Shown here piece by piece: positions 1 through 41,109 of a stretch of DNA of 41,109 nucleotides. The translations under genes were made by a program, and so were the position numbers. Source of the stretch: a bacterium (lineage in GTDB: Bacteria; UBP6; UBA1177); contig JAFQZM010000046.1 in NCBI GenBank assembly GCA_017405875.1, forward strand, positions 1 to 41,109, given 5' to 3'. The notes below the pieces were generated by a model that made no database searches, was not told the origin of the DNA, and worked only from the letters and a program-made list of their open reading frames with translations. The stretch's first letter is position 1, and every line of letters begins with the position of its first letter.

Positions 1-74
1 ATAGCAACTGCTGCAAGAATACCGATGATTGCGATAACAATCATGAGCTCGATAAGTGTGAAACCTTTTTTCAT
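1..74 (-). CDS. Type IV pilin, N-terminal part (runs off left edge)
   Basis: Reading leftwards from the ATG at 74 gives [13 protein letters not shown] followed by a hydrophobic helix, which is the class III signal and N-terminal helix of a type IV pilin. Prepilin peptidase would cut after the Gly and methylate the new Phe; Glu5 of the mature protein, needed for subunit assembly, is present. Only about 24 codons are inside the window, so major or minor pilin cannot be decided. The ribosome site is AAAAGGAG at 81-88, a normal distance upstream. The gene lies just downstream of a second pilin gene on the same strand but has its own sigma-54-type promoter at 148-163, so it can be transcribed independently. 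Type IV pili drive twitching, adhesion and DNA uptake from the cell envelope. Confidence 0.93.
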   Translation of the reverse strand, partial: MKKGFTLIELMIVIAIIGILAAVA

Positions 75-147
75 CTTTCTCTCCTTTTGATGAAATTAAT
101 AAAATAACGTCGTCTGACTTTCAAACAACATATTACGAAATTTGAAA

Positions 148-163
148 AGCAAAAAGCGTGCCA
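148..163 (-). promoter_or_regulatory. Sigma-54 (-24/-12) promoter for the left-edge pilin gene
   Basis: On the minus strand the bases from 163 down to 148 read TGGCACGCTTTTTGCT. This matches the RpoN consensus TGGCAC-N5-TTGCT at every defined base, with GG (162-161) and GC (150-149) exactly 10 bases apart. A start of transcription near 137 would give a leader of about 60 bases before the ATG at 74. The -24 element lies just beyond the stop codon of the upstream pilin gene (167-169). Pilin genes under RpoN with PilS/PilR control are well known in Pseudomonas, Geobacter and Myxococcus. Confidence 0.85.
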
Positions 164-166
164 AGG

Positions 167-649
167 CTAATTTCCCGAACCGTGTTTATACACAAAATCA
201 CTGTTCATACACCCGGCGAGATGGTCTCGATGCAAATTATTCGTGTTTATACCCAAAGCCCACGCGAAGTTGCCGATACCGTTCTCGTCACAGGACATGG
301 TTTCCGGATTACCGGTAGAATAAGCATAGTATTGGCTGCAAGAATAAATGTTTGTGCTGTCATTGACCGTACTTGTAGAAGTCCAGCATGCCGAAGGCTC
401 TGAAGCAAAAATTCCTCTACTTGTTTGGACACCGATTGTTTTAAGACCTGTCGCAAATTCTCCCCTGCTACCCGGATATTCTTTGTGAATAAACTGAAAC
501 TTAACAATATCTTTGAGAATTATAGGAACTTCCGAAGCTTTAGCTTTTCCGTTGTAATCAGAATACATCGGAATGGCGATAGCCGCCAGAATGCCGATAA
601 GAGCAATAACAATCATAAGTTCTATCAGCGTAAAACCCTTCAATTTCAT
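167..649 (-). CDS. Type IV pilin (PilA-like prepilin)
   Basis: This encodes a 160-residue prepilin starting [17 protein letters not shown], with a four-residue basic leader, the Gly/Phe prepilin peptidase site, Glu5 of the mature protein, and one long hydrophobic N-terminal helix ending in IPMYSDY. The globular part is short, has several Cys residues (around CWTSTS, YSCSQ, MSCDE and AGCMN) that could make disulfides, and is rich in Ser, Thr and Asn, as in major pilins. The frame is open 15 codons further upstream, but the start at 649 is chosen because it gives the canonical short leader and follows a GGGTG ribosome site. It sits head to tail with another pilin gene, and a sigma-54-type promoter lies at 690-705. 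Major versus minor pilin is not resolved. Confidence 0.93.
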
Positions 650-689
650 AACGTAACACCCTAAAAAAACATAAAAATCTGCCAAGATA

Positions 690-705
690 TGCAAATTTTA
701 TGCCA
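690..705 (-). promoter_or_regulatory. Sigma-54 (-24/-12) promoter for the pilin gene at 167-649
   Basis: The minus strand from 705 to 690 reads TGGCATAAAATTTGCA, a TGGCA(T)-N5-TTGCA match with GG (704-703) and GC (692-691) separated by exactly 10 bases. Only the last base of the -24 box differs from the RpoN consensus. The predicted start near 679 gives a leader of about 30 bases. An NtrC-type activator (PilR in known systems) would be needed; I could not identify its upstream site, and the candidate region overlaps the recB leader. Confidence 0.8.
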
Positions 706-726
706 AAAGACCTCTCCGTCTCGTGA

Positions 727-753
727 CACCTCTCCTTATCAAGGCGAGGCAAG
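727..753 (+). repeat. Dispersed hairpin repeat, copy 1
   Basis: The 27 bases are CACCTCTCCT, a 5-base centre and AAGGCGAGGCAAG-type arms. CCTCTCCTT pairs with AAGGCGAGG across a 3-base loop, with a single T-C mismatch. The same arms, with the same mismatch and a different centre, occur at 38914-38939 on the opposite strand inside the restriction enzyme gene. This copy lies between the pilin sigma-54 promoter and recB. Confidence 0.65.
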
Positions 754-759
754 AAAAGG

Positions 760-787
760 TTGCGCAAAAAATTTTTTTATTTATAAC
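760..787 (+). promoter_or_regulatory. Possible sigma-70 promoter of recB-recD-activase
   Basis: TTGCGC at 760-765 and TATAAC at 782-787 are separated by 16 bases, just upstream of the preferred recB start. The match is moderate and transcription would begin close to 795, leaving a short leader of about 20 bases. There is no other obvious promoter before the operon. Confidence 0.4.
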
Positions 788-812
788 ATCAAAGGATATT
801 TTTGGTGAAGAA

Positions 813-3800
813 ATGGCTGCACAATATAAAAAATTCGATGTTTTAAACGTGAACCTTGCCGGGGAAAACCTTATTGAAGCGGCTGCGGGAACGGGCAAAA
901 CCTATTCAATTGCGATAATGGTGCTCCGTTGGATATTGTGCACAAATCACCCGATCGATTCGGTTCTTGCCGTAACTTTCACAAATTATGCGACAGCCGA
1001 ACTCAAGGAGAGAATTCTCAATTTTCTTGAAAAAGGGCTTGAATTTTTTGAAAAACCTGAAAACTGCAAAGACAAAACCATAAAAGAAGTGTGCAGCCGC
1101 ATCACCGATAAAAACGGGGCGATAGTGAAGCTGAAAAAGGCTATAAACGACTTTGACACGGCTTCTATATTCACCATTCACGGTTTCTGCCAGAAACTTA
1201 TCAGGGAACACGCTTTCGAACTCGGGATCGACTTCAAAATGGAACTTTCCGAAGATGCAGATCCGGCAAACGACACGGCTACGGCTTTTTTCAGGCAGAA
1301 TATCGCGAACTGCGAAACGACCGAACTTCTGGACAACAAAAAAAGCAGAGAAAAGATTTCCGTAAAAAAGCTGAAAGATTTCATTTCCAAAGCAGGGATC
1401 GGTATCGAAAACAAAAATATAAAGCTGGCCGTCTCAGACACCCCTTACGCCGACAAAATAGCTGAAATCTATAAAGATTTTGTCCAAAAAGCACCTGCTA
1501 TGGCCAAAGAGAGCCGCGACAGAAAAAACCTCATGGGATTCAACGATATTCTGCTCATAATCTACGAAGCTCTGAAAAACAATGAAAGCACCTCAGAGTC
1601 GCTTAAAAAAATCATGAAAGAGTGCTATTCGCTTGTTCTTATTGACGAATTTCAGGATACAGACCCTTTTCAATATTTCATTTTCAAAAAACTTTTCTGC
1701 AACGGAAAACACACGGTCTTTTTTATCGGAGACCCGAAACAGTCGATTTATTCTTTCAGAGACGCCGATATTTTTTCATATATTGATGCCAAAGAAGCTG
1801 TTGAAAACATTTACGAAATGGAAAAAAATTACAGATCTTCGGCAGCGGCTGTGGAAGCTACGAACGAAATTTTCAGCAAATCTGACAGTTTCGGCGAAAA
1901 CTCGCCGATAAAATATCAAACAGTATCGGCTGACAAAACTCCCGAAGATTACTCTCTGACAAAAAACGGAAAATCTCTCTCAGGAATGCTCGTGCATGAA
2001 ATTCGTGACGCAAAAATCACAAAAGAGGTTCTTAAAAAACAGATATGCAGCCATATTTCACAGTCGATACTGGAAATGACCGCGAAAAATTCTCCATTCA
2101 AAATCAATGAAAAAAGGGTCGAAAGAGCCGTCAAACCTTCAGATATCGCCGTTCTGGTTGCAAAAAACGATTTTGCGCTTGAAGTGTGCGAAAACCTGAA
2201 AAAAGCGGGCATTCCGGCAATAGTTGAAGCGGAAACTGCAAAAAGGCTCTCGATATTTTATTCGGAAGAGGCTTCCGCTATGCAGAAACTTATCTCTGCA
2301 GCTTCCACCGGAGGCTTTGCCGAGTTTAAAACGCTGCTTTTAACCTTTTTTTACAATAAAACCGTTGAGGATATTGCAGACGAACGCAATTCATCCGAAC
2401 TTTCAGAACTTCACAAAAATTTCAAATCATGCTTCGAGGACTGGAAACAGAAAGGGTTTTTCGCCTCTTTTTCAAAATTTCTCGAAGATGAAAGCATTAT
2501 CGCGAATATTGCAGCAAAAGGAGGAAGAACTGCCAGTATTATCCGCCAGTTATCCGAACTGATACACAAACATGAACTCTCAGAAGGATGCTCTCCCGTC
2601 TGGACGCCGGAATGGTTCAAAGGCAAAATAAAATCAAAAAGCGACGCTGAAGACGAAATCATCCGGACTGAAGGCGAAAAAACCGAAAGTGTCAGAATAA
2701 TGACTCTGCACAAAAGCAAGGGACTTGAATTCAACATCGTCTTTTTCCCGTTTATATTAAATCAGGAGAGGGGAGACAAATGGGTGCTCCAGCACAGGAA
2801 AAAAACATCCGGCGGATATGAAAGGGAAATGATTCTGGAAAAAGCCTCTGAGACGAAACAATACGGAGAGTTGCCGAACGACGATGAACTTGAAGAAAAG
2901 CGCAGGATATACGTCGGTGTCACGCGGGCAAAATATCTCACAGTATGCTACACGCAGGAAACAAAAAAATTTCTTGAAGCGACTTCCCTCTTTTTCGACA
3001 ATAAAAAGTCAAAATCTGTAAGCAGCGACGAACTTTTAAATCAAAACTGCACGGCTGCGGCGCCTGACGAAGAAAAACAGTATTCTTCCGGCCTAAAACT
3101 GCGCCATCCCGAAGAAGCGGAAGGTCCGATGCGACCCGAATGGGCACTGACGAGTTTCAGCGGAATAATTTCACAGGGACAAACCGGTGAAGGATCGCTT
3201 GCAAACGAAGAAGACGATCCCGAAAACAGCACCGACCAGTCTGCAGAAAACGGAACCCCGAATGAATCATCCGTTCCGATGGCGCTGTTTCCGAGCGGAA
3301 CCGATGCCGGAACCGTTCTTCACTCGATTTTTGAAAAAGCGGACTTCTCTTCCGAAGACAATACGGAAATTATTCGGACAATCCTGAAAAAGAAGATGAA
3401 TTTCAACAAAGAAGACCTCGAAAAAAATGTTCCGACAGTAAACGGGTGCCTCAACAATGTCTTTTCGGCGCCTATTTTCGACAGCGGCAGAACTTTGAGA
3501 GATGTTCAAAACAGCAAAACCGCCGAAATGGAATTTTTTCTTTCGATAAAAGACGATGTTCTCGAAGGAAAACTCTCGAAAATAATTGAAGACAACTACA
3601 AAACGGCGAAACTTGAAGCCGACAGCGTAAAAAAAGGTTTTCTCCACGGCTACATTGACCTTGTCGCAAAAGTTGACGACAAATACTACATCATCGACTG
3701 GAAATCGAACAATCTGAAGGAAGCAGACGATCCGGAAGATCCTTATTCTGCATACAACGCGAAAGGAATCGAAAAAGAGATGAAAAAACACAACTACTAC

Positions 3801-4007
3801 CTGCAGTATATGCTTTATCTCGCGGCATTTGACAGATATATGCAAAGCGTCGACAAAAACTATTCCTACGAAAAAAATTTCGGCGGAATCCGATACGTTT
3901 TCCTTCGCGGAGTCAAGGCGGGAAGTGACAAAACCGGCATTTTTTCAGACAGACCGGCGGAATCAGAATTAAGAAAAATCCAAGAACTTTTTGAAGGTAA
4001 AAAATGA
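813..4007 (+). CDS. recB: RecB: helicase-nuclease beta subunit of exonuclease V
   Basis: This is a UvrD-like superfamily 1 helicase with a C-terminal RecB nuclease, about 1064 residues. In RecBCD it unwinds and degrades double-strand ends and prepares them for RecA. Counting from the ATG at 813, the Walker A GTGKT is near 26-30, IDEFQD at 277-282, GDPKQS from 306, LHKSKGLEF from 632, and RRIYVGVTRAK from 697. The nuclease site shows His837, Asp949, Asp962 and Lys964; the Asp-13-Asp-2-Lys spacing equals that of the E. coli enzyme, so the nuclease should be active. An in-frame GTG at 723 would add 30 residues encoded by a repeat and the likely promoter, so 813, preceded by GGTGA, is preferred. 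It overlaps recD by 4 bases. An unusual insert near 3105-3145 precedes the C-terminal domain. No recC is seen. Confidence 0.93.
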   Translation: MAAQYKKFDVLNVNLAGENLIEAAAGTGKTYSIAIMVLRWILCTNHPIDSVLAVTFTNYATAELKERILNFLEKGLEFFEKPENCKDKTIKEVCSRITDKNGAIVKLKKAINDFDTASIFTIHGFCQKLIREHAFELGIDFKMELSEDADPANDTATAFFRQNIANCETTELLDNKKSREKISVKKLKDFISKAGIGIENKNIKLAVSDTPYADKIAEIYKDFVQKAPAMAKESRDRKNLMGFNDILLIIYEALKNNESTSESLKKIMKECYSLVLIDEFQDTDPFQYFIFKKLFCNGKHTVFFIGDPKQSIYSFRDADIFSYIDAKEAVENIYEMEKNYRSSAAAVEATNEIFSKSDSFGENSPIKYQTVSADKTPEDYSLTKNGKSLSGMLVHEIRDAKITKEVLKKQICSHISQSILEMTAKNSPFKINEKRVERAVKPSDIAVLVAKNDFALEVCENLKKAGIPAIVEAETAKRLSIFYSEEASAMQKLISAASTGGFAEFKTLLLTFFYNKTVEDIADERNSSELSELHKNFKSCFEDWKQKGFFASFSKFLEDESIIANIAAKGGRTASIIRQLSELIHKHELSEGCSPVWTPEWFKGKIKSKSDAEDEIIRTEGEKTESVRIMTLHKSKGLEFNIVFFPFILNQERGDKWVLQHRKKTSGGYEREMILEKASETKQYGELPNDDELEEKRRIYVGVTRAKYLTVCYTQETKKFLEATSLFFDNKKSKSVSSDELLNQNCTAAAPDEEKQYSSGLKLRHPEEAEGPMRPEWALTSFSGIISQGQTGEGSLANEEDDPENSTDQSAENGTPNESSVPMALFPSGTDAGTVLHSIFEKADFSSEDNTEIIRTILKKKMNFNKEDLEKNVPTVNGCLNNVFSAPIFDSGRTLRDVQNSKTAEMEFFLSIKDDVLEGKLSKIIEDNYKTAKLEADSVKKGFLHGYIDLVAKVDDKYYIIDWKSNNLKEADDPEDPYSAYNAKGIEKEMKKHNYYLQYMLYLAAFDRYMQSVDKNYSYEKNFGGIRYVFLRGVKAGSDKTGIFSDRPAESELRKIQELFEGKK

Positions 4008-5785
4008 TTTTCGGCAATAAAATAGAAATATTAAGCAAACTTACTGAAAAAAGGCTGATTGCCGGATCAGACGAAAACTTAGCCGAATTTCTCTGCGGAT
4101 TAGAAAAAAATCTCTCTTCTGAAGAAAAACCTGTTTTTGCCGCAGCAGCCGCACTTTTATCCGAATGGGTCTCATCCGGCAGCATATGCATTACGAAAGA
4201 AGACATCGAAACATTTGTCAAAACAAACAGAGATGATCTTTCCGGAATCGATTTTCCGAATTGGGAAGAGATAAAAAACGTCATGACCAAAAGCTCGTGC
4301 TGCACGCAGAACCCTGAAAACGAGCGCAAACCGCTTGTTTTTGCGGATGAGAGGATTTATTTTTACAAATACTGGCTTTACGAAAACTCTCTCGCTGCAA
4401 AAGTGCTGAATTTATCACGTGGAGATGGGGAATACGCAGGAAATGCCTGCGAAATAAATAAAGTTTTCGACAAACTTTTCGATTCTGAGAGTTCAGAGCA
4501 GAAAAACGCCGCCGTCACTGCAGTAGAAAACCGTTTTTCAGTCATCACCGGCGGACCCGGAACCGGAAAAACGACGACTGTCGCAAAAATTATAGCAGGA
4601 ATCCTCAGCATCTATCCGGAAAGCAGCATAATACTCGCCGCATTTACCGGCAAAGCGGCTGCACGAATGACCGAAGCGCTCCGAGGAGCGACTGAAAAAA
4701 TAGAGAAATCTGGAAAAATAGAAAACGCCGCCGTATTTGCAAAAATGAACTCTCTCGAAGGTCTGACTATCCACAAAATCCTCGACATGAACTTCGGTAA
4801 ACCGGGAAGAAACAGGCAGAATCCGATAACAGCCGACTTTGTCATCATCGACGAGGCGAGCATGGTCGATATCGCCATGTTTCTGGAGCTGCTGGACGCT
4901 ATTTCCGACAAAACCTCGCTTATCCTGCTCGGCGACAAGGATCAGCTGGCAAGCGTCGATGTAGGAAATGTCTTCAGCGATATATGCGATGCGGCAGAAA
5001 ACGACCTTTTCGGGCGCAGAATCATGACAAAACTGACAAAAAGCCACAGATTTCATGAAAATTCGGGCATCGGAAAGCTGGCAAAAGCAGTCAACGGGCA
5101 GAAAAAAGCCTCTGAAATCATCAGTATATGCAAAGAAGACAGCGAGCTAAGCTACCACGAAATAAAAAAAGAGAGAAAAAACAAGGAGTTGGAAAGCATC
5201 GCCGGATACGCGGCAGAAAAATATCAATTTCTTTCCGACAAGAACCTGGAACCAAAGGAAATTCTTGAAAAACTCAACGATTTCAAAATTTTGTGTCCCT
5301 CGAAAGAAGACTTTTTCGGAGTCGACAACATAAATATGGCAATCGAAAACGCTCTGGAGATAAAGCAGACGGACGCTTTTTACAACGGCAGACCTGTAAT
5401 GATAACCAAAAACGACTACGCGAACAATCTGATGAACGGCGACTGCGGCGTAATTTTAAAAAGAGACGGAAAGACAAAAGCATATTTTCTCCAGGGCAGT
5501 ACACCGGAATCATTCGACATTTCAAAACTTTCAGCCTTTGAAACGGTCTACGCGACTACAGTCCACAAAAGTCAGGGAAGCGAATACGATTCGGCAGTCG
5601 TAATCCTGCCTGAAAGAGAGATGCCGATGCTTACAAAAGAGCTGCTTTACACCGCGATAACAAGGGCGAAAAAGAAAGTAACGATCGCTGCGGACAAGGC
5701 GGTTCTGGAATACGCTCTCGGAAATACAGCCGAGAGAAACAGCGGATTCAAAGAGGCTTTAAAAAAAGCCGGAGAAAAATCATGA
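4004..5785 (+). CDS. recD: RecD: helicase alpha subunit of exonuclease V
   Basis: This 593-residue superfamily 1B (5'-3') helicase is close in length to E. coli RecD (about 608). Walker A is GGPGTGKT at 183-190, Walker B is IIDEAS with the acidic pair at 283-284, a GDKDQL motif follows, and VHKSQGSEYDS begins near 520 and YTAITRAK near 549. The N-terminal region of about 180 residues carries no ATPase motif, as expected for the RecB-interacting domain. The length and the position after recB argue for RecD of a RecBCD complex rather than a free-standing RecD2. The ATG overlaps the recB stop (ATGA at 4004-4007) and the stop overlaps the next gene in the same way, implying translational coupling along all three genes. 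Confidence 0.92.
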   Translation: MIFGNKIEILSKLTEKRLIAGSDENLAEFLCGLEKNLSSEEKPVFAAAAALLSEWVSSGSICITKEDIETFVKTNRDDLSGIDFPNWEEIKNVMTKSSCCTQNPENERKPLVFADERIYFYKYWLYENSLAAKVLNLSRGDGEYAGNACEINKVFDKLFDSESSEQKNAAVTAVENRFSVITGGPGTGKTTTVAKIIAGILSIYPESSIILAAFTGKAAARMTEALRGATEKIEKSGKIENAAVFAKMNSLEGLTIHKILDMNFGKPGRNRQNPITADFVIIDEASMVDIAMFLELLDAISDKTSLILLGDKDQLASVDVGNVFSDICDAAENDLFGRRIMTKLTKSHRFHENSGIGKLAKAVNGQKKASEIISICKEDSELSYHEIKKERKNKELESIAGYAAEKYQFLSDKNLEPKEILEKLNDFKILCPSKEDFFGVDNINMAIENALEIKQTDAFYNGRPVMITKNDYANNLMNGDCGVILKRDGKTKAYFLQGSTPESFDISKLSAFETVYATTVHKSQGSEYDSAVVILPEREMPMLTKELLYTAITRAKKKVTIAADKAVLEYALGNTAERNSGFKEALKKAGEKS

Positions 5786-8700
5786 AACACTTTCTAGGAC
5801 TCGATTTAGGCTCGGTCAGTCTTGACTGCGTCATACTCGATGAAAATAAAAATATCGTCTATAAAAGTTACCGAAGAACAAACGGCAGACCTTTGAAAGC
5901 GGCATCGGAACTTTTTGCAGAAATTGAAGAAAGTTGCGGAAATATCGGACTTTCAGGGGTATGCGTTACGGGTTCAGGAAAAGAGCTCATCGCCGGTCAG
6001 TTCGGTTTTGAGACGACAAACGAGATCATCGCACACGCAACTGCGGCTTGGACGCTTTATCCGAACGTAAAATACATTTTTGAAATCGGCGGACAGGATT
6101 CAAAATTCATCACTGTCGGAGCCAATAAAAACGGCAAGCACTATCTCAAAGACCACGCTTTCAACGAGCTATGTGCAGCGGGAACGGGCGCATTTCTTGA
6201 CCAACAGGCACAGAGACTGGGTTTAACAACAGAAGAACTCGGAAAAATCGCGTTTTCTGCCCAAAACGTGCCGAGTGTCGCGGGAAGATGCTCTGTTTTT
6301 GCAAAATCGGACATGATACACCTGCAGCAGAAAGGAGTTCCGAAAGATGAAATCGCGGCAGGGCTCTGTTTTTCTCTTGCAAGAAACTACCTTTCGGCTC
6401 TCTGCCGGGGAAAAATACCGCAACCGCCGATACTTTTTCAGGGTGGAGTCGCCGCAAACAAAGGAGTAGTCAGGGCTTTCAGAGAGATTCTGAATTTAAG
6501 TGAAAGCGAACTCATAATTCCTGAAAACTTCGGTGTTATGGGTGCAATAGGAGCGGCACTTTCAGCTTTTGAAAGCGAAAACAATAAAAATTTTTCGATC
6601 TCGGATATTGCAAAAAATTTTCAACAAACTTCTGATTTTATTGAAGAAAGTGATTTAAGCCCGATAAGATTCGAAAATGTCTTGGAAACTCAAAAAGAAG
6701 AAAAAGAGAAAGATTTTTCAGCACTTTTTTTAGGCATTGATGTCGGCTCGGTCAGCACGAAAGGAGCTCTCATAGATAAAAACAGAAACGTGATTGCGAG
6801 CGCCTATCTTCCGACAGCTGGAAAACCGATAGAAGCAGTTGAAAAAGTCATGACTGAAATAAGCGCGAAAGCTCCTAGCCATGCACCTTTTGCGGCAGTT
6901 GCCACGACTGGTTCAGGAAGACATCTGGCGGCAAAATTTTTAGGAACTACAAACACGATCGATGAAATTTCAGCTCAATCGATTTCGTGCGGCTATTTTT
7001 TCCCGGAATGTGACACAATAATCGAAATCGGCGGGCAGGATTCGAAATTCATAAAAATGGAACAGGGCAGGATCAGCAACTTCAAGATGAACAGAGCCTG
7101 CGCCGCAGGTACCGGTTCTTTTTTGGAAGAGCAGTCAAACCGCCTTAAAATCAGCATAAGAGACGATTTTGCAAAACTTGCCTTTGCTTCAGCTCATCCC
7201 GTAAGACTCGGAAGCAGATGCACCGTTTTTATGGATTCAGATTTGGTTCACCATCTCCAGCGCGGCGCAAAAACAGAAGACTTGTGCGCAGGGTTGGCGT
7301 ATGCGACCTGCGAAAACTACATCGAAAAAGTCGTAGGCTCGATGAAAGTCGGTGAAAACATCGTTTTTCAGGGCGGAGTAGCAAAAAACAAAGCTGTTGC
7401 GGCGGTTTTTGCAAAACTTTTGGGAAAACCTGTGAACATTCACCCCTACCCTGAAATTTCGGGCGCAATCGGAGCTGCGGTTTCGGCAATGGAAGCACAC
7501 TCGGCGCCCAAAACCGAGCAGGAAGAAACCAAGGCAATCGACGGATTCGCGATCCGCGAAGAGTTGCTTTTATCTTACCTCAAAGAATACGAAGAAAACC
7601 CGCGGACTCCTGACTGCAAAGGGGTGATAGCGATGCCGTTTGCTCTCAACATGACTGAGCATCTGCCGTTCTGGGCTGCGTTTTTCGGCGAACTCAACTA
7701 CGAACTTGTCCTTTCGCCCAAAACCGATACCGAAATCGTTCAATCGGGACTAATACGGGTTCCGGCTGAATTCTGCTACCCGATGAAAGTTCTTTTCGGG
7801 CATGTTCACACCCTTTTGGATAAAGGTTACAAGCGCATTTTCATTCCGCATCTTCAGTTTTTTGCGCCGCCCAAAAAAGGTTTGCAGTATGCATGTCCCT
7901 ACACTCAGGCGGCTCCTTATGTCGTCAGGGAAAATCTTGAAACCGATGCCGAAATTCTGACCTTACAATATCCGATTGCGGGAGAAGAAAAATTCTGGAC
8001 TGAAAACACCGCGAAAACGTTAGGACTCACATTTGAAGAAATCGACTGCGCTCTTGCAAAAGCGGGTGCGGCACAGCGCGAATTTGCGAACAGGTGCATT
8101 GCAAAAGGGCGTGAGATAATCGAAGAGATCGAAAAGACAAACGGCCGCGGTGTCGTGATTCTGGGGAGACCTTACAACACGACCGACCGGCACATAAATT
8201 TAGACCTCTCGAAAAGGCTGAACAGCTTCGGAATAACGACTATTCCCGCCGATTTCCTCAATACCGCCGAAGAAAAACTTCCGCCTATCTGGAGCAGAGT
8301 CCGCTGGGGCTACGGCAGAAAGCTCATTCAGGCGGCGAGAATCCTGAAAAAGCACAAAAATCTGGGAGCGGTAACAGTCACGAATTTCGGCTGCGGTCCC
8401 GATGCTTTCATCGACCAGTATCTTGAATACGAGCTTTCAGATACTCCCAATCTCACCGTAGAATTTGACGACCACCGCGCAGAAGCAGGCCTTGTAACGA
8501 GGTTGGAAGCGTTTTCGCGCAATTTCAAAATCGCAGAAAAAGAGCGCTCGACAGTTGAAGGAATCGATCCGGGCAAACAAAAGATACCGCTTCGCGAATA
8601 CACCTATTACATTCCGAGTTTCATGGATCACGCTCTGGCTATAAGCGGCTCCCTCAAGGCAAGCGGCTGCAAAGTAGTCCTTCTTCCGCCGACTGATGAC

Positions 8701-9771
8701 GAAAGCTGGAATCTGGGGCTCAAATACGCATACGGCAGAGAGTGTCACCCGTTTATTTCGTTTGTCGGAGACCTGCTCAAAGCGGCAAAAAGACCCGATT
8801 TCGTGCCCGAAAAAGCGTGCTACTTCGGCCCGTCATACTTCGGCGCGTGCCTTCTTCCGCAGTACATCATCGCGATGCACCTGATTTTAAAAAGGATCGG
8901 GCTGGGCGATGTCACGATAATGAACATAACCGACGAAACCAACATGAAGGAACTCGGTCCCGCCTACCTTGCAAGAATGGCGCTCGGAATATACGCGATC
9001 GACCGCTTTTTCAAATGGAAAACAGAGATCGAGCCTTACGAAGAAGAAGCAGGTTCGGTTGAAAAAGTTTACCGCGAAGTTCTCTCAAACATTGAAAAAG
9101 GACTTGAATCAGGAAAGTTTTTCAAGGCGGTAAAACGCGGAGTGCGCGCATTGAAAGCGGTAAAACTCACTCCAAAAGCGGGAACGAGACCGAAAATCGG
9201 CGTTGTCGGAGACGTCTACACCCGAATCAACGCACACTCGAACGGCAGACTTTTTGAAAATCTCAAAAACACGGGCTTTGAAGTCTGGCCGTCGTGCTCG
9301 ATGATCGACCTCACCTTCATGGCGCTTGAACTCAAATCGGACGACTTTCTGAAGGAAGGAAAAAAGGTGAAAAGTTTCCTCGCGAAAGGCACTCTCCCGC
9401 TTGTAAAAATGTGCAAACTTCTGATCGACCGCTATTTCCCGGATTCTATCAGAACACCTCAGGAGCGCGACATCAATTTCATCAAAAAAACAGTCGGAAA
9501 ACACATCGACATCACTATCGACCGCGCTTTAACTCTGAATTTAAACCGGATCGGAGAACTTCACGAAGCGAAAGCCGACGGAATCCTCAACGTCATGTGC
9601 CACAACTGCATGCTGGGAACCGTGACGGAATCACTCACACCGGCATTAAGAAAGGAGATGGACGATATTCCGATCTGCACTTTAGTTTACGAAGGGCTTA
9701 AATCGACCCACAACAAAAACCGCCTCGAAGCGTTCGCCCATCAGGTAAAACAGAAGAAAACAACTGAATAA
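5782..9771 (+). CDS. Giant 2-hydroxyacyl-CoA dehydratase activase-type protein (tandem ATPase, DUF2229, HgdB-like)
   Basis: The 1329-residue protein has two consecutive BadF/BcrA/HgdC-type ASKHA ATPase domains (about 1-275 and 310-580), then a DUF2229-like and dehydratase-subunit-like C-terminal half. Each ATPase domain shows the phosphate loop (GLDLGSVS, GIDVGSVS), EIGGQDSKF, CAAGTG and (G/S)RC(S/T)VF. The cluster cysteines are Cys131 and Cys170 in the first domain and Cys440 and Cys480 in the second, the spacing seen in HgdC. HgdC is a homodimer sharing one 4Fe-4S cluster, so the tandem protein probably forms the same site within one chain. Cys-containing motifs such as AEFCYP, FGCGPDAF, GRECHP and MCHNCM in the C-terminal half could carry another cluster. 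The family is common in anaerobes; the substrate is unknown. Coupling to recBD (4-base overlap) gives no functional clue I can defend. Confidence 0.88.
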   Translation: MKHFLGLDLGSVSLDCVILDENKNIVYKSYRRTNGRPLKAASELFAEIEESCGNIGLSGVCVTGSGKELIAGQFGFETTNEIIAHATAAWTLYPNVKYIFEIGGQDSKFITVGANKNGKHYLKDHAFNELCAAGTGAFLDQQAQRLGLTTEELGKIAFSAQNVPSVAGRCSVFAKSDMIHLQQKGVPKDEIAAGLCFSLARNYLSALCRGKIPQPPILFQGGVAANKGVVRAFREILNLSESELIIPENFGVMGAIGAALSAFESENNKNFSISDIAKNFQQTSDFIEESDLSPIRFENVLETQKEEKEKDFSALFLGIDVGSVSTKGALIDKNRNVIASAYLPTAGKPIEAVEKVMTEISAKAPSHAPFAAVATTGSGRHLAAKFLGTTNTIDEISAQSISCGYFFPECDTIIEIGGQDSKFIKMEQGRISNFKMNRACAAGTGSFLEEQSNRLKISIRDDFAKLAFASAHPVRLGSRCTVFMDSDLVHHLQRGAKTEDLCAGLAYATCENYIEKVVGSMKVGENIVFQGGVAKNKAVAAVFAKLLGKPVNIHPYPEISGAIGAAVSAMEAHSAPKTEQEETKAIDGFAIREELLLSYLKEYEENPRTPDCKGVIAMPFALNMTEHLPFWAAFFGELNYELVLSPKTDTEIVQSGLIRVPAEFCYPMKVLFGHVHTLLDKGYKRIFIPHLQFFAPPKKGLQYACPYTQAAPYVVRENLETDAEILTLQYPIAGEEKFWTENTAKTLGLTFEEIDCALAKAGAAQREFANRCIAKGREIIEEIEKTNGRGVVILGRPYNTTDRHINLDLSKRLNSFGITTIPADFLNTAEEKLPPIWSRVRWGYGRKLIQAARILKKHKNLGAVTVTNFGCGPDAFIDQYLEYELSDTPNLTVEFDDHRAEAGLVTRLEAFSRNFKIAEKERSTVEGIDPGKQKIPLREYTYYIPSFMDHALAISGSLKASGCKVVLLPPTDDESWNLGLKYAYGRECHPFISFVGDLLKAAKRPDFVPEKACYFGPSYFGACLLPQYIIAMHLILKRIGLGDVTIMNITDETNMKELGPAYLARMALGIYAIDRFFKWKTEIEPYEEEAGSVEKVYREVLSNIEKGLESGKFFKAVKRGVRALKAVKLTPKAGTRPKIGVVGDVYTRINAHSNGRLFENLKNTGFEVWPSCSMIDLTFMALELKSDDFLKEGKKVKSFLAKGTLPLVKMCKLLIDRYFPDSIRTPQERDINFIKKTVGKHIDITIDRALTLNLNRIGELHEAKADGILNVMCHNCMLGTVTESLTPALRKEMDDIPICTLVYEGLKSTHNKNRLEAFAHQVKQKKTTE

Positions 9772-9846
9772 TTATCCTGAAACGCCTGACCATTATATTG
9801 ATCTCTGTCCAGTTTTCTTGTACCACTATACTTCTCCATTATTTTC
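9772..9846. other. Short gap after the activase gene
   Basis: I see no hairpin followed by a T run and no promoter pattern here. It separates the plus-strand operon from minus-strand gene debris, so transcription of the two may converge. Confidence 0.5.
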
Positions 9847-10086
9847 TCAAAAAACCCGCCAGGAACCGTCTCTTTTGGAACCGATTCTTTCGATTCTACC
9901 TTTTTTCTGCAATTCAGCCAAAGTTCTTTCTATGGTTCTTTTCGTCACACCGATCTGTACTGACAAAAATTCTGCAGTAGAACTGGCATTTTCAATCAGC
10001 AGCGACAGAACTTTTCTTTCAGTTTTGTTCAAACCGACATTCAAACCGACATTCAAACCGACATTTTTGTGATTTTTGACCAACAA
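9847..10086 (-). pseudogene. Remnant: C-terminal winged-helix tail of an AlbA/RecG-like protein
   Basis: The minus strand encodes three NVGL repeats and then a helix-turn-helix reading TERKVLSLLIENASST ... VTKRTIERTLAELQKKGRIERIG and ending GSWRVF-stop. A run of (N)VGLN repeats followed by such a winged helix is the usual C-terminus of ATP-binding AlbA_2 (Schlafen-like) / RecG-like transcriptional regulators. The rest of that protein (some 400 residues) is absent and there is no ATG with a ribosome site. The fragment abuts the partial gene copy at 10113. I read it as debris left by a recombination or insertion event. Confidence 0.6.
10029..10064. repeat. 12-bp tandem repeat, three copies
   Basis: TCAAACCGACAT occurs three times without a mismatch. 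On the minus strand it encodes the NVGL peptide repeats of the winged-helix remnant. The final codons of the open frame from the adjacent duplicated segment also fall inside it. Confidence 0.9.
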
Positions 10087-10868
10087 AAGAAACTTTTAGA
10101 TGAAGGGCATCGAACATCGATCGAACCGCCGACACCGATTTTAAAGGATATCCAGGAATAGTCAAACCCGATCCCGGCTTCAAGGTATGCACCGACAACA
10201 AGATAAGGCCCTGCCGATGCTCCCAATGTCAAGCCGCGGAACCAAGCTGCGTTGTAGTCAACGCCGTATCTGAGACCTGCTCTGAAAACCATCCCGAATG
10301 AAAGGTATGCAGGAACGGGACCGATCTGGAAGTTTACCGTTCCCCCTTTTTCGATGTTTGCAAACTCCAAATCCTCCAGTTTCGGATCTTTTGCGAGCTT
10401 TTCTTTAAAGGTGTCGGGATCATTGACTTCATCAGCGTATTGGGCCAGTTTATCTTCAATTTTGTCAGAAGCGAGCTCAACTCCTTTGTGGACAAGGCCT
10501 TCCATAGCTTTTTTGCCTTTTTCAATGGCGGAAGATGTCAGGTCGTCGAAGCTGATATTCTGTGCAAAGAAATAGTATTTCGTGTAAGGCTTGAAAGTTT
10601 CCACCTTTCCTTCATATTTTCTCGCAAAAGCCTCTTTTGACTTCGGATTTACATGCTCAAGATCGATCAGTCTGCCGTATCTGTCTTTCTGAAGGCGTGT
10701 CGTGACATAAAACGTCGTCTCGAACAGGTCGGCATCGAAGCTGAAAAGGTGAAGACCGGAATAAACATGGGTGCACACTTCGCCGTAAGGAAGGAAATCA
10801 TCCAATTCTTGGTTTTTGAAATAATGATAAGTTTGAATATTGCTGGAACAAGTCGTCAAGTAAGACAT
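10053..10868 (-). CDS. Truncated, rearranged copy of the C-terminal region of the 1931-residue secreted protein
   Basis: The 271-residue frame starts MSYLTTCSSNIQTYHYF and from PYGEVCTHVY onward matches residues about 1599-1825 of the large protein encoded at 12061-17856. Only 4 residues differ over that stretch (T/A, S/A, D/E, Q/K), with no indels. After GGSIDV it departs into unrelated sequence and stops within the 12-bp repeat. It has no signal peptide, so the product would stay in the cytoplasm unless exported differently. The ribosome site is weak (GGTG, 8 bases before the ATG), 13 bases downstream of the lipoprotein gene. The first 26 residues resemble a different part of the large protein (SSDNIQTYFHF, near nt 16100), suggesting an internal deletion. 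It could be a pseudogene or a donor cassette for recombination. Confidence 0.55.
   Translation of the reverse strand: MSYLTTCSSNIQTYHYFKNQELDDFLPYGEVCTHVYSGLHLFSFDADLFETTFYVTTRLQKDRYGRLIDLEHVNPKSKEAFARKYEGKVETFKPYTKYYFFAQNISFDDLTSSAIEKGKKAMEGLVHKGVELASDKIEDKLAQYADEVNDPDTFKEKLAKDPKLEDLEFANIEKGGTVNFQIGPVPAYLSFGMVFRAGLRYGVDYNAAWFRGLTLGASAGPYLVVGAYLEAGIGFDYSWISFKIGVGGSIDVRCPSSKSFFCWSKITKMSV
10113..10791 (-). repeat. Segmental duplication, copy A (partner 12385-13063)
   Basis: This segment aligns base for base with 12385-13063 at a constant offset of 2272 and no gaps. Divergence is patchy: 10189-10290 has about 18 differences in about 100 bases, all silent, while 10291-10440 differs at about one position. 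Confidence 0.9.
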
Positions 10869-10881
10869 GTTTTAGCACCGT

Positions 10882-12018
10882 TTATTTGATATTTGATGAA
10901 GAGATTTTTATCAAGAAATTATCATAATGCGAACCAAAAATATAAAGATTATTTTTACTGTCGAAAGAAATATCTCCAGCAGAAAAATATTTATCAGAAC
11001 TTTCCCATTCCCATATTTGATTGCCGTCTGGATTAAATCCATAGACCATTCTTCGTCCACACAAATAAATTTGACCGTGTTTATTAAAAGATAGCGCCTT
11101 CTTTGATCCTGCGTATTGCGCAGGTGACCTCCATAGATTTTCTCCTGTCGGCGAAAACTTTAACAACATAGGGGCACCATCAAAATGAGCTGTAACATAA
11201 AGATTATTGCTGTTATCGATTAACATATCATGTACACTAATGTAATCGCCAACAGATCCTCCCCACTGCTTTCCCCAAAGTTGTGTTCCGTCTGGTGCAA
11301 GTTTAACTAAAAAAGCATCACCGCCACCTTGTTTCTCAGCAAACAAATCCTCTGAAGTCCAACCTCCGGCATATATGTTCCCTTCAGAATCAACAGCAAT
11401 CTTTGTGATTGAATTTTGTGGTTTTGTGGCAGAAAAAAGATTGTACGTTGATAATTTTTCTCCGTCAGGTGAAAATTTCAAAATATCATAGGTTTCAGAA
11501 GTTCCGACATAAATATTGCCTGAATCGTCAAGACCTAAAGTGGTAACTCCCTGAACTTCAAGAGATTTATCCCATATCTTCGACCCGTCTTGTGAAAATT
11601 TCATAACATTTTTTTTTTCTATACTGTTTGTGGCAAAATAAATATTTCCTTGTTTATCCACAGATAATCCGGAGACGAAAGTATCTACATCGTCAGAGCC
11701 CAACTGTCTCCCCCATAATTCTTGTCCGTTAGTATTAAAAGCCGCTAAAAAAGCATCCCTTTTTCCTTGTCGTTCTGAATATAAACTCCCCAAAGTCTCT
11801 CCTGCGACATAAATTATATCATTATGACTTATTGCCATATTTTCTGCTTGATTGGGATTATTCGCACCCCACTGTTTTTCCCAGTCTTCCACACCATTAT
11901 TGTTGCCATTTCCACCGTCACCGTCATTACCCCAATCATCCTCTTCTTCATCACCGCCGCAGGCTGGTAAAAGGAAGAACAGTAGGAGTACCAACATAAT
12001 GCTTAATGCTTTTTTCAT
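10882..12018 (-). CDS. Lipoprotein with SBBP-type beta-propeller repeats
   Basis: The 378-residue protein starts MKKALSIMLVLLLFF with lipobox LPAC (Cys20), giving a lipidated protein with an acidic/Gly/Asn-rich tether (GGDEEEDD, DGGNGNNN). The remainder is a run of blades with the pattern aF-v-kl-pdG-lWgkqwGg--D followed by GNIYVaG, for example LAPDGTQLWGKQWGG, typical of SBBP/quinoprotein-like beta-propellers. Such lipoproteins are abundant and largely uncharacterised in deltaproteobacterial surface proteomes; no catalytic residues are recognised. The upstream in-frame ATG at 12030 is rejected because GGAG sits 6 bases before the ATG at 12018. It lies 42 bases downstream of the 1931-residue gene in the same orientation, so it may be co-transcribed with it. 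Confidence 0.85.
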   Translation of the reverse strand: MKKALSIMLVLLLFFLLPACGGDEEEDDWGNDGDGGNGNNNGVEDWEKQWGANNPNQAENMAISHNDIIYVAGETLGSLYSERQGKRDAFLAAFNTNGQELWGRQLGSDDVDTFVSGLSVDKQGNIYFATNSIEKKNVMKFSQDGSKIWDKSLEVQGVTTLGLDDSGNIYVGTSETYDILKFSPDGEKLSTYNLFSATKPQNSITKIAVDSEGNIYAGGWTSEDLFAEKQGGGDAFLVKLAPDGTQLWGKQWGGSVGDYISVHDMLIDNSNNLYVTAHFDGAPMLLKFSPTGENLWRSPAQYAGSKKALSFNKHGQIYLCGRRMVYGFNPDGNQIWEWESSDKYFSAGDISFDSKNNLYIFGSHYDNFLIKISSSNIK

Positions 12019-12060
12019 GACTTTCTCCATGTTTAATTGTTTCCAATAGATGTTGCTTAG

Positions 12061-15000
12061 TTAAAACGTTGAAACATCATTGCCAAGCACCTTCATGCCT
12101 CTGCCTATAGAGAACAGATCAAGTTCGATCGGTTTCAGCGGTATGATATTTCTGAATTTTTTCTTTATTAACGGATCCCAGTCAAATATGGTTTTCTTTA
12201 CTGAAAAACCTATGGCCAGCGGTGAAACACCTATTTTACCTGACGCTTTGACATAAATTTTACCGGCAAGCAGATAAATTTCAGGTTCAAGGCTTGTCGA
12301 GAGATAAAATTTCATGTTCAAACCGTTGAAATCCATTGCAGGTTTCAGGAGACCCTGAACTTTGAGAGGTGCATAAAACTCGAAAACATCGATCGAACCG
12401 CCGACACCGATTTTAAAGGATATCCAGGAATAGTCAAACCCGATCCCGGCTTCAAGGTATGCGCCTACTACAAGATACGGCCCTGCCGATGCTCCGAGAG
12501 TCAGACCTCTAAACCAAGCTGCGTTGTAATCGACACCGTATCTGAGACCGGCACGGAAAACCATCCCGAATGAAAGGTATGCAGGAACGGGGCCGATCTG
12601 GAAGTTTACCGTTCCCCCTTTTTCGATGTTTGCAAACTCCAAATCCTCCAGTTTCGGATCTTTTGCGAGCTTTTCTTTAAAGGTGTCGGGATCATTGACT
12701 TCATCAGCGTATTTTGCCAGTTTTTCTTCGATTTTGTCAGAAGCGAGCTCAACTCCTTTGTGAACAAGTCCTTCCATGGCTTTTTTGCCTTTTTCAATGG
12801 CAGAAGCAGCCAGGTCGTCGAAGCTGATATTTTGCGCAAAGAAATAATACTTCGTGTAAGGTTTGAAAGTCTCTACCTTTCCTTCATATTTTCTTGCGAA
12901 AGCCTCTTTCGACTTCGGATTTACATGCTCAAGATCGATCAGTCTGCCGTATCTGTCTTTCTGAAGGCGCGTCGTGACATAAAATGTTGTTTCAAAAAGG
13001 TCAGCATCGAAACTGAAAAGGTGAAGCCCGGAATAAACATGAGTGCACACTTCACCGTAAGGAATTTTCAAAAGTTCATGCATGAAGATTTCTTCGACAC
13101 GCATTGCGATTGCAGTTGAGAGGAGTTGGGTTGGATTAACATTGTTTCTTTCGTCTGTAAGTTTGCTTTTCAATAAATCAAAATTGCAACTTTGATTTTG
13201 AGAACCACTTATTACATCACAAATGATTGGATTTAATGTCCCATCTAAATCAGGAATCTCCTCCAACAACCACTCAATAGCCGAATCATGTTGGACAGAA
13301 TTTATTTCAGTCTTTACGCCATTCATCAGTTCCTTGAATGTGCTGACAATACCTATTTCATTGGTAAGCCGTTTGATAACACGGATGAAAAAATCGCCAT
13401 CCAACAACTGAACAATTTCTCCGGCTGTATCGTCTGCCACGGTATATCCGACAGCAGAGAAGGTGAAAGGATTGTTTCCCAACGCGGCATATTGGTCAGA
13501 AATATTTTCTGCTAAATAATCATTAGGATTTTCATCAAAATTAGCAAGCGCAGTTAGAAGATTATTAATTTCACCTTTAGCACTGTCAGTTAATTCCGGA
13601 ATAATCATCTGCCCGATCAAACCCTGCCAGAAGCTGATGTCAGTGAGATCCGGTTCATTTTGACCATTTTGATTAACGGGGGATGTGTAAGAATATGTTG
13701 TTGCCATAGAAGACTCTGCCAGCCGCATGAACTTGTCCGTAAAAGACCCCTTGACTCTACCGAAATTTATCACAGGGTCAAAGTTTAGGTCGCTGCTTTG
13801 AAAATTAGTGTTTGAAGTTGTACTTCCGGCAAGAGTTCTGAGATTTTGATAGAAGGTATTATTCAATCGATTTTGGATTTCTTCGACAATGGTAGTGCAG
13901 TCAGCACAACCTGCTGTATCATTGACAAGATCCGGCATTGCTTTGTTACCTTTAAGATTGCTGCCGATGGTGCTGATGCTCCGCATGAAAGTATTTATGC
14001 TGCATTTGTCTGACATTGTTGCACAATCAAGTGCGTCTTGAATGATGTCATCAGAAGAATTTTCTAAGGATTTTTTAACTGCATTTATAGCAACTTGCAA
14101 TTTATTTTCACCGTTTTCATCAGCTGTAATTTGATTGTCAATAAACTTCTGCATATATGCCGTGACAATGCTTACAGGTACAATAACCGCAATTAAATCA
14201 TCATCGTTAGTATATATCCCGGCGATATCGGCTAAAAGATTCGTTTTATATGCAATATCTCCGCTGTATTCCCTTATCGCCCTTGTCAGAACAGTGTTCA
14301 GTGAAAGCGGAACACCATTGCTGCCTGAAACACTGAAATTGCCGCCGCTGACACATTGCACAGTGTCGCCGTCTATTTTCGGAAAGCAGGAAACATTTTT
14401 CACCTGGTTCAATGCCGGTTTTATTTCCCTTTTTATCAAATCGCGCTCTTTAGCATCAAATTTGAATGTCGTTAGAATATAATCCAGCGCAATTTCAGGT
14501 GCGGCTGTCTTCAGCAGAGATTTGAAATCTACAACGGTTTTCATCAGAAGTTTAATGTCGGCAGAAGTTAAACTGTTGCTGAAATCAATTGGATTAGAAC
14601 TATTGCCTATTTTGACCGAAAGCGAAGAGCAGTTTTTCAAATTTTGGGCAAGATTGTCTGTTCCTTGACCGGATGTCTCAATATAAATATTTGCAGTTCC
14701 GCAAGTAAAAGTGATTCTCGTATCACCGACAGCTCTGTTCAAGACAGCATCAACCAGCATGTCAAAAAGAATTCCGTTTGCATCTGTATTTGAATTTGAA
14801 TTGAGGCCTTTCAACGGATTTCCGCTGTGAACCATGCTGTTTATCAAGGTATAGAATGCTCCTTCCGAACCATGCTGACCATAGAGCTTCTTGAGTTCGT
14901 TCCTGATGATATTGGCATTTTCCTGAATTGCCCCTTCCCATGCGCGGACAAGGGATTCGGCTTCGGCTCTTTTCCCTTCAATTTCCTGCAAAATTTCGAG

Positions 15001-17856
15001 ATCTGACTTGCTCGAACTTAAATTATCATATACTGCTTCAGATTCCTGATTCAGCCAGAAGTTTGAACCGCGCATCAGAGCCTGCAGAACGGTGTAGGGC
15101 GGAACGGCATTTCCGTCATTTTTGAGACTCATCCGTGTCATGATTTCAAATGCAAGTTCCTGGGCAAGTATCTCGATGACTTTTTCTTCATCGACAAGGT
15201 TTTTCAACGCTCTGCCGCTGAAAAGAGCCCTGATTTTGTCAGGGTCAAACTGATGTATAGTTGAAAAAACCTCTTCATACATCTTGCTGAATTTATTTAT
15301 GTTTTTCAAATTCAGCATCATTTTGTGACCGAGAAGCATCGCAGCGATTTCAACCTGATGAGGATTGTCCTTTAACGCTTTTGCATACCCATCTTCATCT
15401 GCATATTTCAGCATGGCCTTGCCGAGCTGCGGAATGAATGCTTCACCGTTTCTGAGATACTCTATCGGGTTGTAAGCATTAGGGTCAAGAACGATGTTTT
15501 TGATTCCGAGTCCTGCGATAAAGTTGAAGTTGGCATTCAGATCGTCAACACCGAACTGCATGTAGTTGCTGTACCACTTTTCAAGGCTTGACGGTATCCC
15601 GAATGGATTTCTGGCCCGATTAGGATCATTGTTCGTCTCGCCGTCCGCCGAGATTTCAGGATTCAGCATACCAGATTTTTTCAACTTTCTTGCGGCTATA
15701 CGCGCTTTAAGAAGCCTGTAGTCCGATTCCAGGACAGCCATTCTCGACTGGATCGCCTGAACCTCCTCCATATAGAGCGTGTTCGCATCTATCCATGTTT
15801 CAAAACATTCCCAGTTGTATCTCTTGTCATTGTCATTGCTCAAATTTGTGCGGGCATTCATCGTGACTCTGCCGCCGCCTTGAGTTCCAAAGCAAAATTC
15901 AAACATATCTTTCAGACTGAGTGAGCTGCTGTATCTCGTTTTTTCAGCGTCCTCACCCTCGCCTGTACCTGTGCGGACTTCCCCTTCATCATCGTCCCCC
16001 GAATATTTTATGTATTTTTGTTCATATCCTTGTGACGGATCATCCTCATTCTTCGGATAGTATTCCCACAACTGGTCACCGAAATGGAAATAGGTCTGAA
16101 TGTTATCACTACTCAGGGTGTTGTCGTTCTTTTTATACTCTTTTTTCCAACGCTGATATTCCTGAAGGATTTTTTCCATTTTTTTCAATGTTGAATTGGG
16201 ATTTTCCTGATTCTCTTCGTCTGCATCTCCGCTAGCGACAGCATTAAGCATTTTACCCACTTTGCCCCAACCCTCACTTGGTTTAAATACCCACAGATTA
16301 GGAACTTTTGCAAGCCAACCGGGAGAGTTGTTATTATCTGAATCCCGAAAAGCTTTTTTATCGTTTTTGGTAATCGACACACATTCCTTGTAGCTTGTCT
16401 CCATTTCGCCCGGCGAAACTATTCCGCCGAAAGCCTTCATGAACCATGCGGGGTCATAGTCACAGACAAGTCTGTCTTCGTTTGATGCCGAAGTTCCGAT
16501 ACAGTCGGGAACTTCCATGCTGCCAATCGTTGTTCCGGTAACTGCAAGAAGAATCTTCGCGATTCTCTCATCTATCTGACTGAGAACAGCTTCTATAAGA
16601 TATTCGGTTTCTCCGTTCGGATACCACTGCTTTCTTACATCCTGATCTGTAGAACCGCGCATGTCGTTAGAAAACGAGTCAAGATAGTATCTCGTATTCA
16701 TAAAATGCTGATTCCAGAGTTTTTCCGCTTCTTCAGTCTCTGTGAACCTTGTTGTTCTGACTGTATCTGTCAGTTTCGCCTGAAGTTCTTCAAATCTCTT
16801 TATCCGTGCTTCTTTTATTGCCATATTCCTGTAAAGATTTTCGTCGGCTTCCTTGCTCCTGTTGTCGTATTCCCTCAGGATGTCGCCGTCGGTAATGTCT
16901 TCAAGCCTCCTGATCTCTCCGACCTCCCTGAAAGGAGTCAGCTTTCTGAGCAGTTCGAGAGAGCTCTGCTTTATGTCCGCAACACCGTATATATCCGCAT
17001 CTTCCGGATGAATGGAAAGAATTTCCTCTTTACGTTCCTGCCATGTAATTTCTATGTTGGCACGCTGAATGAGAAGACGAAGCAGCTGATCCTGCAGACC
17101 TTGAACTATTTTGAATCTGTTTTCCTGAGTTGTTCTCGCCTGCTGGCTATCCAGACTCTGAAAAGCCCTGTAGCCGGTAATGCTGTGGATGGTTGCGCCG
17201 CTGATATTGTCACATGCAGTGCACGGTGTTGAATACAACGGTGTTTCGGCAGGATTCTCACACATACAGACAGTGTTGCTGTTAGCAAAAACTTCCGTTA
17301 TTTTATTTGTGCTTGTACCTGAACTGTTGTACACATCTACTCCGCCCGGAAGATACGGCACATTATCATATTTTAAATAAAGACCGTTGCGGATATGGGG
17401 CATTTTTACTCCGTTGCCGGTATGCTCCGCTACCTTGCTTATATGATATATGACTTCGTGAAAAAGATTCTTCGAACGCTTCTTGGAAATATCAGCCGCT
17501 TCGGCATAACCTATTCTGTGTCTTTGCGGAAACATGAGATTCAAATAGTCCAGATTGTCAAAAAGATGATATGTTCCGGCAACAGGATAATTCTCATAGA
17601 TTGAAGCTATTGTGACATAATTGGTAATATCAATATACTTCTGATTGGCAAAATCCTGACAGTTTTCAAGAGGTTTATACTGGTTTTGTTGTAACAATAT
17701 TTCTGTTATATCGAATACAGTATCAATGTTTACCGGTGTCTGTTTCCCGTATTTACCGACATTATCAGGAACAGTTATCTGAGCAGACAACGGCAAAACC
17801 GCAAAAATTACAACCAAGAAGACCACAAATATCTGTTTTTTATTTGTTTTATTCAT
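12061..17856 (-). CDS. Very large secreted protein of unknown family (1931 aa)
   Basis: I do not recognise the family. The N-terminus is a signal peptide (MNKTNKKQIFVVFLVVIFAV, cleavage probably after LPLSA), so the protein is exported. A Cys cluster (CMCENPAE ... TPCTACDN) lies near residue 200. Long charged helical stretches follow (QENRFKIVQGLQDQLLRLL, EEVQAIQSRMAVLESDYRLL), then Asp/Glu-rich linkers and more helical sequence to about 1590. The last roughly 330 residues look different: beta-rich, aromatic and Gly-rich (FGMVFRAGLRYGVDYNAAWF, GASAGPYLVVGAYLEAGIGF), reminiscent of a membrane-facing beta domain. Part of this segment (about 1599-1825) is duplicated at 10113-10791. The ribosome site is AGGAGG. 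The gene begins 18 bases after the stop of the 3123-residue gene, so the two are almost certainly co-transcribed and may act together at the surface. Confidence 0.75.
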   Translation of the reverse strand: MNKTNKKQIFVVFLVVIFAVLPLSAQITVPDNVGKYGKQTPVNIDTVFDITEILLQQNQYKPLENCQDFANQKYIDITNYVTIASIYENYPVAGTYHLFDNLDYLNLMFPQRHRIGYAEAADISKKRSKNLFHEVIYHISKVAEHTGNGVKMPHIRNGLYLKYDNVPYLPGGVDVYNSSGTSTNKITEVFANSNTVCMCENPAETPLYSTPCTACDNISGATIHSITGYRAFQSLDSQQARTTQENRFKIVQGLQDQLLRLLIQRANIEITWQERKEEILSIHPEDADIYGVADIKQSSLELLRKLTPFREVGEIRRLEDITDGDILREYDNRSKEADENLYRNMAIKEARIKRFEELQAKLTDTVRTTRFTETEEAEKLWNQHFMNTRYYLDSFSNDMRGSTDQDVRKQWYPNGETEYLIEAVLSQIDERIAKILLAVTGTTIGSMEVPDCIGTSASNEDRLVCDYDPAWFMKAFGGIVSPGEMETSYKECVSITKNDKKAFRDSDNNNSPGWLAKVPNLWVFKPSEGWGKVGKMLNAVASGDADEENQENPNSTLKKMEKILQEYQRWKKEYKKNDNTLSSDNIQTYFHFGDQLWEYYPKNEDDPSQGYEQKYIKYSGDDDEGEVRTGTGEGEDAEKTRYSSSLSLKDMFEFCFGTQGGGRVTMNARTNLSNDNDKRYNWECFETWIDANTLYMEEVQAIQSRMAVLESDYRLLKARIAARKLKKSGMLNPEISADGETNNDPNRARNPFGIPSSLEKWYSNYMQFGVDDLNANFNFIAGLGIKNIVLDPNAYNPIEYLRNGEAFIPQLGKAMLKYADEDGYAKALKDNPHQVEIAAMLLGHKMMLNLKNINKFSKMYEEVFSTIHQFDPDKIRALFSGRALKNLVDEEKVIEILAQELAFEIMTRMSLKNDGNAVPPYTVLQALMRGSNFWLNQESEAVYDNLSSSKSDLEILQEIEGKRAEAESLVRAWEGAIQENANIIRNELKKLYGQHGSEGAFYTLINSMVHSGNPLKGLNSNSNTDANGILFDMLVDAVLNRAVGDTRITFTCGTANIYIETSGQGTDNLAQNLKNCSSLSVKIGNSSNPIDFSNSLTSADIKLLMKTVVDFKSLLKTAAPEIALDYILTTFKFDAKERDLIKREIKPALNQVKNVSCFPKIDGDTVQCVSGGNFSVSGSNGVPLSLNTVLTRAIREYSGDIAYKTNLLADIAGIYTNDDDLIAVIVPVSIVTAYMQKFIDNQITADENGENKLQVAINAVKKSLENSSDDIIQDALDCATMSDKCSINTFMRSISTIGSNLKGNKAMPDLVNDTAGCADCTTIVEEIQNRLNNTFYQNLRTLAGSTTSNTNFQSSDLNFDPVINFGRVKGSFTDKFMRLAESSMATTYSYTSPVNQNGQNEPDLTDISFWQGLIGQMIIPELTDSAKGEINNLLTALANFDENPNDYLAENISDQYAALGNNPFTFSAVGYTVADDTAGEIVQLLDGDFFIRVIKRLTNEIGIVSTFKELMNGVKTEINSVQHDSAIEWLLEEIPDLDGTLNPIICDVISGSQNQSCNFDLLKSKLTDERNNVNPTQLLSTAIAMRVEEIFMHELLKIPYGEVCTHVYSGLHLFSFDADLFETTFYVTTRLQKDRYGRLIDLEHVNPKSKEAFARKYEGKVETFKPYTKYYFFAQNISFDDLAASAIEKGKKAMEGLVHKGVELASDKIEEKLAKYADEVNDPDTFKEKLAKDPKLEDLEFANIEKGGTVNFQIGPVPAYLSFGMVFRAGLRYGVDYNAAWFRGLTLGASAGPYLVVGAYLEAGIGFDYSWISFKIGVGGSIDVFEFYAPLKVQGLLKPAMDFNGLNMKFYLSTSLEPEIYLLAGKIYVKASGKIGVSPLAIGFSVKKTIFDWDPLIKKKFRNIIPLKPIELDLFSIGRGMKVLGNDVSTF
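12385..13063 (-). repeat. Segmental duplication, copy B (partner 10113-10791)
   Basis: This is the copy within the intact 1931-residue gene. It codes for residues about 1599-1825, from PYGEVCTHV to GGSIDV. The gene continues normally on both sides of it, so this is likely the parental copy. Confidence 0.9.
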
Positions 17857-17874
17857 TTTGTCCTCCTTCCTGAC

Positions 17875-20800
17875 TTAATGTTGCCCGTCAATAATCTGAT
17901 TGCATTCTATTTGTTCACTCTGCGTTCCGTAGAGTTCCGAGGCTTGCAGTATCTGACACCCTGATTTTTCAACACCTGTTTCTGTTTCACCCTCGAATTT
18001 ATCCGACGATCCCAATCCGTCACGCGAGTATGCTCCGCAGGAAGCCGCATCACCTTTTGAAATGTCATCTTTTCCACATTCAAGCGAGAGACGCGGATCG
18101 GAAGCCTCTTTCAATTTGTCAGTATTGAATCTGACCAGATTATGGATTCGTGCCTGAAGGTTATTGAGACATCCGACAAAACTTTGAGAACATTCGTCAC
18201 TGAATTTAAGCATCGGAGAAGGCATGACACAAGAAGTTTTCTCCTGCAGATTGTTGTTTTCGTCAAATTCCAGCGAAACTTCTGCCGGATAACCGAAGCA
18301 GGGATTCCCGTCGCTTCCGAGGAGAGTTATCTGGTATGCTATATACCTTGAAACACATATTTCTCTTGCCCCATCTTCGTCTGTCACTACTGAACACTGC
18401 GAAACATCAAATGTCGAAGTTGAATCAGAACACGCGATCCCGACACAATGGCGGCCATTGCCCGTATCCATACACTGATAGAAACAGTGTCCGCTTCCTT
18501 TGCTGCATCCGCAGTCACTGTCTGTATTGCATGAAATTCTCGTAATATCCTGCACACAATCTGAGACATATGAGCCGCAAGCACCGTTTGCGTTGAAATG
18601 GCATCCGAGATATGCACTATTGTCCTTAAGTGTGTCCTTTCTTGAGCATTTACCGCCTGATTGTTGGCATATACTCAAGCTCTGCGGCTTGCATACATTC
18701 AGCAGATTTCCGCTTCCGTCCTTTTCGGGAATACAGCATTTACCTCCGACGAATGTACAGAAATCCATCATGTCGCGGCACACCCCTCTATATAAAATTC
18801 CGCATCTGTCACGCTGATACGACTCACTGAAACAGTTGTCCATCGTCGGATAGGAACAGCTGTAAAGAGCCTGGATTTCGGCGATCTGCGGAATGTCATT
18901 GTCCGGGATTTCCGTATCCTGATCCGGAAGTTCGTCGTCATCGTTATGCAATCTCCAGTTTACTACAAAATGCAGATCGTTCTGATTGCCGATCGTTCCG
19001 GCTTCATCGCGAATTGTATCGGCAGAACCGTAAGGCATACTCTGGACGGCATCACGCACACAGCGTTCCCCCTGCAGGTGATACCCGGCATTACACAGAC
19101 AGAACGGATTACCGTAAGAATCAGTCATTGCAGTTCCGTTTTTACAAATCAAATCGCTGTCGATATCCGGAATTTCATTATCGGAATCGTCTTCGTCGTA
19201 ATCATAATCATCGTAATCTTCATCACTGTCTCCGTATTCATGTTCCCAACCGTTGCACTCATCGTTGCAGTAGCAGTAGCCGCGGTAAGATTCATATCCT
19301 GTTATGTCGCGGCAAAGTTTATATTCCGAATCGCAAACTTCGTTTCCTTCCCTTATCCCGTTGCCGCATGATGGATCAACAGGCGTATATGTGCAGTTGA
19401 GAGCGGCGGCGGCAGCTCCTGCTACAGTAACGGAAGGAACAACAGCAGCAGAAATTCTTGCAGTATCGGCAAGACCGTTCTGATCGACTATGCAGTGTCC
19501 TTCGATATTGAGTTCTTCAAGATCTTTAAGATAACTTACCTGCTCTATTTCTTCGGTTCTGTTTCCTGATATATCCAAATATCTGAGATACGGAGTCGAA
19601 GCAAGCCATCCGAGTTTGGTGACTGAATTATTGCTTATGTTGAGATGTTCAAGGCGCGGGAAATGATTCAGCGGCAAATCATTAAAATTGTCTTCATCGA
19701 TACTGTTTCCGGAAATGTCGAGATACTGGAGATTCTGCATTCCGTAAACAAAATCTATTGAAGCAAGCTTCTGACCTGCGGAAGTTCCATGGATTTTGAT
19801 TTTACCGATATTGAGATATTCCATATCATGCTGATTTGACAGAGATTTTGCCACTGATGCCTCAGACATGACCAGATTTTCAGAAACATCAAGCTCTTTC
19901 AGTTTTGTATTGCTGAAATCAGGCATTTCCGAGTATATATTATTCGCTGGATTTGAAGTGTCCGGTACTCCGAGAGTTCCGCTTATATCTGCATATTCAA
20001 GTTCATGAAGCTGCGGAATAACATTGGAAAGCCTGTCCTGTGAAACATCACATCCGTAATTATTTCCATAGACATTGTATTCAAGAAGTTCTTCGCCGCT
20101 ATAAATTTCCTTTACTCCGTGCAGAAACAATCCTTTCAGATTCTTGAACGAGGAAATGCCGTCGTATTTGCCGACAAAAACTTTATTCGTGTGTTCCGCT
20201 GCAGAACATGTTGTCACAGTATTGCCGATTCTGGAATCTGCATGCTGAATAGTGAGTGCGTGGTTACGCATCGGATTTCCGTTAAGATTGAGATATTCCA
20301 GCAAAGGCCACTGTTCGGCAAGAGTGCCTGGATACCACTTTTTACCGTCACACTTGCCTGTAAAGTCATTGCATCCGCAAAGATCTGTGTCCGCATCAGC
20401 CATGTTTACTTCACATTCGGTTCCTCCACCTATTTGAACTGTGAAATCGACAGAGATGGATTTTATAGGAGACTCGTTGGAATAGGAAGCTGTTATATTT
20501 GCCACTCTGACCTTCAGGGCTTTTTTGGTTGTATTATTGTGACTCACTGTTTCATCAAAGTCAGAATACGCTTCTTCAAATGTCACCGTTGTTTCCGAGC
20601 CAATTTTGTTGAGTTTATATTTAAGCGTTCCTGTATAAGATGCGTCGTTATCAGCTTCATATTCAATTGTAAGATAAACATAGTTAGTTCCTGAGGACAA
20701 ACTTTCATTAATGTTGAAGCTGACATTTGGGGTAAGAACCATGTTTTCTCCAGAACCAGGATCGTATTCAGGATTAAAATCAAAAGTGTACTCCGCCTCA

Positions 20801-23800
20801 CTCAAATCAATTGAAGCACCATTGGGTTTTATCACAATACTTTTCGGTGTTTTGTAGCTTTTGACATCCCCGCAGCTGCACTGGCGGTGTACTGTGTCAA
20901 GACGCTGGTTGAAATAGCTTATGTTGGCATAAGGTGCGGAAAAAGATTTGATTTTTGTCATATTACGCAACGAACGCAGACTGCCGCTCCTTGTAGTAAG
21001 GGTAGGATTGTCATAAAAATAATCTTCCGTAAACCCTATTAAAGAATCGTTGTCTGAACCTAAATCTTCTTGAATCAGATTGCCGCCCAAATCAAGCCAT
21101 TTCATTGAATGATTATGTATAAGAGGCGTGATGTCGCGCTGAACAAACGGATGATCTGTTGCATTCTCATCAACAACCGAAGAACCTTCCAAAGAGAAGT
21201 ATTCAAGCAGAGGCAGATGAATTAAAGGTTCTATGCTTTTAATATGATTGAACCAAGTGTTAGAAATATGCGTATTGCGGCTGAGAATGAGCGATTTCAA
21301 CCCTTTAATTTTCGGGGTGGCAAGTCTAAGTTCGTAAGCGACCCATCTACTGTTTTGGAAAAGGAGATTAGGTAATTCGCCTGTTGCAGCATCAGCACAG
21401 ACAACGACCTCTTTTTCTGCAGGGAAATTTGTGTTGGAATCGTTGTCCGTAAGTTTGATATTATTGGATGCATCAATTACATCGCCTTTAAATGTCAGTA
21501 TATACGCCCACTCATCGCTTCCGCACTCATTCTGCGCATTAGAGAGTCTTGCAGTGTAATAAGGAACAATAAACTGTTCACTGTAATCAACTTCCGAACT
21601 GAAAAAAAAGCGTCCAAGATCTTTATCAACCATCCTGTCTGTGCGGACTAGACCGATTTCAGCCACTGCTATTTTTCTGAGCGGCCAGACATTCTGGCCA
21701 GATTCAAGAGTTTCCCTGAATCTTGCATACGGGATAAAACCATCGTTCTCACATATCATGGCCGTTTTATGTGAAGGACCGCTTATTGTTTCGATTATTA
21801 TGCCGTAACTTGAACCCATGGAACAATTTTTTACATCAATAGAACCCGTATAGCTTCCGTCTGCAAGATAATCTTCATCGATACAGGTTCTTCTGTATTG
21901 CGGCACATAAGAGTTCGGCTTGTAGACTGCAGCGTCGCTGTAAAGAGTCTCACCGTCGGTTTTTTGATTCCATTTCTGACCGTTAAAACCGTATTGTTCC
22001 ACAATAGTATCGAATACCTGCGAATATCCCTCGCCGCACTCTCCTTCCACATCCGGAATTATCTCAAATTTGCGGATATTGACAGTAGCACCGTTAGATA
22101 TTTGAGTTATTTTTCCATCCAGATAGGGCGGAGTGTTTCCGTCAACAGTTCCTAACATGAGTGCTATCGGCTCTTCGATGAATCCGGTGGATGTCATAGC
22201 TCCGAGCGGATCAAGCATACTGACAGCCTGTCCGTCGAGACTTAAAGTTTCGAGGGATATAAAATACTGGATCCCTTCAAGATTGGTTATATAAGTTGAC
22301 AGGCTGTTTATTCCGCTGAAATCGCCGTTGTTCAGTGTCGCGTATGAACAATCCATTGACTTGAGAAGCTGAGCGTCCGCCATATAAACAGGATCATCTT
22401 CAGCGGGAGGAGTTACAAGAACAAATTCATATTGAGCCGGTAATATAGCGTTTATCAGAGATTCAAGATCGTATATGCCGTTTACAACAGTGCATACACC
22501 ATTTAATAAAGAAATGTCATTCTCTTTTGCGCAAACTTCCTTAATCCATTGCAGGAATGTAAGATTTTCATTGCTGTTCATTGCTGCAATCGCTCTGTTT
22601 GCGCATTTTTTGAGATTGTTATCAGGAATATTCAGCTGGGCAGCCGGTTCACAGTGCGTCGAACTTGCCACAGAGCGCTGAGCTCCCGGTTTGCATGACC
22701 ACGGACACTGAGGAACGATCCATTCACCGTTAATGTATGTTGACACAACAGGCTGGACAAGATTTTCGGAGTATTTGTAGTAGTAGGATTCCGGCATAAT
22801 GTATGTTTTGTTGTTTTTATCCACAAGTTTGAAATCAAGGAATCCTACAGAATCTTTTGTACAGTCGTCGATTCTGCGGTTGACGCACATTCTTTTTCCG
22901 GCCGGATAACCTTTTCTTACAGTAGATACCGCCATTCTGTTCATTGCATCTTCTATAATACGGCGGTTCACAAGTGCTGTTCCGTTATGGATTCTGCCGG
23001 GCAGAACAATAATGTTAGACGGTAAATCCTTGATAAGCTGTCTTGTTTCATCAGTCAGAACAGATGCGGCATCCGATGCACTGAATGTTGCCGTACTGCT
23101 ATTATAAGTTATCAACGGGATATTCCTGTTTACAAGACGGGTCAGGGAAGACATTATCCGCCATGTCATATCCTCGCACACCGTATACAGCGGGCTGTCA
23201 TCATCACAATCATAATTTTGTTGCAGTCGTGCCTGGATATCGCTGTCAAGCGCGTCATAAACTATTCTCCAGACAGATCCTGCCGGAGCATTCCCCATTG
23301 TTGAAAGTCTGTTAAAATATGCCTCCATTCTCTCATATAACGGTCTCTCTTTCTGTGCATCCCATGAAAGCCAGAAATCAGCATGGGTAAAGTGAAGCCC
23401 GATGCTTGTTTCCTCGGTATATCCTTCGGAACAAGACCATTCACAGGCCTCTTCAAGACTGATAAAACTGTTATCCTGTTGAAGAACTCCGTAATTTTTG
23501 TTGTTCTCGTCCCATGTCAATGTTGCAATTCCGTTGTTTACCTGATCAGACCATTCGGAATACTGCGGCATATCAGAAGCAGGACACTGAACTTTTCTGA
23601 CATTTGAAACACAAACTTCATGCGGAGTGCTCAGAGGATGGACAGGAGATGTCGAATCAACATAGACTGTTGTATCGGAACCCGGCATTTCAAGATGGAA
23701 TCCTTCCGGACATACACATTCAACTTCCGGTAATGATCCTGTTGAAGAGCATGTTATTCCTGAACCGCATGTTCCGTCGGCGAGACAGTTGATAACAGTA

Positions 23801-26800
23801 TCAATGCCGCCGGCTGTTGCAGACCAGACAAGTCCGCAGGTAGTCCCTGTGCACACATGTTCGCAGGTGCTTTCGTCCCATGTGCATGAACTGCCGCATG
23901 AAGCGTATGACGATGATTTGTAATCACTGTCCAGATCGCGGCAGTTTTTCGTAAAATCAAGTTCGCTGTCGCATTCTTCGTTTGCCGTCCACTTTCCGTC
24001 ACCGCACACCGGAACACATGACTGAGTCAGAAAATCCGGTTCGTAACCGCTGATGCAGTCACAGGTGTAGCTTCCTGATTCGTTTACACACATTGAATAA
24101 TCGGGACAATCATAGGTTTCTTCTTCACACTCATCAACATCATCGCATGTTTCCGTAGCTGCATTCCAGACGTATCCGCTGTTGCATACAAATCTGCATT
24201 CAGTAGTACTCGGAGTTGCATTGTAAACTCCTTCATCCGAAGGCAACCACACAGAGCCGTTCCATGTCTGATGAATCGATGAAGCAGTATTCCAGGATGC
24301 ATTTGATGGAAGTCCGCTGCATGCCTGCTGCCTTTCATTTATACATGCTGAACCATTCCAAACATAGCCTGAATTACACTTAAATCTGCATTCTGTTGTG
24401 CTGGGTGTCGTATTATAGCTTCCGGTACTGCTCGGAGTCCATGATGATCCTGTATATGATTGAAGAATTTTTGATACACTGTTCCATGATGCATTGGACG
24501 GAAGACTGTTACAGGAAACAGCACGCGATTGCTGGGAACATTCTACTCCGGCACCGGGATAAAACTTCAAATTTTTGATATATGTCACCTGACTGTTTGT
24601 CTGGTTGTAGTTAGCCATCAAAAGCACTCTGGCATATCTTGTCCCTGTATGCCACTTGTCTCTGTCGTTTACATTCGAAGATTCTCCTGTCCTCGGATTT
24701 CCGTTTATTTTTGCATTTTTTCTGTAATACCAGACTCCTGCGTCAAATTTATCGTTGCTGTCGTTGAAATAATCATAAAGTCCCGGATGTCCCGACAGCT
24801 GGTTAAAATCTTCATCATAGGAAATAACACCGCTGTACATCGATTTATTGCTGTTGTTTTCAGTCATAATATCGTATTCAAGATAATAACTCAGAGCAGT
24901 ATCTATCGGAATCATCTTTTTAAACATGATATGGTTTTGACCAGTGATTTTCAAAGCTTCTTTTGTTGAATCCCATGAAACGGTACCGTTTGGAGCCTGA
25001 TAAAGGAATTCCCATGAAGCTGGATTTCTCCAATTTATATGTCCAGGAGTTGTACAGTTTGCAGCAGGTGTTCCCTCAAAATTTTCCGTACAGCTGTCAT
25101 ACCAATAATAGCCGCTCTGCAAAGCACATGAAGAGCTGCACCCCTCTGAACTTGACTGTTGTCCCATATCGCATGTTTCGCTTCCGGTCACCATTCCGTC
25201 GCCGCAGTAACTTTCTGAACTACCGAAGCAGTTCATTGCATTGGATATATAGTCATTTCTTCTGCCATTTGTACAACCGAAGCTGTAAATTTCGTCCCTT
25301 TCGCATCTGTTAAGAACTTTGTTATAAATTCTGAAATCATCAATATAACCTGTGAAATATGAGCCTGTTGGAACATGATTATTAGCGGAAGTATTTACTC
25401 CGAGTGTCCAATAAGCACTGTTGTCAGTATTTGCTACTGCATTTATCGTACGCTCTACAGAATGTTTTTTCCCATTTCTGTAAGCTGTAACTATCGTGTT
25501 TGCTCCGCTTTTTCTGAATGAAAGTATTATATGATTCCAATATGTATCGAGCCAGAAAAAACTGGTAGCATCGACTCCGTTTATTTGAACTTTCAAGCGG
25601 TTTGAAGCACCACTGTCTTGAGCAATAAAGGCTCTTATGTAATTACTTCCGTTTCGCGCTATAAATAGTGTACGGTCATTTTGATTGGCATTGTTTCTGT
25701 TCATCCAGAAACTGACAGTGAAATTTTCCGGAATCTTATATCGCGCCTTAACCGTATCCCTTGAACCGCTAAATTTTATAGCATGGTCTATTTTTCCTGT
25801 GGCCCCAAGTCCTGAACCGTTATAAGTTGCGTGTCTATTATTTCCAGAATCATCATGAACAACCCATGTGTTACTAACAAATATAAAACCTGCGCTATGA
25901 ACAGTTCCTGTTTGATTACTACTATTGCGAACTATTATTTTCCAATTCCCAATGGGGTTTTCTCCTGCGAAATTGCTAATTTCTACTCCATTAACCAAAT
26001 CTCCAAGAGCTGTGGAAGCATTTGGAAATGTAATTGAATTTCCTTGGGGAGACTGCAGTATTACCTGTATATTATTGAGAGAGGGGTGTGTAAAGTATAT
26101 AGAAAAATAAACATTTTCCAAAGTTTTTGCAGAACTTGTAACAGAGACGGTTTTAATTGTATCTCTATAAATTGGATAAAGAATGTTTTTTGCTAAAATC
26201 GTGTAATTTGATGTTTCTCCACAAAATCTGACAACATCATTTATATCATATTTAGGGGAACAGGCATAAGTATAACCACCAACATTTTCATCAAACTTAT
26301 AATGAATTTCCGCATTCGGCAAACTTCCGCCGCTTCTTGTCTGTTCGGGTTCTGATCTCCCCTCCCCTATTTCCCGCAGGAATTCATAATTTTGGGGACA
26401 TCTGCCTGAGCCGTCAACATCTTCACAAAGCCCGGAAGAACACCTCAAACCGTAACATCCCGTTTCGGCACTGGTATTTGTTACGATTTCACGAGCTTGC
26501 CAATATTCGTTGTTATCATGCAATTCAACATCAATATCCCTTTTACCTGATTCGTGAAATATTAACTGAAAATCCACATATTGCGCATTTATATTTTTAC
26601 AGATTCCTCCGTCAAGACAATCTTCCAGATTCCCTGAAAAAATATTATTTCCGATTCCGAAAGTACTTTCCGAAATGCTGAAAGTAAAAGAAGAAATAGT
26701 GTTCTCTCCGAGACTTTCATAAGGTTGTTCCAATTCCAGTCTTATATCGCATATTCCGGTATAATCGCATTCTTCTTGATTCAACACCACAAGACGGGTT

Positions 26801-27246
26801 TCATCAAAATCCCTGTCCAGAACACATTTTTCTTCGTTTCCATAGCGTACCCGGACAAATCCGTAATCACATTCACAAAGATCAAAACCGAACGGTATTC
26901 TTTCGGAATTATTATTGTTCTGAATAGCTGAATAACCGACACACGTCGAATTTGTTCCGCAGGTTACTCCGACACATCCGTCAGGAACACAGAATCCGTT
27001 ACCATCCTTAACATAGCCGTCAATACATTCGCATTTCAGTTCGCCAACAGAGTCTTCCGAACACAAAGATGCCGCTCCGCATCCCAAAGCAATACATTTA
27101 TCGGCTTCTGTCCGCAGTTCTTCAAAGAAGTCGCGAGCTGCTTCATATTCTGTTTTGGAACTCACTTCTTCTCCCCAAACCGTTTCAGAACACAGCAGTC
27201 CTGCGATTGTTAAAATAACAAGTGATCCGATGATTTTTTTTAACAT
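17875..27246 (-). CDS. Giant secreted multidomain surface protein (EGF-like, P-domain, LamG, Cys-rich, leucine-rich repeats)
   Basis: The 3123-residue protein has a signal peptide (MLKKIIGSLVILTIAGLL ... VWGEE). Modules by approximate residue: EGF-like Cys pairs 33-145; LamG-type fold 314-650 interrupted by a proprotein-convertase P-like domain about 365-460; Myxococcus-type CGDG...E.CD near 677; a beta-rich stretch 725-900; two tandem 63-residue Cys repeats 912-1035; a calcium-binding EGF (DVDEC) about 1036-1078; another CGDG module; internalin-like leucine-rich repeats spread over 1540-2590 (LEYLNLNGN, LQYLDISGN, LRYLDISGN); CGNG...E.CD near 2626; an Asp-rich linker 2668-2700; and a Cys-rich end. 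These modules suggest extracellular adhesion or recognition, with disulfides and calcium. The start at 27246 is chosen because GGAGG lies 6 bases before it but touches the alternative ATG at 27252. No C-terminal anchor is seen. Confidence 0.85.
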   Translation of the reverse strand: MLKKIIGSLVILTIAGLLCSETVWGEEVSSKTEYEAARDFFEELRTEADKCIALGCGAASLCSEDSVGELKCECIDGYVKDGNGFCVPDGCVGVTCGTNSTCVGYSAIQNNNNSERIPFGFDLCECDYGFVRVRYGNEEKCVLDRDFDETRLVVLNQEECDYTGICDIRLELEQPYESLGENTISSFTFSISESTFGIGNNIFSGNLEDCLDGGICKNINAQYVDFQLIFHESGKRDIDVELHDNNEYWQAREIVTNTSAETGCYGLRCSSGLCEDVDGSGRCPQNYEFLREIGEGRSEPEQTRSGGSLPNAEIHYKFDENVGGYTYACSPKYDINDVVRFCGETSNYTILAKNILYPIYRDTIKTVSVTSSAKTLENVYFSIYFTHPSLNNIQVILQSPQGNSITFPNASTALGDLVNGVEISNFAGENPIGNWKIIVRNSSNQTGTVHSAGFIFVSNTWVVHDDSGNNRHATYNGSGLGATGKIDHAIKFSGSRDTVKARYKIPENFTVSFWMNRNNANQNDRTLFIARNGSNYIRAFIAQDSGASNRLKVQINGVDATSFFWLDTYWNHIILSFRKSGANTIVTAYRNGKKHSVERTINAVANTDNSAYWTLGVNTSANNHVPTGSYFTGYIDDFRIYNKVLNRCERDEIYSFGCTNGRRNDYISNAMNCFGSSESYCGDGMVTGSETCDMGQQSSSEGCSSSCALQSGYYWYDSCTENFEGTPAANCTTPGHINWRNPASWEFLYQAPNGTVSWDSTKEALKITGQNHIMFKKMIPIDTALSYYLEYDIMTENNSNKSMYSGVISYDEDFNQLSGHPGLYDYFNDSNDKFDAGVWYYRKNAKINGNPRTGESSNVNDRDKWHTGTRYARVLLMANYNQTNSQVTYIKNLKFYPGAGVECSQQSRAVSCNSLPSNASWNSVSKILQSYTGSSWTPSSTGSYNTTPSTTECRFKCNSGYVWNGSACINERQQACSGLPSNASWNTASSIHQTWNGSVWLPSDEGVYNATPSTTECRFVCNSGYVWNAATETCDDVDECEEETYDCPDYSMCVNESGSYTCDCISGYEPDFLTQSCVPVCGDGKWTANEECDSELDFTKNCRDLDSDYKSSSYASCGSSCTWDESTCEHVCTGTTCGLVWSATAGGIDTVINCLADGTCGSGITCSSTGSLPEVECVCPEGFHLEMPGSDTTVYVDSTSPVHPLSTPHEVCVSNVRKVQCPASDMPQYSEWSDQVNNGIATLTWDENNKNYGVLQQDNSFISLEEACEWSCSEGYTEETSIGLHFTHADFWLSWDAQKERPLYERMEAYFNRLSTMGNAPAGSVWRIVYDALDSDIQARLQQNYDCDDDSPLYTVCEDMTWRIMSSLTRLVNRNIPLITYNSSTATFSASDAASVLTDETRQLIKDLPSNIIVLPGRIHNGTALVNRRIIEDAMNRMAVSTVRKGYPAGKRMCVNRRIDDCTKDSVGFLDFKLVDKNNKTYIMPESYYYKYSENLVQPVVSTYINGEWIVPQCPWSCKPGAQRSVASSTHCEPAAQLNIPDNNLKKCANRAIAAMNSNENLTFLQWIKEVCAKENDISLLNGVCTVVNGIYDLESLINAILPAQYEFVLVTPPAEDDPVYMADAQLLKSMDCSYATLNNGDFSGINSLSTYITNLEGIQYFISLETLSLDGQAVSMLDPLGAMTSTGFIEEPIALMLGTVDGNTPPYLDGKITQISNGATVNIRKFEIIPDVEGECGEGYSQVFDTIVEQYGFNGQKWNQKTDGETLYSDAAVYKPNSYVPQYRRTCIDEDYLADGSYTGSIDVKNCSMGSSYGIIIETISGPSHKTAMICENDGFIPYARFRETLESGQNVWPLRKIAVAEIGLVRTDRMVDKDLGRFFFSSEVDYSEQFIVPYYTARLSNAQNECGSDEWAYILTFKGDVIDASNNIKLTDNDSNTNFPAEKEVVVCADAATGELPNLLFQNSRWVAYELRLATPKIKGLKSLILSRNTHISNTWFNHIKSIEPLIHLPLLEYFSLEGSSVVDENATDHPFVQRDITPLIHNHSMKWLDLGGNLIQEDLGSDNDSLIGFTEDYFYDNPTLTTRSGSLRSLRNMTKIKSFSAPYANISYFNQRLDTVHRQCSCGDVKSYKTPKSIVIKPNGASIDLSEAEYTFDFNPEYDPGSGENMVLTPNVSFNINESLSSGTNYVYLTIEYEADNDASYTGTLKYKLNKIGSETTVTFEEAYSDFDETVSHNNTTKKALKVRVANITASYSNESPIKSISVDFTVQIGGGTECEVNMADADTDLCGCNDFTGKCDGKKWYPGTLAEQWPLLEYLNLNGNPMRNHALTIQHADSRIGNTVTTCSAAEHTNKVFVGKYDGISSFKNLKGLFLHGVKEIYSGEELLEYNVYGNNYGCDVSQDRLSNVIPQLHELEYADISGTLGVPDTSNPANNIYSEMPDFSNTKLKELDVSENLVMSEASVAKSLSNQHDMEYLNIGKIKIHGTSAGQKLASIDFVYGMQNLQYLDISGNSIDEDNFNDLPLNHFPRLEHLNISNNSVTKLGWLASTPYLRYLDISGNRTEEIEQVSYLKDLEELNIEGHCIVDQNGLADTARISAAVVPSVTVAGAAAAALNCTYTPVDPSCGNGIREGNEVCDSEYKLCRDITGYESYRGYCYCNDECNGWEHEYGDSDEDYDDYDYDEDDSDNEIPDIDSDLICKNGTAMTDSYGNPFCLCNAGYHLQGERCVRDAVQSMPYGSADTIRDEAGTIGNQNDLHFVVNWRLHNDDDELPDQDTEIPDNDIPQIAEIQALYSCSYPTMDNCFSESYQRDRCGILYRGVCRDMMDFCTFVGGKCCIPEKDGSGNLLNVCKPQSLSICQQSGGKCSRKDTLKDNSAYLGCHFNANGACGSYVSDCVQDITRISCNTDSDCGCSKGSGHCFYQCMDTGNGRHCVGIACSDSTSTFDVSQCSVVTDEDGAREICVSRYIAYQITLLGSDGNPCFGYPAEVSLEFDENNNLQEKTSCVMPSPMLKFSDECSQSFVGCLNNLQARIHNLVRFNTDKLKEASDPRLSLECGKDDISKGDAASCGAYSRDGLGSSDKFEGETETGVEKSGCQILQASELYGTQSEQIECNQIIDGQH
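24140..24520 (-). repeat. Two tandem 63-codon repeats
   Basis: Two consecutive units each run from C..LPSNASWN through TPSTTECRF(K/V)CNSGYVWN. The units share the frame and length, and the best conserved parts are SLPSNASWN and TPSTTECRF. They are part of the giant surface protein and lead directly into its calcium-binding EGF module. Confidence 0.8.
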
Positions 27247-27555
27247 TTGCATCCTCCATACATTAGAGAGGGTTAATAACAGTATATGAAATCAATTAAT
27301 CATAATGCGAAAATCAGATCACTTTCAAAAGAAACCTCAATATGTATACATGAAATATGAGGATTTTCAAGATTTTTTTAATAAAAATTGATATTTTCTT
27401 TTTTTTGTGTTTAGAAGATATGTGTCTTTGTGTGTCGGGGTTATAATTGTGCAAATTTATATCTATTGTATTTATTCATTTATTAACTATTTTGCAAAAA
27501 AAGTCCCATATATAAAACATAAATGTATGAATTAAGTTATTTTTAAGGTGAAAAG
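27247..27555. other. Divergent AT-rich intergenic region
   Basis: About 300 bases separate two divergent genes. For the minus-strand surface operon a candidate promoter is at 27299-27328. The region also holds a palindrome (ATGTATACAT, 27342-27351) between CCTCA (27335-27339) and TGAGG (27358-27362), and several T-rich runs. For the plus-strand gene I see TATAAA at 27511-27516 but no well-spaced -35 box. No RNA gene or additional coding frame is apparent. Confidence 0.5.
27299..27328 (-). promoter_or_regulatory. Possible sigma-70 promoter of the surface-protein operon
   Basis: On the minus strand TTGAAA (27328-27323) and TATGAT (27304-27299) are 18 bases apart, about 50 bases before the start codon of the 3123-residue gene. 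A palindrome, ATGTATACAT at 27342-27351, lies immediately upstream and could bind a regulator. The region is AT-rich, so a chance match is possible. Confidence 0.4.
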
Positions 27556-29406
27556 ATGATTAAGAAGAAATTACGGCTGATTGTTTTCTTAATAGCGCTA
27601 ATGCTGCTCGGAGGATTTCTGATGTATCGGATTTTGTTTTCTCCCCCTTTAATTGAGTGGAATTTCGGCAAAAGACATGCTTTTTCTCTGGAATACAGAA
27701 GTGATTCCTACAATTATTTTGTAAATCCCCACGGTTCGGATGAGAAAATGGCAGGACAGTTTGACTGCCGGATGGATTTTTCACTTTATCCGGTAAAAAA
27801 GCTGGATGACGGAAATATGCTGGCAGAGTTTTCTTTCGATAAAATCGAGAAGTGTTCATTTATGTTTAACGGAAAGAACCTGTTTGATGACCGAGCAACA
27901 ATTCAGGCACTGTTCTTTGATAGAAAAGCAGCCTTTATCCTCTCTCCGGAAGGCAAAATATCAGATATCAAATTTTCAAAAAATGAAGATCAGGTGTTTA
28001 TGAGCACTGTTAAGCTTGTTGCTTCATATCTGAGGACAAATACCCGTCCGGCAAAAAACGCTGTCTTCGAGCAGGATCAGAACGGTTCTTACAAAGCTCT
28101 TTATTCCGTTGACAAAACCAATGATTCCAGAGAAATATCCAAGAAATTCAGCGAATATCTGTCGTTATTGGCCTTTCCTTCCGGAATTTCCGAATATATG
28201 CAGGAACATTCCGTCAGTATTTCGCATGTCGTAGAAAATAAAATGATTAAAACCGGTGAAGGGCATCAGCAAACCGCAGTTTATAACAATGAGAACACCC
28301 TTATATTCCGTTTTGAAATGGATTTTGCCCTGGAACTTACAGGTATATCCGATGCCGACAAATCATCAAGACTGTCGGATTTTTCCGAAATGAAAAGTTC
28401 TGGAATCGGAACTGTAGAAATGTCGGAAAACACCCAGAGAAAAATTCTCGAACAGCAAACAAAAGGCATTACATCATCGGAAATGCTCAAAACTCTTCGG
28501 GAATTCGGAATAAACGGTAAAATCGGAGATAAACAGCTTTTTATCATGCGGACTGTAGCATATCTCAAACTCTACCCGGAAAGAACCAAAGATCTGATTC
28601 CGATTTTCAATGAAAACGGTTTCAGCAGCGAAGGAAAAATACTCGTCATGGGACTGCTCGCTTCGTCAGGAGACAGTAAAGCACAGGAAGTTATGAGAAC
28701 ACTGCTTAAAAGTGATGCGGCCAAAACCGATGAATTGTATCCGCTTCTGCTGCAGAACATAAGTCTGCTTGAAAATCCTGACACTATAACCATGGATTTC
28801 GCCGAAAAACTTTATAAAACATCCAAAGAAAGCGGCAAACTTGTTTCCTCTTCATCCTTGATTGTCGGTTCTGTTGCCGGAAAAATGATGAAACAAGGCA
28901 ATACCGCAGAGGGAAAGAAGTTGAACAGTATGCTTGTTAAAGATCTTGATGAAGCTGAAAATCCGGAAAAGGCTGAAAAACTTCTTAATGCACTCGGTAA
29001 TGCAGGTATTGCAGATAATGTAAAAAAAGCCGCAGAGTTCGCAGAGTCCGTCAATCCAAGAATAAGAGCGTCTGTAGCAAACGCCGTGCGGAATACTCAG
29101 ACCGAAGAATCTGAAAAAATGCTTCTGAATATGCTGAGTGACAAAGAAAACATCGTAAAAATTCAGGCAATAAATACTCTCGCAATATACTCCCTGAATG
29201 AAAACCATCTTTTACAGATAAAAGACAGACTTCACGACAACACTTTAGATCCTGACCAATATTATTATCTTCTCGGTCTTCTTAAAAAATATACAAAATC
29301 AAATCCTGAAATTGTAAAAGAGTCTCTTGAAGAAATGTCACGTCACAAAATGCATCCTGATCTCAGTTCCCAAGTTTACAATATGCTGAAAAAAATGGGG
29401 CAATAA
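27556..29406 (+). CDS. Membrane-anchored beta-sheet plus helical-repeat (HEAT-like) protein
   Basis: The 616-residue protein has one N-terminal membrane segment (LRLIVFLIALMLLGGFLMY, about 6-25) and no lipobox, so the rest probably faces the periplasm. Residues 35-280 are beta-rich (RHAFSLEYRSDSYNYFV, GQFDCRMDFSLYPVKKL, AAFILSPEGKISDIKF). Residues about 300-616 are repeated amphipathic helices with HEAT-like units (VNPRIRASVANAVRN, KENIVKIQAINTLAIYSL). The order of beta barrel then helical superhelix recalls the N-terminal module of vitellogenin-type lipid-transfer proteins, but that is my inference, not a family assignment. The ribosome site AAGGTG is 6 bases before the ATG. A 102-base gap with its own candidate promoter precedes the next gene. 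Confidence 0.7.
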   Translation: MIKKKLRLIVFLIALMLLGGFLMYRILFSPPLIEWNFGKRHAFSLEYRSDSYNYFVNPHGSDEKMAGQFDCRMDFSLYPVKKLDDGNMLAEFSFDKIEKCSFMFNGKNLFDDRATIQALFFDRKAAFILSPEGKISDIKFSKNEDQVFMSTVKLVASYLRTNTRPAKNAVFEQDQNGSYKALYSVDKTNDSREISKKFSEYLSLLAFPSGISEYMQEHSVSISHVVENKMIKTGEGHQQTAVYNNENTLIFRFEMDFALELTGISDADKSSRLSDFSEMKSSGIGTVEMSENTQRKILEQQTKGITSSEMLKTLREFGINGKIGDKQLFIMRTVAYLKLYPERTKDLIPIFNENGFSSEGKILVMGLLASSGDSKAQEVMRTLLKSDAAKTDELYPLLLQNISLLENPDTITMDFAEKLYKTSKESGKLVSSSSLIVGSVAGKMMKQGNTAEGKKLNSMLVKDLDEAENPEKAEKLLNALGNAGIADNVKKAAEFAESVNPRIRASVANAVRNTQTEESEKMLLNMLSDKENIVKIQAINTLAIYSLNENHLLQIKDRLHDNTLDPDQYYYLLGLLKKYTKSNPEIVKESLEEMSRHKMHPDLSSQVYNMLKKMGQ

Positions 29407-29407
29407 T

Positions 29408-29464
29408 TTTACGTCAAGTATCGAAACAGAAAATCAGGTCTAAAAACTAAAAACTTGCCGTAAA
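29408..29464. repeat. Imperfect inverted repeat in the gap before the GAF gene
   Basis: TTTACGTCAAGT (29408-29419) is matched at 11 of 12 positions by the reverse complement of ACTTGCCGTAAA (29453-29464), with a 33-base loop. It lies directly after the stop of the helical-repeat gene. The right arm overlaps the -35 box of the next promoter, so it might be an operator or a weak terminator stem. No T run follows. Confidence 0.4.
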
Positions 29465-29482
29465 TTTAATAAACAATATACT
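29455..29482 (+). promoter_or_regulatory. Possible sigma-70 promoter of the GAF-mutL-miaA operon
   Basis: TTGCCG at 29455-29460 and TATACT at 29477-29482 are 16 bases apart, and the GGAGGG ribosome site at 29500-29505 follows at a suitable distance. The four genes downstream are almost gap-free, so this promoter could serve them all. Confidence 0.5.
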
Positions 29483-29508
29483 TCGCCGGTTGAACTGACG
29501 GAGGGCTC

Positions 29509-30393
29509 ATGAAGAACTTAAAAATCTGCACGGCGATCAGAAACAAGGCCATCGAAGATGAAATCATCAAAATCATTCAAGATTCAGGATGGAGACATTC
29601 GAACGTCATTATGGACGATGTTCTAAACGAACACCGCTCGGTGGATCAGGTCTTTATCATTGAAGACAACTATTCTCAGATTCTGAATCTGGTTGAATTT
29701 CACAATTCATGCTATCTCAACTTCATTCCGACAGTTGTTCTTTCGGCAGTTGACTCGAAGTGCAAGGATTGGGTCAAAGGAGTGAAATTTCCCGAAAAAT
29801 ATTTTCACTGCGGTCTGATGAATTTCAGAATGATAGCGCCCCAGACGATAGAAACGATGTCAGCTCTGGCCGAAGCGCACAAAAACCTCATTGTGAAAAA
29901 ATACAGAGAAGCAACCACCGCGACATTCAAGAAATCGGCTCTTGATTTCAGAGCGTTCCTTGACGAAGTGCTCTCTATGAGCCTCGACATACTCTACGCC
30001 GGAAGAGGTTCAATCATGCTTCTCAACGAAAAAGGCAACCTAGTTATTGAAGCAGCTACGAAAAAGGAAATTGTCGGCATAGAGATTCCTCCTTCAAACG
30101 AGAATGTCGCATGGACCGTCGTCAACACGATGAAACCGATTTTTGTCGAAAACATCGATAACGATCCGAGGTTCAAAAAATCATCTTCGGGATACACCAA
30201 AGACCATTTCATGTCGATTCCGATATTCCTCAACAAAAAAATCGCCGGCGTCTTCAACCTTTCCGACAAGATGGTTTCGCTCCTTTTCGACAACAACGAC
30301 TATGAAAAGGCGAACGAACTTTTGAGCGTCCTTGAACCTTATCTCTACATAAACAAACTGGCGAACTATATAAGAACGCTGAGAAATCAATAA
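29509..30393 (+). CDS. GAF-domain protein
   Basis: The 294-residue soluble protein has an N-terminal alpha/beta region of about 125 residues (KNLKICTAIRNKAIEDEII ... QVFIIEDN ... FIPTVVLSA) that resembles a degenerate receiver fold. It is followed by a helical linker and a GAF domain from about 145 to 290 (GRGSIMLLNEKGNLVIEAAT, ENVAWTVVNTMKPIFVENI, SIPIFLNKKIAGVFNLSDK). No kinase, cyclase or DNA-binding output domain is attached, so it probably acts through partners, sensing a small ligand. The receiver-like part lacks a clear phospho-acceptor pocket. The start has a strong GGAGGG site. The next gene begins 6 bases after the stop. Confidence 0.78.
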   Translation: MKNLKICTAIRNKAIEDEIIKIIQDSGWRHSNVIMDDVLNEHRSVDQVFIIEDNYSQILNLVEFHNSCYLNFIPTVVLSAVDSKCKDWVKGVKFPEKYFHCGLMNFRMIAPQTIETMSALAEAHKNLIVKKYREATTATFKKSALDFRAFLDEVLSMSLDILYAGRGSIMLLNEKGNLVIEAATKKEIVGIEIPPSNENVAWTVVNTMKPIFVENIDNDPRFKKSSSGYTKDHFMSIPIFLNKKIAGVFNLSDKMVSLLFDNNDYEKANELLSVLEPYLYINKLANYIRTLRNQ

Positions 30394-30399
30394 GCGGCA

Positions 30400-31677
30400 A
30401 TGTCCGGAAAACCGTTGCTTTTAAAAATCGTTTCCCTCGTCACATATCTCACAGCTTTCGTTTCTGTCTGTCTTTTCGTAAACACGCAGATGAACAAATA
30501 CGACTACTTCATCTATCTCTACGGCACTTCCACTGCTCCGGGATCAAAGGCGCTCGTCAAGGTTTTATCGCGTGACGGCGAACTCGTTTCCAATCCTGTC
30601 GTATTTGTCAACGGCGTGAAGCAGCTTTCCTCGCTGATTGACCTGCGCCCCGTCATGAAAGAGATAAAAGTGGTTTTCGGAACTACCGAAGCTGCGTTTC
30701 CTCTCAAATACAAAGACGTTGCAGACTACAGTTTCAAGCCGCAGAAAAAGCTGAGACCGACTAATCAGGAAGCGGAAAAAGCGAAAATCGTGAATGTCGG
30801 AATAAGAAAAATCTTCCTTCTTCCCGAAAATTTCAGAGCAGTATCGGAATTTGAAACAACGGTCGGGCTCTTCTGTACAGAAAACGACAAACCGTGCACA
30901 GACACTTCGATATTTCTTGACGGCTCGCAGCACGAACTGCATAACGGATTTATGAAATTTTCAACCGTTTTCGGCAAGGATCAGGGGGTCAACATCTCGT
31001 TTGAAAACGGAGACTCGGGCTATATTCCGATTCCCTACCCCGGAAAAATGTTCAAATTCTATAAGACTAAAGATTCGCTCACTCTCGCTTCTTTAAGCGA
31101 TACCAGAAATGTCCACATCGACTGTTTCAACGATGGTATTTGGGTCGGCACGGATATAGTTTCGGTGAGCTACGAAGGGCTCGTCCTGCCGGAACCCTAC
31201 ACCCGCTGCGATACTGTTCAGGCAAGCCTCAACTCCGCTTCTCCGGGAACGATGTTCGCAGTTATCACGAGCGCAAAAACGCTTCTCGGAAATATCGACG
31301 ATCCTTACTTTTCCCCGCTCTCAAAGGCTCTGCCGCAGTTTTCACCCTCAGCGCAGAGATATTTCGTCACTTCATACAACTCATCTTTTTTCCAGCCTCT
31401 TTCGACGATATTTTCGGGTGAAAAACTTGAGAAAGAATTCAACGCAGCGCGCAATGCCGAGCTTTCAGCATACCGGATAATGCTGATAATCTCTTCAATC
31501 ATCGGCTTTTTCCTTTTCGGCTACATCATGCTGAAAAACATCAAGGTCATCGAAGACGAAGACGGCGAAGTTATCTCAAACTCGCTTGCAAAACAGCGCG
31601 CGATTGCGATATGCGCACTTTCATTTTATGCGCTTTTCATACTCGGTCTGCTTTATTTTCTTAACAATCTGGCGTAA
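30400..31677 (+). CDS. Membrane protein with a large external domain, unknown function
   Basis: The 425-residue protein has an N-terminal membrane segment (LLLKIVSLVTYLTAFVSVCLF) and two near the C-terminus (AYRIMLIISSIIGFFLFGYIML and AIAICALSFYALFILGLLYFL). Between them is a domain of about 320 residues that is beta-rich (SKALVKVLSRDGELVSNPVVFVNG; NVHIDCFNDGIWVGTDIV) with a few Cys, most likely periplasmic. I do not recognise a family. It starts 6 bases after the GAF gene stop with no clear ribosome site, so translation is probably coupled. mutL follows after 6 bases. Its place between a GAF protein and repair genes does not suggest a function. Confidence 0.7.
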   Translation: MSGKPLLLKIVSLVTYLTAFVSVCLFVNTQMNKYDYFIYLYGTSTAPGSKALVKVLSRDGELVSNPVVFVNGVKQLSSLIDLRPVMKEIKVVFGTTEAAFPLKYKDVADYSFKPQKKLRPTNQEAEKAKIVNVGIRKIFLLPENFRAVSEFETTVGLFCTENDKPCTDTSIFLDGSQHELHNGFMKFSTVFGKDQGVNISFENGDSGYIPIPYPGKMFKFYKTKDSLTLASLSDTRNVHIDCFNDGIWVGTDIVSVSYEGLVLPEPYTRCDTVQASLNSASPGTMFAVITSAKTLLGNIDDPYFSPLSKALPQFSPSAQRYFVTSYNSSFFQPLSTIFSGEKLEKEFNAARNAELSAYRIMLIISSIIGFFLFGYIMLKNIKVIEDEDGEVISNSLAKQRAIAICALSFYALFILGLLYFLNNLA

Positions 31678-31683
31678 CGAATC

Positions 31684-33591
31684 ATGGGAATAATCAAACA
31701 ACTTTCCGAAACGATAATAAATAAGATCGCAGCGGGCGAAGTGGTCGAACGCCCTGCTTCAATCGTGAAGGAACTCATTGAAAACAGCATCGATGCAGGT
31801 GCAAAAAATATCGAAGTCGAAATCGAAGGCGGCGGGAAAAAGCACATTTTAGTGCGCGACGACGGCTGCGGAATGAGCGAAGAAGACCTTTTCATGGCGC
31901 TCGAAAGCCACGCGACAAGCAAACTCACGAAAATCGAAGACCTTGAAGATATAGCCACAATGGGATTCCGCGGTGAAGCAGTTCCCTCAATTGCCGCAGT
32001 AACGAAGTTTTCGATTTCAAGCGCTCAGAAACACGGAAACGGCTTTAAAATCGAGACGAAAAACAATTCCGTCGTAAGAAATATGCCTGTTTCAATGCCG
32101 AAAGGAACCGAGATCGTTGCAGACGACATATTTTTCAACGTCTCTGCCCGCAGAAAATTTTTGAAGGAAGAAAAAACTGAATACGGAAAAATCCGCGAGA
32201 TCATCACGAATTTCGCTGTCGCATACTACCGGACTGCCTTTTCCTTCAAAAGCGATTCCCGCATAATTTTCAGCTACGCCGCGGCAAATTCGCAGCTTGA
32301 AAGGATTTCTTCTGTCTGGAAAATATCGAAAGAGCTCATCGGTTCGGCAGAAGCAGCGTATCAGAACACCGTTTCCGTTCACGCTTTCATCCCGAGCCCG
32401 CTCGAATCGGTTCCCAACCATTCGGTTATCACGGTAAACGGCAGAATAGTTTCAGACCGCGCCGTAAACTCGGCAATTTTCAGCACTTTCAGAGACGCTG
32501 TGGGAGGAGAATTCAAGTCTCCGGTAATGCTTTTCATAAAAACCGACCCGCATTTTGTCGATGTCAATGTTCATCCGGCAAAACTGGAAGTGCGTTTTCT
32601 CAACACATCGCTTGTCACCTCACTGATACGCGAAGCTATGCTCAAAGCGCTGCAATCCATAAGAAACTGCAGAAAAAATGAAAGCAGTACAGACCCTATA
32701 CCGCAGCAGAACCCTTTACCGAAGCAGGTTTCGCAGGATTTTGAGTATTCATCAAAAAATGAAAATACCGAAAAACCTTCATTTAACGCTCTTCAAGAAA
32801 AAAATGACGGATTCATCCACGGCAAAATTACGGGCAAACCTGCTTCCTATGCAGGTTTCAGCGGTAAAGTTTATGAGCCGTTACCTAAAAATTATGTAAA
32901 TCCTTTCAAAATCAGAGAAAACGAACCGGTTTATACGCCGACCAGACACGAAAACGAAATTCAGGAACAGGCCTACATTCCGGAACCTGAACACGGAAAC
33001 CTTTTCGGAATGAAAATCCGCGACTACAAAAAAATCGGAGTCGTTTTCGGAGTCTATCTCGTTATCGAAATGGAAGACAAAATCGTTTTCCTAGATCAGC
33101 ACGCAGCTCACGAAAGGATAACCTACACCGCGCTGCAGAAGGCAGTTTCTATGAATAACGGTCTTTCGCAGGAGCTCATAACGCCGCTTCTGATAAGGCT
33201 TTCTCCGACTGAGGCGGCGACACTTGAAGAAAACAGCGAAAAATTCAAAAAATCGGGTTTTGTCATCAATATGTTCGATGAAAGTTCGGCTACCTTGAGG
33301 GCGATCCCTGCTCTTGGTCTGGAGACGAACTGGGAAAAAGTAATAAAAGAGATGCTTGGAGAACTTGCAGCCTACAGCGATTCATTCGAACTGGAGAAGT
33401 TTTTTCTTTCGCACTTGGCACAGATTGCGTGCAAAGCCTCGGTCAGAAGGAATGACATACTAGCCGACGAAGAGATCGATGTGCTGATTGATGCCGTCAA
33501 CAAAAGCGACTTCCTTTCGTGTCCGCACGGAAGACCGTTTTTCTTCGTGATGACTAAAAACGAATTCGAGAAAAAAGTGCAGAGACGATGA
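31684..33591 (+). CDS. mutL: MutL, DNA mismatch repair protein
   Basis: The 635-residue protein has the GHKL ATPase N-terminus: IAAGEVVERP, ELIENSIDAG (Glu30-Asn34 region), the DDGCGM loop, SHATSK and TMGFRGEA. MutL couples MutS mismatch recognition to strand incision in the cytoplasm. After a low-complexity linker of about 120 residues comes the dimerisation and endonuclease domain with DQHAAHE at 471-477. The canonical DQHA-x2-E-x4-E metal motif has Thr482 at the final Glu. IACKASVR and the CPHGRP motif near the C-terminus are present, so it looks derived from the nicking type of MutL, with one active-site difference. The ATG lies 6 bases after the previous stop, and the stop overlaps miaA by 4 bases. 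Confidence 0.95.
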   Translation: MGIIKQLSETIINKIAAGEVVERPASIVKELIENSIDAGAKNIEVEIEGGGKKHILVRDDGCGMSEEDLFMALESHATSKLTKIEDLEDIATMGFRGEAVPSIAAVTKFSISSAQKHGNGFKIETKNNSVVRNMPVSMPKGTEIVADDIFFNVSARRKFLKEEKTEYGKIREIITNFAVAYYRTAFSFKSDSRIIFSYAAANSQLERISSVWKISKELIGSAEAAYQNTVSVHAFIPSPLESVPNHSVITVNGRIVSDRAVNSAIFSTFRDAVGGEFKSPVMLFIKTDPHFVDVNVHPAKLEVRFLNTSLVTSLIREAMLKALQSIRNCRKNESSTDPIPQQNPLPKQVSQDFEYSSKNENTEKPSFNALQEKNDGFIHGKITGKPASYAGFSGKVYEPLPKNYVNPFKIRENEPVYTPTRHENEIQEQAYIPEPEHGNLFGMKIRDYKKIGVVFGVYLVIEMEDKIVFLDQHAAHERITYTALQKAVSMNNGLSQELITPLLIRLSPTEAATLEENSEKFKKSGFVINMFDESSATLRAIPALGLETNWEKVIKEMLGELAAYSDSFELEKFFLSHLAQIACKASVRRNDILADEEIDVLIDAVNKSDFLSCPHGRPFFFVMTKNEFEKKVQRR

Positions 33592-34484
33592 CACTTGTAT
33601 TTATCTTAGGTCCCACCGCGTCGGGAAAGACTTCCCTTTCAATCGAATTTGCAAAAAGGCTGAACGGAGAAATCATCGGCGCAGACTCACTCCAGATTTA
33701 CAAAGATTTAGTCATCGGTTCCGCCGCTCCGACGCCTGACGAAATGCAGGGAATACCGCATCATCTTATCGGAACGAGGGATCTCAAAGACGAGATCAGC
33801 GCCGGAATTTATATATCTCAAGCTCTTCCGATAATCGAAAAAATAGAAAAATCGGGAAAAACCCCGATCGTGGTGGGCGGCACAAATTTTTATGTCGATG
33901 CCCTTATCAACGGACTTTCTCCCGTTCCCGCGGCAGACGAAGAAACGATGCGCCTTTGGGAAGAAAAATTCAGACCTGTTTCGACAGAAGAACTTTTCGC
34001 AGAACTTCAGAAAACCGATCCCGAGTGGGCTGAAAACATCTCTTCACCAAACGACAGACAGAGGATAAAGCGAGGTCTTTTCGTTGCAAAAACTACCGGA
34101 AAAACTCTTTCCGAGTGGAACAGAATGGAAAGAATCAACGCTTACGAAGGCGAATTCATCGCTTTGGGAATCGATATCGAGCGCGAAAAACTTTACGAAA
34201 GAATCAATCTCCGCACAAAAATCATGCTTGATTCAGGATTAATTGATGAAGTCCGCGCAATCAATGAAAAAGGCTTCAATTCTTCAAACTGCAAGGCTTT
34301 GTGCTCAATCGGTTACGCCGAAACTGAGCGCTATCTCAAAGGTGAAATCACATCAATAGACGAACTTTCCGAACTTATTGCACAGAATACGAGACACTTG
34401 GCAAAAAGACAGCTTACATGGCTTAGAAACCGTGATTATGTCGTGTGGAAAAATCCTGAAGAAATTCTGAAACTCAACTTCTGA
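33588..34484 (+). CDS. miaA: MiaA, tRNA dimethylallyltransferase
   Basis: The 298-residue enzyme transfers the dimethylallyl group to N6 of A37 in tRNAs reading codons that start with U. The P-loop GPTASGKTS is at about 8-16, the catalytic-Asp region reads GADSLQIYKDL (many family members have DSRQVY), and VVGGTNFYVDAL and SPNDRQRIKRGL fit the family. C-terminal RHLAKRQLTWLRNRD is also typical. The length is normal (about 300). It overlaps mutL by 4 bases, and a mutL-miaA order is common in bacteria, including E. coli. It converges on the next gene with only 3 bases between stops, so no separate terminator fits there. Confidence 0.96.
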   Translation: MTLVFILGPTASGKTSLSIEFAKRLNGEIIGADSLQIYKDLVIGSAAPTPDEMQGIPHHLIGTRDLKDEISAGIYISQALPIIEKIEKSGKTPIVVGGTNFYVDALINGLSPVPAADEETMRLWEEKFRPVSTEELFAELQKTDPEWAENISSPNDRQRIKRGLFVAKTTGKTLSEWNRMERINAYEGEFIALGIDIEREKLYERINLRTKIMLDSGLIDEVRAINEKGFNSSNCKALCSIGYAETERYLKGEITSIDELSELIAQNTRHLAKRQLTWLRNRDYVVWKNPEEILKLNF

Positions 34485-34487
34485 AAA

Positions 34488-35768
34488 TTAGTATTTCTTG
34501 TCGAGTTCGTAGAATACCGAGAGGTAAAGAGCGTTTGAAACCTGCCAGTCGCGAACGACTGCGAAATCTCTCTTGACATTAAGCTCATAGTTGAAAGCAA
34601 CGTATTTGTAAACGTTGAAATCAAGTCTGAAGCGGGTTTCGAACTGAAGAGCATCAATCCATTTGAATTCGTCTTCCGGAGCTTCTTTGTAGTTGTCTTT
34701 CGTGTCATCCGGCATATAGAAAGGCATAACGACTTTTGCAGTAAGGTCGTAAGCAACAACTCTGTTTTTAAGGAAGCCGTTAAGGGTAAGACCAGCTTCA
34801 CCGCCGACTTCGTAAACATTGTTGAGTCCTTTGAAATCGAGTTCAGCAGTGTCGTCATCGTCAGCAAGAACAAGCGTATTGCCTACGAAAACTTCTCTGG
34901 CTGTAAGACCGGCATAAACTTCAAGGTTAGCTTCTTCCTGTTCGATCGGACGAACGAAGATACCGGTTCCTTCTGTGAGGTAGAGAGGTTTGCCGGGTTC
35001 AGCCGTTTCGAACATTCTTTTACCTTTCGCATTTCTTGAGTTGTCGTCTTTTACAATGTAGTCAGTGTCTTCATTCTGGTAGTCATAACCGGGAAGGAAG
35101 TGGGTTTCAAGACCGGCTTTCAAGTAGTAACCTGCGATCTTGTGGAACATAAGGTTGTAACGGAAGTCGAACTTGAAAAGGTCGTTTGCGATTACCCAGC
35201 CGTCAAATGCCGGAGTGCGGCTTACGCCTTCTTTAAGGTTGAGGTCGGTAAGAACTTCGTGCATGCCTTCTTTGTACTTGTAGTTGAAGACAATGTTTGC
35301 ATCCGTCTGGAAGTAGTGACCGTCAGCTTTTCCTGCAACGTGACTGTTGTGCATGTAGCTTGCCGAAAGCTGGGGCTTGAAGTAGATGAAGTGGTGCGGA
35401 TCAGCAACCGGTGCTTCTTCTGCCGGAGCGTCGCATTTCGGGCAGTTGCAGTTGTCAGCCGGAGCTTCTGCGGTTGCATCAGCAGCGGGAGCTTCCTCTT
35501 TCGCAGGTTCTTCTGCAGGAGCCTGTTCAGCGGGAGCTTCCTCTTTCGCGGGTTCTTCTGCGGGAGCAGCCTGTTCAGCAGGCGCTTCTTCACTAGCAGG
35601 TTCTTCTGCCGGAGCAGCCTGTTCAGCAGCCGGAGCCTCAGCCGGTGCAGCTTCTTCCGCAGCTGCGGGCTGGTTTTCGTCAGCTTTAGGAGCTTCTGCC
35701 GGAGCTTCCTGAGCCGTCAACGAAGCGAAAATAAAAACGATTGAAAGCAAAAACATAAAGCGTTTCAT
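34488..35768 (-). CDS. Outer-membrane-type beta-rich protein with an Ala/Pro/Glu-rich N-terminal extension
   Basis: The 426-residue protein has a signal peptide (MKRFMFLLSIVFIFASLTA, cleaved before Gln20). A low-complexity region of about 100 residues follows, containing near-perfect 15-16-residue repeats of the form EQAAPAEEPAKEEAPA. A CNCPKC motif (Cys107, 109, 112) ends this region. The remaining 300 residues show alternating hydrophobic and polar strands and end in LYLSVFYELDKKY, a C-terminal aromatic as used by outer membrane barrels, so I infer a barrel with a flexible periplasmic extension, perhaps spanning toward peptidoglycan. The ribosome site AGGAGG is 7 bases from the ATG, and a strong promoter at 35808-35836 suggests high expression. 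It converges with miaA. Which barrel family it belongs to is unknown. Confidence 0.75.
   Translation of the reverse strand: MKRFMFLLSIVFIFASLTAQEAPAEAPKADENQPAAAEEAAPAEAPAAEQAAPAEEPASEEAPAEQAAPAEEPAKEEAPAEQAPAEEPAKEEAPAADATAEAPADNCNCPKCDAPAEEAPVADPHHFIYFKPQLSASYMHNSHVAGKADGHYFQTDANIVFNYKYKEGMHEVLTDLNLKEGVSRTPAFDGWVIANDLFKFDFRYNLMFHKIAGYYLKAGLETHFLPGYDYQNEDTDYIVKDDNSRNAKGKRMFETAEPGKPLYLTEGTGIFVRPIEQEEANLEVYAGLTAREVFVGNTLVLADDDDTAELDFKGLNNVYEVGGEAGLTLNGFLKNRVVAYDLTAKVVMPFYMPDDTKDNYKEAPEDEFKWIDALQFETRFRLDFNVYKYVAFNYELNVKRDFAVVRDWQVSNALYLSVFYELDKKY
35484..35624 (-). repeat. Tandem 15-16-codon Ala/Pro/Glu repeats
   Basis: The units code for EQAAPAEEPASEEAPA, EQAAPAEEPAKEEAPA and EQ-APAEEPAKEEAPA (residues 49-95). 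The three units are nearly identical in protein and similar in DNA, and they are prone to length change by slippage. Confidence 0.85.
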
Positions 35769-35807
35769 CTTTTTCCTCCTAAAATAAACAAAAAATTTAC
35801 GGGCGGG

Positions 35808-35836
35808 ATTATAGACAAAAAAATTATTTTTGCAAA
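35808..35836 (-). promoter_or_regulatory. Strong sigma-70 promoter of the outer-membrane protein gene
   Basis: On the minus strand TTGCAA (35836-35831) is followed after 17 bases by a perfect TATAAT (35813-35808). The start of transcription would be near 35801, giving a leader of about 33 bases with an AGGAGG ribosome site. An AT-rich inverted repeat lies upstream at 35880-35903. Confidence 0.8.
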
Positions 35837-35879
35837 TTTTTTACTCAAATTTTCGTTAGGTTTGCAGATTTTTTATGAA

Positions 35880-35903
35880 ATTATGCTTAATTTTGCATAA
35901 TTA
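35880..35903. promoter_or_regulatory. Perfect AT-rich inverted repeat upstream of the outer-membrane protein promoter
   Basis: AATTATGC at 35880-35887 is followed after 8 bases by GCATAATT at 35896-35903. The centre lies about 90 bases upstream of the expected transcription start. It could be an operator, or a terminator-like stem for the tiny minus-strand gene upstream. Confidence 0.45.
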
Positions 35904-35937
35904 TGATTTTCGAATGCTATATCAAACCGCATCCAAT

Positions 35938-35994
35938 CAAAACAAGAGTTAATACAAATGAAAGAAGAGTTGCTAAAAACGTTCTACTATCCAT
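35938..35994 (-). CDS. Putative 18-residue hydrophobic peptide (possibly a frameshifted small lipoprotein)
   Basis: The minus strand encodes MDSRTFLATLLSFVLTLV then TGA, with a strong GGAGG ribosome site (36001-36005) 6 bases before the ATG. The peptide is one membrane-like helix. In the next frame the sequence continues LIGCGLI-stop, where LIGC would be a lipobox; one extra T in the short T run at the stop would join them into a 25-residue lipopeptide. That suggests either a one-base frameshift or sequencing error, or a genuine tiny membrane peptide. No family is recognised. Confidence 0.4.
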
Positions 35995-36005
35995 GGCTTG
36001 CCTCC

Positions 36006-36197
36006 AAAAATAAAACAACAAACAAGCTGACGAACATGCCAACGTCTTTTATTTAGTTCCTTGAAAGGGCGATTTTTCTGATAAAAATTTCAAAAAAAAT
36101 TAAAAAATTGATTAAATTGCTGATTTCATTCAATATTTTAATAAAAAATCATATCGATATATCGATATTACGTTATTACGACCGCCGCAAAAAAGGT
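36006..36197. other. Intergenic region, mostly featureless
   Basis: AT-rich sequence between the tiny peptide gene and the M16 peptidase stop. The 18-bp palindrome at 36151-36168 is the only structure I see. A GG...GC pair near 36024-36042 looks like sigma-54 but has 11 instead of 10 bases between. Confidence 0.5.
36141..36168 (-). terminator. Possible intrinsic terminator of the M16 peptidase gene
   Basis: ATATCGATATATCGATAT at 36151-36168 is a perfect 18-bp palindrome. On the minus strand it is followed two bases later by TTTTTT. It lies 30 bases past the peptidase stop at 36198. The stem is AT-rich and therefore weak for a rho-independent terminator. Confidence 0.4.
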
Positions 36198-38633
36198 TTA
36201 AACTGCTCCGCTCAGAATCCAGGTTCCTTTTTTGAGCCATTTTTCTGCGGCTGCGCGGATCATCTGAGGAGTGATAGAATTGATTATTTCAAGCTGTTTG
36301 AGGTATGTACCGGCTTTGAGACCGAGGACTTCTTCTATTACGATATTGCTCGAGTGGAAACTGCTGCTCTGCACCGCCTTTGCAAACGACGTCGCCAGCG
36401 TGTTTTTGGTTTCGTTGAGTCTCTCTTCGAGAAGTTTTCCGTTTCGGATCTCGTCAATCGTCTTTTCAAAGACATCCTGAACCGCTTTGATCTTTTCAGG
36501 GCTCGTTATCGCAATGAAATTCGCCGAGCCGCCGACCGGAGTATTGCTTATTGAAAATGAAAATGTGTAGACGAGACCGTTTTTCTCCCTGAGTTCCGTA
36601 AAAAGCGGCGAGCGTTCACCGTTAAGGTAACATTCAAGAAGGCGCATCGTGTCAAAATCCTTGTCGTAGTGTGAAGGACCTCTGAAAATTTTTGAAATAT
36701 AGGCCTGATCCTTCCCTTTTACCGGAATTTTTATCGTTTCTCCGCTCAAAGGCTTGAGTTTTGCAGACACAGTTTCAAGTACGCTCTTTCCCTCTTTGAA
36801 GCAGGAGAGAAGTTTTTCAGCAGTCTCTTTTTCAGCCGCACCCGATATCGCCATTACGAAATCGTTTTTGTTGAGGAAAACATCTCTCACTTTCCGCGCA
36901 TCGGCGACTGTCATCTTCGAAATTGATGCTACCGTTCCGTCGGAAATAAATTCCCACGGAGTGCCGCCGAAAAGCTCTCTGTTTGCAGCTGCACGAATGA
37001 AATATTCAGGGTATTCCTGCATCATCGAAAGGTTTGAAAGGACGCTCAGCTTCTCTTTTTCAAAGTCTTCTTCCTTGATTTTGTTGTCGAAAAACCGTTT
37101 TACGATATCGACCGCCTCGTCTGCGAAACTGTCGCGCGCAGTGAATTCAAGCCCTGCGTACGAGTTGCTGTTGACCGGCTTTATTCTGATTCCAAATTTA
37201 TCGAGATAGCTGTTCGTCTCGTCAAAACTCATTCCATCTGCCGAAGCAAAAATAGATGAAACCGCCAGTTTGAAAGAACCGGGAAGCCCTTTTAAATTCA
37301 TCTGTGCGCCGCCGCGCTTGAGTATGCAGCCGCTCACAAAAGGAGAACCGTCGAGCTTTTTGATGAAGCATTTGAGTTTTCCGCTTTTGACAACCGCATG
37401 GTCTTTGCTTTTGTCAGCGCTTTTTGCAGCCGGAAATTCAAATGAATTTATGTCGAAAGTGCATCGCGGCGACTTTGAAAAACCTATATAAACCTTGTCA
37501 AAACCAAGATATTCCCTCTTGAACCTGTTGAGATCATCAGCCGTAAGATGGACGAATTCGTAAAAATAGTCGCGGTCGAGTTTTTCTGCATCTTTGTAGA
37601 GAAGAAAACTTTTCTGCATGATTGCCGGAGTGTTTCCCAAACCTTCCGAATTGAAAAATTCCTTGCTTAAAAGCACTTCGCGCGCCTTTGCGACCTGACT
37701 CTGCGTAAATTCAAGCGAATCCCACACTTTCGCCCACTTTTCGAGCCTCTTTTTTACATTTGCTGCGGGCATCGCGCAGAGCTGAACGTAAGTCGAACCC
37801 AGAACGCCCGTTTCGGTTCCTTCGGTGTAAGTGTCAAAAGTGTTGTGCTCGTAAACAAGTTCATTGTATAAAACACCACTATCCATGCTGTAGGTTATCG
37901 CGCTTATAAGATTCATCACCGCTTCGATCCTGCCTGTGTGAGGCGGCAGATCCCAGCCTGCGGCAAAGTAGCATTTGTTCTGCCCGTTCGTTATTTCAAA
38001 GCACTTTTTTCCTTTCCACGGAGTGAGTTTCCCTTTTTTCCAGTCGGGACTAACATCAAGTTCCATTGACGGCTTTCCTTCATATCCGCCTGCAATAACG
38101 AGGTAAGGCGAATTGAAAACGCGGTTTTTCCAGAAATCGGCAACATCTTTTTTGGTCGCTTTGCCGACCGTGTGATTTTCACCCAAAATCTTCTGACCGT
38201 AAGTATTTTCCGTGTAGATATTGTGCATCAGCGCTTCGTGCAGATTGTCTGCCGGACTGTCGTCATACATCGCCATTTCTTCAAGAACGACTCTTCTTTC
38301 CTCTGTAAAGTCAGCATTACTGATAGTCATGAAAGAGGTGTTGAAAATCTTCTCTAAAAATGCGAGAACTTCAGCGGCATAGCGGCTCTGAACCATGATT
38401 TCAAAGGCGATCACGTCGTGCGAAGTGTATGCGTTGCTGCTTCCGCCCAAAGCCGAAACGAATTCAAAAATAGAAACACCGTCAACTTTGAGTTTGAAAG
38501 CCAGATGCTCGCAGAAATGTGCAAAACCGAGCGTTTTGTCGTCTTCAAGCGAGCTTCCACCCGGAAAACAGAGAGTTATTTCGGTGTATGAAAAGTCCTT
38601 TTTATACTCGATCACAGGAATTTTTTGTTTCAT
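36198..38633 (-). CDS. M16-family zinc metallopeptidase
   Basis: The 811-residue protein has the inverted zinc motif HFCEH at residues 39-43 in AHFCEHLAFK. The third ligand Glu is expected about 76 residues later, matching VVLEEMAMYDDSP near 117-125. M16 enzymes form a clam-shell that degrades short peptides; the second half lacks an HxxEH motif, as usual for the inactive half, and shows GGSANFIAITSP. No signal peptide is visible, so it probably works in the cytoplasm. The start follows GAGGAG by 5 bases. The restriction enzyme gene ends 40 bases upstream on the same strand. It is related to pitrilysin/PqqL-type proteins but is not assigned to a subfamily. Confidence 0.88.
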   Translation of the reverse strand: MKQKIPVIEYKKDFSYTEITLCFPGGSSLEDDKTLGFAHFCEHLAFKLKVDGVSIFEFVSALGGSSNAYTSHDVIAFEIMVQSRYAAEVLAFLEKIFNTSFMTISNADFTEERRVVLEEMAMYDDSPADNLHEALMHNIYTENTYGQKILGENHTVGKATKKDVADFWKNRVFNSPYLVIAGGYEGKPSMELDVSPDWKKGKLTPWKGKKCFEITNGQNKCYFAAGWDLPPHTGRIEAVMNLISAITYSMDSGVLYNELVYEHNTFDTYTEGTETGVLGSTYVQLCAMPAANVKKRLEKWAKVWDSLEFTQSQVAKAREVLLSKEFFNSEGLGNTPAIMQKSFLLYKDAEKLDRDYFYEFVHLTADDLNRFKREYLGFDKVYIGFSKSPRCTFDINSFEFPAAKSADKSKDHAVVKSGKLKCFIKKLDGSPFVSGCILKRGGAQMNLKGLPGSFKLAVSSIFASADGMSFDETNSYLDKFGIRIKPVNSNSYAGLEFTARDSFADEAVDIVKRFFDNKIKEEDFEKEKLSVLSNLSMMQEYPEYFIRAAANRELFGGTPWEFISDGTVASISKMTVADARKVRDVFLNKNDFVMAISGAAEKETAEKLLSCFKEGKSVLETVSAKLKPLSGETIKIPVKGKDQAYISKIFRGPSHYDKDFDTMRLLECYLNGERSPLFTELREKNGLVYTFSFSISNTPVGGSANFIAITSPEKIKAVQDVFEKTIDEIRNGKLLEERLNETKNTLATSFAKAVQSSSFHSSNIVIEEVLGLKAGTYLKQLEIINSITPQMIRAAAEKWLKKGTWILSGAV

Positions 38634-38673
38634 TGCGGCTCCTCTTAAAAAAATATCTGAATAATTCTGTCTG

Positions 38674-41109
38674 TCATTTCTTTTCTGTCAGCTTCTCATA
38701 CATCTTGAAAAGCTCGGCTACTATCTCAGATTCACTCATTTTCGGATTGAAACCGTAAGCCTGCATTACGGCGAGGTCGTTTGCTTCATGTGCCTTGCGC
38801 AAATCAGGCGGCATCGTGGTTTCATCGTACAAATCGGCAAGAGAAGATTCGGGATATCTTGCCCTCGCATCTAAAATCGCCTGAGCTGTCTGCTCGATTT
38901 TCTCTTTGATTTCCTTGCCTCGCCTTTTAGGAGAGGTGGCAGTATTGCTGCCGGAGAGGTCAGGCCACGGAAAGTTGTTGTAAACAATTTCCTTTGAATA
39001 ACGGTATCGCATTTCAAGCCTGCCTGCAATTGCGCGCATCCAAGCCATGTGAACAGAACTTGTCAAAATGCCGAAATGATAAAGCGTTGCATCAGGAATG
39101 AGATTTACCTGATTACTGCAAAGATTATCTGGGGTCATAAACCCGATCGGAATATAAAACCGTTTTTCCGAAGAGACTACCGGAACGACCATGAAATCTG
39201 TTGTCGGTATGACTTCCAGTCCGAATCTTGCAGGATACAAAGCAGCTTTTACAGTTGCCCCCCTTTTACTTGCAAGGCGATAGTGTTTCACTGCTTCTAA
39301 AATTTTCATACAACTGTTCATTTTACGAAGTTCTGCCGGCGAACAGTTTCCCAAATACAAGCACCAGCGCGGACAATTATATAAAAACTCTTCTGCTCCG
39401 TACCAAAGACGGAAATATTTTTCCGATAACGGTTCTTTTTTTACGAATTCATTCTTTTCAACATCTGTAAACATGAATTTATCGTTATCTATACGCTGGC
39501 TGCCTGTAAGAAGCGGAGGCACATCAAATAAAGGCGACATACGTTTTTCGATAAAAATATCGGGGGCGTCAAGCAGATATCCGTTTATGTTTTCTGCCTC
39601 TATTTTCTCATGCTCATTCTCAAAAATAATTTTCTGTTTTGTGTTCTCTGCGACACTGAATCCGATAACAACACAATGGACTGTAGCCATATTGCCTTTA
39701 TCCGAGGTTTCGTTCGCCCATTTGAATGTCCGCCATGCGAAATCAAAATGAATCCCTTCGGCAAAAAGCGGCTTCCACAGATTTGCTACAGATGCTCCCT
39801 GCGTAACGGAATTTGTCGAAACAAATGCACATCTGGTATTTGTGCCTTTTATCAAATCAAATGCCTTTTTATACCAGCAACTGACATAATCAAGATCTCC
39901 TGCTCCGTGCCAATCCCTGCCGAAAGTAGAAATCAGATCTTCCTTCTGCCGTTTATCCATAAACCTTGCACCAACAAACGGCGGATTTCCGATGATGTAG
40001 TTATAATTCCGATAGTTTTTTATGTTTTCCGGAAGTTCTTTTGATTCGACTTCTTTTGCGACAACATTCAATTCTTTGTAATGTTCACCGTATTTGGGTT
40101 TTGGTTCACCAACGGCATAAACATTCAATTTGTCGGCATAAACAAAAGTGTCGGATTTTTCAGCCGAAAGCGTTGACCAGTCCATTCTGAGTGCGTTGCC
40201 TTCAACTATTGTGGCACTTGTTGAAAGCGGCAGGAAATCAAGATTCTGCTCTACGATCTTCTCGGTTTCCTTCATCATCTGGCTTTCCGCAATCCAAAGA
40301 GCCGTTTTTGCGACAGTCACTGCAAAATCGTTGATTTCAATGCCGTAAAACTGCGATATTCGGACTTTTATCGGCGAAAAATCCTTGCTCGAAAGAAGCA
40401 TCTGCGAGCCGTGAATAACTTTCAGACACTCGTTTTCCAAGCGTCTAAGAGAAATATATGTCTCTGTCAGAAAATTTCCGCTGCCACATGCGGGATCAAG
40501 AAATTTCAAAGAGGCCAGTTTATTGCGGAAATCGTCTAATTTTTTTATTTTTTCTTTTCCCGCTTTTTTGCGTAAAGCAGCAAATTCCGCTTTCAGATCA
40601 TCCATAAAGAGCGGATCGATAACTTTGTGGATATTTTCGATCGAAGTATAATGCATCCCGCCTTTGCGCCGCGTTTCGGGGTTGAGTGTCGATTCAAAAA
40701 CGGCGCCGAAAATCGTGGGCGAAATCTCCGACCAGTCGAAAGGAGCACAGTGATTCACGATAACATCAACGATTTCTTTGGTAAAATTGGGAATTTCAAT
40801 CGTGTCATCGGCAAAAAGCCCGCCGTTCGTGTAAGGAAACGAATTGATTTTCGTGTCATATTTGTCGCGGTTTTCAGGCTTCGTATTCAGAATTTTGAAC
40901 AGTTTTATAATTCCGTCGCGAAGATTTTCTGTTGAAAACGATTTTATATAGTCTTCAAAAGCCGTCCTCGTCTCGAAAAGGCCTGCATCTTCGGCATAAA
41001 GGCAGAAAACTATTCTGACGCACAGGATATTCAAACTTCGGAAACTGTTTTCGTCAGGCTCGATATATTCCTTAAAAAGCGCATCGTAGAGTTTGCCGAC
41101 AAGCTCACC
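38674..41109 (-). CDS. MmeI-like (type IIL/IIG) restriction-modification enzyme, C-terminal part
   Basis: The frame is open to the right edge, so the N-terminus with the nuclease domain is outside the window; about 811 codons are visible. Reading from the edge, LNILCVRIVFCLYAEDAG precedes the methyltransferase. Motif X-like RRKGGMHYTS is near 40650-40690, the SAM site DPACGSGNF near 40472-40496, and catalytic NPPF at 39975-39986, giving an N6-adenine methyltransferase. A target recognition region follows, then the usual C-terminus (AQAILDARARYPESSLADLY, MPPDLRKAH, MQAYGF). Cleavage and methylation are normally in this one polypeptide, with no separate specificity subunit. The recognition sequence cannot be read by eye. 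A repeat-coded insert, SPKRRGKE, interrupts the C-terminal region at 38914-38939. Confidence 0.9.
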   Translation of the reverse strand, partial: GELVGKLYDALFKEYIEPDENSFRSLNILCVRIVFCLYAEDAGLFETRTAFEDYIKSFSTENLRDGIIKLFKILNTKPENRDKYDTKINSFPYTNGGLFADDTIEIPNFTKEIVDVIVNHCAPFDWSEISPTIFGAVFESTLNPETRRKGGMHYTSIENIHKVIDPLFMDDLKAEFAALRKKAGKEKIKKLDDFRNKLASLKFLDPACGSGNFLTETYISLRRLENECLKVIHGSQMLLSSKDFSPIKVRISQFYGIEINDFAVTVAKTALWIAESQMMKETEKIVEQNLDFLPLSTSATIVEGNALRMDWSTLSAEKSDTFVYADKLNVYAVGEPKPKYGEHYKELNVVAKEVESKELPENIKNYRNYNYIIGNPPFVGARFMDKRQKEDLISTFGRDWHGAGDLDYVSCWYKKAFDLIKGTNTRCAFVSTNSVTQGASVANLWKPLFAEGIHFDFAWRTFKWANETSDKGNMATVHCVVIGFSVAENTKQKIIFENEHEKIEAENINGYLLDAPDIFIEKRMSPLFDVPPLLTGSQRIDNDKFMFTDVEKNEFVKKEPLSEKYFRLWYGAEEFLYNCPRWCLYLGNCSPAELRKMNSCMKILEAVKHYRLASKRGATVKAALYPARFGLEVIPTTDFMVVPVVSSEKRFYIPIGFMTPDNLCSNQVNLIPDATLYHFGILTSSVHMAWMRAIAGRLEMRYRYSKEIVYNNFPWPDLSGSNTATSPKRRGKEIKEKIEQTAQAILDARARYPESSLADLYDETTMPPDLRKAHEANDLAVMQAYGFNPKMSESEIVAELFKMYEKLTEKK
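38914..38939 (-). repeat. Dispersed hairpin repeat, copy 2, in-frame in the restriction enzyme
   Basis: The minus strand reads CCACCTCTCCT-AAA-AGGCGAGGCAAG. It has the same arms as the copy at 727-753 and the same T-C mismatch within the stem, with a different centre. In frame it codes for TSPKRRGK between two conserved parts of the MmeI-like C-terminus. It looks like a palindromic element tolerated inside a coding sequence. Confidence 0.65.

Follow-up and report, generated by a model that had tools for sequence, protein, structure and literature searches.

Why does one short hairpin occur both in the leader of a recB gene and within the coding sequence of a restriction enzyme? This question is raised by the window, the whole 41,109-nucleotide stretch of DNA analyzed here, in which each arm of the hairpin was found exactly twice. 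The sequence reads CACCTCTCCT-TATCA-AGGCGAGGCAAG at 727–753 on the plus strand (copy 1) and CACCTCTCCT-AAA-AGGCGAGGCAAG at 38914–38938 on the minus strand (copy 2). The initial annotation had located copy 1 exactly and the inverted copy 2 with an end one base too far (38939). The different centers (TATCA and AAA) and the internal T/C mismatch common to both copies, which it had also described, were confirmed in the window sequence, and TSPKRRGK is the in-frame reading of copy 2 in the restriction gene, as it had stated. The hairpin repeat was hence real, but understated. A comparison of the flanks of all copies identified the 27-nt hairpin as the 3′ half of a two-hairpin element of approximately 48 nt, whose shared unit consists of GACCTCTCC, a short hairpin with a copy-variable stem, and ACCTCTCC plus a loop plus AGGCGAGGCAAG, usually followed by G. 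The stem of the upstream hairpin, which GACCTCTCC precedes, is GTC/GAC in copy 1 and GGCAG/CTGCC in copy 2. Copy 1 spans 709–757 (+) in the divergent spacer, or leader, upstream of recB; its match to our covariance model R1 covers 709–754. DNA folding located its hairpin 1 (GTC....GAC, with a covarying stem) at 718–727 (+) and its hairpin 2 (CCTC-t-CCTT...AAGG-c-GAGG), the core of the repeat first noticed, at 729–749 (+). Copy 2 spans 38913–38961 (−) inside the restriction-modification gene and is translated in frame as DLSGSNTATSPKRRGK. Its hairpin 1 (GGCAG.....CTGCC, from DNA folding) lies at 38938–38952 (−), and hairpin 2 (from DNA folding and the exact-arm search) at 38918–38936 (−). DNA folding gave the short hairpins z-scores of −3.5 (copy 1) and −2.3 (copy 2), and the 49-nt elements z-scores of −1.4 (copy 1) and −3.3 (copy 2). 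A two-hairpin consensus of 16 copies had 97.1% of its cells paired, and its covariation score was reached by none of 500 shuffles. Both-side changes were present in 3 pairs (2 in hairpin 1 and 1 in hairpin 2), a number that 77 of the 500 shuffles also reached and that is unexceptional alone. No Rfam RNA family was matched at gathering score at the five loci searched.

The similarity of the two copies could be ascribed to chance or to convergent codon use involving no DNA element, for which it speaks that only two exact copies are present in the source genome (G000; 2.5 Mb in 47 contigs). A search there for the exact arm cores with a 0–12-nt center returned just the two window copies, and nothing for the reversed control. 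The initial annotation had regarded such a restriction to two copies as an argument against a dispersed family. The restriction holds for exact arms and disappears when variants are allowed, as a looser palindrome was found at 13 places in G000 (reversed control, 0), and model R1 gave 19 matches at 14 sites. At least one match to the exact-arm pattern was present in 13 of 61 genomes searched, while a strict 48-nt pattern, applied to 386 genomes, was matched in 11, every one a member of the source genus (15 genomes; reversed control, 0). R1 was matched in all 15 genomes of this genus, with 2–19 matches per genome, and in none of the 13 genomes examined from elsewhere in the phylum. Against chance likeness stand this genus-wide family, for which reversed controls gave 0 in the genus, the covarying stems, and the conservation of synonymous sites inside the inserts described below. 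Chance was rejected by the whole-genome exact-arm search, the 386-genome pattern search, and window shuffles, in which a looser pattern (no more than 3 mismatches; arms without CA/CAAG) was expected 0.16 times per shuffled window and reached two matches in 2 of 100 shuffles; we consider it extremely improbable.

The matches in G000 include inverted doublets on contigs C18, C14 (two), C46, and C5, and both window copies are single. Assignment of the sites to genes or intergenic regions, which was based on open frames and not on annotation, placed copies in frame and clearly within the MmeI-like genes on C43 and C41. In-frame doublets were also found in an HsdM-type methylase (Pfam N6_Mtase; inverted, C5:7052/7099) and in two reverse transcriptase genes (Pfam RVT_1; C46:33927/33978 and C14:3464/3515). 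Two further sites, in HsdR (C5:13336) and a reverse transcriptase (C14:4602/4653), are at N-termini or leaders for which the start codon is uncertain, and the remaining seven, including the recB leader, are apparently intergenic. In the PDB, the reverse transcriptase best matched 8ub7, which we take to be the reverse transcriptase of a diversity-generating retroelement. The doublets on C46 (locus L241) and C14 (L243) sit downstream of the RVT_1 match, and these reverse transcriptase genes adjoin cysteine-rich proteins. A Type I restriction-modification locus (G000:C5:5400–18000, L240) holds five element matches, including those of the HsdM doublet and the HsdR N-terminus.

Short imperfect palindromes dispersed in several copies per genome, as those matched by R1 are, agree with the general description of REPs, which brings in the reading that they are classical REP/REPIN elements moved by a RAYT (Y1 HUH) transposase. 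The imperfect palindrome with its internal mismatch and the inverted doublets are consistent with this reading, and Y1 genes do exist elsewhere in the phylum, a gene of this kind being present in 14 of the 31 genomes searched. However, the Y1 transposase (PF01797) was absent from G000 and 13 of its 14 genus mates in this search, so that one genus mate has such a gene, and the GTAG/CGTC tetranucleotide tag was absent from the ends of the 16 aligned copies, which mostly read GACC...CAAG followed by G or A. Neither a CTCTCC..GGnGAG nor a GTAGAGACG repeat was located beside the Y1 genes in the 9 regions examined, where bare CCTCACC words and one GTCAC hairpin were the only occurrences of the searched repeats. 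A RAYT partner was hence found neither in G000 nor beside 9 Y1 genes, and we regard mobilization by such an enzyme as unlikely. Since the element agrees with the general REP description and lacks both the tag and the RAYT, we call it REP-like and do not assign it to a REP–RAYT system. It resembles REPIN and BIME in its imperfect palindromes and in inverted doublets approximately 50 nt apart, and differs from RAYT-associated REPIN/BIME in that G000 contains no Y1 transposase and in that its copy number is modest (19 matches).

The restriction gene carrying copy 2 is an MmeI-like Type IIL restriction-modification gene (38674–41034, −), whose 5′ part is lost at the contig end. It encodes MmeI_hel, MmeI_Mtase, MmeI_TRD, and MmeI_C in this order; MmeI_N, which is present in complete relatives, would lie beyond the contig end. 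Pfam assigned MmeI_TRD to residues 489–693 (38956–39570, −), ending where the insert begins, and MmeI_C to residues 710–784 (38683–38907, −), starting after it, so that the insert occupies approximately residues 692–708 between the two domains. The crystallized Type IIL enzyme MmeI (PDB 5hr4) has the same domains and differs in having no insert, since the alignment opens a gap at the insert site, near residue 824 by our own count. The structural report gives TRD as 621–825 and C as 826–919 (PMC4833311). As crystallized MmeI and most relatives are without it, the insert is an in-frame addition in the TRD/C linker. This linker was parsed in 126 of 134 loci, yielding 94 distinct sequences, of which 65 measured 27 nt, 25 measured 39–90 nt, and 4 had other lengths (26, 30, 33, and 201 nt). 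The long linkers were multiples of three in 24 of the 25 cases, the other one (L194, 65 nt) possibly being a frameshift. Such comparison with relatives had been proposed in the initial annotation together with the objection that relatives may carry the same residues on unrelated DNA, which is not the case; shared residues come with shared DNA. The number of MmeI-like paralogs is 4 in G000, 3 of which have an extended TRD/C linker, and reaches 7 in another genome (G010). Insert-bearing relatives keep long open frames with low dN/dS outside the insert, and the enzymes themselves probably stay active. The element-bearing MmeI-like gene at G013:C76 (L026/L046) has several stops in its TRD region and represents a decaying copy. 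Dispersal, insert-free relatives, and open frames together support the earlier proposal of a palindromic family that can enter genes without breaking them.

The CCTCTCC element is one of several at this linker, where two GTAGAGACG forms, GTCATTCTGAGC, TTTCGACAGGCTCAATGACC, and GCACGCGAGCCGCGTGC were also found as inserts; the TTTCGACAGGCTCAATGACC insert, seen in one gene, is a candidate repeat. Inserts in Bacteroidales TRD/C linkers were GTAGAGACG, GCGGGCTGGCAGCCCGC, and CAATTGACAATT. The Bacteroidales MmeI-like genes L115, L117, L118, L119, and L113 carry other palindromes at the linker. A MmeI_TRD match was obtained in 46 of 296 sampled genomes of the phylum to which the L115 genome belongs, and among 30 loci from that phylum, 9 of which had a linker that could not be read, the readable linkers measured 12–14 residues except in L269, which has the L115 insert. 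Dispersal beyond the TRD/C linker was seen for the CCTCTCC element with R1. The GTAGAGACG palindrome, a separate family that begins with GTAG, was found in 10 of 13 genomes searched (control, 0), with 28 and 29 copies in two genomes recorded as Bacteroidales. Dispersal was seen in part for GTCATTCTGAGC and for GCACGCGAGCC, the latter within MmeI-like loci only; the other three are candidates for it. GTAGAGACGTCACCTGAGACGTCTC repeats read VETSPETS in frame in proline-rich linkers of other proteins (G000:C15, L292; G006:C14, L294).

Alignment of 130 non-redundant proteins located three further insert sites: the MmeI_N/MmeI_hel junction, a position immediately ahead of MmeI_Mtase, and the MmeI_Mtase/MmeI_TRD junction. 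Compared with the crystal boundaries, the TRD/C site alone falls exactly at a boundary, and the other three are inside or near domain ends. Junctions extended by at least 4 residues numbered at least one in 42 of 54 genes, at least two in 18, and three in 4, counts that also take in usual differences in length, chiefly at the MTase/TRD site. Three inserts were present in one gene, L059, at residues 200–225, 389–412, and 963–977, and up to three likewise in L079. The 64 extended junctions had a median fold z of −1.6, with 48% below −2, versus a median of 0.0 and 1.7% below −2 for 120 control windows of the same genes. For several MTase/TRD-site extensions the fold z was close to 0, and these may represent ordinary variation in length.

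The inserts turn over faster than their host genes. Synonymous differences per site were 0–0.28 in the CCTCTCC insert and 0.45–0.77 in the adjoining C domain (seven pairs, with few sites). The insert differed less than the synonymous sites of its flanks in all 63 pairs for which both flanks had diverged; of 69 pairs in all, 6 whose flanks were closer or missing had been excluded, and the 63 are not independent, as 36 come from 9 genes. In total nucleotide identity the insert exceeded both flanks in 44 of 60 pairs, a count that leaves out the MTase/TRD-site groups and the L063 pairs. The clearest pair, L057 and L246 from two species, has inserts identical at 90 of 90 nt between flanks with synonymous differences of 0.63 and 0.54. 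Inserts resemble each other more closely than flanking synonymous sites do, and their movement or copying is therefore independent of the host gene. In four places an 81-nt GTAGAGACG insert occupies the TRD/C site, and a fifth gene (G003:C40) carries it, with 90% identity, at the hel/MTase site; the presence of this insert at two different junctions cannot be explained by copying between equal positions of paralogs. Two other proteins have shorter pieces of it in their proline-rich linkers, and one copy is apparently intergenic.

The location of the inserts at or near domain junctions, the several paralogs per genome, and the recurrence of one repeat in different paralogs and junctions might suggest recombination seams, in which junction palindromes let paralogous MmeI-like genes swap domains, repeats and exchange being selected together. 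A change-point scan of 58 gene pairs detected 14 sharp identity breaks, with 2 in 480–499 and 4 in 340–359; the TRD/C linker had none. On this result, shuffling of modules at the repeats was rejected, and the seam explanation appears quite unlikely. The recurrence at the same loops and the frame kept in nearly all long linkers could likewise point to a functional peptide, namely that the repeat-encoded linker length is selected because it tunes cleavage distance, target choice, or flexibility. However, the repeats at one site are unrelated and vary from 39 to 90 nt, the loops are predicted to be disordered, and in the few computable pairs the dN/dS of the insert is above that of the flanking domains. 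A selected peptide is therefore judged very unlikely. The disorder prediction comes from an AlphaFold2 model of L059 (mean pLDDT 82, pTM 0.71, 48 sequences), in which pLDDT falls below 50 at residues 202–220, 392–406, and 966–970, each inside one of the three inserts. Six further segments of the model are also below 50, so that it agrees with a position in disordered loops and is no proof of it.

The best explanation, to which we assign a probability of roughly 80%, is that these are genus-specific, non-autonomous REP-like palindromes that enter genes in frame and survive in flexible loops. The approximately 48-nt palindrome with two hairpins, present singly or as inverted doublets and specific to one genus of rumen bacteria, would have left copy 1 in the recB leader, while copy 2 would have entered the TRD/C loop of an MmeI-like gene in frame, to be translated as a loop extension. 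Palindromes of several unrelated families would enter genes for MmeI-like enzymes, HsdM, reverse transcriptases, and proline-rich proteins, and copies would survive if they leave the frame intact and lie in flexible loops, for the most part at domain junctions or close to them. Survivorship accounts in part for the in-frame state. The hotspot probably arose by selection against other insertion positions, and the DNA presumably moves by transposition in trans or by recombination between copies. It is conceivable, though doubtful, that the palindromes act as portable in-frame linker cassettes, copied among junction loops and paralogs faster than the enzymes diverge and thereby reshaping inter-domain joints. 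If this were true, repeat DNA would tune or swap the modules of restriction enzymes, beyond being merely tolerated. Within one genus, one enzyme family with many paralogs provides a natural series with and without repeat-encoded linkers at several joints, so that it becomes directly testable whether palindromes inside genes are carried neutrally or change the host proteins. An anti-phage enzyme family is here a recurrent sink for repeat DNA.

In-frame palindromes were already known. Rickettsia palindromic elements are described as small palindromic DNAs of approximately 150 nt and several families inserted in frame in genes (PMC10969869). By this description the present element is similar in its in-frame insertion and its absence from relatives, and differs in its length of approximately 48 nt, its phylum, and the convergence of several families on the loops of one enzyme family. 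Intragenic REPs with the GTAG/CGTC tag were reported as monomers and dimers inside open reading frames of repair genes; the same account mentions different REPs at about one site of Xanthomonas recB and proposes that the inserts occupy linkers or loops (Di Nocera et al. 2013, PMC3733652). Its main text contains neither the word restriction nor the word methyltransferase. The targets here differ, being MmeI-like, HsdM, and reverse transcriptase genes; a single gene can hold as many as three inserts, and one site can be occupied by unrelated families. A literature search by titles and abstracts found no report of palindromes in restriction-enzyme linkers, and the occurrence of several repeat families at several junctions of a single enzyme family is, to our knowledge, new.

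Finally, copy 1 is situated between recB (813–4007, +; a UvrD-type helicase with PDDEXK by Pfam, its ATG at 813 read by eye from the sequence) and a type IV pilin-like gene (167–649, −) named from the sequence alone. In the nearest relative (L296, 92% recB identity), the contig ends 44 nt upstream of recB. The recB leader of L297 has a GTAGAGACG-type palindrome, that of L303 a CCTCACC..CCTCTCC repeat, and that of L298 neither of these two; L305–L309 were not located by the recB query in this comparison. Across species of the genus, the palindromic repeats in the spacer upstream of recB differ (L297, L299, and L303). Elsewhere in the window, 10113–10412 and 12385–12684 form a 300-nt direct repeat of 94% identity, with a second copy of a large gene's end lying beside that gene.
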